A DNA stretch of 64,000 bases. Source: Myxococcales bacterium 68-20. GTDB lineage: Bacteria; Myxococcota_A; Polyangia; Polyangiales; Polyangiaceae. Positions 1-64,000 of this stretch are shown in pieces (the first letter of the stretch is position 1; each line of letters opens with the position of its first letter). The stretch spans positions 1 through 64,000 of the forward strand of contig MKVQ01000024.1 in NCBI GenBank assembly GCA_001899635.1. Direction: 5' to 3'. Position numbers and translations under genes: made by a program. Under the pieces are notes generated by a model. That model was given only the letters and a program-made list of their open reading frames with translations, made no database searches and was not told where the DNA came from.

Positions 1-54
1 CACATCTCTCGCACCCCCCTTGACCCGTTGGGGGATGACTGATCAAAGGTTCGG

Positions 55-1509
55 ATGCCGTCGCCGCGCGCCGATCTCTTGAAGGGGGTCGAGGTCGAAT
101 TTGCCAACGCGGACCTCGGCGACGTCCGGCGCTCGCGCCGGCTGGACCAGATAGTCCGGGCTGCAGCGCGGGCTCCGGATGCCGGGTTCCCTCAGATGGT
201 CGCGTCAGATGCCGAGCTCGAGGGCGTGTATCGGCTTCTGAGCAACGAGGACGTGAGCGCAGAAGAGATTCTTACGCCGCACATCGAAGCGACTCTCTCG
301 CGAGCCGAAGCCGCGGGCACATGTTTGGTTCTGCACGATACGACGACGTTCATTTTCTCAGGTGACGCGCCGCGGCGAGGCGTAGGACCCGTACGAGGCA
401 AAGACGGTCAGCGAGGTTTCTTCGCCCACGTGTCGTTCGCAGTGATGCGCGACCGAGACCGGACTCCGCTCGGAGTATGTGGCTTTCATCGCTGGTCTCG
501 CCCGAATCGCGACGAGCCGCTCCACAAGAGTGGGGACCGCCAATCCGACCCCACGCGCGAGTCGCTGCGATGGGAGCAGCAGATCGTGGATGTCGAGCGG
601 CGCGTCGCTGGCCGCTTCTCGTGCATTCACGTCACTGATCGCGAAGGCGATATCTACGACGTCCTGGCGACCATCCAGCGACTGGACTCGCGCTTCGTGA
701 TTCGTGCGCACCACGATCGATTACTCGCCGGACATGACGAAGACGCTCGGCTCATGGAACGAGTTCGCGCACTGGTTCCCACGGGGTCGAAGGCGATCGA
801 GCTCAATGCGCGTCCTGACGGGGATCGCCCCTTCATGCAGCGGAAAAAGCATCCCGCGAGAAGGGCGCGGACAGCAACCATCGCCGTTGCGAGCTACCCC
901 GTTGTCATCAAGCGGCCGCAAGCAGCACATGCAGATGCCGACGAGATCGGCGTCAACATCGTTCGCGTCTGGGAGCCCGCTCCACCCAACGGCGAGCCCG
1001 CGGTCGAATGGATTCTCTACACGAGCGAGCCGGTTGACACACCAGAGCAGATCTTTGCTGTCGTCGACACCTACCGCTGTCGCTGGGTCATCGAGGAGCT
1101 CTTCAAGGCGATCAAGACCGGCTGTGCGTTCGAGCGAAGGCAGCTCGAATCGTTCCATGCATTGAGCAATGCGCTGGCGCTCTTCCTGCCAATCGCGTGG
1201 AAAATGCTGCTCGCTCGCACGGTCGTTCGCAGAGACATGGCGTTGCCTGCAACAGCGCTCCTGACGCCGGCACAGCTCCAGATTCTCGCGTTCAAGTTCG
1301 AGCTCAGCACGCCGCTCGCAACCGCTCGGGATGCTGCGCTCGCGGTCGCAAAGCTTGGTGGCCACCTCCGTCGCAACGGCCTCCCCGGTTGGCAGACGTT
1401 AGGTCGCGGCTTCGAGGCCCTGGTCCTGATGCAGGTCGGATGGCAGGCCGCCCTCGCAGCCGGCGCGAGGCCGCCAGCCGCCCAGGACGCTACGGAAGGG
1501 TGCGACTGA
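55..1509 (+). CDS. IS4-family (Tn5/IS50-like) transposase
   Basis: The 484-residue protein has the layout of Tn5-type transposases. An N-terminal DNA-binding region carries the GDVRRSRRLDQI motif (about residues 20-32). An RNase H-like DDE core follows, with acidic residues visible in LHDTTTF (about 93-99), VTDREGDIYD (about 194-203) and YRCRWVIEELFK (about 342-353); the last is the Y-R-x-R-W-x-I-E signature that supplies the catalytic Glu. The length matches Tn5 transposase (476). The frame is intact, so it may be active. Clear terminal inverted repeats were not found by eye, and the left end may lie outside the window. Confidence 0.9.
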   Translation: MPSPRADLLKGVEVEFANADLGDVRRSRRLDQIVRAAARAPDAGFPQMVASDAELEGVYRLLSNEDVSAEEILTPHIEATLSRAEAAGTCLVLHDTTTFIFSGDAPRRGVGPVRGKDGQRGFFAHVSFAVMRDRDRTPLGVCGFHRWSRPNRDEPLHKSGDRQSDPTRESLRWEQQIVDVERRVAGRFSCIHVTDREGDIYDVLATIQRLDSRFVIRAHHDRLLAGHDEDARLMERVRALVPTGSKAIELNARPDGDRPFMQRKKHPARRARTATIAVASYPVVIKRPQAAHADADEIGVNIVRVWEPAPPNGEPAVEWILYTSEPVDTPEQIFAVVDTYRCRWVIEELFKAIKTGCAFERRQLESFHALSNALALFLPIAWKMLLARTVVRRDMALPATALLTPAQLQILAFKFELSTPLATARDAALAVAKLGGHLRRNGLPGWQTLGRGFEALVLMQVGWQAALAAGARPPAAQDATEGCD

Positions 1510-1565
1510 TCCGATCAATCCTTTGGCCCGCGGGCCAGGCCCCACGTGGCCCGGGCCACCCCCGC

Positions 1566-1641
1566 CCGGGTGCCCCTAAAAGGGGGCATCCAGGATGTCA
1601 GCTTGCTGACTCCCTGGATTCGTGTGTTTTGGGGCACCCGG
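1566..1641. repeat. Nested inverted repeat behind the transposase
   Basis: Three concentric dyads share one centre. The inner arms are GTCAG/CTGAC (1597-1601, 1606-1610) around a 4-nt loop. The middle arms are ATCCAGG/CCTGGAT (1588-1594, 1613-1619). The outer arms are CCGGGTGCCCC/GGGGCACCCGG (1566-1576, 1631-1641). The structure could fold into a long hairpin and may be a terminator for the transposase or part of the element's end. Confidence 0.6.
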
Positions 1642-1685
1642 CTGGGGGGCGGGCGGGGAAGCGATGATTGGAGGGAGGGAGGCAC

Positions 1686-2375
1686 GTGGCATGCGTGAAG
1701 CGTCTGCGCATGCATCCGATGTCGTTTCTCCAGAAGCGGAGTCATCTCTGTGCGGTGGCGCGGGGGCGGGAGATGTTCGGGGGCGTTGCGGACATGACGC
1801 CGGCTCGGTTCGACCTCCTTTATCTCCTTCACGAGCAGGTGAGCGATGTCGCGAGTGGGGCCCGGTCGAATTGCATCGCGCAGGCGCGGGTCAGGCGATT
1901 GCTTGGGTTGAGTCGGCAGACGGTTTGGAAGATGGTCGAGCGGCTCGTCGAGCTCGGCCTCATCACGAAGACGAAGGACGTTCACGGCGTCGACCGGCGG
2001 AGGAACATCCTGTCGCTGACCGCCGAGGGGATTCGGCGCATCCGTCAGGCGTTCGGCGTCGCGTTCAGCGAGAGGATGCCGCTGCCACGCGATGCGCCCG
2101 CCGCCGAGGATGTGCCGCGCTACTGGAGACGGCCCGAGCTCGCTGACGTTCGACGCGGGCGCGCCGGCGAGGTGATCCTGCCGGAGAAGGTCGGACGCGA
2201 GGTGGCGAAGATCTACACGTCGTTCGCCTGGAACCGCGCTGGCAAGACGCGGCGTCAGAAGCGGCGTCGGTATCTCGATGACCTCGACCGGATGATGCGC
2301 TTCGCGAGAGACCTCGCAAACGCGCTCGGGGACAGTGCTGCGATGATCTATCCCATCTGGGAACGCGATCATTGA
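1686..2375 (+). CDS. MarR-like winged-helix regulator
   Basis: A winged-helix DNA-binding protein. MTPARFDLLYLLHEQV leads into a helix-turn-helix (ARVRRLLGLSRQTVWKMVER) and a wing (GLITKTKDVHGVDRRRNIL), the order seen in MarR proteins. A basic C-terminal extension (KTRRQKRRRYLDDLDRMMRF) is longer than in typical 140-160-residue MarR proteins. The GTG at 1686 is preferred because GGAGGGAGG lies just upstream; a TTG at 1668 and an ATG at 1710 are alternatives. It stands alone between the transposase and a repeat-rich gap, and no target operon is evident. Confidence 0.75.
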   Translation: MACVKRLRMHPMSFLQKRSHLCAVARGREMFGGVADMTPARFDLLYLLHEQVSDVASGARSNCIAQARVRRLLGLSRQTVWKMVERLVELGLITKTKDVHGVDRRRNILSLTAEGIRRIRQAFGVAFSERMPLPRDAPAAEDVPRYWRRPELADVRRGRAGEVILPEKVGREVAKIYTSFAWNRAGKTRRQKRRRYLDDLDRMMRFARDLANALGDSAAMIYPIWERDH

Positions 2376-2613
2376 GACTGCCGCACGGGGCGGCGTCGAG
2401 GGGCGCTCGAGGGTTCTCGTCGAGGAATGCCGGACGCTAGCGGTGAAGGGCGGCGAGCCGACTCACCGAGGATGGTCGCACGTCGATCGAGGCAGCCAGA
2501 GAGGATGAGCGAGGCGGGACCGAGCAGGCGAGGCCGCCCAGAGGGCATCATCGATGCTTACTGACTTGGCCATCGATACTTGTGGGCGTGCAGAGTGCTG
2601 TTCGCCAGTGCGG

Positions 2614-2705
2614 AGGGGCTGAACGCGCCGGCCCCGAGGGGCTGAACGCGCCGGCCCCGAGGGCCTGAACGCGCCGGCCCCGAGGGGCTGAACGCGCCGG
2701 CCCCG
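2614..2705. repeat. Four tandem copies of a 23-bp GC-rich repeat
   Basis: Four head-to-tail units of AGGGGCTGAACGCGCCGGCCCCG occupy the gap between the MarR gene and the next small gene; unit 3 differs by one base (GGCCTG for GGGCTG). Each unit carries GGGGC and GCCCC arms that can pair. The remainder of the 2376-2862 gap holds the promoter-like site at 2790-2826 and nothing else recognisable. Confidence 0.85.
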
Positions 2706-2789
2706 AGCGGAATGTGAACCCGCGCGAGGAGATCGAGAGACTCGTTGGGCCGGGCTTTCTCGACGGAGACATGGCGAGTGGTCGAGCTC

Positions 2790-2826
2790 TTGACAAACTG
2801 GCCGGGCGGCCAGAAGATTCTGGCCG
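2790..2826 (+). promoter_or_regulatory. Candidate promoter with overlapping dyad operator
   Basis: A consensus -35 hexamer TTGACA (2790-2795) is followed, about 17 bp on, by a poor -10 (near 2813-2818). That -10 lies inside a 9-bp dyad, CGGCCAGAA-GA-TTCTGGCCG (2807-2826). A dyad over the -10 suggests a repressor site. The downstream candidate gene starts at 2863. Confidence 0.35.
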
Positions 2827-2862
2827 TCGAGTCAGTATTTGGCTGGTCGGGGTAGGTGCTTG

Positions 2863-3193
2863 ATGTTGCTCGATAACCTCTTCGCAATGTTGGGCGGTGT
2901 GGGGACGGCCGCGGCGCTCGTTGCCATCCTCGCTTTTGTCGGTACGCCTGCGGTCGGTGCGGTTGCGTGTTCCTCGAGCGCGCTGCGTCGGTTTCAGCCT
3001 CGTGGTCGCTGACGTCGTTGGAGCGGGCGGTCGACCTTCGAGAGCTCCACGAGGGGGGCAGAACGCGTGTCGCCAATCGCGCTCGCGGCCAACGCGAATG
3101 GCCAGCTCCGAGCAGGCCGGACGAGCCTCATGGCCTTGGACGGAGCGTTACGATCGCGAGCTCCGGGCGGCAGAGAAGGCGAACCGGAAGTAG
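2863..3193 (+). pseudogene. Possible decayed small membrane-protein gene
   Basis: From ATG 2863 one frame reads a hydrophobic segment (GGVGTAAALVAILAFVG, about residues 11-27) and stops at 3012 after 49 codons. High third-position GC then moves to a second frame (SLTSLERAVDLRELHEGG, near 3000-3060) and a third (WPWTERYDRELRAAEKANRK, ending 3193). This suggests one short membrane protein broken by frameshifts. The 49-codon ORF alone could also be a genuine small protein. The 3' end overlaps the tail of the convergent gene at 3128. Confidence 0.3.
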
Positions 3194-4102
3194 GGACGTA
3201 CCCACGCCGCGCGAGACGAAGAGTTGCGCGCTCGCAGTCGAGCCGGCCGCGCGCTCGCCGCGACCCACGCCATCGGTGTGAGCCGACGGATCGGCATGAT
3301 CCGATTGAACGGGATTGGGCGCGTGATCGGCGTGAGGCGAGCGGTCGGCGTGAGGCGAGCTGTTGGTGGGCGCGGAGTACCATCCTGCGAGGTAGCGGCC
3401 TGAGCCGGGGGGCTTCCATACGGCACCGAGAAGCGGCAGCTGGACTTGACCGCCATGCGTGTGGCCCGCGAAGGCGAGGTCGATCCTCGGTGCGAGCCGA
3501 TCGAAGACCTCGGGCGAGTGGAAGAGGGCGATCCTCGTCGCATCCGGCGGCGCACCGCGCAGCGCTTGGTCGACGTCGGCGATGCCGGACATCGGATCGT
3601 CCAGACCTGCGAGCCAGATGTCGCGCCGAAGGAGCGTGCCCTCGTTGACGAGCAGCGTCGCTCCGAACGAGGCAAGCGTCGAGCGGTCGTTCGACGGCGG
3701 CATCCAGTTCTCCCAGTTCCCGCGGACCACCCACACTCCGAGTGGTGCGTGGAGCTTCTCGAAGAGTGGCCGCGCCGGCTCCAGGTCGCCCTCGTCGACG
3801 AGATCGCCGGTCACCACGATCACGTCGGGCCGTTCGCGTTCGAGGATCTCGATGACGGTCTTCTCTCGGCGGCCGAGCCCATGGGTGTGGAGATCGCTGA
3901 GGTGCGCGATGACGATGGGCGCCTCGACCGCTGCGGAGACGGTGTGGCGGGAGACCTCGATCCGATACGGCTCGATGACGGTGGCGTCGACGCTGACGAG
4001 CGCGCCGAGGACGACCAGCGTTGCGGCTGCACGGCGCCGGCGGCCGGGCTTGCCGAGGAGCGCGTCGATGATGGCAGTCGCCCGCGAGCCCATGGATGGC
4101 AC
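3128..4102 (-). CDS. YkuE-like metallophosphoesterase
   Basis: A calcineurin-like phosphoesterase of 324 residues with an N-terminal membrane segment (about 24-42). Metal-binding motifs are in order: HLSDLHTH (D70, H72), VVTGDLVDEG (D100), RGNWEN (N129), LFHSPE and GHTHGGQ. The fourth motif reads GNW rather than the usual GNH, so one ligand or proton donor may differ. A Ser/His/Asp-rich insert of about 30 residues lies before the last conserved block (QLFVSRGVG) and comes from an 18-bp minisatellite. The family hydrolyses phosphoesters such as UDP-diacylglucosamine at membranes; the substrate here is unknown. surE is 84 bp upstream on the same strand. Confidence 0.85.
   Translation of the reverse strand: MPSMGSRATAIIDALLGKPGRRRRAAATLVVLGALVSVDATVIEPYRIEVSRHTVSAAVEAPIVIAHLSDLHTHGLGRREKTVIEILERERPDVIVVTGDLVDEGDLEPARPLFEKLHAPLGVWVVRGNWENWMPPSNDRSTLASFGATLLVNEGTLLRRDIWLAGLDDPMSGIADVDQALRGAPPDATRIALFHSPEVFDRLAPRIDLAFAGHTHGGQVQLPLLGAVWKPPGSGRYLAGWYSAPTNSSPHADRSPHADHAPNPVQSDHADPSAHTDGVGRGERAAGSTASAQLFVSRGVGTSLLPVRLLCRPELAIVTLRPRP
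3269..3358 (-). repeat. Five degenerate 18-bp units inside the phosphoesterase gene
   Basis: The coding strand contains five in-frame hexapeptide units: SPHADR, SPHADH, APNPVQ, SDHADP and SAHTDG. The first two are nearly identical at DNA level (3323-3358). They form a hydrophilic insert just before the C-terminal block of the enzyme. The 18-bp period matches another repeat at 5184-5237. Confidence 0.7.
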
Positions 4103-4186
4103 CGACGTCGAGTGTAGGTCAGGCGCGTCTCCGGGGGAGGGAGTCTGCGCCCGGGGCGCATTGGGGCCGGGTCGAGCGCGCGTCGA

Positions 4187-5029
4187 TCAGATGCCGGCGA
4201 TCTTCTCGAGGAGGTGCTCCGTCAGCCCTCCGTCGTCCGCGCGCGAGAGGTCGAGAATGAGCGGCGTGATCGAGGCGGCGCCCTCGTCGTAGGCATCGGT
4301 GTCGGTACCCGGCTCGGGATCGTGCCGTACGCCCGGGCCTCCGAGCCAAATGTACTCGCGGCCACGCGGATCGCGGCGGACGTCGATGACCTCCTCGTAG
4401 ACGCGCGCACCGAGGCGCGTGCGACGGAGCTCGCCGGTCCAGTTTTGTGGGAAGTTCAGGTTCAAGAGCGGCGTCCTCCTCGACACCGACGGGCCCGGCC
4501 GGGGCAGCGCGGTGTCCTTCGTCTCGTCGAAGAGCTTGCGCGCGAGGATGGAAGTGAGCTCGGCGAAGCGTGTCGTGTCGCCCTTTGGGTGCGCGCTCGA
4601 CGCGACCGCGGGGATGCCGCGGAGTGCCCCCTCGCGAGCGGCCGCGACCGTGCCCGAGTAGAACGCGTCTTGGCCGAGGTTGAGGCCGCGATTGATGCCC
4701 GAACAAACGAGGTCCGGCCATCGCGGCAAGAAGCGCGTCCCCGCGTGGAGCGCCACATAGACGCAATCGGCGGGGGTGCCGTCGATCGCGACGATGTTCT
4801 TCTCGACCTCACGCGCGCGGAGCGGCCGGTGAAGGCTGAGCGAATGACTGCTCGCGCTCTGCTCGTTCTCGGGCGCGACCATGACGACGTCGGCCCAGGT
4901 GCCGAGTGCGTCGAAGAGCGCGCGGATCCCGGGGCTCGAGTAGCCGTCGTCGTTCGAGAGGAGCACGAGCGGCCGTCGTGCAGGCGCTACGGGCGAGGAG
5001 GATTCGGTGGGCTCGGGCTCGGCAGACAC
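4187..5029 (-). CDS. surE: 5'/3'-nucleotidase SurE
   Basis: SurE hydrolyses nucleoside 5'- and 3'-monophosphates and acts in stress survival. From the GTG at 5029 the product has 280 residues, close to the usual 250-270. Visible motifs are LLSNDDGYSSPG (metal-binding D27-D28), SASSHSLSL, and SGINRGLNLGQDAFYSGTVAAA, the SurE active-site signature. The frame stays open to 5245, but that extension is low-complexity and runs through an 18-bp repeat, so it was rejected as coding. No clear Shine-Dalgarno sequence supports the GTG, so the exact start is uncertain. The metallophosphoesterase gene follows. Confidence 0.92.
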   Translation of the reverse strand: MSAEPEPTESSSPVAPARRPLVLLSNDDGYSSPGIRALFDALGTWADVVMVAPENEQSASSHSLSLHRPLRAREVEKNIVAIDGTPADCVYVALHAGTRFLPRWPDLVCSGINRGLNLGQDAFYSGTVAAAREGALRGIPAVASSAHPKGDTTRFAELTSILARKLFDETKDTALPRPGPSVSRRTPLLNLNFPQNWTGELRRTRLGARVYEEVIDVRRDPRGREYIWLGGPGVRHDPEPGTDTDAYDEGAASITPLILDLSRADDGGLTEHLLEKIAGI

Positions 5030-5183
5030 GGCGCGAACGCTAGCACCGTTCGACGGCGGGCGTCGTCTGCCGGCAGATGAGCGCGCGAGAGGCCGGAGGG
5101 GCTGGCAAGCGCGAGCGAACGAACGACGGAATCGAGCGAACGGGGCGTGCGGCAAGCGAGGGCGAGCACGGCAGGTGGGCGCA

Positions 5184-5237
5184 GTGAGCGCACTGGGCGC
5201 GGTGAGCGTGCTGAGCGCGGTGAGCGTGCTGAGCGCG
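5184..5237. repeat. Three 18-bp tandem units between surE and the peptidase gene
   Basis: Three units of GTGAGCGTGCTGAGCGCG lie at 5184-5201 (diverged), 5202-5219 and 5220-5237 (identical). They sit in the divergent intergenic region. Both strands are open through them, which lengthens the apparent reading frames of both flanking genes. Confidence 0.8.
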
Positions 5238-5315
5238 GCGGCCAACAGGGCGCGCGGGCAGGCGCGTGGGCGGGGGTGGTTTCGCTACGTGAGGGATCGG
5301 CTAGAGTGCCGCGTC

Positions 5316-7526
5316 ATGAAGCACGCCACCTCGAGCATGGCACTCGTCGTCACCGTCCTCGCGGCTCCGCTCGGTGGAGCGTGCGCGGAGCCGCCCCAGC
5401 CGGTGGTCCCGCCCGTCACGACCGCAATTCCGTCGCGTGCGATTCACGAGCACGAGGCGCCCAAAGGCAAGGGCACGAGGCTCATGACCCGCAAGACCGA
5501 CGTCGTCGACACGCTGCACGGGGTGAAGGTCCCCGATCCGTATCGGTGGCTCGAGGACGGCGACTCCGCCGAGGTGAAGGCGTGGACCGACACGCAGAAC
5601 GCACACACGCGAAAGGTCATCGACGCGATCGCAGGACGTGATGCCCTCAAGGGCGAGGTGACCGAGCTGCTCCAGATCGGCTACGTGTCCGCGCCGGCTA
5701 TCCGCCGTGGCAAGAACGGGCTCCGCTACTTCCACACGAAGCGCGAGGGGGCGCAGAATCAGCCGACGCTCTACGTCCGCGATGGTCACGGCGGGAAGGA
5801 CCGCGCCCTCATCGACGTTGCCGCGCTCTCCGATGACGGCACCACCGCGCTCGACTGGTGGTACCCGTCCTGGGACGGACGCTTCCTCGCCTGGGGCAAG
5901 AGCGAGTCCGGCAGCGAGGACAGCGTCCTCCAGATCCGCGACGTCGCGACGGGGACGGACCTGCCCGACAAGATCGACCGCGCCCGCCACGCGTCGATCG
6001 CGTGGCTGCCCGACGGCAAGAGCTTCTATTACTCGCGCTATCCCGAGCCGGGGACGGTGCCGGCAGGTGAGGAGCGCTATCACGCGCGGATCTACCTCCA
6101 CGTCATCGGCACCGACCCGAAGACGGACAAGGTCGTCTTCGGCGAAGGGCGCGACAAGACGGACATCCCGCAGGTGATGATCTCGCCGAACGGCCGCTGG
6201 CTCGTCGTGCGCGTCCACATGGGCTGGGACAAGAGCGAGGTCTACCTGAAGGATCTCTCCAAGGCGGGGGCGCCCTGGACCGAGGTCGCCGTCAAGACCC
6301 AGGCGCTCTTCGAGCCGATCCCGCGGAACGACCGCCTCTGGATCCACACGAACGACGGCGCGCCCCGCTACAAGCTGCTCTCCGTCGACTATACGAAGCC
6401 CGAGCGCGCGGCATGGCAAGAGGTCCTCGCGGAGACGACGGACGTGCTCCACGACGTCGACGTCCTCAAGAACGAGGTCATCGCCACGTACATGCACGAC
6501 GCCTCGTCGCGCGTGGAGCGCTTCTCGCTCGACGGTAAGTCGAAGGGGCCCATCGCGCTGCCCGGGATCGGCTCCGCGAGCGTCTCGAGCATGCACGACG
6601 GCGACGAAGCCTTCGTGGGCTTCACGTCGTACGTGGTGCCGTACCAGGTCCACCGCGTCGACCTCCGGCAGGGCTCGCGTCTCGAGCCCTGGGACCGCGT
6701 CGGTTCGAAGTTCGCCGATCAAGGGATCGAGGTGAGCCAGATCTTCGCGACGTCCAAGGACGGCGCTCGCGTGCCGATGTTCGTCATCGCGAAGAAGGGG
6801 ATGAAGCGCGACGGCAAGAACCCCACGATCCTCTACGGCTACGGCGGGTTCAACGTGAACCAGACGCCCGCGTTCAGCGCGCGCGCGCTCGCGAGCGTCC
6901 AGCGCGGTGCCGTGTGGGTCACCGCGATTCTCCGGGGCGGAGGCGAGTTCGGCGAGGACTGGCACCGCGCGGGGATGCTCGAGAAGAAGCAGAACACGTT
7001 CAACGACCTCTTCGCGTGCGCCGAGACGCTCTTCAAGGAGAACGTCACCGCGCCGGAGCGCCTCGGCGTCATCGGCGGTTCGAACGGCGGCCTCCTCGTG
7101 GCGGCGGCGGTCACGCAGCACCCGGAGATGTTCCGTGTCGGCCTCTCGCTCGTGCCGCTCACGGACATGATCCGCTATCACAAGTTCCGGATCGCGAAGC
7201 TCTGGATCCCGGAGTACGGCGACCCCGACAAGGCCGAGCACTTCAAGTTCCTCCACGCCTACTCGCCGTACCACCGTGCCGAGGACGGCAAGCGGTACCC
7301 CTCGCTCCTCTTCACGACCGCCGAGAGTGATACGCGCGTCGACCCGATGCACGCGCGCAAGATGGCGGCTCGGATGCAGGAGGCGCAGGGTGATCTGGAG
7401 CGTCCGGTGCTGATCCGCGTCGAGACGAAGGCAGGGCACGGCGCCGGCAAGCCGGTGACGAAGCTCGCCGACGAGCTCGCCGACGAGCTGTCGTTCCTCC
7501 TGCACGAGCTCGGCGTGGCGCTGTGA
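5316..7526 (+). CDS. Exported prolyl oligopeptidase (S9A)
   Basis: A 736-residue serine peptidase that cleaves after proline in short peptides. An N-terminal propeller domain begins at VPDPYRWLEDGDSAEVKAW. The catalytic triad is readable: Ser589 in IGGSNGGLL, Asp672 in AESDTRVDP (aligned with D641 of pig enzyme) and His708 in KAGHGAGKP. The ATG at 5316 gives a hydrophobic signal with a marginal lipobox (PLGGAC), so periplasmic or lipid-anchored export is likely. The upstream open frame from 5007 is antisense to surE and repetitive, so it was rejected. Confidence 0.93.
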   Translation: MKHATSSMALVVTVLAAPLGGACAEPPQPVVPPVTTAIPSRAIHEHEAPKGKGTRLMTRKTDVVDTLHGVKVPDPYRWLEDGDSAEVKAWTDTQNAHTRKVIDAIAGRDALKGEVTELLQIGYVSAPAIRRGKNGLRYFHTKREGAQNQPTLYVRDGHGGKDRALIDVAALSDDGTTALDWWYPSWDGRFLAWGKSESGSEDSVLQIRDVATGTDLPDKIDRARHASIAWLPDGKSFYYSRYPEPGTVPAGEERYHARIYLHVIGTDPKTDKVVFGEGRDKTDIPQVMISPNGRWLVVRVHMGWDKSEVYLKDLSKAGAPWTEVAVKTQALFEPIPRNDRLWIHTNDGAPRYKLLSVDYTKPERAAWQEVLAETTDVLHDVDVLKNEVIATYMHDASSRVERFSLDGKSKGPIALPGIGSASVSSMHDGDEAFVGFTSYVVPYQVHRVDLRQGSRLEPWDRVGSKFADQGIEVSQIFATSKDGARVPMFVIAKKGMKRDGKNPTILYGYGGFNVNQTPAFSARALASVQRGAVWVTAILRGGGEFGEDWHRAGMLEKKQNTFNDLFACAETLFKENVTAPERLGVIGGSNGGLLVAAAVTQHPEMFRVGLSLVPLTDMIRYHKFRIAKLWIPEYGDPDKAEHFKFLHAYSPYHRAEDGKRYPSLLFTTAESDTRVDPMHARKMAARMQEAQGDLERPVLIRVETKAGHGAGKPVTKLADELADELSFLLHELGVAL

Positions 7527-7703
7527 GCTGACCGACTGCCGGGACCGCGCGCATGTCGCGGCCCCGGTGGCGCGTCGATCTCGCTCGGCGTGACGCATCG
7601 ATGTCGATCGGCGGTGCCGGAGCAGCCTCACGAGGTCGGTCGTCGCGGCGGCCGGGCGCGGGCGGGCTTCGATCGTCATGCCCGCGAGCGTCCTGCTGGG
7701 AGC

Positions 7704-8126
7704 TCAGGCGCTCTTCGAACGTGGAAGCAGCACCTCGTCGATCGCGTGAATGATGCCGTTGTCGGCTTCGAGGTCAGGGATGACGAGATGCGCGTCGCTG
7801 ACCTCGATCCCCGCAGTGCCTCCCTGGGGCGTGATCCGTAGCGGCTCGCCCCCCAACGTTTGCGACTCTCGTTTCGAGCCCATGTCGCGTGACGAGAGCT
7901 TGGACGCGACGATGTGATTCTCGAGCACGGTCCTCATCCGTTCCGGATCGTCGAAGAGCGCGTCGAGCGCCGCCTCGTCCATCTGCGCGAAGGCCTTGTC
8001 CGTCGGTGCAAAGACGGTGAACGGGCCCCCGTGCTCCAGATTGTCGATGAGGCCAGCCGTCTTTGCGGCTCGCATGAAGCGCTTGAGCGTGCCCGTGGCC
8101 TTCGCGACGTCGACGAGAGTTCCCAT
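7704..8126 (-). CDS. Fasciclin-domain (FAS1) protein
   Basis: A single FAS1 domain fills this 140-residue protein. GPFTVFAPTDKAFAQM (about 34-49) is the H1 block, and IIHAIDEVLLP (about 125-135) is the H2 block. The ATG at 8126 has GGAGG seven bases upstream. No signal peptide is seen, unusual for a domain that normally acts in adhesion outside the cell; many bacterial stand-alone FAS1 proteins of this size start the same way. It converges on the peptidase gene. Confidence 0.9.
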   Translation of the reverse strand: MGTLVDVAKATGTLKRFMRAAKTAGLIDNLEHGGPFTVFAPTDKAFAQMDEAALDALFDDPERMRTVLENHIVASKLSSRDMGSKRESQTLGGEPLRITPQGGTAGIEVSDAHLVIPDLEADNGIIHAIDEVLLPRSKSA

Positions 8127-8397
8127 GATCGCCTCCGTGAGTGAGCTGCCCACGGTGCACGGCGTGTACCCATCTCGAACGCGGAGCGGAGTTGAGGAGT
8201 GAGTCGGCGCGTCGCTCGGACTGCCGCTCGACGCTGCCTTCCCGTCGACACGTGGCGCCACGTGGCCCTCGCGATTCGAGTCCCGCAGTCCGTCGCGCTC
8301 GTTCGAGGTCGCGGACGGTCGCGCAAATGCTTCAGGACTGCACGCCGGATCAGTCTGTTCAGGTGTTTGGTGCCCGCCAAGTACCTACGCAATTCCA

Positions 8398-8449
8398 GTG
8401 ACTTGCAGAAAATCGATCACCATAATTGGACGAATGTTCAGTGCTGAAC
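8398..8449 (+). promoter_or_regulatory. Candidate promoter and dyad operator for the winged-helix gene
   Basis: GTGACT (8398-8403) and CATAAT (8421-8426) form a plausible -35/-10 pair with a 17-bp spacer. The perfect dyad GTTCAG-TG-CTGAAC (8436-8449) lies near the expected transcript start and 13 bp before the ATG at 8463. Autoregulation by the small DNA-binding product is a reasonable inference. The rest of the 8127-8462 gap shows nothing else recognisable. Confidence 0.4.
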
Positions 8450-8462
8450 GTAAGCTCATCTC

Positions 8463-8756
8463 ATGAGCCTCGAGATTGACGTCCTCCGCGCCCTCCTCCG
8501 TCTCGCTCGCCGCCACACGCCCCCCACGCTCGAACAGCTCGTCGTTCGCGTGGGCGGCGAGGAAGCCGATGTTCGCAAGGCGCTCGCCTCGCTCGCGAGG
8601 AACGGGCTCGTGCAGCGCACGCCCGCCGGCCTGCGGCTCTCGCTCTCCGGCCTCGCCGTGGCCGTCGCTTGCGCTCAGCGCCCGCGTACGCGTCCCCTTG
8701 CGCGTCCCCAGGCTCCGTCGTCGCTCCCGCTCGTCCGCCGCCGCCGCGCCGCCTGA
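8463..8756 (+). CDS. Small winged-helix DNA-binding protein
   Basis: The 97-residue product opens with a compact helix-turn-helix: VLRALLRLARRHTPPTLEQL, then a recognition-helix-like stretch (GGEEADVRKALASLARNGLV) and a short wing (RTPAGLRLSLSG). This resembles the winged-helix fold of MarR/ArsR/DprA-type modules but cannot be placed in a named family. A basic, proline-rich tail follows. It precedes the MutS-like gene on the same strand, 76 bp away. Confidence 0.65.
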   Translation: MSLEIDVLRALLRLARRHTPPTLEQLVVRVGGEEADVRKALASLARNGLVQRTPAGLRLSLSGLAVAVACAQRPRTRPLARPQAPSSLPLVRRRRAA

Positions 8757-8832
8757 CGTAGCGGATGGGCGGCGACCGGGCTTCCTCCCGCTGGCCCCAT
8801 TGGGAGGCAGGGCGTGGTAAGGGTCGAGTCCC

Positions 8833-10695
8833 GTGACGGGTCCGCGACAGAAACACGAGGCCGCGCTTGCCGCGCGAAAGGCGGCGGCAGACGCCCTGGA
8901 GTCCAAGGCGCGTACGATCGGCAACGGTCGTCTCTTTGCTGCGCTCGGCGCCATCGGCCTCGTTGGCGCGATCGCGTTCGCGCATGCCCCTGCCGAGACG
9001 TGGCTCGGCGTGGCTGCGCTCGTCGTCGTCTTCGTGGCGCTCGTCGTCGTTCATGCGCGGGTCCACGCGCAGAAGGACAAGGCGACCGCGGCGATGCGCT
9101 TCCACGAGCGTGCGCTGGCGCGTCTTTCCGGCAAGTGGCGCTCGTTCCCTTCGACGGGGGAGCGCTGGGCCGTCGCTACACATCCGTACGCCGGAGACCT
9201 CGACGTCTTTGGTCGTGCGTCGCTCTTCCAGCGCCTCGACGCGACCTCCACGCGGTACGGCGAAGAGGTCCTCGCACGCTGGCTCTCGGGTGACGGCGCT
9301 CCGGCGACGACGGCGGAGTTCGTGGAGGCGGTGAGGCAACGTCAGGGCGCGGTCCGCGACCTGGCGCCGAGGCTCACGCTCCGCGAAGAGCTTGCCGCGC
9401 TGGGCTCCCTCCTCGACGACCAGGTCGAGAAGCCCGACCCGCGTCCGTTCGTCATGTGGGCAGGGCAGTCGGGCTCGAATGCCGGCGGCGGGAGGCTCCC
9501 GGGAGCGCTCCGCATCGTCGCGCTCGTCGTGCCGCTCGCGACCGTCGGAACGATGGTCGCCGGTTGGATGGGGCTCGTGCACCGCATGCTCTTCCTCGTG
9601 TCGTTCGCGGTGAGCGTCGCCGTGCTCGCCGCGCTTCGCGCGCGGATCCTACCGTCGCTCGAGGCCGCGTCGTCGAAGGAGAGCGCGCTCTCGCGCTACG
9701 GCGGCATGCTCGCGCTCCTCGAGGACGAGAAGCTCGAGGCGCCGCTGCTCGTCGGCCTGCAGAAGCGGCTCGCGGAGAGCGGAGCATCGGCGACGCGCGA
9801 GATGGCGGCGCTCTCTCGCATCGTCGGCTTCGTCGACGCACGTAACAACGAGGTGTTCCGCTTCTTCATCGGCCCCGCGCTGATGTGGGATCTCTGGTGC
9901 GCGCTTGCGCTCGAGGCCTGGCGCGAACGCGCGGGCAAGGCGGCGTTCGGCTGGTTCCGCGCGCTCGCGGAGCTCGAGGCGCTGGCGTCGATCGCCGGTT
10001 TCGCCTTCGAGAATCCGGATCACGCGTTCCCCGAGATCGTCACCGACCGCGCCGTGTTCGAGGCGGAGTCGCTCGGCCACCCGCTCATCGACGACGACAA
10101 GCGCGTCTCGAACGACGTGACCATCAGCGGTCCGGGCCACGCGCTCGTCGTGACCGGCTCGAACATGTCGGGGAAGAGCACGCTCCTCCGCGCGATCGGG
10201 ATCAACACCGTGCTTGCCAATGCCGGCGGTCCGGTCTGCGCGAAGGCGCTCCGCGTCTCTCGCCTCGAGGTCGCGACGAGCATGCGCGTGTCCGACTCGC
10301 TCGAAGAGGGGACGAGCCGCTTCTACGCGGAGCTGAAGAAGCTGAAGCTCGTGCTCGATCTCGCGCGTACGGTGAAGAAGGATCCCGAAGAGCGCACGCT
10401 CCTCTTCCTCCTCGACGAGATCCTCCACGGCACGAACACTCGCGAGCGTCTCATCGGCGCACGCGCGATCTTGATGGAGCTCCTCGCGCTGGGGGCGATG
10501 GGCGCGGTCTCGACGCACGACCTCGGGCTCGGTGACCTCGAGAACGAGCGGCCGGATCACGTCCGCAACGTCCACTTCCAGGAACAGGTCGAAGGCGACG
10601 TGATGAGCTTCGACTATCTGCTCCGCACGGGCGTCGTCCAGAGCTCGAACGCGCTCCGCCTGATGAAGATCGTCGGCCTGGACGTCGTCGCCTGA
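8833..10695 (+). CDS. Membrane-anchored MutS-like ATPase
   Basis: The C-terminal third is a MutS domain V ATPase: Walker A TGSNMSGKST (442-450, K448), Walker B LLFLLDEI (about 523-530) followed by HGTNTRER, and the STHD switch (about 555). The mismatch-recognition domain I is absent. The N-terminus instead has two predicted membrane helices (about 34-73), and a second hydrophobic pair lies near 226-270. Proteins of this type (about 600 residues) are a separate MutS-related branch of unknown role, so this is not canonical MutS1 or MutS2. The start is a GTG. Confidence 0.85.
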   Translation: MTGPRQKHEAALAARKAAADALESKARTIGNGRLFAALGAIGLVGAIAFAHAPAETWLGVAALVVVFVALVVVHARVHAQKDKATAAMRFHERALARLSGKWRSFPSTGERWAVATHPYAGDLDVFGRASLFQRLDATSTRYGEEVLARWLSGDGAPATTAEFVEAVRQRQGAVRDLAPRLTLREELAALGSLLDDQVEKPDPRPFVMWAGQSGSNAGGGRLPGALRIVALVVPLATVGTMVAGWMGLVHRMLFLVSFAVSVAVLAALRARILPSLEAASSKESALSRYGGMLALLEDEKLEAPLLVGLQKRLAESGASATREMAALSRIVGFVDARNNEVFRFFIGPALMWDLWCALALEAWRERAGKAAFGWFRALAELEALASIAGFAFENPDHAFPEIVTDRAVFEAESLGHPLIDDDKRVSNDVTISGPGHALVVTGSNMSGKSTLLRAIGINTVLANAGGPVCAKALRVSRLEVATSMRVSDSLEEGTSRFYAELKKLKLVLDLARTVKKDPEERTLLFLLDEILHGTNTRERLIGARAILMELLALGAMGAVSTHDLGLGDLENERPDHVRNVHFQEQVEGDVMSFDYLLRTGVVQSSNALRLMKIVGLDVVA

Positions 10696-10745
10696 CGGCT
10701 GCGCGGGCATTCTCGGGCCCGTCGATCCATCTCCTCGCGCGCGGT

Positions 10746-10925
10746 GCGTAGCGGCGGCAGGCGAGTCGTCCGTCGCGTCAGGTGTCCGGCGGCCCGTCGA
10801 TGTTGGCGGTCGGCATGGCGCGTAGCGCGCGGCAAGGCGAGACGTCCGTCGCGTCAGGTGTCCGGCGGCCTGTCGATCTCGGCGGTCGGCGCGGCGCGTA
10901 GCGCGCGGGCGAGACGAGACGTCAG
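10746..10925. repeat. Imperfect 75-bp tandem repeat
   Basis: About 2.4 units start with GCGTAG at 10746, 10820 and 10896. Each contains CGTCCGTCGCGTCAGGTGTC followed by CGGCGG and a GTCGAT...GGCGGTCGGC block. The array fills the gap between the convergent MutS-like and moaA genes and just touches the moaA stop. Confidence 0.75.
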
Positions 10926-11920
10926 CCGCCGATGCCGCGCATCGAGACCGCCGCGGCGTCCGGCTCGGTGCAGCCCTTCCAGACCTCGCCGTCGGGCTTG
11001 AGCTTCCAGGCGTCGTGGACCGCGCCCGCGATCTCGGAGGCGTCGCCGCCGCGGGCGATGTGGCCGGCCGCGAGACCGTCGTTCGTCGCGAGGCATGGGC
11101 GGAGCGTCCCGTCGGCGGCTACGCGGAGGCGATCGCAGCCCTTGCAGTACGTGTCGCTCGTGCCGGTGATGAAGCCGACCTTCTTCGCGGGGTCGTGGCG
11201 TGCGAACAGGTACTTCGCCGGCCCCCGATCGGCCTCACCGATCGCCTCGGTCTGGTGATGGACCAGGTGGGCGAGGCGAGCGCGCATCTCGCTTGCGCGG
11301 ACGACGCGGTCCTTGAGCTTCGCGCCCTCGCCGATGTGCATGACCTCGAGGAAGCGCGGGACGATGCCTCGCTCCCACGACCAGCGGACGATGCCCTCGA
11401 TCTCGTCGTCGTTCTCGCCGCGCACGACAACGGCGTTGAGCTTGATCTCGTCGAAGCCGGCCGCGAGCGCGGCGTCGATTCCGCGGAGGACGACGTCGAG
11501 CTTCCCGCCGCGCGTCATCCGGCGGAAGCGGTCGGCGTCGAGCGTATCGAGCGAGACGTTGACGCGCATGAGGCCCGCGTCGCGGAGCGCGCGTGCGTGG
11601 CGCGCGAGGCGCGTCGCGTTGGTGGTGAGCGCGAGATCGTCGAGGCCGAGCGAGCCGAGGAAGGCAACGACCTCCACGACGGCGGGATGGAGCAGCGGCT
11701 CACCGCCCGTGAGCCTCACGCGCCGGACGCCGGCGCGGACGAGACCCGCGGCCATCGTCTTCCACGCCTCGATCTCGAGGCGATCCTCGAGGTAGCCGTC
11801 ACGCTTGTCTGGCCGGCAGTAGATGCAGGCGAGATCGCAGCGGTCCGTCAACGAGAGGCGCACCGACCGCGGCGGCGTGGCCGGTGCGGGGCGTGGCTGG
11901 AGGACGGGAAGGGCGACCAT
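10922..11920 (-). CDS. moaA: GTP 3',8-cyclase MoaA
   Basis: This radical-SAM enzyme performs the first step of molybdenum-cofactor synthesis, converting GTP to 3',8-cyclo-GTP. The N-terminal cluster motif is C28-x3-C32-x2-C35 in TDRCDLACIYCRP, followed by the GGEPLLHP SAM-binding motif. The C-terminal cluster uses C259, C262 and C276. The essential C-terminal Gly-Gly is present (MRGIGG). Length 332 is normal. It is divergent from moaB across 217 bp, in which no cofactor riboswitch is apparent. Confidence 0.96.
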   Translation of the reverse strand: MVALPVLQPRPAPATPPRSVRLSLTDRCDLACIYCRPDKRDGYLEDRLEIEAWKTMAAGLVRAGVRRVRLTGGEPLLHPAVVEVVAFLGSLGLDDLALTTNATRLARHARALRDAGLMRVNVSLDTLDADRFRRMTRGGKLDVVLRGIDAALAAGFDEIKLNAVVVRGENDDEIEGIVRWSWERGIVPRFLEVMHIGEGAKLKDRVVRASEMRARLAHLVHHQTEAIGEADRGPAKYLFARHDPAKKVGFITGTSDTYCKGCDRLRVAADGTLRPCLATNDGLAAGHIARGGDASEIAGAVHDAWKLKPDGEVWKGCTEPDAAAVSMRGIGG

Positions 11921-12137
11921 GAGGGACGAGCCGATGCGTGAATCACGCCAGCGGGCGCTGTTTCCGTAGGATAAGCGCGACTCGAAGCCTATCCCTCATC
12001 GAATGCGGGAGGGCAAGGAGCGGTTTCGCTCTGGAGCTTTGGTCGAGCTCGGGCCGAGGAGGGGGATGCCTTCGATGCCGAGCCACGCCCACGCCGTGCG
12101 TCGGAACTGCGGTTCGCGCTAGGATTCCGCCCTCGTC

Positions 12138-12644
12138 ATGAGCTCACCCGCGCGCGTCATCACCGTCACCGTCAGCGATACCCGCACTGCGGCGGACGAT
12201 GCTTCGGGCAAGGCCCTCGTGGAAGAGCTCGCGGCCTTCGTCCTGGTGCGTCACGTCATCGTCCCGGATGACCCCGCGAAGATCACGAGCGTCGTCAGCG
12301 ATGCGGTGGCGGCCGGGGAGGCCGACGCGATCGTGTTCACGGGCGGCACCGGGATCGCGCCGCGCGACCTCACCTTCGAGGCTGTCTCGGCGCTGTTCGA
12401 CAAGCAGCTCGACGGCTTCGGCGAGGCTTTCCGGCGCCTCTCCTGGGACGAGATCGGCCCTCGCGCGATGCTCTCGCGCGCCGCTGCCGGGACGGTCGGA
12501 ACGTGCGTCGTCTTCCTCCTGCCGGGGAGCGAGAAGGCTGCCCGTCTCGGGGCACGCTCGCTCATCGCCCCCGTGCTCGGGCACGCAGTCGATCTCGTGA
12601 ACGGCCGGACGAAGCACCACGGCCACGGAAGCAAGGTCTCCTGA
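12138..12644 (+). CDS. moaB: Molybdopterin adenylyltransferase-type MoaB/MogA
   Basis: The 168-residue protein is a complete MoCF-fold protein. It begins with ITVTVSDTRTAADDASG and carries the pterin-binding FTGGTGIAPRDLTFEA loop and the FLLPGSEKAARLG loop. Family members either adenylylate molybdopterin or serve as its trimeric homologue; the size fits MoaB. The stop overlaps the moaD start by one base (TGATG), indicating translational coupling. Confidence 0.93.
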   Translation: MSSPARVITVTVSDTRTAADDASGKALVEELAAFVLVRHVIVPDDPAKITSVVSDAVAAGEADAIVFTGGTGIAPRDLTFEAVSALFDKQLDGFGEAFRRLSWDEIGPRAMLSRAAAGTVGTCVVFLLPGSEKAARLGARSLIAPVLGHAVDLVNGRTKHHGHGSKVS

Positions 12645-12892
12645 TGACGATCACGCTCCTGTACTTTGCGGCCGTTCGCGAGCTCGTGGGTCGAGACGAG
12701 GAGCGCATGACGCTCCCCGCGGGCGTGGCGACGATCGCCGATCTCACCGCCTTCCTCGCGAAGCATCACCCGGCGCTCGCCGGACGTCTCGGTGCAGTCC
12801 GGTTTGCGCGCAACGAGACGTTCGCGACAAACGACGAGGCCCTCGCCGACGGCGATGTCGTCGCCCTCATCCCGCCGGTCGCCGGCGGCTGA
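12644..12892 (+). CDS. moaD: Molybdopterin synthase sulfur carrier MoaD
   Basis: The 82-residue ubiquitin-fold protein begins LLYFAAVRELVGRDEE and ends in Gly-Gly (IPPVAGG), the C-terminus that is thiocarboxylated to donate sulfur to the cyclic pterin precursor. It is coupled to moaB by a one-base overlap. Its partner MoaE is encoded immediately downstream on the opposite strand (20-bp convergent gap). Confidence 0.94.
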   Translation: MTITLLYFAAVRELVGRDEERMTLPAGVATIADLTAFLAKHHPALAGRLGAVRFARNETFATNDEALADGDVVALIPPVAGG

Positions 12893-12911
12893 GCGGCACG
12901 CTCGATGAGCG

Positions 12912-13397
12912 TCAGGCGTCGTGGCCGTGCTCGTGACCTTCGGCGTGGTCGTGGCCCGGGCCGCAGCGTGCGTCCTCCCAGCCGACCCACGCAGCGCCGT
13001 CGGGGCCGAGCTCGCGTTTCCAGATCGGCACGCGCGACTTGATGCGGTCGATGAGCTCGCGGCACGCCCGGAACGCCTCTCCGCGATGGGGCGCGCTCGC
13101 TGCGCAGACGACGGCGGCGTCGCCCACCTCGAGCGCTCCCGTGCGATGCAGCGCTGCGACGCGGACGCCCGGGATCTCCGTCTCGATCTCCTCCGCGATG
13201 CGCTCCATCTCGCGCTTCGCCATCGAGGCGTAGGCGGAGTATTCGAGGCGGGTGACGGCGCGCCCCGCGCTCTCGTCGCGCACGACGCCGACGAACACCG
13301 CGAGCCCGCCAGCGCCGGGCCGGCGGACGCTCGCGAGCGCCTCGTCGACCGAAAGCGGCGTCTCGCGGATGTCGGCCTTCACCGCGCCGGTGGTCAT
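12912..13397 (-). CDS. moaE: Molybdopterin synthase catalytic subunit MoaE
   Basis: From ATG 13397 the product has 161 residues. It shows VFVGVVRDESAGRAVTRLEY near the start, HRTGALEVGDAAV, SAPHRGEAFRACRELIDRIK and the catalytic-lysine region VPIWKREL. A His/Asp/Glu-rich tail (GHDHAEGHEHGHDA) is appended and may bind metal. The ATG overlaps the moaC stop by four bases. A longer open frame upstream lies inside moaC and is not coding. Confidence 0.95.
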   Translation of the reverse strand: MTTGAVKADIRETPLSVDEALASVRRPGAGGLAVFVGVVRDESAGRAVTRLEYSAYASMAKREMERIAEEIETEIPGVRVAALHRTGALEVGDAAVVCAASAPHRGEAFRACRELIDRIKSRVPIWKRELGPDGAAWVGWEDARCGPGHDHAEGHEHGHDA

Positions 13398-13906
13398 GGA
13401 GCGCCGGCGCCTCCCGTTGCGCCCTCGGCCTCCCGCGTCCAGTGCCCGCTCCGTCCGCCCGCCTTCTCCAGGAGACAGACGTCGAACGACATGCTGCGGT
13501 CGACCGCCTTGAGCATGTCGTAGAGCGTCAGCGCGGCGGTGCTCGCGGCGACCATCGCCTCCATCTCCACGCCCGTACGGTCGCGTGCCTCCGCGGTCGC
13601 GTCGACGATCGCGACGCCGCCCTCGAGCCGGATCGAGACCTCGACACGAGTGAGATGTACGGAGTGACACAGCGGGATGAGCTGCGGCGTCAGCTTCGAT
13701 GCCTGGATGCCCGCGATGCGGGAGGCGGCGAGGACGTCGCCCTTGGGCGTCTCGCCCGCGACGAGCGCGCGGAACGTCTCTTCGGTCATGCGAACGACGG
13801 CGCGGGCCGTCGCCTTCCGCACAGTGACGTCCTTCTCCCCGACGCCGACCATGTGCGCGTGACCTTCATCGGTGAGGTGGGTGAGCTTGATTCCTTTGTC
13901 CGTCAT
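13394..13906 (-). CDS. moaC: Cyclic pyranopterin monophosphate synthase MoaC
   Basis: MoaC rearranges the MoaA product to cyclic pyranopterin monophosphate. The 170-residue sequence has KATARAVVRMTEETF, KGDVLAASRIAGIQASK, the LIPLCHSVHLTRVEV core with the catalytic-site histidine, and TGVEMEAMVAASTAALTLYD with DMLKAVDRSM. Downstream moaE overlaps it by ATGA. The moeA stop lies 17 bp before its start on the same strand, so the three genes probably form one operon. Confidence 0.96.
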   Translation of the reverse strand: MTDKGIKLTHLTDEGHAHMVGVGEKDVTVRKATARAVVRMTEETFRALVAGETPKGDVLAASRIAGIQASKLTPQLIPLCHSVHLTRVEVSIRLEGGVAIVDATAEARDRTGVEMEAMVAASTAALTLYDMLKAVDRSMSFDVCLLEKAGGRSGHWTREAEGATGGAGAP

Positions 13907-13923
13907 GTCCGTCCCAACCTCGA

Positions 13924-15150
13924 TCAGCCGCAGAGATCGCTCATGAGGAGCACGTCGACTTCGGCGCCTGCGGGGACGCCGCTCTCCTCGGCGGGGACGA
14001 GCACGAGCGCGTCCGATTGCGCCATCGTCGTCACCGCGCCGCTCGCCTGGTTTCCGAGCGTCGTCACCGTGAGCTCGCCGCCGTCGCCGTGCCCCACCAT
14101 CGCGCGCACGAACTCCAGTCGCCCGGGATCGCGCACGTGGGCGCGCGTCATCCGGGCGCGCCTCGTCGGGGGGAATGGTCGCGCGTCGCCCGACAGCGCG
14201 CGGAGGAGCGGCGCCCCGAAGAGCGCGAACGTGACCATTGCGCTCGCCGGGTTGCCGGGAAGGCCGAGCACGATCGCATCGCGCCGGCCGGCGCGCGGAA
14301 AGCGCCCGACCGCGAGCGGCTTCCCCGGCTTCATCGCAACCCGCCAGAAGTCGAGCGTCACTCCGACGGCTTCGAGCGCGGGGCGCACGAGGTCGTGATC
14401 GCCGACGCTCACGCCGCCGATCGTGACGACCACGTCGGCCTCTTCGAGCGCGGCGGCGAACGCACGTTCGGTCGCGGCGCGCTCGTCGCGGACGTAGGGC
14501 AGCGCGCGTGCACGCGCACCGGCGCGGCGGGCCATCGCGCGGAGGACGACGGTGTTCGACTCGGGGATCGTCCCCGGCACCGCGTCGGTCCCGGGACGCC
14601 GGAGCTCGTCGCCGGTCGCGAGGATCGCGACCTCGGGTCGTTTCGTCACCGCGATCTCTGCCTCGTCGAGCGAAGCTGCGAGCGCGAGGTGAGCGGGACG
14701 AAGGCGCGTCCCCTTCGCGATCGCGATCGCGCCGGCGGCGAGATCGTCGCCTCGGCGGCGGACGTTCTGGCCCGCGCGCGGCGCTGCGGTGAACACGGCG
14801 ATGTCACCGTCGCGAGTGACGTTCTCCTGCATGACGACCGCGTCCGCACCTGCGGGGATCGCTGCGCCCGTGAAGATGCGCATCGACGAGCCGGGCGCGA
14901 GCGCATCGGGGAGGACGCCCGTCCGGCTCTCGCCGCGGACGGGGAGACGGATCGGCGGCTCGCCGAGATCGCGCGTCCGGACCGCGTAGCCGTCCATCGA
15001 GCTGTAGTCGAAGCCGGGCAGATCGGCGCGCGCGACGAGGTCCTCCGCGAGGACGCGGCCGTCGAGGTCTTCGATCGGCACGCGCTCGACCGATAGCGCG
15101 GGCGTGCCGAGCGCGAGGATGCGCGAGAGGGCCTCTTCGAAGCGGAGCAC
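13924..15150 (-). CDS. moeA: Molybdopterin molybdotransferase MoeA
   Basis: MoeA inserts molybdate into adenylylated molybdopterin. From the GTG at 15150 the protein has 408 residues, matching the family. Motifs include ADLPGFDYSSMDGYAVR, GAAIPAGADAVVMQE, VAILATGDEL, VGDHDLVRPALEAVG and VLGLPGNPASAMVTF. The open frame runs to 15327, but the first 59 codons show no similarity to MoeA and were excluded. No Shine-Dalgarno sequence is obvious, so the start is the least certain point. It heads the moeA-moaC-moaE strand. Confidence 0.94.
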   Translation of the reverse strand: MLRFEEALSRILALGTPALSVERVPIEDLDGRVLAEDLVARADLPGFDYSSMDGYAVRTRDLGEPPIRLPVRGESRTGVLPDALAPGSSMRIFTGAAIPAGADAVVMQENVTRDGDIAVFTAAPRAGQNVRRRGDDLAAGAIAIAKGTRLRPAHLALAASLDEAEIAVTKRPEVAILATGDELRRPGTDAVPGTIPESNTVVLRAMARRAGARARALPYVRDERAATERAFAAALEEADVVVTIGGVSVGDHDLVRPALEAVGVTLDFWRVAMKPGKPLAVGRFPRAGRRDAIVLGLPGNPASAMVTFALFGAPLLRALSGDARPFPPTRRARMTRAHVRDPGRLEFVRAMVGHGDGGELTVTTLGNQASGAVTTMAQSDALVLVPAEESGVPAGAEVDVLLMSDLCG

Positions 15151-15387
15151 GGCGAACGCGTACCACACGCCGCGCGGAAACGTCAGCCCGGCGTCGCCGC
15201 CCGGCGGGCACGCTCGAGAGGCCGAGGCGCCGTCGAGGTTGCCCGTGAATGCGAGTCGCAGCCGGCCTTGCCTGGAATGAAGCGCGGCCTCGCTTTCGCC
15301 CATACGGGCGCAGCGCGTACCGCCCATGAAGCGGCCTCGGCAGAAGCTCGCGAACGAGGGCTACTCCGTCCGGCGCCGGAACGGAGG

Positions 15388-16341
15388 TCAGAGCTCGGAG
15401 TCGGTGAACGCGATCACGCTCGCGATCGAGCGCGTTCCGCACGCGAGGGCGACGAGGCGATCGAAGCCGATCGCGTTTCCGCCGGAGGCGGGCATCCCGC
15501 GCGCGAGCGCCTCGAGGAAGCGTTCGTCGATCGGGTAGACGGGCTTCTTGCGGGTCGCGCGCTCGGCCTGGTCGCGCAGGAAGCGGACGCGCTGCTCGGC
15601 GGCGTCGGTGAGCTCGCCGAAGCCGTTGCACAGCTCGACGCCGGCGACGTAGAGCTCGAAGCGCTCGGCGACCCGCGGATCGCCCGGCTTCTTCCGCGCG
15701 AGCGACGCCTGCGAGGCAGGGTATTCGGTGACGAAGACGCCGCGGTCGAGCGTCGCGAGGCCGGGCTCGACCTCGAATGCGAGCTTCTGGAAGAACGTGT
15801 CCTCGTCGTGCTCGGCGAGCCGTAGCGTCTCGTCGGGCGCGGTGCTCGCGAAGCGCTCGAACGCCTCGAGGAGCGTCATGCGCTGCAGGGGAGGGCGGAC
15901 GTCGATCGTGCGTCCGTCGATCGTCACGAACCCGCCGGTGACGCGCGCGACGAGCTGCTCGGTGTCGCGCATCACCGCCTCGACACCCGCGTGCGGCCGG
16001 TAGAACTCGAGGATCGTGAACTCCGGGTTGTGGCGCTCGCCGTCCTCGCCCGCACGGAACGCGCGGGTGATCTGGAAGATGCGCCCGTGCCCCGCCGCGA
16101 GCAGACGCTTCATCTGGTACTCGGGCGAGGTCGAGAGGAAGCGCTTCGGCTTCGCGGCGGCGTCGTGGATGCCGGTCGGCACCGCCTCGAAAGCGTCGAG
16201 ATGGAGATCGAGCCCGGGGGAAGGGATCGCGATCGGCGTCTCCACCTCGAGATAGCCGCGGGAGGCGAAGAAGGCGCGCGCAGAGTCGAGCGCACGCGCC
16301 CGTTCGACGAGGAGCTTTCCGAGCGAAGGGGGCGTCGTCAC
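15388..16341 (-). CDS. epmA: EF-P lysine ligase-like class II synthetase (EpmA/GenX)
   Basis: The 317-residue protein is a lysyl-tRNA synthetase catalytic core without the anticodon-binding domain, as in EpmA/PoxA/GenX, which attaches beta-lysine to elongation factor P. Motif 2 is FQITRAFRAGEDGERHNPEF and motif 3 contains GGNAIGFDRLVAL. The GTG start at 16341 overlaps the stop of the TetR gene (GTGA), so the two are translationally coupled. No epmB or efp gene is nearby. Confidence 0.88.
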   Translation of the reverse strand: MTTPPSLGKLLVERARALDSARAFFASRGYLEVETPIAIPSPGLDLHLDAFEAVPTGIHDAAAKPKRFLSTSPEYQMKRLLAAGHGRIFQITRAFRAGEDGERHNPEFTILEFYRPHAGVEAVMRDTEQLVARVTGGFVTIDGRTIDVRPPLQRMTLLEAFERFASTAPDETLRLAEHDEDTFFQKLAFEVEPGLATLDRGVFVTEYPASQASLARKKPGDPRVAERFELYVAGVELCNGFGELTDAAEQRVRFLRDQAERATRKKPVYPIDERFLEALARGMPASGGNAIGFDRLVALACGTRSIASVIAFTDSEL

Positions 16342-17072
16342 GGGGCGAGTCCGCGCAGGAACACGTCCGCGAGCTGTCCGGCGGCGCGGCCGAGCGCGCC
16401 CTGCTCCGCGCGCCCGAGCGCCCACGTCAGCGCGATCCCGTCGAGTGCGCCGAAGATGCCGCGCGCCGCGATGTGGGGCGAGACATCTTGACGGAACGCG
16501 CCGGTCGCCTGGCCCTCGACGATGATCTTCGCGATCGCGTCGAGGTATGCGTTGAAGTGAGGCGCGGCGTACTCCTTCATCAACCGCGTCGATTGGCGGA
16601 GGATGACCGTGATCACCTCGGCGAGGTCACGCTCCCCTTCGAGGAGACCGAGCTGCATGTCGATGACCGCGCGAAGACGCGCCGGCGCGTCCGGCTGCTT
16701 CGGCAGCTCCTCGCGCATGAAGGTGAGCAGCTTGTCGATGCGCTCCTCGAAGAGCGAGAAGAGAAGCTCTTCCTTCGACTCGAAGTAGAGGTAGATCGTG
16801 CCGTCGGCGACGCCGGCTGCCTTCGCGACCTCGCTGACGCGCGTGGCGTGGAAGCCGTTCTTGGCGAAGACCTTGACCGCGGCCTTGAGGATGCGATCGC
16901 GCTTGTCGCCCGACCGCCGGCGCTTGTCGGCGCTCTCGGGGCGTGGGTTGCCGTTCGCAACCCGCCCGCGCGCCGTCGCGGGACGTGTGGTCGCCCGCTC
17001 CTCTGGAGCTCGCGCGTCTGGCGTCCCCCGCGCGGTCCGGCGCCGGCGCAAACTGAGTGAGGATTCACTCAT
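16338..17072 (-). CDS. TetR/AcrR-family regulator
   Basis: A basic, disordered N-terminus of about 55 residues precedes a typical TetR DNA-binding domain: RDRILKAAVKVFAKNGFHAT, RVSEVAKAAGVADGTIYLYF and ESKEELLFSLFEE. The ligand-binding half resembles the FadR/YsiA type (ILRQSTRLMKEYAAPHFNAY). The start codon lies inside a perfect dyad at 17054-17071, implying autoregulation. It is transcribed into the epmA-like gene through a GTGA overlap. Confidence 0.9.
   Translation of the reverse strand: MSESSLSLRRRRTARGTPDARAPEERATTRPATARGRVANGNPRPESADKRRRSGDKRDRILKAAVKVFAKNGFHATRVSEVAKAAGVADGTIYLYFESKEELLFSLFEERIDKLLTFMREELPKQPDAPARLRAVIDMQLGLLEGERDLAEVITVILRQSTRLMKEYAAPHFNAYLDAIAKIIVEGQATGAFRQDVSPHIAARGIFGALDGIALTWALGRAEQGALGRAAGQLADVFLRGLAP
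17054..17071. promoter_or_regulatory. TetR-type operator overlapping the regulator's start codon
   Basis: TGAGTGA-GGAT-TCACTCA is a perfect 7-bp dyad with a 4-bp spacer, a form and size common for TetR-family operators. It covers two bases of the ATG (17070-17072) of the adjacent tetR gene, so binding could block transcription or initiation of both tetR and the coupled ligase gene. Confidence 0.6.
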
Positions 17073-17151
17073 TCACGTGCCGAGGTACCAAACGGCCGAG
17101 CGGCGGTCAACTCGAGGCGGAGAAGGACGTGCGCGACGCCTGCAGCCGAGC

Positions 17152-17415
17152 TCAGCGCGACGCAGCCATCACGAGCATGCGCTCCGCGAACGCGCCGATC
17201 TGGCCGCCCATCCACGGTCCAAGCACGACGAGGGCGGCGACGACCGCGAGCAGCCTCGGCAGGTGCGCGATCGTCGGATCTTGGATCTGCGATGCCGCCT
17301 GGAAGGCCGCGACGACGAGCCCGACGAGCGCCGCGACCGCGAGCACCGGAAGCGCGACGGCCACGGAGAGGAGCAGTGCGTTCTGCGCTTGCTCGAGCAA
17401 CGCGGCCGGCGACAC
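17152..17415 (-). CDS. SctS/FliQ-family export apparatus protein (orphan)
   Basis: The 87-residue protein has the two-helix hairpin of FliQ/SctS. LLLSVAVALPVLAVAALVGL is the first membrane segment, FQAASQIQDPTI is the family's conserved loop (Q-x-x-x-Q-x-x-D), and LAVVAALVVLGPWMGGQI is the second. The GTG start has AGGAGGC overlapping the stop of the lipoprotein gene upstream. FliQ/SctS normally sits with SctR and SctT in a type III secretion or flagellar locus; none of those genes is in the window. Confidence 0.8.
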   Translation of the reverse strand: MSPAALLEQAQNALLLSVAVALPVLAVAALVGLVVAAFQAASQIQDPTIAHLPRLLAVVAALVVLGPWMGGQIGAFAERMLVMAASR

Positions 17416-17424
17416 GTGCGCCTC

Positions 17425-17802
17425 CTACTGCGCGTCCGCGTCGGCAGCGTCGGACGACGCGTCCTCGGGGCCCGCCTCTTTGGCGCCGGCGTCCCCGGCA
17501 TCGCTCGTGGGCGGCGGTCCCGTATCGGCGGGCGTCTCGGCGTCACCGACGATGTCGAGCGCCGTCTGGCAGATCGGATGCTTCGCCTTCGAGCGGTCCG
17601 CCGGACAGCAGTGATCCGACTGGGCGCCCTGCCTCAGCTGACCCTGGGGATAGCAGATGAGCCCTTGGTCGGTCTTGCAGTCGTCGTTGCCGTTGGCGGA
17701 CTCGCACCGCTCGCCTTCGCCCTGGTTCGAGCACGCGGAGGCGAGCGCGATGAAGCCGCTGACGGCGACGAGGAGCGCGACACCGGCGGCGCGGCGAGCC
17801 AT
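17425..17802 (-). CDS. Cys-rich lipoprotein of unknown function
   Basis: The 125-residue product has a signal peptide (ARRAAGVALLVAVSGFIAL) with lipobox ASAC, then a Cys-containing segment (CESANGNDDCKTDQGLICY, HCCPADRSKAKHPIC) and an acidic Asp/Ala-rich tail. The Cys pattern is common in Polyangia surface lipoproteins of unknown role. It is followed 9 bp later by the SctS-like gene, whose ribosome-binding site overlaps its stop codon. Confidence 0.75.
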   Translation of the reverse strand: MARRAAGVALLVAVSGFIALASACSNQGEGERCESANGNDDCKTDQGLICYPQGQLRQGAQSDHCCPADRSKAKHPICQTALDIVGDAETPADTGPPPTSDAGDAGAKEAGPEDASSDAADADAQ

Positions 17803-17933
17803 CGAGCCGCGACGTCCGTGCGGGGAGGGGGAGGCGGGGCGTTTCACGCCACCTTGATGGCACGGAAGCTCGCGGCCTGGCAAGCGGCAACTCTGGTGCC
17901 GGCCCGGCGCCCACGCGGAGCGGCGAAGGCGAC

Positions 17934-18599
17934 TCAGAGCGAGCGGGTGCTCTCGTCGGAGCGGTGCTTCTCCTGCTTCGCCTCGACTGCGTCGGAGAAG
18001 AGGGAGAGGTATCGCGCCGCGCTGGCCACCGAAAAGACGAGCGAGAGGTAGACGAGCACGCGTCCGACCGCTGCCAGGTCGACGACACCGAGGTCGAGAC
18101 CCAGATAGGAGAGGTGGTACGGGTAGCCCGAGAGAAGCACGATGATGCCCAGCATTTGCAGGGCGGTCTTCGTCTTGCCCTCCTGGCCTGCCGAGATGAT
18201 GACGCCCTCGCTCGCCGCGACGCTTCGTAGCGACGTGACGCTGAACTCGCGCGCAAGCAGGACGATGACCGCCCACGCCGGCATGCGGTCCATCTTCACC
18301 ATCCAGATCAGGCACGCCATGACGATGAGCTTGTCGGCGAGCGGATCGATGAGCTTGCCGAGGACGCTCACGACCCCGAGCTTGCGCGCGAGGTAGCCGT
18401 CGAGGACGTCGGTGATCGCGGCCGCCGTGAAGACGAGCGCCGCCCAGAACCCCGACCTCGGGGTGTCCTGGTCGAGGAACCACAGGCAGAGCGGGATCAT
18501 CGCGATCCGCCCCATCGTCAGCACGTTCGGAATGTTGAACGCGTCCTGCCGGAGCGACCGGCGCCGCTCTGCACGCGATCGACTCGCGTCCTCGCTCAC
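17934..18599 (-). CDS. pgsA: CDP-diacylglycerol-glycerol-3-phosphate 3-phosphatidyltransferase
   Basis: PgsA makes phosphatidylglycerol phosphate, the committed step to anionic phospholipids, at the inner membrane. The CDP-alcohol phosphotransferase signature is complete: D64, D67-G68, A71-R72, G81, D85 and D89 in the segment starting at DVLDGYLAR. N-terminal IPNVLTMGRIAMIPL is typical, and several membrane helices follow. Length 221 is slightly longer than the usual 180-200, mostly from basic N-terminal and hydrophilic C-terminal ends. Confidence 0.93.
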   Translation of the reverse strand: MSEDASRSRAERRRSLRQDAFNIPNVLTMGRIAMIPLCLWFLDQDTPRSGFWAALVFTAAAITDVLDGYLARKLGVVSVLGKLIDPLADKLIVMACLIWMVKMDRMPAWAVIVLLAREFSVTSLRSVAASEGVIISAGQEGKTKTALQMLGIIVLLSGYPYHLSYLGLDLGVVDLAAVGRVLVYLSLVFSVASAARYLSLFSDAVEAKQEKHRSDESTRSL

Positions 18600-18715
18600 G
18601 CGCCCTGTCTAGCCGTCCCTCAGGCTGGCGTCATCCCCGATCTGGCCGGCCTTGGACGCGAGCATGGAAACGGAAAGCGTGTGTGCGTGCTGCGCGACGG
18701 CTCGAGGTCGCAGCC

Positions 18716-18752
18716 GAATGACGCGGCCGTCTCGTGTGCAGCCGCGTCATTC
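18716..18752. terminator. Stem-loop between pgsA and the TPR-AIM24 gene
   Basis: A perfect 12-bp stem, GAATGACGCGGC (18716-18727) and GCCGCGTCATTC (18741-18752), encloses a 13-nt loop. It lies 13 bp beyond the stop of the minus-strand gene at 18765. The lack of a long T-run makes strength uncertain. The rest of the 18600-18764 gap shows nothing. Confidence 0.6.
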
Positions 18753-18764
18753 TAGCGGCGAACG

Positions 18765-20738
18765 CTAGCTGGTCGTGACGAGGACGCGGCCTTCTCCGGC
18801 GAAGCTCACGAGGCCGCGCTGGCCGCACGGGGCGTCGCTCGGCGCGAGGGAGCGCGGCACGAGACGGCCGAACCAGCCGAGGATGACCTCGCGTCGCACG
18901 CTCAGGCTGCGATCGGGACGGACTGCGAGCGTCAGGATCTCGCCGATCGTCTCGAAGAGCACCGAGCCGACACCGCGGAGCTGGACCACGGGGACCGACT
19001 CGCCCTCTCCAGTCGGCAGGCGGCCGTTCTCGAACACGAGCCCGCCCCCGAAGCCGAGGAGGACGTCCTCGCGTGCGAAGCACATCTCGCCGTCGACCGG
19101 GAACGCCGCGAGCTTTCGTCCGGGACGCGCAGCGAGCACGAGCTGCCCGTCGCCCGAAGCGAGCACTATCGGGCTCGCGACGCCGCCGAAGGCCTCGCCG
19201 CTCGTCTTGCCCTTCACGTTCCGCTCGAGGAGCTGCATCTTGAGGCCGCTCTGCTGTGCGCGGATCGACTCGAGGCGCGCGGCGAAGCCGATGTCCGCGG
19301 TCGTGCGAACGAGCGCGAGCCCGGATGCGTGGAGCGCTACGCCCGCCTCGGGGAACCGAACCGAGTCGTTCGGCCGAGGCGCGCTCGGGACGCGCGCAGT
19401 CTCGTTCGAGCGCGCGGCACCGGAGGCGGTCGGCCCGATCCCGAGCGGAGTGCTCGGCGCCACCGACGTCGACTCGGCACGTGCGGCCGCCGAAGTCGAC
19501 GCGGGCCGAAGACCTACCTCTGCGGGTGGTTGGGGCGCGGGCCCCGAGTTGGCGGCGAGGCGCTCCGCGTCTCGCGATGGAGCCTGAGGCACACCGCTCG
19601 GCGGGGCGACGAGCGGCGGCGGGAGCGTGCGCGTCCCGTGTACGCTGGTGGACGCCTCGTGCGATCTCGGCGGTCCGAACGGGCTCGGCACGGCGACGAC
19701 CGGTCGGCGCAGCGACGGTGCCGAGATGAGGCCGGGATCGTCGAGCGTGATCGACGGCGGCTTCTGCGATGGGATCCGCTCGACGGCCGCGAATTCGCTC
19801 GCGACCTCGTGAGCCGGCGGCGCTCCGACCGGAGCGATCAAGGTCGGCCTCCGGTTCGGTGCCGGGTTGGGTCCGAGCTGCGGGATCGACGGAACCATCG
19901 GCGGCGGCCCGTCTCGGGTGTCCGGTTTGCGTGTGTCCGGCCGATCGGGCGCGCGCTCCGATGCCGACGCCCCCGAACGCTCGCTCGTGCGGAGCTGCCC
20001 GAGCTCGTGAGGGCGCCAGCTATGAGCCACGCCGTCATCGTTTCGTTCGTTCGTCGGCTCGGCGAGCGCGAACGACAGCTCGCCGGCGTCGAGCTCCTGA
20101 TAGGCCGCGCCGGCGACGTCGCGAACCTCCTGCGTCGGCTGCGACTGCTCCGCGGCGATCGGAGCGAGCGAGGCGCCGTCGCGTCGTGCCGAGATCCGGC
20201 GCGCCATCTGGTGGTGGCCGCCCTGCATGAAGGCGCGCTCGGCCTGAGTGAGGTCACCCATTCGCTCGCACGCGAGGCCGAGGTAGCCCCAGGCCCGCGA
20301 GTGGGTCGGGTTGAGCTCGAGGAGCTGCTCGAGATCCCGCCTGGCGAGCTGCGGTTGACCCGTCTTGAGGTAGCAGAGCGCGAGGTTCAGCAGCAGCGCC
20401 GGATCGTTCGTGTTCTTTCGGCGGAGCTGCTCGTAGATCTGGATGGCGCGCGGGTAGAGGCCGAGGCGGAAATAGACGACCGCGATGAGGTCCTGCCCCT
20501 TCGAGTCGCGCGGCTGGAGATGGAGCGCGCGCTCGAGCTCTTCCTTGGCTTCGTGGACCCGGTTGTCCTGGAGGAGCTCGCTTCCACGGTAGAGGTGGAA
20601 GAGGAAATCCTCGTTGGAGGAGTCCGCTGGCTTCTCGGATTCGCGCGTGAGGCCGATCGACGGCGTCAGGCGTCGCGACTCGGTCTCGATGGTGTCGTCG
20701 TGCGGGGACGGGAACGGCGGCCCGTAGCTCTGGCGCAT
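18765..20738 (-). CDS. TPR protein with C-terminal AIM24 domain
   Basis: From ATG 20738 (AAGG just upstream) the product has 657 residues. TPR repeats occupy about 45-190 (GSELLQDNRVHEAKEELERA, AIQIYEQLRRKNTNDPALLL, AWGYLGLACERMGDLTQAER). A long Pro/Ala/Ser-rich linker follows. The last 200 residues match the AIM24/TspB fold (GLKMQLLERNVKGKTSGEAF, GEMCFAREDVLLGFGGGLVF). AIM24 proteins have no settled biochemical role; this TPR fusion is characteristic of myxobacteria. No signal peptide is seen. Confidence 0.8.
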   Translation of the reverse strand: MRQSYGPPFPSPHDDTIETESRRLTPSIGLTRESEKPADSSNEDFLFHLYRGSELLQDNRVHEAKEELERALHLQPRDSKGQDLIAVVYFRLGLYPRAIQIYEQLRRKNTNDPALLLNLALCYLKTGQPQLARRDLEQLLELNPTHSRAWGYLGLACERMGDLTQAERAFMQGGHHQMARRISARRDGASLAPIAAEQSQPTQEVRDVAGAAYQELDAGELSFALAEPTNERNDDGVAHSWRPHELGQLRTSERSGASASERAPDRPDTRKPDTRDGPPPMVPSIPQLGPNPAPNRRPTLIAPVGAPPAHEVASEFAAVERIPSQKPPSITLDDPGLISAPSLRRPVVAVPSPFGPPRSHEASTSVHGTRTLPPPLVAPPSGVPQAPSRDAERLAANSGPAPQPPAEVGLRPASTSAAARAESTSVAPSTPLGIGPTASGAARSNETARVPSAPRPNDSVRFPEAGVALHASGLALVRTTADIGFAARLESIRAQQSGLKMQLLERNVKGKTSGEAFGGVASPIVLASGDGQLVLAARPGRKLAAFPVDGEMCFAREDVLLGFGGGLVFENGRLPTGEGESVPVVQLRGVGSVLFETIGEILTLAVRPDRSLSVRREVILGWFGRLVPRSLAPSDAPCGQRGLVSFAGEGRVLVTTS

Positions 20739-20752
20739 CCTTGGGGGGAATC

Positions 20753-21589
20753 CTATCCGACTCCGGCGGATCGTGGCGACATTCGCCGGACCGTCCAGAG
20801 GAGCGAGAGGACGCTCACGGGAACGAGGGCGATGGTGGCCGCGGTTCCACTGAGCATTCCTGCGCTTCCGCCCGCCCAGACGTCGTCCGCGAGGCGGGCG
20901 TGAAGGACGCCGCCGGCCAGCAGTGTCCCCACCGTCCACTGGAACGCGGTGTGAGCGGCCCAAGGCTGCCACGCGCCGCCCGAGCCGCTGCCGCCGCCGT
21001 CCCGGAGCCAGAGCGCGCCGAAGACGATCCCGAGGAGCAGCGCGACGAAGACCGATCGCGCCGAGGCGTCGCTCCGGCCGAGGGCTGCCCCCGCGGAGGT
21101 CACCCCGCACGCGAGCACACGACCGAGCGACGAGACCGAGGTGCCGAGCGCCCGGAGCGTCAGTCCATGGAAGAGGAGCTCGTCACGCCACGCGTGGAGG
21201 CCGGCGGTTAGCAGCCCGATCCCGAGGATCGACGCCTCGAGGTGCGTGACCGCATCGAGCGTCACCGCGCGCGTTGCCACGAGCGTGGCGAAGACGAGCC
21301 CGGCGACCCCGAGGCCGATCGCGGCACCGGTCGCGGCGCGGCGGGCGATGACGATGCTCGTGGTCGGAACGTTCGGATTGCTCCAGTTGACGCCGAGCCG
21401 CGAGCTCCCCCATTCGACGAGCACGGCCTGTCCGACCGCCGCTGCCATCGACTGGGCTTCGAGGAAGATCTCGATCGCGCGACACCCGGCGTAGAGGACC
21501 ACGCCCCAGGCCGCGACGTCGGGTCGGAGGCCGCCGTCTTCGGCCTCCGACTGGGCCTTCTTCTCCGGGCTGTTCGACGCCTTGCTCAT
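20753..21589 (-). CDS. CPBP-like membrane protein with degenerate active site
   Basis: The 278-residue protein has about six hydrophobic segments. The WRDELLFHGLTLRALG stretch corresponds to CPBP (Abi) intramembrane protease motif 1 (EExxxR), with Asp for the first Glu. The later H-x-x-x-N motif reads HTAFQ, and the FxxxH motif is not evident, so proteolysis is doubtful. It lies 14 bp upstream of the TPR-AIM24 start on the same strand, suggesting a common transcript. Confidence 0.6.
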   Translation of the reverse strand: MSKASNSPEKKAQSEAEDGGLRPDVAAWGVVLYAGCRAIEIFLEAQSMAAAVGQAVLVEWGSSRLGVNWSNPNVPTTSIVIARRAATGAAIGLGVAGLVFATLVATRAVTLDAVTHLEASILGIGLLTAGLHAWRDELLFHGLTLRALGTSVSSLGRVLACGVTSAGAALGRSDASARSVFVALLLGIVFGALWLRDGGGSGSGGAWQPWAAHTAFQWTVGTLLAGGVLHARLADDVWAGGSAGMLSGTAATIALVPVSVLSLLWTVRRMSPRSAGVG

Positions 21590-21604
21590 CGCGACAGGAG
21601 GAAG

Positions 21605-22708
21605 CTAGCGCTGATCGAGCGCGTCCCGAAGCTCCTCGCCCTGGGCGAGCAGACCGGGCAGCCCGCCGGTGTGGAGGAAGAGCACGTTCGCATCCGGGGC
21701 GATGTCGCCGCGCTCGACGGCGCGCGCGACGCCCCAGAGCGCCTTGCCCGAATACACCGGGTCCAGGACGAGCCCGGTCCTTCGGGCGACTCGTACGAGG
21801 AAGCGCTTTTGATCGTCGTCCATCACCCCGTACGCCGGGCCTTTGGCCTGATCGTCGACGACGAGGCGTGCCGAGCCGCCAGGGGTCGAGAGCGCGGCCG
21901 AGCCTCTGCTCGCGCCTGGCTCGATCAGCCCGAGCGGCGGGAGCGAGGCGTCGAACCCGCGCGCCTCGGCCGCGATCCGGGAGATGATGGTCTCGAAGTA
22001 GGCGCGATCGTCGCAGACCGCGAAGGCCCACGTCTCGCGCGCGACCTGGAAGCGTGCTGCGCCGAGCGCGACGCCCGCGGCGGTCCCGCCCGAGCCACAC
22101 GCGTGGGCGACGACGTCGAAGCTCGCCGGTGTGCCGGCAGCGCTCGTCAGTCCCTCACACAGCCCGAGATCGAGCTGCCGTCGGACCTCGCGCATCGCCT
22201 CGACGTAGCCGAGCGAGCCCAGGCCGTTCGAGCCGCCCTCGGGGACGACGTACGCCGGCGCACCCTCGGCTTCGAGCTCGTACCGCGCGTGCTCCATGAT
22301 TGCTCCGCGCTCGCGGTACTCTGCCGGAGAGATGAAGCAGATCTCGGCGCCGGCGAGGCGGTCGAGGAGCACGTTGCCCGTGAGCGTGACGTCGCGAGCG
22401 GCGATCGTCGGATCGGGGACACGGAGGTAGAGGACGGCGCGGAGTCCGAGACGCGCGCACGCGAGCGCGGTCGCGCGAGCGTGGTTCGACTGGAGCCCGC
22501 CGCACGTGATCACGACCTCGGCCCCGCGGTCGAGCGCGTCGGCGAGGAGGAACTCGAGCTTGCGGATCTTGTTGCCCGCTTCGGCTCCCCCGGTCGCGTC
22601 GTCGCGCTTGATCCACACCTTCGCGCCGACGATCTCGTCGAGCGCGGGGCGGCGCTCGATCGGGGTCGGGCCGTGGACGAGGAATAGGCGCCTGCGGGAC
22701 GCTTCCAT
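21605..22708 (-). CDS. D-cysteine desulfhydrase / ACC deaminase-family PLP enzyme
   Basis: A fold-type II PLP enzyme of 367 residues. The cofactor lysine is K47 in AEAGNKIRKLEFL, the family hallmark. TCGGLQSNHARATALAC contains the conserved Ser/Asn-His substrate-binding segment, and ACGSGGTAAGVALG is the phosphate-binding loop. LFLHTGGLPGL near the C-terminus is also conserved. The family either desulfurates D-cysteine or deaminates 1-aminocyclopropane-1-carboxylate; sequence alone does not decide. It is followed closely by the CPBP-like gene. Confidence 0.85.
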   Translation of the reverse strand: MEASRRRLFLVHGPTPIERRPALDEIVGAKVWIKRDDATGGAEAGNKIRKLEFLLADALDRGAEVVITCGGLQSNHARATALACARLGLRAVLYLRVPDPTIAARDVTLTGNVLLDRLAGAEICFISPAEYRERGAIMEHARYELEAEGAPAYVVPEGGSNGLGSLGYVEAMREVRRQLDLGLCEGLTSAAGTPASFDVVAHACGSGGTAAGVALGAARFQVARETWAFAVCDDRAYFETIISRIAAEARGFDASLPPLGLIEPGASRGSAALSTPGGSARLVVDDQAKGPAYGVMDDDQKRFLVRVARRTGLVLDPVYSGKALWGVARAVERGDIAPDANVLFLHTGGLPGLLAQGEELRDALDQR

Positions 22709-22712
22709 CGCG

Positions 22713-23225
22713 CTAGCCCAGCGTGAAGAGCTTCGCGCTGCCCTCGACGGTCGCGCCTTCGGAGACGTGGACCTCGACGACCTTGCACGCGGCCTTCGCC
22801 TTGACCTCGTTCTCCATCTTCATGGCCTCGATGACGCAGAGCGTGGTGCCCGCCTCGACGTCGGCTCCCGCCTGGACGAGGACGCGAACGACGCGTCCGG
22901 GCATCGGCGCCTTGACGACCTTGTCGCCGCCGCCGGCGCCAGCCTTGCGTGCCGCCGCGGCCGCGCGCTGACGCTCGCTCTCGACGCGAACGTACGAGCG
23001 GTGCCCGCTCGCGATCGCCCCGATCTCCGGCGGCTGGCCTTCGACCGTGAGATCGACCACGCGCCCTTCGACGCGAATCGACGCAGTGCCGTCGAGCCAT
23101 ACGACGTCGACCGGCACGACCTTGCCCCCGAGCGTGACTTCGAGCTGACCCGTGGGCAGCTCGGTCACTTCGACGACGGTTGGGTCCTGCGTGGCCGCGG
23201 GATCGAGCGACACGTAGTAGCGCAT
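22713..23225 (-). CDS. Biotin carboxyl carrier protein-like subunit
   Basis: The C-terminal 70 residues form a biotinyl domain: VKAPMPGRVVRVLVQAGADV, then VIEAMKMENEV with biotinylatable K136. The first 80 residues resemble the N-terminal portion of carrier subunits of acyl-CoA or pyruvate carboxylases. No carboxylase subunit is adjacent, so the partner must be encoded elsewhere. Its stop is 4 bp from the start of the PLP-enzyme gene, so co-transcription is likely. Confidence 0.88.
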   Translation of the reverse strand: MRYYVSLDPAATQDPTVVEVTELPTGQLEVTLGGKVVPVDVVWLDGTASIRVEGRVVDLTVEGQPPEIGAIASGHRSYVRVESERQRAAAAARKAGAGGGDKVVKAPMPGRVVRVLVQAGADVEAGTTLCVIEAMKMENEVKAKAACKVVEVHVSEGATVEGSAKLFTLG

Positions 23226-23359
23226 GCGGACGATCTATCGCCCCAGGCCGGCCGGAAGGTCAACGACCTTCTCGTGCCACGAGCACGCGCTCCGGCTGAG
23301 GTCCTTCGCGGGTGGTCGGGGCGCGAGCCGCAGCGGGCGCGTGCGGCGCGTGCGGCCCC

Positions 23360-24247
23360 TCAGCTCTTGCGTGACGAAGGTGCGTCCGGTGGGACCTCGA
23401 AGACGACGTCGAAGGAGCGGTCTTCGCTGTCCTTGAACGCGACGTGGCCGGTGCGTCCGACGTCGAGCCCGAACACGAGCGTCTCCCGGGCCGCGGTCGC
23501 GTCGAGCCCGATCTCGACGAGCGTTCGCCTCAGGCAGTTCGGCCCGCCAGGGAAGGCGGCGTCCAGCCAGCCGATCGCCCGGCGGAGTCGGGCGCGGCCG
23601 ATCGGTCCGCGCGCCTTCTCTCGACGACCCCGCTCGCGCATCGCTCGGACGGCGCGCTCGGGGGCGTTGGCGAGGCGCAGCCGCTCGGCCTCGCGGACGA
23701 GGGCGATCGCCCGCACCAGCTCGCGTCCGAACGGAGCGGCGACCTCGCCCGAACGCACCTCGCTCCGCTCGAGGATCACCCAGGCGCCGCGGCGAGCGAT
23801 GAACGCGAGGCCGGCGTGCGCCGCCTCCTCGATGATGGGCTCCTCGTCGAAGAACGCGTGGGCGAAGCGTCCTTCGAACCGGTCCCCCGGCTCGGCTACG
23901 GCGAGGCCGAGAGCGCGCGCGGCACGGCGCGGGAGATCGATCGCGAGCCTCCCGCGGTACGTGCCTTCGGAGACGGTCGGCGCATGGACCTCGATGCGCG
24001 GCGCGATCGCGGACGCGGCCTCGAGCAGGCGGACGCGCGCGCCTCCTGTCGGTGTCTCCGCGTAGACGCGAGGCTCGATACGAACGACGTTCGCCTGCGG
24101 CAGAGCCGGGCCGAAGAGCGGCGCGCCTCCTCCACGCGTGACGATCGCGACGTCGGCGCCGGTGCCGACGACGAGCGAGGCGAGCGCTGCGTCCACTCGA
24201 GCGGCCGTATGGCGGCGCCCGAGCTCCGAGAGGAGCCGCCGCCTCAC
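23360..24247 (-). CDS. Transglutaminase-like (McjB C-terminal-like) protein, tentative
   Basis: The GTG at 24247 overlaps the stop of the large lipase-like gene (GTGA), giving a 295-residue protein. Its C-terminal part (GGPNCLRRTLVEIGLDATA, then LVFGLDVGRTGHVAF) has the spacing of the cysteine and histidine of transglutaminase-like core 3, the fold of lasso-peptide protease McjB. The fit is weak and the Asp is unclear. The N-terminal half shows no known domain. No precursor peptide or lasso cyclase gene is present, so a role with the coupled lipase-like protein is more plausible. Confidence 0.5.
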   Translation of the reverse strand: MRRRLLSELGRRHTAARVDAALASLVVGTGADVAIVTRGGGAPLFGPALPQANVVRIEPRVYAETPTGGARVRLLEAASAIAPRIEVHAPTVSEGTYRGRLAIDLPRRAARALGLAVAEPGDRFEGRFAHAFFDEEPIIEEAAHAGLAFIARRGAWVILERSEVRSGEVAAPFGRELVRAIALVREAERLRLANAPERAVRAMRERGRREKARGPIGRARLRRAIGWLDAAFPGGPNCLRRTLVEIGLDATAARETLVFGLDVGRTGHVAFKDSEDRSFDVVFEVPPDAPSSRKS

Positions 24248-27200
24248 TCGAAGAAGGGGCACAGCTCGCGCTCGAGGCAGCGATGCGAGGAGGGATGGCT
24301 GAAGTAGTAGAGGTCCTTGCCCTGCGTCGCGAGGAAGCGCACGAGCAGGTTCGAGTAGTAGACGACGTCGTCGAACTTCTTGCACGGGTTGCCGGTGACG
24401 AAGACGTGCTCTCCGTCGGGGCGGGTCCACGCGTTGACGATGCCGCAGAGCGGCTGCGATCCGGTCCAGCCCACGGCGTCGGGCGCGAACGGGACGCCGA
24501 CCGTCCGCGGCTGCCACGCGCGGTCGAGCGAGAACGTGTCGTTGGCGCGGATGTCGATCAACCGCGCGAGCCGGAGCGGGATCGGCGGGCGCGGCGCGTC
24601 CCACGGGTTGTCTCCCTCGGAGAGCCAATCGACGTCGTAGACGGCCTGAGCGCATGCGCTGGAGGGCGGCGGGCTCGTGCACGCGGCGCTCGACACGTAG
24701 TTCGGCGCGCAGGTCGCGCCCGCGCGGGTGCGCTCGAGCCGCGCGATCCCCTCGATGACGTGAGCGTCGACGAGGACCTCGTTCGGCGTCTTGCCGCCGA
24801 GCTGATCCCAGAGCGCCCGCGGCGTCGCGTATTCGGCCCAGTCCGGGTGGGTCTCGGCGAACGACGGGGGCAGGAATGGGACGGCGCCGGCGGCGCGAGC
24901 GAACGCGTACCCGGACCCCACGGGCACCATCGGATCCCCGGCGGTGTTGAGCTCGATGATCGCGCGCGGTGGCAACGGCTTGCCATCGGGCCCCGGCGCG
25001 GTGCGAAGGCCGTAGTACGGCGCGAAGTTGATCGGGTCGCTCGGATCGACCGCCGCTTGCGTGAGGTTCAGGAGGCGTCGCATCTCGGGCGACTGCCGGT
25101 AGAGGCCGAGGCCTTCCTGGACCGCGACGAGCGGCGAGCCGACGGGATAGAAGCGGTCGCGGAACTGCTGGCAGCCCGGCGTCGGATCGAGGTCGGTCGC
25201 GGCGTAGGCCGCCTCGCAGGTCTTCTTCTCGTCGTCGACGGGGCTGATCCCGATCGATGCCTGCTCGAACGTCTTGATCCGGCGTCCGACGGGAGCGCCT
25301 TCGAGCACGTCGCAGCCCTTGTACGAGCGCACGGCGTCGGGCGCGTCGTAGACCTGCACGTCGAGGCGATCGCCGACGTTCGCCGGGATCGGGATCCGGA
25401 AGCGACCGTCCTCTCCCGTGCGCGCACAGCGCCGCTCCAGGTTGCGCACGTTCGTGAGCACCACCGTCTTGCCCCGATCGAGCTCGGCGGGCGTGAGGCA
25501 TGCGACCTCGATCTCGCGCGACGTGGTCAGGTCGTTGACGACGAGACGGATCGAGCGCTGATCACCGGTGCAACGCGTCTGTTCGCGATCGTCCTTCTTG
25601 GGAAGCGCGCTGGCGGGCACTCCGACGACCAGCGGGCTCAGGACCTGTTGGAGGACCGAGTCCGGGACCAGCGCCGAGCGCGTGGCGACGTCCATCAGAC
25701 CGCCGCCGCCGGAGATGGGCGCCGCCGCGACGACGTTGGGATCGAGCGCGCCGTGCACCATCGCGAGGATCCCGCCGAAGGAGTTGCCAGACGTCGTGAT
25801 CGCGACGTTCGGTCCGCCGACGTCGGGCACGCCGTCACCATCGAAGTCGCCTGCGAGATCGAGGATGCCGTCGCCGTTGTAGTCCTGCGTCGAGCGCCGC
25901 ATGCCGTCCCAGGCTCGAAGGACGCGTGTGGCCTGCATCTCGTCGATGACGGCCTGGCGGATGTTGTCGCGTGAATGGAAGATGTGCGCCGACCAGAGGA
26001 GCCCGCCCGAGTCGGGGGTCCCGTCGCCGTTGAGATCGGTGTGGCGACCGCTGCCGAGCGCCCTGACCCACGGCGAGAGGCAGCTGCCGCGGAAGACGAT
26101 GTTCGCGACCGCCTCGAGGCCGGGACCGAGGTAGAGGCCGTGGCCGGGCATGTTGATGCCCATCATCGCGAGTCCCTGCTTCGCGAAGTAGCCCGCGCGC
26201 ACGATGATCTCGTCGGCGTGGAGCGTGGTTCCGTGTGCCCAGACGGTGACGGGGAAGGGCGCCTTTGCCGTCGCGGTCGCCTTCGGCACGCTCAGCCAGA
26301 ACTGCACCGTGTCGCGCCCGACACGCCCGGTACCGTTCCGGAAGTCGAGCTCGAACTTCCCGTTCGGATCTTCCTTCTTCGGATCGCCGAGGAAGTAGGG
26401 CGACTCGAAGGTCCCGATCACGAAGTGGTCGACGCTGTCGAGGCTCTGGAGGAGGCGCTCGAGCTCCTGACCGGACAGTCCGAGGGCGCGCTCGAGGAGC
26501 TGGCCCATCGCCTCCTTCGTCTCGGCGACCTTCACGACGAACGGCGTCTTCTTCCGCGTCGCGCACGTGGGCGTCGTGTCGATCGCGCCGGGCGGCTCGT
26601 CGACCTCGTCGAGCGCGGTGCCGACCGCCCGGAGCGCGCGGGCGTCCGGTGGGAACTCCGTCGCGAGGCGTGCGAACGGCCCCGTACCGTGGAGGCCGTC
26701 GCGGAGGATCCGCATGTCCTCGTGGACGGGCTGGGTCGTGAAGGTCCACATGAACGCGACGCGCTCGAGGCCCGTCCCGGCGACGTCGCCGAACCACGCG
26801 CCCTTGCTCGCGTCACCGAGGATCTCGCGGACACGCGCGGCGCCGCGCGTCTGCTGGGCGTGGTGGATGTACTCGAACGGCGAACGCACCGGCGCGCCGT
26901 CGGGGCCGCGGAGTCGATCGGTCAGCACGACTGCGTACTCGCGCTTCTCCTCGAGCGGCACGATGGGCCGGAGGAGGAGCGTATCGCTCTGTCGCTCGTA
27001 CCAGTCGATGACCTCCTCGATGCGAGCGTTCCTTCCGTTCACGGGGACGAGGACGTTCGGATGGTCGACCACTCCGTCGAAGTCCGTGTCGAGCTCGGGC
27101 CGGTAGGCGCTCTGGGGGATCCCGAAGCCTTCCTCGACGGTCTCGAAGAGGAGCGAATCCTCGGTCGCGCGCGGATCGTTCACCCAGTACTTGTCGCGGT

Positions 27201-27699
27201 CGACGAGCGCCTGCGGGAAGTTGCCCTTGCCGATGTCGAGCGGCACCGGGATGCCCGTCGTGAGATCGATCACGTAGAACGGATCGTCGGCCGGATCGTA
27301 GCCGCGCGTGCGTGCCGCGATGTCCTCGAGATCGAGCGCCGCCTCGATCTCCGGGGTGCCGGCGCTCCTCGTGAAGGCGACCGTGACCGGCGCGAACGTG
27401 CCCCAGCCCTCGATGCTGTCGAACCCCTGACGCGCGATCGATTCGAAGCTCGTCGGCGCGACGAGGCTCACGTTGAGCCGGCGGCCCGTGCGGCTCGTGG
27501 GGTCGGCGAACGTCGCGATGTCGTTCGGCTGCGGGATCTCCGGCAGCGGGCGGCGGACCGTATCGAACACGACGAGCGGTCCGGTCCCCGCCGGCGTGCG
27601 CCGAGTGCCCTCGGGCGCCGTGTCGACGGTGCAGGCGGTGAGAGCCGCCGTGACTGCGAGCGCGAACGTGGTTGCCTTGGCGAGCCAGCCGGGCGTCAT
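24244..27699 (-). CDS. Large lipase-like lipoprotein A
   Basis: A 1151-residue secreted lipoprotein with signal peptide and lipobox LTAC. The N-terminal region (LPEIPQPNDIATFADP and later IEGWGTFAPVTVAF) resembles the N-terminal domain of extracellular Pla-1/cef-type lipases. An alpha/beta-hydrolase region has the elbow TSGNSFGGI with candidate nucleophile Ser640 and an oxyanion-side VWAHGTTLHADE. Calcium-loop-like repeats (DLNGDGTPDSGG, DYNGDGILD, DFDGDGVPDVGG) precede the elbow. It is a close paralogue of the protein at 28748-32218. Substrate unknown. The 23360 gene is translationally coupled downstream. Confidence 0.75.
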   Translation of the reverse strand: MTPGWLAKATTFALAVTAALTACTVDTAPEGTRRTPAGTGPLVVFDTVRRPLPEIPQPNDIATFADPTSRTGRRLNVSLVAPTSFESIARQGFDSIEGWGTFAPVTVAFTRSAGTPEIEAALDLEDIAARTRGYDPADDPFYVIDLTTGIPVPLDIGKGNFPQALVDRDKYWVNDPRATEDSLLFETVEEGFGIPQSAYRPELDTDFDGVVDHPNVLVPVNGRNARIEEVIDWYERQSDTLLLRPIVPLEEKREYAVVLTDRLRGPDGAPVRSPFEYIHHAQQTRGAARVREILGDASKGAWFGDVAGTGLERVAFMWTFTTQPVHEDMRILRDGLHGTGPFARLATEFPPDARALRAVGTALDEVDEPPGAIDTTPTCATRKKTPFVVKVAETKEAMGQLLERALGLSGQELERLLQSLDSVDHFVIGTFESPYFLGDPKKEDPNGKFELDFRNGTGRVGRDTVQFWLSVPKATATAKAPFPVTVWAHGTTLHADEIIVRAGYFAKQGLAMMGINMPGHGLYLGPGLEAVANIVFRGSCLSPWVRALGSGRHTDLNGDGTPDSGGLLWSAHIFHSRDNIRQAVIDEMQATRVLRAWDGMRRSTQDYNGDGILDLAGDFDGDGVPDVGGPNVAITTSGNSFGGILAMVHGALDPNVVAAAPISGGGGLMDVATRSALVPDSVLQQVLSPLVVGVPASALPKKDDREQTRCTGDQRSIRLVVNDLTTSREIEVACLTPAELDRGKTVVLTNVRNLERRCARTGEDGRFRIPIPANVGDRLDVQVYDAPDAVRSYKGCDVLEGAPVGRRIKTFEQASIGISPVDDEKKTCEAAYAATDLDPTPGCQQFRDRFYPVGSPLVAVQEGLGLYRQSPEMRRLLNLTQAAVDPSDPINFAPYYGLRTAPGPDGKPLPPRAIIELNTAGDPMVPVGSGYAFARAAGAVPFLPPSFAETHPDWAEYATPRALWDQLGGKTPNEVLVDAHVIEGIARLERTRAGATCAPNYVSSAACTSPPPSSACAQAVYDVDWLSEGDNPWDAPRPPIPLRLARLIDIRANDTFSLDRAWQPRTVGVPFAPDAVGWTGSQPLCGIVNAWTRPDGEHVFVTGNPCKKFDDVVYYSNLLVRFLATQGKDLYYFSHPSSHRCLERELCPFFE

Positions 27700-27891
27700 C
27701 GTGTCCGGATCTAGCACGGGATGATGTGCCGTGTTGTGCGGCGTGGCACGGTCGCGAGGTGGAGGGACCTCGTGAATCTGGGCGTTTGCGCGCGGTGCGC
27801 TCCTTGCTCGTCGCCTGTCCGATGACCCTCTCACGAGAAAGACGAAGCGTGGGAGCTGCATGCGCGCATTCTCTTGCGTACCGTGGGAGCG

Positions 27892-28731
27892 ATGGGCCGC
27901 TCTCGCGGGATATGGGGAAGCGTGCTCGCCGTGGTGGTGGCGAGCGCGTGGACGAGCGACGCGGAGGCGGGGCCGAAGCAGCGACGTGACTATTTCCTCG
28001 ACCCGCCGCAGAAGGGGCTCTGGGCGCACGGCGACGTCCTCACGCTCGGGGCGCAGGCGTCGCTCGAATCGCGGACGCCGATCGAGGACGAGACGTTCGG
28101 AACGCTCGCGGTGCGCGCCAGCGGCCTCGCGAGCATCGGGTTCTCCGAGGCAGCCGCGCACGTGGACGTGCGCTACCTCTTCGTCACCTTCGGCGCCTCG
28201 GCGGGCTATCGCAACGTGTGGCGGACCTACCAGGGAGTCCCCGGGACGGAGGTGTCGCGCTCGCTGCGCCTCGACGCCGACAGCACATCGAGCTTCGAGA
28301 CCAACGCGTGGGGATGGGGCGAGGGCCGGGCGCGCCTGGCGGTCCCGCTCGAGACGTTCTCGTTCGTCACCAATCACGCCGTTCGCTGGGAGGACTCTCC
28401 GCGGAACACGTACGACTGGTTCCACACCAACGTGCACGACGGCGGTGTCCTCTATCGCGCCGACGCGGTGCTTTTCGTGCGGAGCGCGACGCTCGGCGCG
28501 ATCGGCCCGTATGCGCGCTACATGGACATGCCGCGGAACGACGGGCGCAGGCGCGAGCTCTCCGCCGGCTTCATCTACGGGGTGCGGCTCGGGCTGAAGA
28601 AGCGTGATGACCTCCTCAGCGTCTTCGTGCTCGCGCGGCCCGGCGACGACGAGTTCGGCTTTCACACCCTCCGGCTGCCGTTGTGGACGATGGTCGTGTA
28701 CCGAGCGAGCTTCCGCCTGCTCGACTACTGA
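27892..28731 (+). CDS. Outer-membrane beta-barrel-like protein
   Basis: The 279-residue protein has a signal peptide cut near SDAEA-GPKQ. The body has alternating polar and hydrophobic strands with many aromatic girdle residues (VDVRYLFVTFGASAGYRNVW, LWTMVVYRASFRLLDY) and ends in an aromatic residue as barrels do. No named family is recognised. ATG 27892 with GGGAG upstream is preferred to a TTG at 27874. It lies between the two lipase-like genes: divergent from A and convergent with B (16-bp gap). Confidence 0.65.
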   Translation: MGRSRGIWGSVLAVVVASAWTSDAEAGPKQRRDYFLDPPQKGLWAHGDVLTLGAQASLESRTPIEDETFGTLAVRASGLASIGFSEAAAHVDVRYLFVTFGASAGYRNVWRTYQGVPGTEVSRSLRLDADSTSSFETNAWGWGEGRARLAVPLETFSFVTNHAVRWEDSPRNTYDWFHTNVHDGGVLYRADAVLFVRSATLGAIGPYARYMDMPRNDGRRRELSAGFIYGVRLGLKKRDDLLSVFVLARPGDDEFGFHTLRLPLWTMVVYRASFRLLDY

Positions 28732-28747
28732 CCGTCGACGGGTTCGT

Positions 28748-31700
28748 TCAGCGCATGAAATCGCAGGTGCCGTCGACGAGGCAGCCGTGCGTCTTGGGGT
28801 GGCTCAGGTAGTAGACGTCCCGTCCACCGGACGCGAAGAACCGCGCCATGAGCGCGTTGCCGTAGGCCGCGAAGTCCCACGCACGGCACGCGTCGCCGGT
28901 GCTCCAGGTGTGCTGGCCTTTCGGAACGATGTAGTGGTTGAAGAGGCCGACGACTCGTTCGGACGCCGTCCAGCTCGACTCGTCCGGTCCGAACGGGACG
29001 CCGCGGAGCCGAGGCTCCCACGCCGCGGCGAGCGACGTCGAGTCGGCGACGCGCACGTTTGCGACGCGGCCCAGACGGAGCGGGACGTCGGGGTGAGGCT
29101 GATCGTAGGGCAGGCGGCCTTCGCTCACCCAGTCGGCGTCATAGAGCGCGGTCATGCACTCGTACGGCTCGATCGTGACGGAGCGCGTGCACAGCTCGGC
29201 GTTCTCGGTGGAGTAGTTCGCCTTGCAGGCGGGACCGGCGCTGGTCCGGCCGAGGCGCGGGATCCCCTCTACGACGCCGTTGTCGACGAGGAACTTCATC
29301 GGCGTTCGCTGGCCGAGGCGATCGTAGAGCTCGCGCGGCGTCGCGTAGTCGGCCCACGCCGGGAAGCGCTCGGCCGCGCTCGGTGGCAAGAAGGGCAGCG
29401 CGCCGGCCGCCCGCGCGAACGCGTAGTGCGAGGAGACCTGGACGAAATTGTCGCCCACCGTGTTGATCGCGAGGAGCGCGTGCGGCGCTACACGCTGGCC
29501 GTTCTCGTCGAAGAGCGGCTTCAGCATGTAGTACGGCGCGAACGCGATCGGATCGCCGGGATCGAGCGCGGCCTGCGCGAGGTCCCGGAAGCGGCGCATC
29601 GCCGGTGTCTGCCTTTGGATGCCGAGGCCCTCGTTCGGCGCGACGAGCGGTGTGCCCACCGGGAAGAAGCGATCGCGGAACTGCTGGCAGCCCTCGGCGA
29701 CTTCGCACTTGTCGCGATCGGAGTCCGCGACGGGTAAGACCGCGATCGCAGCTTGTTCGAAGTCGCGGATGCGCCGCCCGACCGGCGCGCCGTCCTCGAC
29801 CTTGCAGCCGTCGTACGAGGCGACGACGTCGGGCGCGGTGTAGATCTGGACGTCGAGCTTGTCGCCCGTGCTCGTCGGGAGCGCGATGCGGAAGCGCCCG
29901 TCTTTGTCGGTCCGCGCGCAGCGCACCTCGCTCGACGTGACGTTGGTCACCACCACCGTCATGCCGGCGGACAGCTCCTGCGCGTCGAGGCACGCGAGCT
30001 CGAGCTCCTGGTTGCGTACGCCCTCGTTGACCTGGAGGCGCACCGTCCGCTGGCCGGCGGTGCAGCGCGAGCCGATGCTCTCGATCCGCTCGCCGTCCGG
30101 GCGCGCCGGCCGCTCGCTCGCCGGAACCGAGAACACCACCGGGCCCATGAGCTGCGCGGTGACCGACTCGACGACGCCGTACGAGCGGAACGCGACGTCC
30201 ATTGCCAGGCCGCCGCCGCCCGACATCGGTGCGGACGCGATCATGTGCGGCTCGATCCCGCCCTGGATGTCGCTCATGATCCCGCCGAGCGACTCCCCGG
30301 TCGCGAAGTAGGAGACGTTCGGGCCACCGACGTCGGGGACGCCGTCGCCGTCGAAGTCTCCGGCGATCTCCGGCTTGCCGTCGCTGGTGAAGTCCTGCGT
30401 TCCCATGCGCCCATCGAAGGAGCGCAGGATCCGGACGAGGTTCATCCCGTCGAGGATCCCCTGCCGGACGTTGTCGCGGGTGTGGAAGATGTGTGACGTC
30501 CACCAGAACCAGCCGCTGTCGCCGACGCCGTCGCCGTTGAGATCGTGCGCGCGCCCGCCGAGGACGCCGTCGAAGAACGGCACGACGCAGTTCGGTCCGA
30601 GCAGCGCCCGGGCGATCCGCTGATCGCCTTCTCCGAGCACGAGGCCGTGGCCGGGGTTGTTGTAGCCGATGAGCGCGATCCCCTGGCGTGCGAAGTCGCC
30701 GCCATAGAGCAGCGCTTCGTCCGCGTGACCGGTGACGCCGTGCCCGAAGAACGCGACGGGGAACGGTTGCTTCTGCTCGCCTTTCGCCTTCGGCACGACG
30801 AGGACCCACTGCACGTCGTCGGTCCGGACCTCGCCCTCGCCGGTACGGAAGCTCACGTTGAAGCGGGCGTCCGGATCGCGCGAGGCCGGATCGCCCATGA
30901 GGTAGGGCGACTTGAACGAGCCGATGACGACGTGGTCGATGTACTGGAGCGAGTCCATCGCCGCCGTGAGGCCGCCTTTGTCGAGGCCGAACACCTGCTC
31001 GAAGATCAGGCGGAACGATCCCCGGAGGTCCTCGTCGTTCAGCTTTAGGATGAACGGCGTCTTCGCTCGCTGGACGCACGCCGGGCTCGACGTCTCCCAG
31101 CCGGCGGGCTGCCCATCGCTCGCGGGCCCGTTGCCGGCGACGCGCGAGACGGTGAGGTCGGGCGGGTATTCGTGCTTCCAGCGCGCGAACGGCCCCTTGC
31201 CGTAGAGGCCATCACGTAGGAGGCGCAGGTCCTCGTGCGTGGGCTGCGTGGTGAACGTCCAGGCGAATGCCACGCGATCGAGGCCGGTCCCGGCGACGTC
31301 GCCGTAGTAGCTCGCCAGGCTCTTGTCGGTGAGCCACTCCTTCAGACGCGTGATGCCGGCGCGCTGTGAAGGGTGGTGGATCGCCTCGAAGGGCGAGCGT
31401 ACCGGCTGCCCGCTCGGGCCCCTCAGCCGATCGGTGAGGACGACGGCGTACTCCGTCTTCTCGTCGAGCGGGACGATCGGCCGGAGGATCAGCGTGTCGG
31501 TCTCGCGCTCGTACCACGTGATGATGTCATCGACGCCGGGGATCGAGGAAGGCGTGCTCCTCCGCCGGGGCCGCGTGTTCGGATGATCGAGGACGCCGTC
31601 GAAGTCACGATCGAGCTCGGGGCGGTACGCGCTCTGCGGGAGGCCGGCGCCCTCCTCGACGGTCTCGAAGATCAGGTTCGACTCGCTCGCCTTCGGATCG

Positions 31701-32218
31701 TTCGGGCCATAGCGAAACGGATCGCGGAGGACCACGGGGTAGTAGCCGCTCCCGACGTCGACGAGGACGGGGATGCCGGTCGTGAGGTTGACGACGTAGA
31801 ACGGATCGTTCGACGGGTCGTGCTCGTCGCCTTCCATTCGATCGGCGACCGCGTCGATGTCGATCGCGGGCTCGCGTGGATCGGCGCCGGCGGCGCGCTC
31901 GAACGCGACGGTGATGGGGGAGGAGACACCCCAGCCTTCCATCGACGCGAAGTCCTCCCGGGCGCGCCGCTCCATGTGGGTCGGCGCGATCAGGCTCACG
32001 TTCACGCGGACGCCCGTGCGGCTCGTCGGATCGGCGAACGTCGCGACGTCGTTCGGGAGCGGCACCTCGGGCAGAGGGCGGCGCGAGGTGTCGAACTTCA
32101 CCTGAGGGCCGGTTCCGGGCGGCGTGCGCCGGAGACCGTCGGGTGCGGTGTCGACCTCGCATGCAACGACGAGCCCGAGCCCGAGACCGAGGAGGAGGAA
32201 GGGGAGGACGGGCCGCAT
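28748..32218 (-). CDS. Large lipase-like lipoprotein B
   Basis: A 1156-residue paralogue of the protein at 24244-27699 with the same order of elements: lipobox VVAC, the N-terminal PLPNDVATFADPTSRTGVRV region, LRPIVPLDEKTEYAVVLTDR, HGVTGHADEALL, calcium-type loops DLNGDGVGDSG and DFDGDGVPDVGG, the elbow ATGESLGGI with candidate nucleophile Ser643, and a C-terminal part ending YYLSHPKTHGCLVDGTCDF. The barrel gene at 32312 is upstream on the same strand (93-bp gap), suggesting an outer-membrane export or anchoring partnership. Confidence 0.75.
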   Translation of the reverse strand: MRPVLPFLLLGLGLGLVVACEVDTAPDGLRRTPPGTGPQVKFDTSRRPLPEVPLPNDVATFADPTSRTGVRVNVSLIAPTHMERRAREDFASMEGWGVSSPITVAFERAAGADPREPAIDIDAVADRMEGDEHDPSNDPFYVVNLTTGIPVLVDVGSGYYPVVLRDPFRYGPNDPKASESNLIFETVEEGAGLPQSAYRPELDRDFDGVLDHPNTRPRRRSTPSSIPGVDDIITWYERETDTLILRPIVPLDEKTEYAVVLTDRLRGPSGQPVRSPFEAIHHPSQRAGITRLKEWLTDKSLASYYGDVAGTGLDRVAFAWTFTTQPTHEDLRLLRDGLYGKGPFARWKHEYPPDLTVSRVAGNGPASDGQPAGWETSSPACVQRAKTPFILKLNDEDLRGSFRLIFEQVFGLDKGGLTAAMDSLQYIDHVVIGSFKSPYLMGDPASRDPDARFNVSFRTGEGEVRTDDVQWVLVVPKAKGEQKQPFPVAFFGHGVTGHADEALLYGGDFARQGIALIGYNNPGHGLVLGEGDQRIARALLGPNCVVPFFDGVLGGRAHDLNGDGVGDSGWFWWTSHIFHTRDNVRQGILDGMNLVRILRSFDGRMGTQDFTSDGKPEIAGDFDGDGVPDVGGPNVSYFATGESLGGIMSDIQGGIEPHMIASAPMSGGGGLAMDVAFRSYGVVESVTAQLMGPVVFSVPASERPARPDGERIESIGSRCTAGQRTVRLQVNEGVRNQELELACLDAQELSAGMTVVVTNVTSSEVRCARTDKDGRFRIALPTSTGDKLDVQIYTAPDVVASYDGCKVEDGAPVGRRIRDFEQAAIAVLPVADSDRDKCEVAEGCQQFRDRFFPVGTPLVAPNEGLGIQRQTPAMRRFRDLAQAALDPGDPIAFAPYYMLKPLFDENGQRVAPHALLAINTVGDNFVQVSSHYAFARAAGALPFLPPSAAERFPAWADYATPRELYDRLGQRTPMKFLVDNGVVEGIPRLGRTSAGPACKANYSTENAELCTRSVTIEPYECMTALYDADWVSEGRLPYDQPHPDVPLRLGRVANVRVADSTSLAAAWEPRLRGVPFGPDESSWTASERVVGLFNHYIVPKGQHTWSTGDACRAWDFAAYGNALMARFFASGGRDVYYLSHPKTHGCLVDGTCDFMR

Positions 32219-32311
32219 CCGGGACCTCCGTAGCTATATCCCGTGACGAAGCCCCACGCTTCAGCGAACGGTTCGCTCGCCGATCACGTCGCGACGCCGT
32301 CGCGACGGGGA

Positions 32312-34057
32312 TCAGAACAGGAGACCGACGCGGCCCATGGCGAGCCACTGCGTGTTCATCCGCACGCCGTTTGCGTCCTCGAGCGCGCCGCCAGGGAAGA
32401 GCACGCCTGCCTGGGCGCCGACTTGCGCCTTGAGGCCGTACTGGAGGGGGATGCGTCCCTCGACGCCGGCGTCGAGCTCGACGCCGAGGTCCTTCTTTCT
32501 CGGGCTGCCGCCGCGATAGTTCACGTACGAGCCGCCGGTCGTGAGGCGGTAGGGATCGACGACGTCGCTCGTCGACTGTGCGATGACCATGCCGCCCTTC
32601 AGGTCGAGCCAGTGGCGCGGGCGGTAGATCGCGGTCGGGTTGATGTACTGCGCGCCGAAGACGCCGCCGTTGGACGGCAAGAGATCGACGCCGGGCGTGG
32701 GGCGCGTCGCGTTCGAGAGGAGCGGGTCGGTCGCCGCGGTGGCCGCGCGCGCGGTCTGGAAGCGGAGCACCTCGTCGAAGAGGAGGAGACCCACGCGGTG
32801 GTTCGGATCGAACACGAAGCGGCGCTGCGTTCCGTCGTACGGATCGGCGTCGCCCGACGCGTAGCCCACCTCGAGCTGGGCGACGATGTCGCCGTAAGGC
32901 ACGCCCTTGTCGGACGCCGTGCCGAGGTAGCTCGCGCTCGTGCGTCGTGCGCTCGCCGTATCGCCGTTGCCCCACGTGCCGGACGACCACGCGCGGTGGA
33001 CGACGCCGATCTTCGCGGCGCCGCCGTAGGATCGGACATCCGTCTTGCCGCCGGAGAGCGCCTGGTCCGCGGTGCGGATGAAGTTGGTCGAGCCGAGGAT
33101 GTACGCCGCCTCGGCCTCGGCGAAGACGAACGCGTCGGAGTCCCCCGGGATGGGCCGCGCGATCTTTCCGTGGAGGTCGATCGCGATGGCGTCGAGCTCG
33201 TCGGTGTAGCCGAAGAGCGGCGAGCCGCTCGTCTTGTCGTTCTTCTGATGCCGGAAGGTGGAGAACACGCCGAGCTGGTCCGGGCCCTTCTCCCAGAAGG
33301 CCGCGAGGACGCCCTGGAACGCTTGCTGGCCGCGCGAGAGGCGCGCGTTCTGATCGCGGAAGACGAGGTCGCCGGCGATCGCGAGGTAGAAGTCGCTGTC
33401 CTTGCCGCCGGGCTTCGTGGCGAAGAGGATGCGCTCGCTGATGGAGCCGTAGCGGTAGTCGCCGAAGAGCGTCGGGTGATCGCCGTCGTTGGCGAGGATG
33501 CCCATGCCCCAGTGGTTCGGCTGCTGACCGACGCGGACGACGCCGAAGGGGAGCCGCCACTGTGCGTAGAGCCATCGCGGCTGGACGTTGCTGAAGCCGT
33601 TGTACGCGTCGCGGGGCGTCTGGTCGGCGTGCGTATCGCGCGCCTTGTCGCCGGCGAGGAGGCCCGTGACGAGATCGATCTGGCCGATGAGCTCGAGCGT
33701 ATCGAGCATCTGGAGTCGCGGCGTGAGGCGGAGCCAGTGGCTCAAGAACTGGTTCTGCCCGAGCGACTGCTCGACGAGGCCTGGCCGTCGATCGATCGCG
33801 CTCGCGGTCGCGACGAGCGGGAAGCTTCGCTGCACCTGGTAACGGACCTGGTACTCGCCATGGACGAAGAACCGGTAGGCCTCGGGATCCGGCGGCGGCA
33901 CTTCGGGCCGACCCGTGTCGAGGATCAGGCGCGGGAAGTCCTTCGGGACTGCGGCCTCGGCCGCATCGACGTCGGCGGCGCGGACACCGCTAGTCCATGC
34001 GCTCGTCAACAGAACCAGCGCACCAGCGAGCACCCGTCTCATGAGCGGCGGCAGCAT
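32312..34057 (-). CDS. Outer-membrane porin-like barrel protein
   Basis: The 581-residue product starts at ATG 34057 with a signal peptide (VLAGALVLLTSAWTSGVRA). The body shows many beta strands (WLYAQWRLPFGVVRVGQQPN, YLAIAGDLVFRD, AKIGVVHRAWSSGTWGN) and ends QWLAMGRVGLLF, with the terminal Phe expected for BAM-dependent barrels. No specific transporter family could be assigned. It lies upstream of lipase-like B on the same strand. Confidence 0.7.
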   Translation of the reverse strand: MLPPLMRRVLAGALVLLTSAWTSGVRAADVDAAEAAVPKDFPRLILDTGRPEVPPPDPEAYRFFVHGEYQVRYQVQRSFPLVATASAIDRRPGLVEQSLGQNQFLSHWLRLTPRLQMLDTLELIGQIDLVTGLLAGDKARDTHADQTPRDAYNGFSNVQPRWLYAQWRLPFGVVRVGQQPNHWGMGILANDGDHPTLFGDYRYGSISERILFATKPGGKDSDFYLAIAGDLVFRDQNARLSRGQQAFQGVLAAFWEKGPDQLGVFSTFRHQKNDKTSGSPLFGYTDELDAIAIDLHGKIARPIPGDSDAFVFAEAEAAYILGSTNFIRTADQALSGGKTDVRSYGGAAKIGVVHRAWSSGTWGNGDTASARRTSASYLGTASDKGVPYGDIVAQLEVGYASGDADPYDGTQRRFVFDPNHRVGLLLFDEVLRFQTARAATAATDPLLSNATRPTPGVDLLPSNGGVFGAQYINPTAIYRPRHWLDLKGGMVIAQSTSDVVDPYRLTTGGSYVNYRGGSPRKKDLGVELDAGVEGRIPLQYGLKAQVGAQAGVLFPGGALEDANGVRMNTQWLAMGRVGLLF

Positions 34058-34150
34058 AGTCGCGTTTGAGCGGCCTCGTCTCAGCCGAAGGCACATCCGC
34101 CGCACGCGGCCTTGCATCGCGGTCCTCGCGTCCCCCGCTGGATCGATCGC

Positions 34151-34256
34151 CTCCCACATGAGGATCCAATGCCTCACCTTGCAGGAGCTGCCGCGACCAC
34201 ATTTCAATAACTTGGCGCAAGGATGAGCGCGGTATGGCTCATGCTACATGTGGGAG
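34151..34256. repeat. Distant inverted repeat upstream of the porin-like gene
   Basis: CTCCCACATG (34151-34160) and CATGTGGGAG (34247-34256) are perfect 10-bp inverted copies separated by 86 bp, within the divergent gap between the porin-like gene and hutH. They could be paired operator half-sites. The 34058-34629 gap otherwise contains only the dyad at 34463-34491; no convincing gene was seen. Confidence 0.4.
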
Positions 34257-34462
34257 TCAGTCGGCAAGCAGCAGTGCCAGAGCCCGTTCGAGCCTGAACG
34301 AGCGACGCCCGATTCAAGAGGAATCGCGCATCGACTCTTCCGCCCGTTCGATGCTCGCAGCGCCGTCGTGAGCCGTCGACCGCAGCCAACGTTCCCCTCC
34401 TCAGCAGCATTCGCGCTTCGAGCGCCAAGCCCGAAGCACACCGGCCGCTCCGTCTCTGGAGC

Positions 34463-34491
34463 CGCTCGATGACGATTGACGTCATCGAGCG
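34463..34491. promoter_or_regulatory. Perfect 12-bp dyad upstream of hutH
   Basis: CGCTCGATGACG-ATTGA-CGTCATCGAGCG is a perfect inverted repeat with a 5-nt centre, 139 bp before the hutH start. No T-run follows, so it is either an operator or a factor-dependent terminator for the opposite strand. Confidence 0.45.
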
Positions 34492-34629
34492 ACTCCTCGA
34501 CGGGCGGCCGGAGTCGTTTCCATCATCGCCTTCGCCGAGGACGACGCGCCTCCAACGAATCGTCGTCGTCCTGGATCGGCGACGCATCACCGAGTTGTAA
34601 CGGCGCCGTGGAAGGGGTACGGACGGCGC

Positions 34630-36189
34630 ATGTCAGCTCCGGTCTTCATCGGTCGACCCCTTACACTGCTCGAGCTCGAGGACGTCGCGGTTCGAGGTCG
34701 TCCGGTCGCCTTCGCCGAAGAGGCACGAGCGAAGGTCGTTCGTTCGCGCGCCGCCATCGATGCCATCACCAAGGCGGGCGACGCCGCGCCGAACGTCTAC
34801 GGAGTCAACACCGGCTTCGGCGCGCTCAGCGAGACGCGCATCTCGGCGAACGACGTCCGTGAGCTGCAGCAGAACCTCGTTCGCTCGCACGCGACCGGCG
34901 TGGGTCCCGATCTGTCCACGCCCGAGGTCCGCGGGATCATGCTCCTTCGCGCGCAGGTCCTCGCGCTCGGTCACTCCGGGGTGCGCGAGGAGCTCGTCGA
35001 CGTGCTCGTCGCGATGCTCAACGCGAAGGTCCACCCGCGGATCCCGTCTCAGGGATCGGTCGGCGCGTCCGGCGATCTCGGGCCGCTCGCGCATCTCGCC
35101 CTCGCGATGATCGGGGAAGGGGAGGCGCGCCTCGAGTCAGGCCCCACACGCCCGAGCGCGGAGGTGCTCCGCGAGGCGGGGGTGAAGCCCGTCGTCCTCG
35201 AGGCCAAAGAGGGGCTCGCGCTCATCAACGGCACCCAGTACATGGCCTCGCTCGGCACGCTCGCGCTTCTCGAAGCCGAGCGCCTCGCCGTCGCCGCCGA
35301 CATCGCCGGGGCGATGAGCCTCGAGGCGCTCAAGGGAACGAGCCGTCCGTTCGACGAGCGTCTCCACGAGGCTCGCCCGCATCCCGGACAGAAGACGGTC
35401 TCCAAGAACCTGCGCGCGCTCCTCGCCGAGAGCGAGATCGCCGAGAGTCACAAGGACTGCGGCAAGGTGCAGGACGCCTATTCGCTCCGCTGCATGCCGC
35501 AGGTCCACGGCGCGACGCGCGATGCGCTCAGCTGGGTGCGCTCCGTCCTCGAGCGCGAGGTCAACAGCGTCACCGACAACCCGAGCGTCTTCGTCGACCG
35601 CGGCGAGACGGAGATCCTGAGCGGCGGCAACTTCCACGGGCAGCCGCTCGCGCTTGCGCTCGACCTCGCGGCGATGGCCGCCGCCGAGCTCGCCAACATC
35701 AGCGAGCGACGCGTCGAGCAGCTCGTGAACCCCGCGCTCTCCACCGGGCTCACGCCGTTCCTCGCGCCGGGGGGACCGAAGAGCGGCCTCCACTCGGGCT
35801 TCATGATCGCCCAGGTCACGAGCGCCTCGCTCGTCAGCGAGAACAAGGTGCTCGCGCATCCGGCGAGCGTCGACTCGATCCCGTCTTCGGCCGGGAAGGA
35901 GGACCACGTCTCGATGGGCAGCGTGAGCGCGAAGAAGCTCCGCGACGTCGTCCGCAACGTGCGCTCGTGCCTCGCGATCGAGGTCATGACCGCCGCCGCG
36001 GGGCTCGACCAGCGCAAGCCGCTCCGCCCGAGCCGGGGCGTCGAGGCCGCGCTCGCCAAGGTGCGCGAGCGCGTCGCGCCGATGACCGGCGATCGTCCGC
36101 TCTACAAGGACATCGAGGCGGTCACCGCGCTCGTCGCGGAGAGCGAGCTCACGCGGGCGGTCGAGCGCGCCGTCGGCTCCCTCGCCTGA
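34630..36189 (+). CDS. hutH: Histidine ammonia-lyase
   Basis: HutH deaminates histidine to urocanate. The 519-residue protein has the autocatalytic MIO tripeptide A146-S147-G148 in [16 protein letters not shown]. Other family segments include [64 protein letters not shown] and [15 protein letters not shown]. It stands alone without hutU, hutI or hutG. Its 3' end overlaps by 41 bp the tail of the lipoprotein gene on the other strand. A decayed copy of its 3' end occurs at 58347-58461. Confidence 0.96.
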
Positions 36190-36679
36190 AGGAGCCTGAA
36201 CCCTCACCTAAAGCACCAGTCAGTTTGCTCCCGTCGGATCGAAGCCGATTTCCGTCGCATCGCTTCGTCCCTCCTCCTCCGGATACTTCAGTATCTGTCG
36301 TCCTCGCTCCTCGCGCTGCGACCGTGCGCGTGGCCGCCGCGCCCCAAGCGATCAATCCGACGACGAGAGGGGCGGTCGGCGAGCCCGCCGGCGGACAGGC
36401 CGTGAGGGGCGCCGGATACATCCTGTATACGAGCGAGTCCCTGGCCGGGCTCGTCACGGCGACGTAGGCCGAGGTCCCGCCGTAGGGGATGCCGTCCGGG
36501 AAACCGGCTCGATCGACGGGGGTGGCCCCCGCGGCGCCGTCGGTGCTGCCGCCGTCGACACCGCCGTCGTCTCCCCCCGTCGCGTCCTGGGGACCGATGG
36601 GGTCGAGGCTCCCGCACGCGGCCGCGAACGCGAGCACCAGGACGACGACGGGGCGCGAAAGAACAATCTTCATGAGCAT
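36149..36679 (-). CDS. Small lipoprotein, possibly damaged at its C-terminus
   Basis: ATG 36679 (GAGGG upstream) opens a signal peptide with lipobox AAAC ([16 protein letters not shown]), followed by an Asp/Gly-rich linker typical of local lipoproteins and about 50 plausible residues ([20 protein letters not shown]). After about residue 120 the sequence becomes basic and low-complexity and runs into the hutH tail, so the gene may have lost its normal stop by a frameshift or truncation. Function unknown. Confidence 0.5.
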
Positions 36680-36739
36680 GCCCTCAGCAGTTTTCCCTGA
36701 CGGACAAGAGGTGGCCGCGAGTCGATGCCACGGCTCACG

Positions 36740-37675
36740 TCAGAAGGCGATTCGGAGCCCACCGCTGCTGAACACGTAGGGCACGCCCCAGCGGGCGACC
36801 GATCTTCCGTCGAACCGAATCTCGATGTCGGGGACCGATACACCGAGCCCACCGGCGAGCTCGAACGCCAAGTGAGGCTGGACGAAGTACGCCGCCGACG
36901 CGGTCAGCGTCGGAGTGAAGCGCGTCTCGCCGTCGCGTCGCGCGCGGAACAGAGGATTCGCGAAGCCCGTCGCGCGCGTGTACGTGAGCAAGGCGGCCAA
37001 GCCGACGGAGCCGGTCAGCGAGGGCCGCGGGACGCGCAGCTCCATATCGACCACCGGGCCGCAAGCGATGGTCGAGATCTCCACGTCGACGTCCTTCTCG
37101 TTTCCACGGATCGTCGCCGCGACGAGCGGTGCGACGATCATCGCGCCGCCGCCGAACACACCGGAGACGCGGGTGCGCACGGAGACACGCGCCCCGAGCC
37201 CCACCGCGCCGGCGTCGAGGGTCGGGCCGAGGCCACCCGTGAACGCGAGGCGCGACCGAATGGGCTCGGTGTTCGGCGGCGCCGGCACGTCCGCCGACCT
37301 CGGCGCCGTCGACGGTGCAGGCCTGGCGTCGTCGCTCGATACGGTCGGCTGCGATGGCGCGCTCGCGGCGGACGGTGCGTGTGCGATCACCCGAGCGCGC
37401 ACGTGCTCTGCCACCTTCACCGCGTCGACGACCTCGTCCTTGCCTTCGAGCATCAGGACCTTCGTGAGCGCTCCGTGGTCCCAGATCTCGGTTCGGCGTC
37501 GCGTGACGACACGCACCTTCGTTCGGCTCTCCTCCGGCGCATCGTCCGTTGTCACGTCGACGCACGCCACGCTCGACGCGAGCTCGCCCAGGACGCGATT
37601 CGAGAACGAGCTCCCGTCGCCGACCATCACGACCGCGCATGTGCCGACGGCGCCGAGAACGACCGCGTGGATCAT
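36740..37675 (-). CDS. Putative outer-membrane protein of a sigma/FecR locus
   Basis: The 311-residue protein has a signal-like N-terminus, a soluble segment (VACVDVTTDDAPEESRTKVR), an Ala/Pro linker, then a C-terminal barrel-like region (LAFTGGLGPTLDAGAVGLGA ... VFSSGGLRIAF) ending in Phe. The ATG overlaps the stop of the FecR/TPR pseudogene by ATGA. This looks like the last gene of a sigma-factor, FecR and outer-membrane module. The family is not recognised. Confidence 0.65.
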   Translation of the reverse strand: MIHAVVLGAVGTCAVVMVGDGSSFSNRVLGELASSVACVDVTTDDAPEESRTKVRVVTRRRTEIWDHGALTKVLMLEGKDEVVDAVKVAEHVRARVIAHAPSAASAPSQPTVSSDDARPAPSTAPRSADVPAPPNTEPIRSRLAFTGGLGPTLDAGAVGLGARVSVRTRVSGVFGGGAMIVAPLVAATIRGNEKDVDVEISTIACGPVVDMELRVPRPSLTGSVGLAALLTYTRATGFANPLFRARRDGETRFTPTLTASAAYFVQPHLAFELAGGLGVSVPDIEIRFDGRSVARWGVPYVFSSGGLRIAF

Positions 37676-38874
37676 TTCGCCAGCAAGTCCCGCGCGACGT
37701 CGATGGACGCACCGTTGGGGAACCTGTCGACGTAGAAGCGTGCGCGCGAACGCGCGAGCGCGACGTCGCCGCTCGCGCGGGCGAGCTCCACGAGCCGTCC
37801 CCAGGACTCCTCGGCGAACGAGCCGTTGGGCGCGAGGCGCGTGTACTCGAGGAAGCGGCTCGGCTTCGGCGCCGCGGCGATCGTCGGCGAGCATGCGCGC
37901 GAGGAGGAACGTCGCCGTCGCTGCGTGCGAGCTGTCGGAGAATCGAGCGCGGACGGCACGGTAGGCGCGTTCGGCGGTGTCGAAGCGCCCGGCGTGGCGC
38001 GAGGTCTCCGCCAGGCCCATCGTCTCCTCTGCGGTTCCTGAAGTGATCACGTCTTCAGTCGATGCCGGCGCCGCCCGCCGCTCGGGGGTCGGCGGAGCGA
38101 CGGCCGCGGGCAGCTCCGCCGAGTGACCGCGGTGCGCCGCGACGCTCGCGGCCGCAGCTGCAGTGCTCGGTGGCGAGGCGCTCGCTCGATCTCCGTTCGC
38201 GTCGGGGACGGCGCCTCCCTCGGCATCGCCGCCGTCACCGGGCAGCTCATCTCGCTGACGTCGCCCGCTCCGAGCTCGCGCGCGCCGTCCAGGCAACCGC
38301 CGCTGACGAGCACGCGTCCTTCCTGCATCGTCACGCGAAGTCTTTGCGTCGTAGGCTCCCATTCGGTGTCGAAGCGGGTCCCCTTCACCTGCACACGGTA
38401 CGGTCCTGCGGCGATCGTCCAGCGATTTCCGGCGCGAGGCACGACGTGCGTGCGGATGCGGCCACGCTCCAGCACGACCTCCGCGCCGGACTTCGTGGTC
38501 GAGGCCACGCGCATGGTCGAAGCTGCGTGGATGTCGATCTCGCTGCCGTCCGAGAAGTGCAGCGGGACCGACCCCGTCGACGGGACGATGGGCGCACCGA
38601 TCTCGCCGGCTCCGTCCCCGACGGTGAAGGAGAGAACGGCCCGCTCGGGTGAGCGGGGCCCGCGCGGGAAGAACAGGACGCCGATCGCGACTGCGAGCGC
38701 CGCGCCGGCCCCGCCCCACATCCGACGCGTGCGAGCTCGTTCGGCCAAGAGGCGCGAGGCGCGAAAGGCAGCGACTCGCTCGTCGAGCGGCGCGCGGGAC
38801 CGATCGCGATCGGCGAGAGCGCGGTCCAGCTCGACGCGCACCGCAGAGGTGATCTTCTCGACGTCCTCGCGCAT
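37672..38874 (-). pseudogene. Frameshifted FecR-TPR protein
   Basis: Read from ATG 38874, the first frame gives a cytoplasmic segment, one membrane helix (about 52-70) and a FecR domain (FSDGSEIDIHAASTMRVAST, GPYRVQVKGTRFDTEW). After about 38200 the coding signal moves to another frame (ETSRHAGRFDTAERAYRAVR, SDSSHAATATFLLARMLADD), and near 37880 it returns to the first (FLEYTRLAPNGSFAEESWGR, ending FPNGASIDVARDLLAK). The first frame alone stops at 38047. Two compensating shifts break one gene of about 400 codons; sequencing error is the alternative. FecR proteins act as anti-sigma regulators, consistent with the sigma fragment 2 bp upstream. Confidence 0.65.
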
Positions 38875-38876
38875 GC

Positions 38877-39155
38877 TCAGGTCGCCTTTGCCCACTTGGG
38901 GCTCCGAGCGAGCCAGGTTTCGAGGTCGGGGACGCCTTCGGCGTGCGCCTTGAAGAGGCGCTCCGCGACCGCGAGTCGGCGCTTCGTGGTCGCGAGCGAG
39001 ATCCCGCACGCGTTGGCCACCTCCGTGAGCTCCAGCCCTTCGACGTGGCACAGCAAGAATGCGATCCGCTCGTCTGGCTCGAGCCGATCGACGAGCTGGT
39101 AGAATGCGTCGATCGCCGTGGCCGGAACGTCGCGTGACGGCTCATGGCCTGACAC
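38877..39155 (-). pseudogene. Truncated ECF sigma factor (region 4 only)
   Basis: The 92-residue reading from GTG 39155 is a clean sigma region 4: LVDRLEPDERIAFLLCHVEG, LELTEVANACGISLATTKRR and LAVAERLFK. Region 2, needed for core binding and the -10 element, is absent, and none of the three upstream frames up to about 39540 encodes it. A short match in another frame (AIDELVSARHETLRV, about 39165-39215) suggests a frameshift and loss of the 5' part. The FecR pseudogene follows 2 bp later, so this was a sigma/anti-sigma pair. Confidence 0.65.
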
Positions 39156-39554
39156 GAAGCGTCTCGTGACGCGCCGAGACGAGCTCGTCGATTGCTCTCA
39201 CCGCCCGCATCCGGCCGCCGATCAGCGATCGGGCGCCCGCTCCTCAAGCGAACAGGAAACGCGAGGGCGGCGGCGCGGTGAAGCGCGATGCCGCGGCGGC
39301 TCCGCGCCCGCTTTGCCGCGTGGTCCGCGCGATCAGCGGGTAGCTGCCGGGAAGGGCAGGCCCCCGTGTCGTGCGCGCCGCACGCGCTCGCGTGTTCCGC
39401 ACGAGGCTCATGGGCTCCATTGCTCTGCAACCCGCCGCGCCGACGGGCCAGCCCGCATGCGGGCGCTCACCGTGATCGCAAGGGGCTCGGCTGGTCGCGC
39501 TCGGGCCGGAACCCGAGCTGAGCAGTGGGGCAATACCTTGCAGGTGGGCGCTCG
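39156..39554. other. Gap upstream of the sigma fragment
   Basis: This 399-bp stretch should hold the missing N-terminal half of the sigma gene. Only short unrelated frames are seen. No terminator, repeat or RNA gene was recognised. Confidence 0.4.
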
Positions 39555-40304
39555 ATGAGGCAGAGACGACGCATGAACGAAGGGCGCTTCAGTCTCACCA
39601 CCTTGCTCGCGGTGGCGATCATCGTCGGGGCCGGTGCGTTCGCCGCTGGACGCGGGACGAACACCGCTCCCGCGGCTCAGACGACGATCACGGAGGCGCG
39701 CTCGATGACGCCGCCCGACCACGGCGGAGAGGGCACTCCCGCGGGCCACACCCATGCGGGCGGGCTAGCGTCTCCCAGGCACGACCTGCCGCCCGGACAC
39801 CCGCCCATCGATCCCTCGGCACCGGTCATGGGCAGCGCGCTCGACACTGCAGCGGCGCAGGAGACGTCGCTGTCGTGGACGACTCCGGCGCGATGGGAGT
39901 CGATGCCGAACCCGAGCTCGATGCGCCTCGCCACGTATCGCGTCCCGCGTGCTGCGGGCGACGCCGCCGATGCGGACGTGTCGGTCAGCCAGGCCGGCGG
40001 CGCGGTCGATGCGAACATCGATCGGTGGATCGGTCAGTTCGAAGGCGACGCTGCAAAGAACGCGAAGCGCACGACCCGCAAGGTCGCGGGCCTCGACGTG
40101 GCGATCGTCGAGGTCGAGGGCACCTACTCGGGCGGAATGGGAATGGGCAAGAACGACGGCCCCGCAAAGGACTGGGGCTTGCTCGGGGCGATCGTAGCCA
40201 CACCGGGCATGCCCCACTTCTTCAAGATCACCGGACCTGCTCGCACCGTCCGCGCCGCGCGCCCCGAGCTCGATGCGCTGTTGTCGACGCTCGCAACGCG
40301 CTGA
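39555..40304 (+). CDS. Signal-anchored hypothetical protein
   Basis: From ATG 39555 the 249-residue product has a basic start and a hydrophobic anchor (SLTTLLAVAIIVGAGAFAAG), a His/Pro/Gly-rich linker (GHTHAGGLASPRHDLPPGHP), and a globular domain (WTTPARWESMPNPSSMRLAT ... FFKITGPARTVRAARPELDA) that looks conserved but belongs to no family recognised here. ATG 39573 is an alternative start. The neighbours give no functional clue. Confidence 0.7.
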   Translation: MRQRRRMNEGRFSLTTLLAVAIIVGAGAFAAGRGTNTAPAAQTTITEARSMTPPDHGGEGTPAGHTHAGGLASPRHDLPPGHPPIDPSAPVMGSALDTAAAQETSLSWTTPARWESMPNPSSMRLATYRVPRAAGDAADADVSVSQAGGAVDANIDRWIGQFEGDAAKNAKRTTRKVAGLDVAIVEVEGTYSGGMGMGKNDGPAKDWGLLGAIVATPGMPHFFKITGPARTVRAARPELDALLSTLATR

Positions 40305-40329
40305 AGTCGACGAGACGCCGCATTCATCG

Positions 40330-40818
40330 CTATCGCGGGAGCTCATAACGTCGCTCAACGTTGGGAGGGTCGAGCGCTGCAAGGTCGTCCTTGCACTGCC
40401 TGGGGGCCTTGCTGTCCGCTCGTAGGACATCGTCCAGTCCACGCAGCTTGTCGATCGTGGCCTGGCGATCCGCGCGCAACGTGACGATGCGTTGCCACGC
40501 GGCTTCTTCGATCCAGGTCTCGGGCGGTCGTGGCTCCGACCGCAAGGAGAAGAAGTTGTCCGCAAGCACCACCGCGGCTCGGCCACGATCACCGACCCGC
40601 GTGTCGCGTTCTGCCGGTCGCCGCTGGCGCGCGGAAGAGCGCGGGCGCTCCGCCGACCAACGCGATGAAATGGAGCTCGGTCTCCCGGCGTTCACGACGA
40701 GGTAGCGGCGCGACGCGCCGCCCGAACCGGGCTCCGCCACGAGCTGGGCGTCCTCCGTCAGCGCCACGTCGACGGAGTAGACAGCGAAGGCCGTCGTCTG
40801 GCTGCTCAGCGGCGTGGC
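40330..40818 (-). pseudogene. Frameshifted hypothetical gene
   Basis: Coding character runs through three pieces. One frame reads TTAFAVYSVDVALTEDAQLV ... RRYLVVNAG (about 40810-40690). A second continues RETELHFIALVGGAPALFRA (about 40690-40630). The first frame resumes with RAAVVLADNFFSLRSEPRPP ... NVERRYELPR and stops at 40330. No start codon precedes the first piece after an in-frame stop. This looks like a gene with compensating indels and a lost 5' end. Its product is not recognised. Confidence 0.45.
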
Positions 40819-41663
40819 CGACGGTCACCATCTGCGCCTGCTCGCCGCGTGGAGATCGTGAGCATGACGCCGCCTTGCCGGGCGCGCGCTTCGGCGTGGA
40901 GCTTCCGCGCGAGATCGAGCGCGTGGATCGTTGCCGCTACACGGTGCTCGACGCCGAGCTTGTCGTAGATGTTCTGCAGGTGCCGGCTCACCGAGTCTGC
41001 GCGCAGCCGGAGGATCTTCGCGATCTCGTCGTTCGACTTGCCCTGCGTGAGCCAGTAGAGCACGTCGCTCTCGCGGGGCGTGAAGCCCGCGCCGGCGAAC
41101 AGGTCCGGCGATACGATCGCGCCGGCGGCCGTGATCGCGAACGCCATTCTGCGTCCGTGCGCCAGGTGTGGTTGGACGAGCGTGAGTAGCTCCTTCTCCA
41201 TGGGAGTGAACGGCCGGCTGTCGCGGAGGAGCCCGACGAACACGGTCGCGCCGGGGCCCGCGGGCACGTGCACGAAACAGTGATCGACGAGGCGCATCGG
41301 CCGATAGACCTCCTGGTAGATGTCGAGGTCACGAAAGGCGGGGCCGCTGTAGAAGTCACGCGCGCTGAAGGGCTTGCCGCCGTTGACCGCAGGGTCGAAC
41401 CGGAACGGCGCATACTTGGCCATGTGCCGGCCGAACGCCTCGAAGGCATCCGCGAGGCCGGGCGGCGCGCAGTCGAAGTTGGCGCTGAGAACGCCTGTCT
41501 CCGCGTCGATGATTCCGTGGCTGTTCAGTGCACCGGGAACGAGGCGCGAGATCAGGGAAAAGGCGCGATCCACGAACGAGTTTGCCGTCAGCCCCGGCGC
41601 GTAGAAGTCCGCGAGCGCGGCGTCTTGCTCGGGCGCGCGGCGTGATTTCCGCAGCACGAGCAC
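40806..41663 (-). CDS. LuxR-type transcriptional regulator
   Basis: The C-terminal helix-turn-helix is complete: FTPRESDVLYWLTQGKSNDE, IAKILRLRADSVSRHLQNIY and DKLGVEHRVAATIHA. The 190-residue N-terminal half contains a possible PAS/GAF-like sensor (FCAPF-like FRFDPAVNGGKPFSARDFYS, VDHCFVHVPAGPGATVFVGL), with no response-regulator aspartate pocket. The GTG at 41663 lies inside a 14-bp perfect dyad, suggesting autoregulation or a misplaced start. Confidence 0.85.
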   Translation of the reverse strand: MLVLRKSRRAPEQDAALADFYAPGLTANSFVDRAFSLISRLVPGALNSHGIIDAETGVLSANFDCAPPGLADAFEAFGRHMAKYAPFRFDPAVNGGKPFSARDFYSGPAFRDLDIYQEVYRPMRLVDHCFVHVPAGPGATVFVGLLRDSRPFTPMEKELLTLVQPHLAHGRRMAFAITAAGAIVSPDLFAGAGFTPRESDVLYWLTQGKSNDEIAKILRLRADSVSRHLQNIYDKLGVEHRVAATIHALDLARKLHAEARARQGGVMLTISTRRAGADGDRRPRR

Positions 41664-41686
41664 AGATTATCATGTGCTCGTGCTGC
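41651..41686. promoter_or_regulatory. Large palindrome over the luxR start
   Basis: GCAGCACGAGCACA (41651-41664) and TGTGCTCGTGCTGC (41673-41686) are perfect inverted copies with an 8-bp AT-rich centre (GATTATCA). The structure covers the GTG at 41661-41663 and the 3' end of the RCC1 remnant. It may be an operator for the LuxR protein or a terminator for the remnant's transcript. Confidence 0.5.
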
Positions 41687-41940
41687 CGAGCGGGCGCAGG
41701 CGAGCCGCCCGAGCCCGAGGGCCCGGGTGCGGTCGCTCACTACCCGTCGCTCCCCACCAAAGGACTAGATGCGGAGTGGCGTTGAAGCTGCCCGCCGTTG
41801 GATTGCCGAGCTGGCCACTGGTGTTCCTTCCCCAGCAGCGAATCGAGCGATCCGCGAGCACCGCGCAGGAGTGCGCCAGGCCTCCGGCGACGGCGTCGAC
41901 GCCCGACAGTGACGCGACGTTGGCCGCCGTGCAGACCGCC
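41670..41940 (-). pseudogene. Remnant of an RCC1-repeat protein gene
   Basis: The frame reads a single RCC1 blade with the local consensus: GVDAVAGGLAHSCAVLADRS, then IRCWGRNTSGQLGNPTAG and a terminal HLVLW like the VTVLW end of the protein at 49373-51676. The signal peptide, Cys-rich half and six other blades are missing. Upstream it joins directly to the divergent promoter module at about 41940, so an internal deletion removed most of the gene. Confidence 0.7.
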
Positions 41941-41978
41941 CGCAGACGTCGCTCTACCGAGCGTCGCAGATCAGCGGG

Positions 41979-42014
41979 GCCGAGGAGTACGCCTTAAACT
42001 AGGCCTAGGTCCGT
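41979..42014. repeat. Left copy of the 36-bp inverted repeat
   Basis: This 36-bp segment is the perfect reverse complement of 49273-49308. It contains the palindrome CTAGGCCTAG (41999-42008). Weaker inverted homology extends outward over roughly 190 bp, into the 5' region of the RCC1 protein gene on one side and to the edge of the RCC1 remnant on the other. Confidence 0.9.
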
Positions 42015-42146
42015 CTCGCTCCCCGTGAGCTAATGGCGAGGGACGTCTGCGCACGACATCGGGGCGACACTCCGAACGAACGGGGTAAGCCCGGTTCGGC
42101 CTGTGACGAACCCCTCCGGACCGCCCCCGACAGAGGACCGCACACG

Positions 42147-44537
42147 ATGAAGTTGCCTCGGGTCACGACAGCATCCGCCAAGGTCGTCACCGCCACGCTC
42201 GGTCTCCTGGTCGGAGCATGCAGCGTCGATCCCTCGGATGCGCCGGACAGCGAGATCGAGGCCTGGGGCGACGCTGGCGGTGCGGGGACGATCGACGCGG
42301 GGGGCGGCCCGCTGCCCGAGGACAGCGGCGCTTCGACCCGCGTGTGCGTTGCCGGGACGTGGGACCACGACGGCGATCCGACGACGGATTGCGCGGGATG
42401 GACGGAGTGCGAGCCGGGCACCTACGTCACGGGCGCCCCGTCCGCCACGGCGGACCGGCAGTGCGCCGGGTGTCCGAGCGGCACCTTCAGCGCGACCTCG
42501 AACGCCGCGGGCTGCACCACCTGGAGCAACTGCGCGGCCGGCACGTTCGTCAGCGCCGCGCCCTCCGCTTCCGCCGATCGGAAGTGCACGACCTGCACCG
42601 CCGGGACGTTCGCGCCGTCGGCGAATCAATCGAGTTGCTTGCCCGCCGGCGCGTGCGCGGCAGGCACCGAGCAGGCCGCCGCCGCGACGCCGCTCGTGCC
42701 CGCGGTCTGCATTCCGTGTCCACCCGGCACTCACTGCGCGGGCGGCGCTGCTCCGAAGGCGACCTGCGCCGCCGGGACCTGGGACCACGACGGCGCGCCG
42801 GCGACGGCCTGCGTCCCGAAGACGGTGTGCGTCGCGGGACAGGCGGTCGCGCATGAAGGCGCCACGGCCGTCGACAGGACGTGCACCGACTGCACGATCG
42901 GGACCTTCACGTCGACCTCGAACGCGGCGGCGTGCGCGTCCTGGAGGGACTGCGTCCCGGGAAACTTCGTGCAGGTGCTGCCGAGCGCGACCGCCGATCG
43001 GCGATGTGCCCCGTGTGTCGAAGGGACGTACGCGGCGTCGCCGAACCAATTGGCGTGTCTCCCCGCGGGGGCCTGCGCAGCGGGGACGGAGCAGGCGGTA
43101 GCGGCGACGCCGACGGCGCCGCCCGTCTGCTCGGCCTGCGAGCCGGGGACGTATTGCCCCGGCGGCGCGACGCCGAAGCAGACGTGCGCGAACGGCAGCT
43201 GGGACGACGACGGCGACACCAGGACCGTGTGCGCGCCCTGGACGATCTGCGCTCCGGGCAGCGCCGTCGTGGCGAACAGCGGCAGTCCGACGACGAATCG
43301 GACGTGCGCGAGCTGCGTGGAGAGCTTCAGCACGACCGAGAACGTCTCGAACTGCACGCCCTGGAGCACCTGCACGCCGGGCGAGCGCATGAGCGCTGCC
43401 GGGACCACGCTGACGAATCGACGATGTGAGGCTTGCGCCGTCCCCGGTGAGACGACGACCACTCCAAACTCGACGGACTGCGCGGGCGCGGTCGAGATCG
43501 CTGCCGGCTATTTCCACACGTGCGCGCGCATGCTCGACGGCACCGTCCGCTGCTGGGGCGGAAACCGCAACGGCCAGCTCGGGGACGGGTCGACGACCGA
43601 TCGGCGCTCTCTCGTCACCGTCCCCGGTCTCGCTGGTGTCGTCGCGATCGCTGCTGGCAACGACCATAGCTGCGCGATCGTGAACGGCGGCACCGTCCAC
43701 TGCTGGGGAGCCAACGATGCGGGGCAGCTCGGTGACGGCTCGACGATCGAGCGCCGCTCTCCCGTTCCGGTTTCCGGACTCACGGGCGTGACCGCGATCG
43801 CGGCGAGGGGCCGGTATACCTGCGCCGTCGCGAACGGCGCCGTCCAATGTTGGGGCGACAACAGCTACGGTCAGCTCGGCAACGGAACGACGACCCCGTC
43901 GCGCTCGCCCGTAGCGGTTCAAGGCCTTCCGGCTGTCACCGCGGTCGCTGCTGGCGGCATCCACACTTGCGCGATCGTCACGAGCGACGGGTCTCTCCGC
44001 TGCTGGGGCGACAACAGCCTCGGGCAGCTCGGGATCGGGACGTGGGGCTCATGGTCCTTGCCCGTCGCCGTCCTCGGACTCAGCGACGTCGTCTCGGTCG
44101 CCGCGGGCTACTTCCACACCTGCGCCGTCACGAACGACGGTGTCACGTCGTGCTGGGGAAGCAGTGAGTACGGGCAGGTCGGCACGGAGTGGTGGGACAT
44201 GCCGATGAGCCCGCGGCCGCTCCAAGGACTTCCAGCGGCCACCTCCGTGGTCGCCGGTGAACAGCACAGCTGCGCGCGACTTGCCGATGGCTCCGTTCGC
44301 TGCTGGGGACAGAACTACTTCGGTCAGCTCGGTGCCCCCGACATCTGGACCCCCGAAGTACCCGTCACCATCGCCGGGCTCTCGAACGTCACGTCGATCG
44401 CCGCCGGCGCGAACCACGCCTGCGCGCAGCGGGACGACAATACCGTGCGCTGTTGGGGCTGGAACGACAACGGCCAGCTCGGCGACCCGACGATCACGGA
44501 GTGGCAATCTTTTTCGCCGCTGCTCGTCCCCTGGTGA
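42147..44537 (+). CDS. TNFR-like/RCC1 surface lipoprotein 1
   Basis: The 796-residue lipoprotein (signal peptide ending LGLLVGAC) has a Cys-rich N-terminal half of about 10 TNFR/ephrin-receptor-like repeats (CAGCPSGTFSATSNAAGCTT, CEPGTYCPGGATPKQTC) and a C-terminal half from about residue 445 with seven RCC1 blades (for example CARMLDGTVRCWGGNRNGQL), enough for a complete propeller. ATG 42147 leads straight into the signal peptide; an upstream ATG at 42033 adds residues unlike a leader. Ligand unknown. Its 5' region is homologous to that of the EGF protein gene. Confidence 0.85.
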   Translation: MKLPRVTTASAKVVTATLGLLVGACSVDPSDAPDSEIEAWGDAGGAGTIDAGGGPLPEDSGASTRVCVAGTWDHDGDPTTDCAGWTECEPGTYVTGAPSATADRQCAGCPSGTFSATSNAAGCTTWSNCAAGTFVSAAPSASADRKCTTCTAGTFAPSANQSSCLPAGACAAGTEQAAAATPLVPAVCIPCPPGTHCAGGAAPKATCAAGTWDHDGAPATACVPKTVCVAGQAVAHEGATAVDRTCTDCTIGTFTSTSNAAACASWRDCVPGNFVQVLPSATADRRCAPCVEGTYAASPNQLACLPAGACAAGTEQAVAATPTAPPVCSACEPGTYCPGGATPKQTCANGSWDDDGDTRTVCAPWTICAPGSAVVANSGSPTTNRTCASCVESFSTTENVSNCTPWSTCTPGERMSAAGTTLTNRRCEACAVPGETTTTPNSTDCAGAVEIAAGYFHTCARMLDGTVRCWGGNRNGQLGDGSTTDRRSLVTVPGLAGVVAIAAGNDHSCAIVNGGTVHCWGANDAGQLGDGSTIERRSPVPVSGLTGVTAIAARGRYTCAVANGAVQCWGDNSYGQLGNGTTTPSRSPVAVQGLPAVTAVAAGGIHTCAIVTSDGSLRCWGDNSLGQLGIGTWGSWSLPVAVLGLSDVVSVAAGYFHTCAVTNDGVTSCWGSSEYGQVGTEWWDMPMSPRPLQGLPAATSVVAGEQHSCARLADGSVRCWGQNYFGQLGAPDIWTPEVPVTIAGLSNVTSIAAGANHACAQRDDNTVRCWGWNDNGQLGDPTITEWQSFSPLLVPW

Positions 44538-44549
44538 CGAGCACGCGTG

Positions 44550-45221
44550 TCACTTCGCGGCTCCGCTCTTCGGCCCGACGCAGAAGGACGCGAACTTCCC
44601 GAGACCGCCGTTGACGAGCTCGGGAGCGACGCCGAAGCAGCGATCGCCGCCTCCGCATCCTGAATCGTCCGAGCAGGCGCGCTCGCACGTCGCGACCTCG
44701 CCCCAGACGAGCACCTCTCCCTTGGCGCAACGCGCGGCGGCCCTCGGCGCCTTGAGGCTTCCGCCGTCGGCTGCATTGCGAGGAGGCTCACCCGAGAGCG
44801 TTTCGTGGGGCACCCAGCCGTTCAGGCGGGCCGTCTTGTCGAAGGGGTTGCCATAGCTGACGAGCACCCACGATCGCTCGTCCACCTTCGCGCGCGCGAC
44901 GAGGACGACCTCGGTCGACGATGGCAAGAACGCGCTCCTCCGCGTCGACGCAGGATCGAGGCGAACGATCGCCGGGCCGTGGACGAGTCGCTCCTTCGGA
45001 TGGTCGAGCCGCTCCTCGTCGGGAAAGCGCCGGACGAGGTCCGCGTTCACGGCGGGTGGCTCGGGGACGAAGGCGTCCGCGGATGGTGCGGTCATCGCGT
45101 CGCCGGCGAGAGTGCTGCTCGACGTCGCCTCAGGGCTCGCTCCTTGTGGCTTCGCTTCTTTCGAGCACGCGACGAGCAATGCCGAAAGAACCAACGCTCG
45201 TGCTCGTGCCGGTCGGAGCAT
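44550..45221 (-). CDS. Lipoprotein coupled to the EGF protein
   Basis: The ATG overlaps the stop of the EGF protein gene by one base (TGATG). The 223-residue product has a lipobox (ALLVACSKEAK), a central SH3-like stretch (VVLVARAKVDERSWVLVSYG, then TARLNGWVPHETL) and a C-terminal Cys-rich segment (CERACSDDSGCGGGDRCF). The coupling suggests that the two are made in fixed ratio and work together at the surface. It converges on the RCC1 gene with a 12-bp gap. Confidence 0.75.
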   Translation of the reverse strand: MLRPARARALVLSALLVACSKEAKPQGASPEATSSSTLAGDAMTAPSADAFVPEPPAVNADLVRRFPDEERLDHPKERLVHGPAIVRLDPASTRRSAFLPSSTEVVLVARAKVDERSWVLVSYGNPFDKTARLNGWVPHETLSGEPPRNAADGGSLKAPRAAARCAKGEVLVWGEVATCERACSDDSGCGGGDRCFGVAPELVNGGLGKFASFCVGPKSGAAK

Positions 45222-48200
45222 CACTGGAACCGAACGACGACGTAGCCGTTCCTCCCAAGACCGATGTTGGTGGGCACCCAGCCGACCCAGGTGACGGCGT
45301 TGCCGCCATAACCGGGGAGCCAGGTGCCGGTGGGGTAGTCGGGGTCCGCCATGTTCGCAGGGACTTGGAAGTTGCCGGCGATCGTCGTGCCGCCGTTCGG
45401 CGCGTAACCGCCGCCGCCGCCACCGCCGGCGGAGAAGCTGGAGTGTCTGGCGCTGCCGCCGCCGCCGCCGTAGCCACCGCCTCCGGATCCGCCGCACTCG
45501 TGCCCGCCGACGCCGTAGTAACGGGAGGCGACACTGCCGCCCCGTCCGCCGTCGCTCCAATGGGAGCCAGCAGTGGCCGTGCCGTCTTGGTTTGGATCGC
45601 TGCCTGGCGTGCCGCCGACGCCGTTGCCGCCGCCTGTCCCAGCAATCCCAGAGGGCCCCTGAGCGGCCTGACCGGCCTGACCGGCGGTCCCGCCGCCAGC
45701 TCCCGAAGCGCCCGTCGTCGCCGTCGAGCCGTGACCGCCGCCGCCACCGCCCGCGATCGCGAGCCAGTCACCGATCGCGAGATGGCGGGTCGTGCTGAAG
45801 AGCGGGACCCGCACGACCCCCGACATCTGGCCTCCGGTCGCGCCGTCGGTGCAGGTCGAGATCCCTCCGCGCCCGATGTCGTCGACGCCGTTGTATCCCT
45901 CTCCGGGGACCTCGACGAACGCGAGCGAGCCCGCGCCACCGACGATCGCGCCGAACGTCTCGCCCGGGCTCACCGCGGTCGTGCTCGAGCTGAAGCCGCC
46001 GCCGCCGCCGGCGCTGCTCCGATAGCCCATCTCACGGTCGAAGCCGCCGCCGCCACCAGCGCCCCACGCCTTTACCGTCATGCTCGTCATCCCATCAGGA
46101 ACGACGACGGCATTGCTCTCCGTGAGGCGGCAGACGGTGCACATCTCGCCCGTGACGTTCGCTACCGACGAGTACACGCCGGCGGCGTTGCGGGTGAAGA
46201 GACTGTAGTAGTAGACGCCGGGCACCGCGATCGGGTCGGCGAAAGACGTCTCCGTTCCCGGCACGTCGATGAGGAGCGCTCCGTCATCGGGCGTCGTCGC
46301 ATAAGCGGTCGTCGAGCGGAGGATCCGGATCGCTTCGACCGCGTCGGGAGGCAGCTTCCAGCCGAGGACGATCGCGCCGGTCGATGCTCGAAGCTCCGCC
46401 ACGGGACCGCTGCCTGCGATCACGTCACTGCACGTCGGTCCGCCCATGTTGCCCGGACAGCGCGTGAGGACGACGACGACGTGGCCATTGCGTCCCCCGG
46501 TGTTCGCGGGACCGCCGCGCGCGGGGGTCGAGCCGTCGGTGGGATAGAACGGCGAGTCCTCCTCCGCCGCAAAGTAGGCGCCGGCGTTCGTCGTGCGGAT
46601 CGTGAGCCCGTTCGCATTCTTCGCGTAGTGGCCGCCGCCGCCGCCACCGGCCCAGAAGGGCTGCCGACCGAAGGTCGCTCTGCCGGCACCGCCGCCGCCG
46701 TAACCACCTCCGCCCGGACCTCCGCACTGCCCGGCGGAGCACGGGGTGGTGGCGGCGCCCTGGCCGCCATCTGCGAACGCGAGGCCGGGGGGGATATCGA
46801 ACGTGTGCGCGTAGCGCCCGCTGGCGCCGCCCAATCCATTGACGCCTGGCAGGCCCTGTCCGAGCCCGGAACCCGGAGAGCCTCCGCCGCCGCCCGGCCT
46901 TCCGGACCCGAGGCTGCCCGACGCGCCTCCTCCTCCGGCGATGACGCTCCATTCCGAGATGGCCATGGGCACGCCGGAGATTGGCTTTCGGAAGAAGCCC
47001 GACATCTGACCGCCACTGGGAATGAAGTTCTGGTCGGCCGGACCGCCGCGCCCGATGTCTTCGGTCCCGTTGTAGCCGCCGGTGCCCCTGTAGTCGCCGC
47101 CGCGGCCCACCATCGCGCGCCACGTTTCACCCGGAAGGATCCGTCCGTAGCTGGTCGCGTAGCCGCCGCCGCCGCCGTTGGCACCGCCGCCGCCGCCGCC
47201 GGCTCCCCACGCGTGCACGGTGAAGTACGAGAACTGCGGATCGTGGGGGACGTCGGCGCTGGCGGTGAATCGGCGGATGACCCAGCTCGGCGTGAACGAG
47301 ACGCGTGCGGGTATCGAGAACGCCCCCCGCTCATCGTAGGCGTACGCGGCATAGTGGTACGGCGTCCCGAGGACGGCCGTACTGTCGAACACGAATCGCG
47401 CCTTACCGTCGTAGATGACCGTTCCGTCCGTCGGACTCGCGGGAGCCGAGCCTGTCTTTCGAACGATGCGAACTCCGACCAAGTCGAGATCCGCCGGTAG
47501 CTTCCAGTGGAGGCCCACACGCCCGTGCTCGGAGTAGGTGAAATCGATGACCGGCCCGGGCGGCGGGTCGTACGTCGAACAGGTCGCGTCGTAGTACCCC
47601 GTCGCGCACGCGCACGTGAAGCCCAGGAAGTGGTCCGTGCACGTCCCACCGTTCATGCAGGGGTTCGGCGCGCATTCGTCGATCTCGGTGCATACGACGC
47701 CGCTGCCCTCGTAGCCGGCGTTGCACGTGCAGTCGTGCGACCCGGGGGTGTTCGTGCAGGTCGCGTTGACGTGGCAGCCGCCGGCATTGATGAGGCACTC
47801 GTCGATGTCGAGACACGAGGTGCCAGTGCCCCTCCAGCCGGAGTTGCACGCGCATGAGCGGCTGCCGATCGTGTTCGTGCAGGTCGCGTGGGCGTCGCAT
47901 CCACCGTTGTCGGTGAGACACTCGTCGACGTCGTTGCACGTCACGCCGCCGTCGGTCGACGCCCAGCCAGAGGCGCACGTGCAGATCCGACTGCCCACGG
48001 TGTTGGTGCACGTCGCCAGCGGAGAGCATCCGCCGTTGTTGGAGAGGCACTCGTTGACGTCGGTGCAGGTCAGACCGTTGTCGGGCGTCGTGTAGCCGGT
48101 CGCGCACGTGCACGTGCGCGATCCAGGCGTGTTGGTGCACGTCGCCACCGCGGAGCATCCGCCGTTGTTGGTGAGGCACTCGTCGACGTCGGTGCAGGTG

Positions 48201-49210
48201 ATGCCGTCGTCGTTGGTCGTGTACCCGCTCGGGCAGGTGCACGCACGTGACCCCGGCGTGTTGGTGCAGGTCGCGTTCGCCGCGCATCCACCGTTGCTGA
48301 CGAGGCACTCGTCGACGTCGGTGCACGTCACGCCGTCGTCGGTCGTCGTGTGCCCGCGCGGGCAGGTGCACGTGCGCGATCCCGGCGTGTTGGTGCAGGT
48401 CGCGTTCGCCGCGCACCCGCCGTTGTTGGTGAGGCACTCGTCGACGTCGGTGCACGTCACGCCGTCGTCGGTCGTCGCATAACCGTTCGGACAGGTGCAC
48501 GTGCGCGACCCCGGCGTGTTGGTGCAGGTGGCGTTCGCCGCGCATCCGCCGTTCGCGACGAGGCAATCGTCGACGTCGGTGCAGGTGATGCCGTTGTCGG
48601 TCGTCGCATAACCGTTCAGGCAGGTGCACGTGCGCGCTCCCGGCGTGTTGGTGCAGGTCGCGTTCACCGAACATCCGCCGTTGCCGGCGAGGCATTCGTC
48701 GACGTCGGTGCACGTGACGCCATGGTCGGTCGTCGTGTAGCCACGACCGCAGACGCACGTGCGCGAACCCGGCGTGTTGACGCACGTCGCGGCAGCCGAG
48801 CATCCGCCGTTGTTCACGAGGCACTCGTCGACTTCGCTGCAGGTAACCCCGTCGTCGGCCGTCGTGTAGCCGGTCGGGCACGTGCACGTCCGGCCGGCGG
48901 CCGTCTTCGTGCAAGTCGCGAGCGGATCGCAGCCGCCGTTGGCGGACGCGCACTCGGAGTCGTCACCGCCCCCGTCCCTGCGCAGCGATGCATCGTCGCC
49001 CCCTACGTTCGCGTCGCGGCTGGCGCTGGAGGCGTCCTCGGCCGTGCCGGAGTCGTATGCGGTGTTCTCGTCACCGCCGTCGCCGCTCGGCGAAGCGGAA
49101 CACCCGACGAGGAAGAGCGCGCCGACGAGCAGCGCGAGGACCCACCGCGCTCGGCGGTCCAGCGGAGCGGAGGCGTTCGACGCAGGCCGAACCGGATTGG
49201 ACCCGTTCAT
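45221..49210 (-). CDS. EGF-repeat, glycine-rich surface lipoprotein
   Basis: A 1329-residue lipoprotein (lipobox FLVGC). About residues 80-555 hold 11 EGF modules; modules 2-9 follow the calcium-binding form DVDECLTNNGGC ... CTNTPGSRTCTC with a 43-residue period, and the last is a classic DECAPNPCMNGGTC module. Fibronectin-III-like stretches (GPVIDFTYSEHGRVGLHWKL) alternate with two long glycine-rich domains (AWGAGGGGGGANGGGGG and similar) after it. Such proteins are likely adhesins or matrix-binding proteins. The downstream lipoprotein gene is translationally coupled. Confidence 0.85.
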   Translation of the reverse strand: MNGSNPVRPASNASAPLDRRARWVLALLVGALFLVGCSASPSGDGGDENTAYDSGTAEDASSASRDANVGGDDASLRRDGGGDDSECASANGGCDPLATCTKTAAGRTCTCPTGYTTADDGVTCSEVDECLVNNGGCSAAATCVNTPGSRTCVCGRGYTTTDHGVTCTDVDECLAGNGGCSVNATCTNTPGARTCTCLNGYATTDNGITCTDVDDCLVANGGCAANATCTNTPGSRTCTCPNGYATTDDGVTCTDVDECLTNNGGCAANATCTNTPGSRTCTCPRGHTTTDDGVTCTDVDECLVSNGGCAANATCTNTPGSRACTCPSGYTTNDDGITCTDVDECLTNNGGCSAVATCTNTPGSRTCTCATGYTTPDNGLTCTDVNECLSNNGGCSPLATCTNTVGSRICTCASGWASTDGGVTCNDVDECLTDNGGCDAHATCTNTIGSRSCACNSGWRGTGTSCLDIDECLINAGGCHVNATCTNTPGSHDCTCNAGYEGSGVVCTEIDECAPNPCMNGGTCTDHFLGFTCACATGYYDATCSTYDPPPGPVIDFTYSEHGRVGLHWKLPADLDLVGVRIVRKTGSAPASPTDGTVIYDGKARFVFDSTAVLGTPYHYAAYAYDERGAFSIPARVSFTPSWVIRRFTASADVPHDPQFSYFTVHAWGAGGGGGGANGGGGGYATSYGRILPGETWRAMVGRGGDYRGTGGYNGTEDIGRGGPADQNFIPSGGQMSGFFRKPISGVPMAISEWSVIAGGGGASGSLGSGRPGGGGGSPGSGLGQGLPGVNGLGGASGRYAHTFDIPPGLAFADGGQGAATTPCSAGQCGGPGGGGYGGGGAGRATFGRQPFWAGGGGGGHYAKNANGLTIRTTNAGAYFAAEEDSPFYPTDGSTPARGGPANTGGRNGHVVVVLTRCPGNMGGPTCSDVIAGSGPVAELRASTGAIVLGWKLPPDAVEAIRILRSTTAYATTPDDGALLIDVPGTETSFADPIAVPGVYYYSLFTRNAAGVYSSVANVTGEMCTVCRLTESNAVVVPDGMTSMTVKAWGAGGGGGFDREMGYRSSAGGGGGFSSSTTAVSPGETFGAIVGGAGSLAFVEVPGEGYNGVDDIGRGGISTCTDGATGGQMSGVVRVPLFSTTRHLAIGDWLAIAGGGGGGHGSTATTGASGAGGGTAGQAGQAAQGPSGIAGTGGGNGVGGTPGSDPNQDGTATAGSHWSDGGRGGSVASRYYGVGGHECGGSGGGGYGGGGGSARHSSFSAGGGGGGGYAPNGGTTIAGNFQVPANMADPDYPTGTWLPGYGGNAVTWVGWVPTNIGLGRNGYVVVRFQ
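47915..48946 (-). repeat. 129-bp tandem repeat encoding EGF modules
   Basis: The anchor GAGGCACTCGTCGACG or a close variant recurs at 47915, 48044, 48173, 48302, 48431, 48560, 48689 and 48818, exactly 129 bp (43 codons) apart. The units are similar enough at DNA level to allow slippage or unequal recombination that would change module number without breaking frame. Confidence 0.9.
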
Positions 49211-49272
49211 TCGGAATGTCTCCCCGAGATCGTGCGCAGAGGATTCAGCGACATTAGTTCACGGGGAGCGCT

Positions 49273-49308
49273 ACGGACCTAGGCCTAGTTTAAGGCGTAC
49301 TCCTCGGC
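49273..49308. repeat. Right copy of the 36-bp inverted repeat
   Basis: Perfect reverse complement of 41979-42014, with CTAGGCCTAG at 49279-49288. It lies between the divergent EGF-protein gene (start 49210) and RCC1 protein gene 2 (start 49373), so it probably contains regulatory sites for both. No recombinase gene is near either copy. Confidence 0.9.
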
Positions 49309-49372
49309 GCCCCGACCTGCGACGCTCGGCCAGCGACGTTTGTGGACGTCGAGAAGCGACGAGGATGCGATC

Positions 49373-51676
49373 GTGAAGGAACAGATCACGCGCGTTGGTT
49401 CGGCGGCGACGGCGGTCTTCTTCCTGTTCGCTGGCGCGTGCAGCCTCGACGGTTGCAGCGCGGAGCCCTCGGGCTTCCCCAAGGAGACGACCATCCCGAA
49501 CGAGGACGGCGGAGCACCGAGCCCTGACGGCAGTACGCCGGAACGAGACGCCGGCCCTCCGCCGGAGCCAGACGCTGGCGGTGCGGCCTGCGCCGCGGGA
49601 ACGTGGGACCACGACGGAGATCCGGACACGGAATGCGTCGTCTGGTCGACGTGCGAAGCGGGGACTTACGTCTCCGGCGTGCCCTCGCCGACCTCGGACC
49701 GGATCTGCTCCGCCTGCGTCAGCGGCACCTTCAGCGTTGTCCCCAACGCCGCGGCCTGCTCCCCGTGGATCAACTGTCCGGCAGGAAGCTTCGTGACGGC
49801 GTCCGGAACGGCCTCTGCCGACCGTCGATGCGCGCCGTGCGCGGAGGGGACGTACGCGTGGTCCGCGAACCAATCAAGCTGCTTGGCCCCCGACGCATGC
49901 GCGGTCGGGACAGAGCAGCTCGTCCCCGCGGCGCCGGGAGTACCGCCGATCTGCGCTCCGTGCCCCGCAGGTACGCACTGCGCCGGCGGCGCAGCTCCGA
50001 AGGAGGAGTGCGCCAGCGGGACATGGGATCACGACGGGTCTCCAACGACGGCGTGCATCGCGAGGACGGCATGCATCGCTGGCCAGTCGGTCGCCGCCGA
50101 GGGCAGCGTAACGACGGACAGGACGTGTGCGTCCTGCACGAGCGGGACGTTCAGCACGAGCTCGAACGCGCCGCGCTGCGCAAGATGGCGCTCCTGCGAG
50201 GCGGGCACCTTCGTGAGCACTGCGGGGAGCACGACCGCCGATCGGCAATGCACGCCCTGCGACGAGGGGACGTACACGTCATCGTCGAACCAGGCCGTGT
50301 GTCAGCCTCCGGGAGCGTGCGCCGCCGGGACCGAACACGTCGCTGCGAGCACCCCGACATCGCCGACGATCTGCGCGCCGTGCGAACCGGGGACGTATTG
50401 TCCCGGCGGTGTCACGCCGAAGCAAACGTGTGCGACGGGCACATGGGATGATGACGGCGATCCCGGGACCGCGTGCGTGGCCTGGACGACCTGCACGGCG
50501 GGCGAGAAGGTGGCGACGGGCGGCTCTCGGACGGCGGACCGTACGTGCGAGGCGTGTTCGGGCTCCTTCAACACGACGTCGAACGCCGCGACCTGCACGA
50601 CGTGGAGGACCTGCGCGCCGACCACCTACGTGACCGCCGCCGGCACCGCGCTCACGGACCGGCAGTGCGCGCCGTGTGCCGCCGGAGTCACGACGACGAC
50701 GGCGAACTCCACGGCATGCGCGGGTGCCGTCGAGGTCGCGGGCGGCTACGCGCACACCTGCGCGCGCATGACCGACGGCTCGGTCCGCTGCTGGGGACGC
50801 AACCAGAATGGCGTGCTCGGGCCGCCCACCGGTGTGACCGGTGCGACCGCGCTCGCCGTCGGCGCCGAGCACACCTGCGCGATCATGGAGGACACGACCC
50901 TCCGCTGCTGGGGAGCCAACCACTACGGCCAGCTCGGCGACGGAACGACGAACCACACTGCCAATCCGGTCACCGTCCTGGGGCTCTCCGGTGTCGTCGA
51001 GGTCGCCGCTGCGGACGGCCACACCTGCGCCCGCATCAGCGACGGCAGCCTTCGCTGCTGGGGCTGGAACGGCTTCGGCATGCTCGGCGATGGAGCGTAC
51101 ATGAACCGTTCCTCTCCCTTCACCGTCCCCAATGTCACCGGCGTCGTCGGGCTCGCTGTTGGCTACGGCCATACCTGCGCGATCCTTGCCGACAGGACCG
51201 TCCGCTGCTGGGGAGCAAACCAGAACGGCGAGCTCGGCAACGGAACGGTCTCCGATGTCGTTGCGCTCGCCTGCGGCCGGTCCCACACGTGCGCGCTCCT
51301 GAGCGATACGACGGTCCGCTGCTGGGGGAGCAACGTTCAGGGCCAGCTCGGGAACGGAACGACGACCACGGGGCCCACGCCTGTCGCGGTCTCCGGGCTC
51401 ACGGGGGTGACCAAGCTCGTCGCCGGCAGCAACCAAACATGCGCCCGCTTGCTCGACGGCTCTGTCCATTGCTGGGGTGACACCACCACGGGCTGGTGGT
51501 CCGTGCCTCAAAAGGTCTCTGGGCTGTTCGGAGTCGACACGGTCAACGTGGCCCCGTATCACGCCTGCGCGGTCATGGCCGATCGCTCCCTTCGTTGCTG
51601 GGGAAACAACGCGTTCGGCATGCTCGGCGATGGAACGACGACAAACCGGACGTCCCCGGTGACTGTCCTCTGGTAG
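49373..51676 (+). CDS. TNFR-like/RCC1 surface lipoprotein 2
   Basis: A 767-residue paralogue of the protein at 42147-44537, with the same order: signal peptide (TAVFFLFAGAC, lipobox-like), acidic linker, TNFR-like Cys-rich half (CASCTSGTFSTSSNAPRCAR, CEPGTYCPGGVTPKQTC) and seven RCC1 blades (CAIMEDTTLRCWGANHYGQL), ending SPVTVLW. The GTG at 49373 follows GAGGA by 9 bases. It is divergent from the EGF gene across the inverted-repeat module. Confidence 0.85.
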   Translation: MKEQITRVGSAATAVFFLFAGACSLDGCSAEPSGFPKETTIPNEDGGAPSPDGSTPERDAGPPPEPDAGGAACAAGTWDHDGDPDTECVVWSTCEAGTYVSGVPSPTSDRICSACVSGTFSVVPNAAACSPWINCPAGSFVTASGTASADRRCAPCAEGTYAWSANQSSCLAPDACAVGTEQLVPAAPGVPPICAPCPAGTHCAGGAAPKEECASGTWDHDGSPTTACIARTACIAGQSVAAEGSVTTDRTCASCTSGTFSTSSNAPRCARWRSCEAGTFVSTAGSTTADRQCTPCDEGTYTSSSNQAVCQPPGACAAGTEHVAASTPTSPTICAPCEPGTYCPGGVTPKQTCATGTWDDDGDPGTACVAWTTCTAGEKVATGGSRTADRTCEACSGSFNTTSNAATCTTWRTCAPTTYVTAAGTALTDRQCAPCAAGVTTTTANSTACAGAVEVAGGYAHTCARMTDGSVRCWGRNQNGVLGPPTGVTGATALAVGAEHTCAIMEDTTLRCWGANHYGQLGDGTTNHTANPVTVLGLSGVVEVAAADGHTCARISDGSLRCWGWNGFGMLGDGAYMNRSSPFTVPNVTGVVGLAVGYGHTCAILADRTVRCWGANQNGELGNGTVSDVVALACGRSHTCALLSDTTVRCWGSNVQGQLGNGTTTTGPTPVAVSGLTGVTKLVAGSNQTCARLLDGSVHCWGDTTTGWWSVPQKVSGLFGVDTVNVAPYHACAVMADRSLRCWGNNAFGMLGDGTTTNRTSPVTVLW

Positions 51677-51868
51677 ACGCCGTCGCTCCGGGCGGGACTG
51701 TCTAGGCCCGAGCCCTGGCACAACTGCAGCTCGTAGATGAAGAGCCTCTGGCTGGACCTACGCACGCGGCGGTCACGACGATGTTTGTCGACTCGCCGCC
51801 GGGCGTGACTTGGGATGGTACCCGTTTGGGTTACAGACGCGTACTGAAGTCGGTACAACGCTGGCCCG

Positions 51869-54358
51869 ATGAGCAAACGATGCATCGCGCTGGTCGCTTC
51901 GCTTCTGGATCTGCTGGCGTGTGGTTCGTCGAAGTCGCCCTCACCGGGGGAGGGACACGGCTTGGTGACGTCCGCGAGCGGGGAGCTCGGACCGAACAGC
52001 AAGGTGCTCGACGAGGCGAGCCTCGGCGCGCTCACGGCGGCCGCCGAAGATGAGCTCGTCTTCTCCACCACGACGGGCCAGCTCGAGGCTGTCGCCGTCG
52101 ATGACGTGCTGCTCGCAGGCATGACGGCGCATACGCCGGGCGGCTTTCTGGTGAAGGTCCTTGGCACCGAGCAGCGGGGAGATGCGTTCGTGGTTCAGAC
52201 GCGCCCCGCGAAGGTGGAAGAGGCGTTCAAGACGCTCTCCGTGAAGGCCAAAGGGCGCTTGCCCGTCCCCGCCGCGCCGCCGAGCGATCCGAGCGCGACG
52301 TCCACGCAGAGCGTGCAGCGGATCCAGCAAGGGCTCGGCTTTTCGTATCCGTACCGCCTCGAGGGCTCCTCCGACAACGGCCGGCTCGCAGTCCAGGGAT
52401 CGCTCGGCATCGACGCTTCGATCGGCATCGATCTCGACGTGAACATCATCGAGTTCAAAGTCTCCACCGTCGCGTTGACGTTCGATGCGAGCGAGTCGTT
52501 CTCCGCCGATTTTGCGGCCTCGGGGAGCAGCAGCGTCGACAAGACGCTGGAGCTTGCGCGCATTCCGTTTCAGCCGATCCCGATCCCCGTCCCGGGGCTG
52601 CCGATCCCGCTCATCCTCAACCCTCGCATCGTCGTAGAAGCGAGCCTCACCGGGACGACGAAAGGGGAGCTCCAGGCGAGCGTGCAGCAAGACGCCGGCT
52701 TCACGAGCAGCCTCGGATATCGCGACGGGAAGATCGGCGGCACCTTCGAGCCGAACGCCGACTTCAACGTCGAGCAACCCACCTATGGCGGTTCGCTGTC
52801 GTTGCGCGCCGCCGCCGAGGCGCGCCTCGAGGTGCTCGTCTACAACAGCTTCGGACCGTACGCGGGGATCGAGTCGTATCTGCAGCTCTCCGCCAACTTG
52901 GAGGGGCCACCTCCGTGCGTCACGGGTGTTCTCGACGCGGGGCTCGCCGCCAAGGTAGGGATCCGCAACGCCTTTGGCGGTGACGCCGCGACGCGACCGT
53001 TCGACAAGCCCTTCGAGCTGGCCAAGATCGACACCTGCAATGGCGATCCGAACGCCCCCCGTCCGGTGCCCACCTGGTCACGCTCGTACGGTCGTCAGGG
53101 GAGCACGGGCGAGGAGGCGCGTGCCGTCGTCGAAGCTTCCGACGGCACCATCGTCGTCGTCGGAACGAGCGGGTTGTTCGATGGAATCCGCGGCGCGGAC
53201 GCTGGCTTTGGGGTGATGCGCCTCGACGCGCTCGGCAACGTGTTGTGGCAGCGAACCTTCCGCGACCGCGCGGCGCTCGGCGGCGCGCGCGCCGTCGTGC
53301 AGAACCGAAACGGCTTCGTCGTGGCGTGCGAGTACGGCCTCGCGCAACTGGATCCCGGTGGCAACATCGTGTGGAGCAGGAGCGTCTTCGATGAAAACGC
53401 CCGCATCACGTCGATCGACGTTCGCGAAGACGACACGCTGCTCGTCGCGGGGGAGATCACGAGCGACCCGGTGGCTTGGGCGATGCACGCCGACGGGGAG
53501 GGGAACCCCATCTGGTCTCGACGTTTCCCAGGCGAGACCTTCGCTCGGGTACGCGCGACCAAAGATGGTGGTGCCGTGCTCGTTGGTCGTTTCAAGGCGA
53601 ACTTCGGGGACTACTACGCGGTGAAGCTCGGCGCCGACGGGCAGGTGGCGTGGCAACGCGCCATCGACAACCGCACCGTGAACGAAGAGACCAACACGAT
53701 CGAATGGAGTATCGACCGTGCCTACGACGTCGCGGAGAAGCCAGGCGGCGGGTTCTTCGTCGTCGGGACGAGCCTCTCGATCTACCCGTTCCCCGACGCG
53801 ACGGGCACCGCGTACTTCTTCCCGGGGCTCATCGATCTCGCCGCCGACGGCAGTCTCCGCGGCGGACTCGCCCACCGCGCGCCTCCCGGCGCTGAGCATA
53901 TGAGCGCGAAGGCCGTCGGCGTTCGGGCCGACGGCTCGACGTTGATCGTGTCGTCGCTCGCCGAGAAGATCGACGATCTGGACGAACGTGAAGACGTCTT
54001 GCTCATTCGCGGGCAGACGTTCACGCGGCTCGACGGTGGAAAGAACGATTTCCCGTACGGCGGCAGCATGAGCTCGGGCGTTCCGCTCGTCATGACGAGG
54101 GACGGCGGGGCGCTCGTAGCGGTGACCTCCAACTCGTTCTCGAACGAGAATCGGATTTGGCTGGTGAAGCTCAATCGCGCCGGGAGCATCGACTTTCCGC
54201 ACAGCAAGTTCGTCGACGGCTTCACGTTGGAGACGCAGCCCGCGTCCTCGCCGGTGACCGCGGCCCCGGTCGACGCGCCGGTGAAGACCACCGTCATCGA
54301 ACGAGAGCGGTTCGACAGCGAGGTGACACCCATGACGATGAGCACGCAAGCGCCCTGA
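51869..54358 (+). CDS. Large lipoprotein with C-terminal propeller-like repeats
   Basis: The 829-residue product has a lipobox (LLDLLAC, Cys18). The N-terminal 400 residues are beta-rich without a recognised family (IGIDLDVNIIEFKVSTVALT). From about residue 405 there are repeats of the form ARAVVEASDGTIVVVGTSG, VMRLDALGNVLWQRTF and KDGGAVLVGRFKANFGDYYA, typical of beta-propeller or delta-60-type repeats in secreted proteins. It lies downstream of RCC1 gene 2 on the same strand (192-bp gap). Confidence 0.75.
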   Translation: MSKRCIALVASLLDLLACGSSKSPSPGEGHGLVTSASGELGPNSKVLDEASLGALTAAAEDELVFSTTTGQLEAVAVDDVLLAGMTAHTPGGFLVKVLGTEQRGDAFVVQTRPAKVEEAFKTLSVKAKGRLPVPAAPPSDPSATSTQSVQRIQQGLGFSYPYRLEGSSDNGRLAVQGSLGIDASIGIDLDVNIIEFKVSTVALTFDASESFSADFAASGSSSVDKTLELARIPFQPIPIPVPGLPIPLILNPRIVVEASLTGTTKGELQASVQQDAGFTSSLGYRDGKIGGTFEPNADFNVEQPTYGGSLSLRAAAEARLEVLVYNSFGPYAGIESYLQLSANLEGPPPCVTGVLDAGLAAKVGIRNAFGGDAATRPFDKPFELAKIDTCNGDPNAPRPVPTWSRSYGRQGSTGEEARAVVEASDGTIVVVGTSGLFDGIRGADAGFGVMRLDALGNVLWQRTFRDRAALGGARAVVQNRNGFVVACEYGLAQLDPGGNIVWSRSVFDENARITSIDVREDDTLLVAGEITSDPVAWAMHADGEGNPIWSRRFPGETFARVRATKDGGAVLVGRFKANFGDYYAVKLGADGQVAWQRAIDNRTVNEETNTIEWSIDRAYDVAEKPGGGFFVVGTSLSIYPFPDATGTAYFFPGLIDLAADGSLRGGLAHRAPPGAEHMSAKAVGVRADGSTLIVSSLAEKIDDLDEREDVLLIRGQTFTRLDGGKNDFPYGGSMSSGVPLVMTRDGGALVAVTSNSFSNENRIWLVKLNRAGSIDFPHSKFVDGFTLETQPASSPVTAAPVDAPVKTTVIERERFDSEVTPMTMSTQAP

Positions 54359-54537
54359 GGGCCACGAGAGACGAGCGTTGTCTCCAGTTCGTGGAGGCAG
54401 CGAGTGAGGACGTGGACTTGGATCGAGGCATTGGTCGCGTCTGACGCGCGAGGTCCTCGACTGCGGCTTCTCCTGGCTGTAGGACGCAGTCGCCGCGTCA
54501 GGCGCTCCGCGCCTCGGACGTCGTCGCGGGCTGGCGG

Positions 54538-55434
54538 TCAGTTCGATGGTGACAGCAAAGGACGGAGCCGATCGAGGCTCGTCGCGATCGCCGTTGCCGC
54601 CGCCCTCACCCGGGGGGTCGTGCGAGCCATGCGATGCACGCCCAGCCAGAGGGTTCGCTGTGGACGCACGCCGGGCGTCGTGAGGAGGCGGAGGCCGGGC
54701 GTCGAGTCGCCGAGCACTCGTGGAAGGCAGGCGAGCCCGACGCCGGCCGCCGCCACGGTCGCCATGGGCTCACGACCGTTCATCCGCACCGCCACACGAG
54801 CGTTGCCGACGAGAGGCGGAAGCCAATCGAGATCGACGATCGCGTTCACGTCGTCCGTCATACCGATGAGCACGTGGCCTTCCGCGCGACTTCGGAAATC
54901 TGGCGCCCCGTGGCGCGCCAGGTACGTGTCGGACGCGTAGAGGCCGAACTCCACTTCGGCGACGGCTCGCTGGAAGACCTCCTGCTGTTTGAATCGGGAT
55001 GGCCGTACGGCGAGGTCGGCCTCGCGGCGAGCAAGATTGAGGTGGCGCGCGTCGGCGATGATATCGAGCGTGAGGCCTGGGTTGAGCGCTGCGAACGGCG
55101 CGAGCGCTGGTCCGAGGACCGAGCGCACGAGCCATTCGGACGCCGTGACGCGGATCTTTCCCTCGAGTCCTTCGTCACGGCCGGCGGCGACCGTCTCGGC
55201 GGCAAGGATCTCGTGCTCGATACGCTCGGCATGTGCAAGGAGCCGGCGCCCCGTTGGAGAGAGCGCCCAGCCGGTCGGGGACCGAGTGAAGAGGCGAGCC
55301 CCGAGGCGCTTCTCGAAGGCCGCGATCCGCCGGCCGACGGTCGGCTGCGCGACGCGGAGGGAACGTGCGGCCGCGGACATCGTCCCGTGGCGCGAGAGGG
55401 CGAGGAAGAAGCGGAGGTCGTCCCAGTCGAGCAC
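54538..55434 (-). CDS. LysR-family regulator
   Basis: From the GTG at 55434 the product has 298 residues and begins LDWDDLRFFLALSRHGTMSA, the normal LysR start. The helix-turn-helix is AARSLRVAQPTVGRRIAAFE, followed by RLGARLFTRSPTGWALSPTG. The effector domain has PFAALNPGLTLDIIADA and GLYASDTYLARHG. The divergent HAD-like gene starts 104 bp away, and a perfect inverted repeat in between is a likely binding site. Confidence 0.92.
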   Translation of the reverse strand: MLDWDDLRFFLALSRHGTMSAAARSLRVAQPTVGRRIAAFEKRLGARLFTRSPTGWALSPTGRRLLAHAERIEHEILAAETVAAGRDEGLEGKIRVTASEWLVRSVLGPALAPFAALNPGLTLDIIADARHLNLARREADLAVRPSRFKQQEVFQRAVAEVEFGLYASDTYLARHGAPDFRSRAEGHVLIGMTDDVNAIVDLDWLPPLVGNARVAVRMNGREPMATVAAAGVGLACLPRVLGDSTPGLRLLTTPGVRPQRTLWLGVHRMARTTPRVRAAATAIATSLDRLRPLLSPSN

Positions 55435-55470
55435 TCCATCAGTATAGAGGGGGCGCGCGCGCCGCTCATG

Positions 55471-55499
55471 CGTTCGTGCATGGGCGCTGTGCACGAACG
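55471..55499. promoter_or_regulatory. Candidate LysR binding site
   Basis: CGTTCGTGCA-N9-TGCACGAACG is a perfect 10-bp inverted repeat midway between the divergent lysR and HAD-like genes, the usual position of a LysR recognition site. Confidence 0.65.
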
Positions 55500-55538
55500 T
55501 CGATCGCCCGGGCGGCGTGACGGACGCAAGGTAGACGG

Positions 55539-56330
55539 ATGTCGCGTCGTCGATTCCTCGAGCTAGCGGCCGTGTCGTTCCTCACCGCCGGTTGCCGGGA
55601 GCATCCGCCCGCCACCACCACCACCACCACCACCACCACCGCACGGCGTCGGGAGAAGATCCGTGCGATCGCGTTCGACCTCTTCACGCTGTTCGACCCG
55701 ACGACCGTCGCGCGCGTCGCCGAACGCGTCTTGCCCGGACGTGCCGTCGCCTTCTGTGATACGTGGCGCGTCCGTCAGTTCGAATACAGCTGGATCCACG
55801 CGGCGGCAGGGCAATATCGCGACTTTCGCGCGGTCACGGAGGAAGCTCTCTCCTACGCGGCCGAGGTCCACGACGTCGTGCTCACCGAGGAGGCCCGCGC
55901 CACGTTGCTCTGCGCGTACGAAGAGCTCGACCCATGGCCGGATACCCGGCCTGCGCTGGAAGCCTTCAAGCGCGCTGGACTCGTCCTCGCGCCGCTCGCC
56001 AACTACACCCCGACGATGATCGAGCGACTCCTTCGGCACGGGGGCGTGCGCGACCTCTTCGATCACGTCATCTCCACCGACCGCGCGAGGACGTTCAAGC
56101 CCGACCCACGCGCGTATGCGCTCGGCCCGCAGGTCTTCGGCCTCGCTCGTGAGAGCATCGCGTTCTCCGCCTTCGGAGGCTGGGACGCCGCAGGGGCGCG
56201 TTGGTTCGGGTACCCGACGTTCTGGGTGAACCGGCTCGGCCAGGCGAAGGAGCAGCTCAGGCCGGGGCCGGACGCGACGGGGAGCACGCTCCGCGACCTG
56301 GCGGCATGGATCGAGCGTTCCGGCGCGTGA
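55539..56330 (+). CDS. Exported type II haloacid dehalogenase-like protein
   Basis: The 263-residue protein begins SRRRFLELAAVSFLTAGC, which has both a twin-arginine motif and a lipobox, so Tat-dependent lipoprotein export is likely. A run of nine threonines follows. The HAD core resembles L-2-haloacid dehalogenases: nucleophile D47 in AFDLFTLFD, FKPDPRAYAL with the conserved Lys, and GWDAAGARWFGYPTFWVNR. The usual SNG segment reads ANY and the SSNAWD segment reads AFGGWD, so dehalogenase activity is doubtful. It is divergent from lysR. Confidence 0.75.
   Translation: MSRRRFLELAAVSFLTAGCREHPPATTTTTTTTTARRREKIRAIAFDLFTLFDPTTVARVAERVLPGRAVAFCDTWRVRQFEYSWIHAAAGQYRDFRAVTEEALSYAAEVHDVVLTEEARATLLCAYEELDPWPDTRPALEAFKRAGLVLAPLANYTPTMIERLLRHGGVRDLFDHVISTDRARTFKPDPRAYALGPQVFGLARESIAFSAFGGWDAAGARWFGYPTFWVNRLGQAKEQLRPGPDATGSTLRDLAAWIERSGA
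55614..55640 (+). repeat. (ACC)9 microsatellite
   Basis: Nine ACC codons encode Thr26-Thr34 of the HAD-like protein, between the signal peptide and the catalytic domain. Because the unit is three bases, length changes would alter the linker rather than the frame. Confidence 0.9.
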
Positions 56331-56405
56331 TACGTCGCTCAGGTCCCCGCGGTCCGAGACCTACCGGAACGTGCGACCGAATGAGCTCGGCATGCGCGTC
56401 GCCGC

Positions 56406-57968
56406 TCAGTTCACGACCTTGTGGACGGCCTTCTTCGCGCCAGGCATTCCGACCTCGCCGAGCAAACCCGAAACCGCGTCGACGGCTTGACCGGCGGGAC
56501 CTCCTGCTCCACCCCCTCCTCCGTCGCCGAGCGAGACGTTCGTGAGGGTGGGGGCGTCCTCCACGGAGCTGCCCTCCCATGACGGCGCAGCGCCGAGATG
56601 CCAGACGATGCCTGCGCTCAAGCCCCCGGGGCCGCCTCCGCCGCCGGACCCGCTGGCGCCCCGACCGCCCACACCTCCAGCGCAGGCCCCGGTGCCGGCG
56701 TTGCCTCCAGGCTTCGAGGGCTCGCCGCGACCGCCGCGACCGCCGTCGCCTCCCGCGGAGGTGACGAGCTGGCTCTCGGTGAACCGTGCGCCCGCGTTGA
56801 ACAGGGCTACGGCGATGCTCGCTCCCCCGCCGCGTCCCCCGAGACCACCGGCTCCGCCGCAGCTCCCCGCGCCTCCGCCGTTCCCGTTGACGCCTCGCTC
56901 CGCGTTGTAGCCGCCGCCGCCGCCGCCCTGCCCGGGACGGCCCGCCGCTCCCTGGTTGCTCCTGGCCGGCTCCCACCCCGAGGGCTTGAGCGTCCCGTAG
57001 ACCGCCGCGCTGGTGCCACCCGCCTGCGCCGCGCCGTTCGCGCCCCGCTTGCCCTGATGCGTGGGGGCGCACACGTCGTTCTGGTCATCCTGGCCGCCCT
57101 CGCCGCCGGGCCCGGAGGTGGCAGGTACGGCGAATCCCGATGCGCCCACGGGCGCAGGAGCCGTTCCGCCGTTGCCGCCCCTCGACGCGGTCTGGTCCAC
57201 GCAGGTCACCTGTCCGCCGGAATGACCGTTGCCGGTGAGGTTCGCGGTCGGCGGCTGGTTCGTCGGCGGCTCGGCCATCTCGACGGCCGCGGTGACGCCC
57301 CGCCCAGCGAAGACCTTCACGCGCTTGAAGGTGACATCCTTCACGTTGTCGACGAGCACGCCGATGCTCGAGGTGCCCGCCTCGATCGCGTCGCGGGCGA
57401 CGAAGTCGAAATCCTGAACGGTCGTTGGCTCGGACTGGGCTCGGAGGGTCAACGCGTAGCCCGGGGCGGGCGGCTCCACCTGCGGCTTTCCCCCGGAATA
57501 CGTGAACGAGGTGCAGTCGAGCCCGCCGTAGAGCTTCAACCCGTTCGACTGCTCGTCGAGCACGACGTGCTCGGGGTAGCTGCCCTCGCAGACGTAGACG
57601 CGTCGCTTACCTATCGCGCGCGCTCTCTCGATGCCGCGCGTGATCGTGGCGACGGGGCTCGCCTTTGTGCCGTCGCGCGCGTCGTCCCCGGCCGTCGCCG
57701 AGACGAATACGCCGAGCGAGTCGGCGATGAGGCACGGTTCGTCCTTGGGATCTTTCGTGGCATTGCACCCCGGCGGGATCTGCTCGGCGGGGAGGCCGCC
57801 GTCCGGAAGCATCCCAGGAGGAAGCGGCGGACCGCCGTCCCCGAGCGCCGTCGGTCCTCCCACGGCAGCAGGCTCGTCTCCCACACACGCGCCGGACGCT
57901 GGGACCAGCACGAGGACGAGTAGCGCGACACCGGCGATCGACCTAGAAGTCACGGTGGAAGGACGCAT
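56406..57968 (-). CDS. Secreted DUF1565-like, glycine-rich protein
   Basis: ATG 57968 with GGTGGAG upstream gives a 520-residue product with a signal peptide (AGVALLVLVLVPASGAC). After an acidic Pro/Gly linker, FVSATAGDDARDGTKASPVA and TITRGIERARAIGKRRVYVC match the start of the DUF1565 beta-helix domain. The C-terminal half is glycine-rich (GGGGGGYNAERGVNGNGGG, GDGGRGGRGEPSKPGGNAG), similar in style to the glycine-rich part of the EGF protein. Likely a surface or matrix protein; function unknown. Confidence 0.7.
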   Translation of the reverse strand: MRPSTVTSRSIAGVALLVLVLVPASGACVGDEPAAVGGPTALGDGGPPLPPGMLPDGGLPAEQIPPGCNATKDPKDEPCLIADSLGVFVSATAGDDARDGTKASPVATITRGIERARAIGKRRVYVCEGSYPEHVVLDEQSNGLKLYGGLDCTSFTYSGGKPQVEPPAPGYALTLRAQSEPTTVQDFDFVARDAIEAGTSSIGVLVDNVKDVTFKRVKVFAGRGVTAAVEMAEPPTNQPPTANLTGNGHSGGQVTCVDQTASRGGNGGTAPAPVGASGFAVPATSGPGGEGGQDDQNDVCAPTHQGKRGANGAAQAGGTSAAVYGTLKPSGWEPARSNQGAAGRPGQGGGGGGYNAERGVNGNGGGAGSCGGAGGLGGRGGGASIAVALFNAGARFTESQLVTSAGGDGGRGGRGEPSKPGGNAGTGACAGGVGGRGASGSGGGGGPGGLSAGIVWHLGAAPSWEGSSVEDAPTLTNVSLGDGGGGGAGGPAGQAVDAVSGLLGEVGMPGAKKAVHKVVN

Positions 57969-58157
57969 GGCAAGCTCCACCGAAAGGGTAGAGGACTTCG
58001 CCGAGCGACGCCAAGCGCCGCGCGTCCGCCCGCCGTAAGCCAGCGATCCGCTTACCTGGACGACGAAGGCGGGATCGTCGGCGGGCGAGTCGCGAGCCCG
58101 CTCCCCACCTCTGCGATCTACACGAAGGTCTCGTTGCCATTTGGCTCGCTTCGCCGC

Positions 58158-58345
58158 TCAGAACGTGCCGGCGACGCCGAACGGGCCCGCGATCCAGCGC
58201 GGCGACCACTTCGCCGACGTCGATCCCGCGCGCGCCTTGGGCGCTTCGACGTTCGGGGTGAGCAGGCCGCAGACGAGGACAGCGGCGCCGACTCCGGCGA
58301 CGACGAACGCCACCGTCGACACGGTGCCGAGCGTCTCGCCGTGCT
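58158..58345 (-). pseudogene. C-terminal remnant of a membrane protein
   Basis: Reading leftwards, the frame gives one membrane helix (TVAFVVAGVGAAVLVCGLLT) and a tail (APKARAGSTSAKWSPRWIAG, ending VAGTF) that resembles the C-terminus of TPR or PEGA-type myxobacterial membrane proteins. There is no start codon or N-terminal domain; at about 58346 it abuts the hutH remnant on the other strand. Confidence 0.5.
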
Positions 58346-58346
58346 C

Positions 58347-58461
58347 GCGAAGGTGCGCGGGCGATCGTTTATTCTACGGCGACATCGAGGCGGTCTCCAC
58401 GCTGCTGGTGGAGAGCGAGCTCGCGCGGGCGGTCGAGCGCGCCGTCGGCCCCCTCGTCTGA
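58347..58461 (+). pseudogene. 3' remnant of a hutH paralogue
   Basis: The translated end YGDIEAVSTLLVESELARAV, then ERAVGPLV, matches the HutH C-terminus at 36112-36189 ([28 protein letters not shown]). DNA similarity starts at GCTCGCGAAGGTGCGCG, skips about 20 bp relative to hutH, and continues 15 bp past the stop codon. Only about the last 35 codons survive. Confidence 0.75.
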
Positions 58462-58471
58462 AGGGGCCCGA

Positions 58472-58513
58472 ACCAAAACGAGGTCGCGCGTGATCGCGCG
58501 GCCTCGTTTTGGT
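58472..58513. terminator. Bidirectional intrinsic terminator
   Basis: ACCAAAACGAGG-T-CGCGCG (58472-58490) pairs with CGCGCG-G-CCTCGTTTTGGT (58495-58513) around a TGAT loop, a 19-bp stem with one G-U pair. A-rich and T-rich flanks on both sides of the GC core make it a two-way terminator. It touches the stop of the minus-strand gene at 58513 and follows the hutH remnant. Confidence 0.85.
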
Positions 58514-60534
58514 CATTCGGTGACGGCGCCGCGCTGCTTCGCGCGCTCGGGGGCACGGTCGCCGAGGCGCTCGACGATCTGCGCGTAACGCCGCTGAGCG
58601 CCGGCGCGGTTTCCGAGATCCCACTCCGTGTCGGCGAGTCCGAGCATCGCGGGGCCGTAGGTTGGGCTCGTGGCGAGCGCACGCTCGTAGCTCGCCTTCG
58701 CCGCTGAAAGATCCCCCTGCGCTCGCGCGACGTCGCCGAGACCGCCGTTCGCCTCGACGTTGCCGGGGTTCTGGCGGAGGACGCGCGCGTAGAGATCGCG
58801 CGCCGTCGCATAGTCGCCGCTGCGTCGCGCGCTTCCCGCGCGATCGAGCATGTCGGACATCGACGTCCCGCTCTCGCTGGCGGCAGGCTTCTTCTCGGCG
58901 GGCGCCGGAGCCGGGGCCGTGTCGGTGCCCGCGGTCGTCGTGACTGCCTTCTTCCCGGCCGTCTTGGTCGTGGTCGCAGTGGCCACGATGGCGGTGGTCA
59001 CAGTGGCGGTGGTGGCCGTGGTGGTCGCCGGCGGCGACGTCGTCGTGGTCGAGACGGTCATGGTGTCCGCCGGCGCGCTCGTCGCGGCGTTCGTCGCTTC
59101 GACCGTCGGATTGGGCGGTGCGGTCGTCTCCTTCGTCGCCGGCGTCTCGATCGTCGCGACGGGCTGCGGCGGGGCCGGCGGCTGATCCGAGCTCGCGGCC
59201 ATCATGCGCCAGATCACGACGGTGCCCCCGATGATCGCGAGCGAGGGAAGGACCCACCCGCGCTTCGGCTCCTCCTCGGCGACAGCCGCGCGGGCGGAGG
59301 CGATCGGCTTGCGGTCGTCTCTCGACGACGCCGCGTTCTTCTTCGTCGACGTGGGCGTCGGCTTCGCGGTGTCGGCCTTCTTGCCGTCCGTCTTCTTCGC
59401 GTCGGCCTTCTTCGCGTCGGACTTCGACGACTTGGTGTCGGACTTCGACGTCGCGCCGCTCTTCGCCGCCAGCGTGTCGCCGGGGACGCTCTCCGCCTTC
59501 TCTTCCACCGTGATTGTCGGAGGTGGAGCGGCGTCGCCTTGCTTCGTCGGCGGCAGCGTCTTGAGTGCACCGCGTGCGGGCGGCGCTGGAGTCGAGTCGA
59601 CCGCGTTCGTGCTGTCCTCCGCGGGGGGGACCAGCACGACGACGTCCTTCAACGAGACGATCTCGGGCGCGCTCTCCTTGTCCTGGATCTGGAAGGCGTC
59701 GCGGAGCGAGAGCGGTGCGGGCTCGTCGTCGATGGTCACCCGCCGCCAGGGCCTGGTCTCGTCGATGTCGTCGGGGATGCCATCGCGGCGTGGGAGCGGG
59801 AGCGGGAGCGGGACCGGGAGCGGGACCGGCTTGCCGTCAGCGTCCAAGCGCCGCCAGGGCCTGGTCTCGTCGACGTCATCGGGGATGACATCGCGGAGCG
59901 AGAGCGGGGCCGTCTCGACGTCGTCGGGGATGGCATCGCGGAGCGAGAGCGGTGCGGGTTCGTCGTCGACTAGCGAGGCATCCATCTCGTCGAGGCTCTC
60001 GGGTGCCTTCTCCGTGCCGGCGCCTGCCTTCTTGTCCGTCTTCACGGGCGCCCACTCGGGCCCTTTGCCCTTGGCGAGCGACTTCGCGAGGCTCTCGGCG
60101 CCGAGCGCCTTGGCGGCGAGCAGCTGCGGGTCGCTGTCGGCCTCGGCGAGCGTGAGCGTCGGCAGCGCCGGCGTCGGCGTGACGTCGAGCAGCGCGCTGG
60201 CCGACGGCCGCTTCTCGTCAGGTGCGCTCGAGCTCTTCGCAGCAGGCTCCGCAACGCTCGCGCTTGCTCCCTCCTTCGGCGCCGGCGGACGCCGCGACTC
60301 GACGAGCTTGTCCCACGAGCCGAAGGTCATCACCTTTCCGTCCGGCCCGATCACCGTCCACTTGCCCGCCTGCTCCGTGGGAGCGGGCGTGATCGCGACC
60401 TCACGGATGTGGCCACATGCGTTGCATCGTACGCGTGGCTCCCCCCCGTCCTCGGGAACCTGCACGGCATAGAAGCCGTGGCACCGCTCGCAGGTCAGCA
60501 AATCGTCGGGTGCCCCCTCAGTCGTCCCAGTCAT
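58513..60534 (-). CDS. Zinc-ribbon, single-pass membrane protein with C-terminal TPRs
   Basis: The 673-residue protein opens with a zinc ribbon (C15-x2-C18 ... C37-x2-C40 in LTCERCHGF and RVRCNACGH) of the MJ0042 type. A long low-complexity region includes repeats (PLSLRDAIPDDV, PLSLRDVIPDDVDETRPWRR). One membrane helix lies near 422-441 (WVLPSLAIIGGTVVIW), then a Thr/Ala/Pro linker and TPR units (ARRSGDYATARDLYARVLRQ, GDLSAAKASYERALATSPTY). This arrangement is common in myxobacteria; function unknown. Confidence 0.75.
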   Translation of the reverse strand: MTGTTEGAPDDLLTCERCHGFYAVQVPEDGGEPRVRCNACGHIREVAITPAPTEQAGKWTVIGPDGKVMTFGSWDKLVESRRPPAPKEGASASVAEPAAKSSSAPDEKRPSASALLDVTPTPALPTLTLAEADSDPQLLAAKALGAESLAKSLAKGKGPEWAPVKTDKKAGAGTEKAPESLDEMDASLVDDEPAPLSLRDAIPDDVETAPLSLRDVIPDDVDETRPWRRLDADGKPVPLPVPLPLPLPRRDGIPDDIDETRPWRRVTIDDEPAPLSLRDAFQIQDKESAPEIVSLKDVVVLVPPAEDSTNAVDSTPAPPARGALKTLPPTKQGDAAPPPTITVEEKAESVPGDTLAAKSGATSKSDTKSSKSDAKKADAKKTDGKKADTAKPTPTSTKKNAASSRDDRKPIASARAAVAEEEPKRGWVLPSLAIIGGTVVIWRMMAASSDQPPAPPQPVATIETPATKETTAPPNPTVEATNAATSAPADTMTVSTTTTSPPATTTATTATVTTAIVATATTTKTAGKKAVTTTAGTDTAPAPAPAEKKPAASESGTSMSDMLDRAGSARRSGDYATARDLYARVLRQNPGNVEANGGLGDVARAQGDLSAAKASYERALATSPTYGPAMLGLADTEWDLGNRAGAQRRYAQIVERLGDRAPERAKQRGAVTE

Positions 60535-60670
60535 GTGCGAATCGTACCGAGAATTTCGGCGCTCTCGGAAGTCTTCGGGCGGGCGAGACGGTCTGGTGCC
60601 TCCGGCGAAGACCATCGCGCCGCCCCGACCGGCACGCCGCGACGACCGGCGCAGGGGCGGAGCTCCGGCT

Positions 60671-60907
60671 ACGCACGTCACGGACGCGGACCACGACTGG
60701 CGGAATGGCTCGGGCGAGCACTCGAATCTGCCGTGCATGGATTGCCAGCGCCTGCTTTGCATCGCGATGAGCGAATGCGAACATCAGACCTGGCTCTGCA
60801 AGGACGACGACGAGCCCGAGCAGCTCACCCAGGACGATTGGGCACTGGACGCGAACGGCAGCATCACGCCCTCGGCCCGTCTCGACCTGGAAAGGAAGAT
60901 GATGTGA
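60671..60907 (+). pseudogene. 3' remnant of an unknown gene at the cassette's left edge
   Basis: An open frame ends here with a coherent, Cys/Asp-rich C-terminus (LPCMDCQRLLCIAMSECEHQ, then TWLCKDDDEPEQLTQDDWAL, ending LDLERKMM) but has no plausible start; upstream sequence is the promoter side of the zinc-ribbon gene. The next gene starts 43 bp later. The order suggests the tail of a gene that was once expressed with the downstream protein, possibly a toxin or effector; that role is inference. Confidence 0.45.
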
Positions 60908-60950
60908 GCTTCGCGCGGTCTTCATCTCCTTCCATCGGATCCTCCTCTCC

Positions 60951-61694
60951 ATGTTGAATCGCCCCGCCCACATCCCCGCCGCCGTCACCCAGGCCCCGCT
61001 CACCTTCCCCTGGAGCAACGAGATCTCGCTGCGTCTCGACAACTTCGACGCAGTGCCGCCGCGACTGGGGAGGGCGCTGGCGAAGGTCGACTACAAGGGC
61101 AAGATGGCCCTCGCCCTGGGCTGCCTGGAATGGGTGGTCTGGCGCCTGTCGGGCTGGACCGATGTGCAGGACCCGCTGCAGCGGATCGAAGCGGCCTGGG
61201 CCTCTCAGGTGTCCGTGGCCTATGCACGCAGCCTGGACCTCGAGAGCGTGCGCGACGACCTCACCGCGCCCGGCGACCCCGCCGGGCCGCTTCAGGAGGC
61301 GCTGATCCGCCTGGAGATGCTGCACCTGATGTACCGCAAGGGTAAGCCGGAGATGACCGTCCAGGCCGGCCTCTGCGCGCTGCTGGCCTTCCATGTGTTG
61401 CCGCCCGACAGCGGCTTCGAGGCCTGGCTGGAGAAGGCGCTGGTCGCGATGGCCGACACCGATCCCTGCGGTCCCGACTTCGACCGCCGCGCCAGCCGCT
61501 TCGACTACAGCGGCGAAGCGGCGGTGCCCCGCGCCTGGCTCGATGACCTGAGCGTGCCGCGCGATCCGGCGGCCGCGCCCGCGGACTGGAACGCCTTCTT
61601 CACGGCCGCCGATCCCGCGCGCAATCCGTTCCTCGTGCCCGCCGACGAGATGCGCGCGCAGGGCTTCGTCGGCGAGCCCTACGTCTTTTCCTGA
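60951..61694 (+). CDS. Unknown-family protein, copy 1 (possible immunity protein)
   Basis: The 247-residue soluble protein (PLTFPWSNEISLRLDNFDAV, KGKMALALGCLEWVVWRLSG, NPFLVPADEMRAQGFVGEPY) has no recognised domain. Leucine is encoded mainly by CTG, unlike the CTC-rich host genes around it. Copy 2 at 62677-63456 is nearly identical, and the protein at 61751-62524 is a distant member of the same family. Tandem divergent paralogues after gene 3' remnants resemble immunity-gene arrays, but no toxin is identified. Confidence 0.75.
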   Translation: MLNRPAHIPAAVTQAPLTFPWSNEISLRLDNFDAVPPRLGRALAKVDYKGKMALALGCLEWVVWRLSGWTDVQDPLQRIEAAWASQVSVAYARSLDLESVRDDLTAPGDPAGPLQEALIRLEMLHLMYRKGKPEMTVQAGLCALLAFHVLPPDSGFEAWLEKALVAMADTDPCGPDFDRRASRFDYSGEAAVPRAWLDDLSVPRDPAAAPADWNAFFTAADPARNPFLVPADEMRAQGFVGEPYVFS

Positions 61695-61750
61695 TGTTTC
61701 ACCGCGCGCCCCGTGGGACCGGGCGCACGAAGCCCTGACCCGACCTTGCC

Positions 61751-62524
61751 ATGAGCCACCCGCTCCATTCGTTCGCCGACCTGAACGGCTATGACCGCGG
61801 AGGAATTCGCTACCTCTGGAGCGACGCCCGCGCGAGCAAGGACTTCGCCTGGTCGACGGACGAGGTGGAATCCCTCGCGGTCCGGGCGGCGCCCGCCAGC
61901 CTGCGATCGCGACTGGGCCTGTGCGTCGCGCTCTACGAGGTGGTGGTGGCCCGGCTGCGGGAGCTGCACGACGATCCCTATCCCGCCCTGGTCGTTGAAT
62001 CGGCCTGGCTGAGCCTGGCCGATCGCCGCTACCTGGAGTTCGACGAGCGGGCTCGCGGCGACTGGCTCGGGCCGGTCCGCGGGCCGCTCTGGTGCGGCTT
62101 CACCTGGCTGACGCCGGCGCTGCACGAGGCGGATGACTCGCCATCGGAATGGGAGTCGGCATTCGTGTATCTGGCGCGGCTTGCCCACCATCTGCTGCCC
62201 GAGGCCGCTCATGCCGCCTACCGCGCCTGGCTGGAGGGCTGCATCGACCGGATCGTCCTGCATCATCCGGCGCCGGTCGTGCGACCGACCGAGGACCTCT
62301 TTGGTCGATGGACGGAATGGCGGCGCGGCCCCTATGTCACCGCGGCCTGCTTCGATCTCAGGACGCCCTACGATCCCACCGCCGAGCATGACCGGCTGGA
62401 GCACCTGCTGCAGTCCGCGGACATCGCCGAGAACCCGCTGCTGAAATCACCCGCGGCGCTGGAGGAGGAAGGGTTGGACCATCCCTATCAGGCACTGCCG
62501 CCTTACGACGGATTGAAAGGCTGA
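61751..62524 (+). CDS. Unknown-family protein, divergent member
   Basis: The 257-residue protein (GIRYLWSDARASKDFAWSTD, LGLCVALYEVVVARLRELHD, FVYLARLAHHLLPEAAHAAY) shares a helical pattern and the ending ENPLLKSPAALEEEGLDHPY with its neighbours' NPFLVPADEMRAQGF ending, so all three belong to one family. CTG-rich codon use matches copy 1. ATG 61751 follows copy 1 by 56 bp. Function unknown. Confidence 0.7.
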   Translation: MSHPLHSFADLNGYDRGGIRYLWSDARASKDFAWSTDEVESLAVRAAPASLRSRLGLCVALYEVVVARLRELHDDPYPALVVESAWLSLADRRYLEFDERARGDWLGPVRGPLWCGFTWLTPALHEADDSPSEWESAFVYLARLAHHLLPEAAHAAYRAWLEGCIDRIVLHHPAPVVRPTEDLFGRWTEWRRGPYVTAACFDLRTPYDPTAEHDRLEHLLQSADIAENPLLKSPAALEEEGLDHPYQALPPYDGLKG

Positions 62525-62624
62525 GTGGCGTCTGCTCGAGGGCGTCGCCGACACGCTCGACGCGGCGAGGCGTGCGCTCAACCGTCAGCGCTGGTGGGTC
62601 AGAGCTTGTGATCTGCAAATATAG
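62517..62624 (+). pseudogene. Short 3' remnant before copy 2
   Basis: A 35-codon open stretch reads KAEWRLLEGVADTLDAARRA, LNRQRWWVRACDLQI and stop, with coding-like composition and no start. It holds the same position relative to copy 2 as the fragment at 60671-60907 does to copy 1, yet differs in sequence, as expected if different upstream genes were fused to the same downstream gene. Confidence 0.4.
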
Positions 62625-62625
62625 T

Positions 62626-63416
62626 TGATGTGAGCCTCGCGCCGTCTTCATCTCCTTCGTTCGGATCCTCCTCCCCATGTTGAATCGCCCCGCCCACATC
62701 CCCGCCGCCGTCACCCAGGCCCCGCTCACCTTCTCCTGGAGCAACGAGATCGCGCTGCGTCTCGACGACTTCGACGCAGTGCCGCCGCGACTGGGGAACG
62801 CGCTGGAGAAGGTCAACTACAAGGGCAAGATGGCCCTCGCCCTGGGCTGCCTGGAATGGGTGGTCTGGCGTCTGTCGGGCTTGACCGATGTGCAGGACGC
62901 GCTGCAGCGGATCGAAGCCGGCTGGGCCTCTCAGGTGTCCGTGGCCTATGCGCGCAGCCTGAACCTCGCGAGCGTGCGCGACGAACTCACCGCGCCCGGC
63001 GACCCGGCCCGCCCGCTGCAGACCGCGCTGATCCGCCTGGAGATGCTGCAGCTGATCTACCGCAAGGGCAAGACGCAGATGATCTCCATGTCCGGCCGCT
63101 GCGCGCTGCTGGCCTTCCATGTGCTGCCGCCCGACAGTGGCTTCGAGGCCTGGCTGGAGAAGGCGCTGGTCGCGATGGCCGTCACCGATCTCTGCGGTCC
63201 CGACTACGACCGCCGCGCCCGCAGCTTCGACTACAGCGGCGAAGCGGCGGTGCCCCGCGCCTGGCTCGATGACCTGAGCGTGCCGCGCGACCCGGCGGCC
63301 GCGGCCGCCGACTGGAACGCCTTTTTCACGGCCGCCGATCCCGCGAGCAATCCGTTCCTCGTGCCCGCCGACGAGATGCGCGCGCAGGGCTTCCCCGGCG
63401 AGCCCTACGTTTTTGA
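62626..63416 (+). repeat. Second copy of a 0.79-kb duplication
   Basis: Sequence 60900-61690 recurs at 62626-63416 with a constant offset of 1726 bp and no visible indels, including the 40-bp leader before the start codon (TGATGTGAGC...CATCTCC). Copy 2 diverges after the codons for GEPYV, where the stop is replaced by a 15-residue extension. Confidence 0.9.
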
Positions 63417-63456
63417 AGCCGCACCAAGCGGCCCGCGGACCGGCCCGAGCCAGTAG
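62677..63456 (+). CDS. Unknown-family protein, copy 2
   Basis: The 259-residue protein is about 90 percent identical to copy 1 by eye (PLTFSWSNEIALRLDDFDAV, GKMALALGCLEWVVWRLSGL). It ends with an extra FEAAPSGPRTGPSQ instead of the short VFS ending. CTG-rich codon use continues to the stop, after which host-like CTC codons return. Substitutions relative to copy 1 are scattered, so both copies appear to be under constraint. Function unknown. Confidence 0.75.
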   Translation: MLNRPAHIPAAVTQAPLTFSWSNEIALRLDDFDAVPPRLGNALEKVNYKGKMALALGCLEWVVWRLSGLTDVQDALQRIEAGWASQVSVAYARSLNLASVRDELTAPGDPARPLQTALIRLEMLQLIYRKGKTQMISMSGRCALLAFHVLPPDSGFEAWLEKALVAMAVTDLCGPDYDRRARSFDYSGEAAVPRAWLDDLSVPRDPAAAAADWNAFFTAADPASNPFLVPADEMRAQGFPGEPYVFEAAPSGPRTGPSQ

Positions 63457-63555
63457 CGTGAAGACGTCGAGCGTCAGCTCGCGGCGCTCGGTGCCGCCAA
63501 GACGAACTACCTCGCGAGCGGCGTGAAGCTTCCACCGTTCTTCGACGATGGTGAG
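63457..63555 (+). pseudogene. Host-like coding fragment at the cassette's right edge
   Basis: Right after the stop of copy 2 and in the same frame, the sequence reads REDVERQLAALGAAKTNYLA, SGVKLPPFFDDGEQ with host-type CTC leucines. It has no start and soon degenerates. It may be the tail of a gene cut by the cassette's insertion. The rest of the gap to the tRNA (63556-63734) shows nothing recognisable. Confidence 0.3.
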
Positions 63556-63734
63556 CAAAGGTCGACAAACAGCACGGGCGGCGCACGAGGCCGGGCTCGC
63601 CGACATTCACCCGCTCGACGAGCTCATCCCGGAGGTCGGGAGCCGTGCTCGCGGCTCCGGACGCGGCTCCCAAGGGAAACCTCAGCAGTTTCTTGCCTGC
63701 GGATCCACAGGGGACATCCCTGGTGATCACGCTT

Positions 63735-63820
63735 TGGTAGCCCCTCTCGGACTCGAACCGAGACGCCCTTCCGGGCCAGAGATTTTAAATCTCCTGCGTA
63801 TACCGTTCCGCCAAGGGGCC
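63735..63820 (-). tRNA. tRNA-Leu(UAA)
   Basis: The minus strand folds as a class II tRNA. The acceptor stem is GGCCCCT/AGGGGCT with a terminal G-U as in E. coli tRNA-Leu. The D arm is GCG...CGC, the anticodon loop TTTAAAA has anticodon TAA, and a long variable arm precedes the T arm with GGTTCGAGTCC. CCA is encoded (63735-63737). The 3' end faces the CTG-rich cassette. Confidence 0.95.
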
Positions 63821-63834
63821 GCGCGACGAGGTCG

Positions 63835-63856
63835 CCTGGTCGATCGATCGACCAGG
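63835..63856. promoter_or_regulatory. 22-bp perfect palindrome upstream of tRNA-Leu
   Basis: CCTGGTCGATC/GATCGACCAGG is a perfect palindrome, 14 bp before the tRNA 5' end and 56 bp before the next gene's start on the other strand. It could be an operator or a transcript-end hairpin; nothing else in the 63821-63912 gap was recognised. Confidence 0.45.
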
Positions 63857-63912
63857 TAGCCATACTACCAAAGGCTTTGTCGCGTTGTCCGCTTGGCTCA
63901 GAATGCGCAGCC

Positions 63913-64000
63913 ATGCGACGGAAGAACCTCGCCTTTGCTTTCGCGCTCAGCGCGGCCGCTCTCACGATCCCCGGTCTCGCCCATGCGGACCAGTCGATCA
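63913..64000 (+). CDS. Exported protein, 5' end only
   Basis: ATG 63913 opens a typical signal peptide: basic RRKN, hydrophobic LAFAFALSAAALTIPG, and a cleavage site near AHA-DQ. The reading frame leaves the window after 29 codons, so the mature protein cannot be identified. Confidence 0.6.
   Translation, partial: MRRKNLAFAFALSAAALTIPGLAHADQSI

Follow-up and report, generated by a model that had tools for sequence, protein, structure and literature searches.

Duplicated upstream regulatory regions are a general phenomenon of paralogous gene families. Invertons are a different arrangement, in which DNA lies between short inverted repeats (about 10-40 nt) that are acted on by an invertase (PMC11892184). 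Proteins with RCC1 repeats are known from myxobacteria, and MXAN_0889 is such a protein of outer membrane vesicles (PMC4158809); a literature search for Labilithrix together with RCC1 found nothing. Here, we analysed a stretch of 64,000 nucleotides, the window, from contig C24 (179,790 bases) of Myxococcales bacterium 68-20, whose genome comprises 11.9 Mb in 52 contigs. A perfect inverted repeat of 36 bp, with a left arm at 41979-42014 (plus strand) and a right arm at 49273-49308 (minus strand), is present exactly where the sequence-only reading had placed it. These arms are the longest perfect inverted repeat of the window, and from the base composition about 7e-11 inverted-repeat pairs of 36 bp are expected. 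Searching the whole genome with up to 3 mismatches revealed no copies beyond the two arms, and likewise the 23-bp inner part of the repeat has just two genomic copies. The wider homology, claimed to span about 190 bp, was recovered over about 187-189 bp at 82% identity in a gapped alignment, and without gaps it consists of two blocks, 63 nt with 92% identity and 79 nt with 81%. We refer to the homologous regions as modules: M1 (41937-42124, plus strand) is the upstream region facing RCC1-A, and M2 (49162-49348, minus strand) is the upstream region facing the EGF gene and takes in its first codons. The window holds a second perfect inverted repeat of 28 bp (62061-62088 and 63427-63454) among tandem genes. 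There, 60951-61694 and 62677-63456 encode proteins (247 and 259 aa) that by eye are closely similar, with the gene 61751-62524 sitting between them; an NCBIfam scan of the proteins encoded at 60951-61694 and 61751-62524 gave no match.

The gene content between the modules is as previously read, namely an RCC1 lipoprotein gene, an EGF gene and a coupled lipoprotein gene. RCC1-A (42147-44537, plus strand) encodes 796 aa with TNFR-type Cys-rich and RCC1 repeats (Pfam) and a lipoprotein-like N-terminus, the lipobox being judged by eye. The EGF gene (45221-49210, minus strand) encodes 1329 aa with about ten EGF-type repeats (Pfam) and a glycine-rich C-terminal half, and its N-terminus, again by eye, is also lipoprotein-like. 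The third gene (44550-45221, minus strand; 223 aa) is called lipoprotein-like from inspection of its N-terminus, and no Pfam or NCBIfam family matched its product. Its start codon, ATG, has one base in common with the stop codon of the EGF gene, and the two genes are predicted to be translationally coupled. Outside M2 lies RCC1-B (about 49373-51676, plus strand; 767 aa), with RCC1 and TNFR-type repeats (Pfam). Outside M1, all that is left of the outer gene is about 54 codons from its 3' end, the RCC1-C remnant (41745-41929, minus strand), so that in the window the left module is not the functional divergent promoter that had been proposed. The fragment's reading frame extends beyond the end of the intact gene. 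RCC1-B and RCC1-C are paralogues at 63% aa identity, and each reaches only 49-51% with RCC1-A. RCC1-A has 321 matches at E <= 0.001 in its own genome, counted as matches and not as genes, and the RCC1 repeat family has undergone a large expansion within this single bacterial genome. Next to the remnant follows a LuxR-type (GerE) regulator gene (40806-41663, minus strand; Pfam PF00196).

A relative of the same genus, the Labilithrix MAG G003, carries the segment as well. We searched 301 bp of module DNA against 38 genomes (the own genome, 11 of the genus, 12 others of the family and 14 of the order), and among the matches listed G003 alone, besides the own genome, gave strong module matches (E 1.6e-103 and 5e-46). 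G003 also has a 30-base match (3.3e-5), which corresponds to the RCC1-C remnant, and the remaining matches listed have E >= 0.00296. Counting only alignments above 80 bits, the segment 41937-49339 aligns to G003 over 7.4 kb at 88%, and the RCC1-A and EGF orthologue pairs are 81-82% identical at the aa level. The gene order in G003 is LuxR-type, glyoxalase-family, M2, EGF, lipoprotein, RCC1-A (reverse), M1 and RCC1-C; read on the minus strand, the window has RCC1-B (reverse), M2, EGF, lipoprotein, RCC1-A (reverse), M1, the RCC1-C fragment and LuxR-type. RCC1-C is intact in G003 (765 aa), and the remnant matches this orthologue at 90.9% nt and at 87% aa over 54 residues; about 2.1 kb that precede the counterpart of the remnant in G003 are missing from the window. 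At 41745-41752, where the RCC1-C fragment adjoins the upstream region of the LuxR-type gene, the two alignments with G003 share 8 bases, which resembles a microhomology-mediated join. The outer side of M2 in G003 holds the 3' end of the glyoxalase-family gene and no outer RCC1 gene. No RCC1-B orthologue was found in G003, neither beside M2 nor elsewhere, the best match being RCC1-C at 73% nt; since this MAG is incomplete (96%, in about 380 contigs), the result falls short of absence. Either G003 may have lost RCC1-B or the lineage of the window may have acquired it. The homology of the window's M2 with M1 of G003 continues into the outer genes (49162-51486, 74% nt). We considered RCC1-B as the orthologue of RCC1-C in G003 and rejected this, as the two share 63% aa, less than the 81-82% of the RCC1-A and EGF orthologue pairs or the 87% of the remnant. 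The LuxR-type gene (90% nt) is the sole other gene that was seen to accompany the segment in window and G003 alike. Its strand sense is unchanged, but the two genomes have it at different ends of the cluster, so that the order is permuted; in G003 the LuxR-type and glyoxalase-family genes are located directly upstream of the EGF module (7099-8462 of G003:C327:32001-52000). Other window flanks with strong matches fall on the separate G003 contigs C69, C112, C344 and C343, and 30 kb of G003 compared with the window outside the cluster gave a single 50-bp match.

The four module copies, two in each genome, allow conclusions on age and on selection, with gapped columns omitted from all counts. In all 12 gap-free columns in which the copies split two versus two, M1 pairs with M1 and M2 with M2, and in none do the copies group within a genome. 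This indicates that the modules were duplicated before the two species diverged, with no conversion visible since. The "inverted promoter modules" of the sequence-only reading are supported in that the two upstream regions are homologous and share a core conserved by selection; their promoter activity is predicted. This core comprises 49 bp (41987-42035, plus strand, in M1; 49252-49300, minus strand, in M2), in which 46 of 49 columns are invariant in the four copies, compared with 82 of 126 outside (Fisher p=4.9e-5, a value somewhat flattered because the border between core and flank was drawn by eye after alignment). The longest invariant run spans 28 columns; when a uniform rate was simulated, 582 of 100,000 trials produced a run of this kind. 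Conservation of the core does not follow the outer genes. The M1 cores of window and G003 are identical at 49/49 positions, although the outer gene of the window is a fragment, and the M2 cores at 47/49, without an outer RCC1 gene in G003. Hence, the core is independent of an intact outer gene and probably serves the inner genes, RCC1-A on one side and EGF plus lipoprotein on the other. M1 also keeps an in-frame relic of the first 16 codons of the EGF gene, with 9 of 16 residues the same, in which ACG replaces the start codon in both genomes. This suggests that M1 was derived from an EGF-type upstream region; alternatively, a start codon may have been gained in M2. Homology beyond the core, an age before the split and better conservation of the core are in line with a duplicated region that was kept by selection.

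The explanation that we consider probable is an old inverted duplication in which the 49-bp core was kept as a promoter/operator co-expressing both inward transcription units. Among the readings considered this one fits best, and it corresponds to an alternative already noted from the sequence, a plain duplication with shared promoter elements. The inverted duplication would have carried an outer RCC1-type gene together with the shared upstream region, in favour of which are the closeness of RCC1-B to RCC1-C and the homology that continues from M2 of the window and M1 of G003 into the outer genes. The core would then act as the predicted promoter/operator of RCC1-A and of EGF plus lipoprotein, reading inward, and the two units would be expressed together through the same core. 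An intact outer gene is unnecessary at either module, RCC1-C being fragmentary here and RCC1-B not found in G003. The invariant 28-base run contains the palindrome CTAGGCCTAG, a plausible operator, and the linked LuxR-type regulator is a candidate for binding the core. A scan of M1 and M2 with the sigma-70 consensus, which covers this promoter type alone, detected no sigma-70-like promoter. The core could also be another conserved element, for example a protein-binding or recombination site. All comparative evidence comes from two genomes with two module loci each.

A narrower version, which we regard as possible but rather improbable, is a two-site regulon, in which the LuxR-type regulator would bind the 28-bp stretch and thereby switch on RCC1-A, EGF and lipoprotein, with cluster and regulator co-inherited despite extensive shuffling of the genome; the permuted order possibly arose by excision and reinsertion or by tandem duplication with loss. 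A sequence model built from the four module copies and run with strict filters on 108 genomes of the family gave, among the matches listed, just four strong places (E <= 1.2e-34). The next best match after the four copies has E=0.003, and some match at E <= 1 occurs in 103 of 108 genomes, which we take as chance. At five RCC1 paralogue loci of the own genome, drawn from the 321 matches, module matches cover at most 22 bases, which is chance level. With no further core copies in the own genome at up to 3 mismatches and no further strong module matches in the 108 genomes, the promoter/operator reading of the core has no regulon-wide motif as backing. Relatives of the lipoprotein (E <= 0.001) occur in 16 of the 108 family genomes, including the two with the cluster, and at 18 of 22 other places with such relatives the short stretches searched contain no EGF or RCC1-A homologue (1e-5).

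Recombination between the modules has to be weighed against the old duplication. The sequence-only reading had seen a possible surface-variation switch. As a switch, a crossover would flip the 7.3-kb segment and change the surface genes that are expressed. A long inverted repeat does enclose surface-protein-like genes, and its 36 bp fit the 10-40 nt given for the repeats of invertons (PMC11892184). However, the 36 bp are identical in the two cores, and a crossover there would leave each gene with an equal promoter, so that inversion would not change promoter supply; on the left, moreover, the outer "gene" of the window is a fragment. That no recombinase gene is nearby had been noted before, and for three families this extends to the 180-kb contig: of the 6 Phage_integrase, 5 Resolvase and 2 IS110 matches in the genome, covering tyrosine and serine recombinases and IS110 transposases, none is on contig C24, although an enzyme of another family or one encoded elsewhere could act on the repeats. 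Comparison of orientation with relatives speaks in the same direction, as relative to RCC1-C the segment is oriented alike in window and G003, the sole relative found with the locus (1 of 1), and no inversion was seen; this agreement is weak alone, because free flipping would produce it half the time. Together with the 12 of 12 orthologous sites, these observations leave the switch unsupported, and we consider it very unlikely. Another explanation is that homologous recombination has on rare occasions inverted or otherwise rearranged the locus at its modules in the course of evolution, with no part in regulation; the cluster ends would then be prone to rearrangement. The two genomes do differ at both ends: the window has a truncated RCC1-C, no RCC1-B was found in G003, and the LuxR-type gene lies at one end in the window and at the other in G003, with its strand sense unchanged. 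In addition, both G003 alignments include the 8 bases at the junction of fragment and LuxR-type gene. However, the segment itself is not inverted in G003, and the genes around the cluster have been extensively reordered between the genomes anyway, so that the cluster ends may not be special. We judge this explanation unlikely as well.

Concerted evolution would account for the repeat differently, with gene conversion between the modules keeping the core identical, and a perfect 36 bp inside modules that are otherwise 82% alike would fit it. The informative sites contradict it, since 0 of 12 group within a genome, and we rejected gene conversion as the source of the perfect repeat on this ground, bearing in mind that only 1 of the 12 sites is in the core, with 11 on the inner side and none on the outer side. 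The core is also near-identical across the two species, which indicates selection over conversion. We consider this reading very unlikely.

With an old duplication and a selected core as the favoured reading, a suggestive inversion switch becomes a pair of co-regulated candidate promoters with a candidate operator and a candidate regulator. The genes concerned encode surface proteins with eukaryote-like repeats (EGF, TNFR-type, RCC1), and they come from a myxobacterial genus that has been little studied. For genome scans the locus is a caution, as selection on a duplicated promoter core can yield a perfect inverted repeat around surface genes.

Among the described systems, MXAN_0889 shares RCC1 repeats with the proteins of the window and has a predicted extracellular role (PMC4158809). 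A difference is that the window's RCC1 proteins also bear TNFR-type Cys-rich repeats. Compared with invertons as portrayed in PMC11892184, the cluster is alike in the length of the inverted repeats and in their position around surface-protein-like genes. It differs in that the contig carries no invertase of the tested families, promoter-like cores are inside the repeats, the arms are about 7.2 kb apart, and the orientation is the same in the one relative compared here. With upstream duplications of paralogous families the cluster shares homologous upstream regions that have a conserved core and precede co-located genes. It differs from them in that the core was found at no other place searched and in that the genes between the two facing copies, RCC1 on one side and EGF on the other, are unlike.
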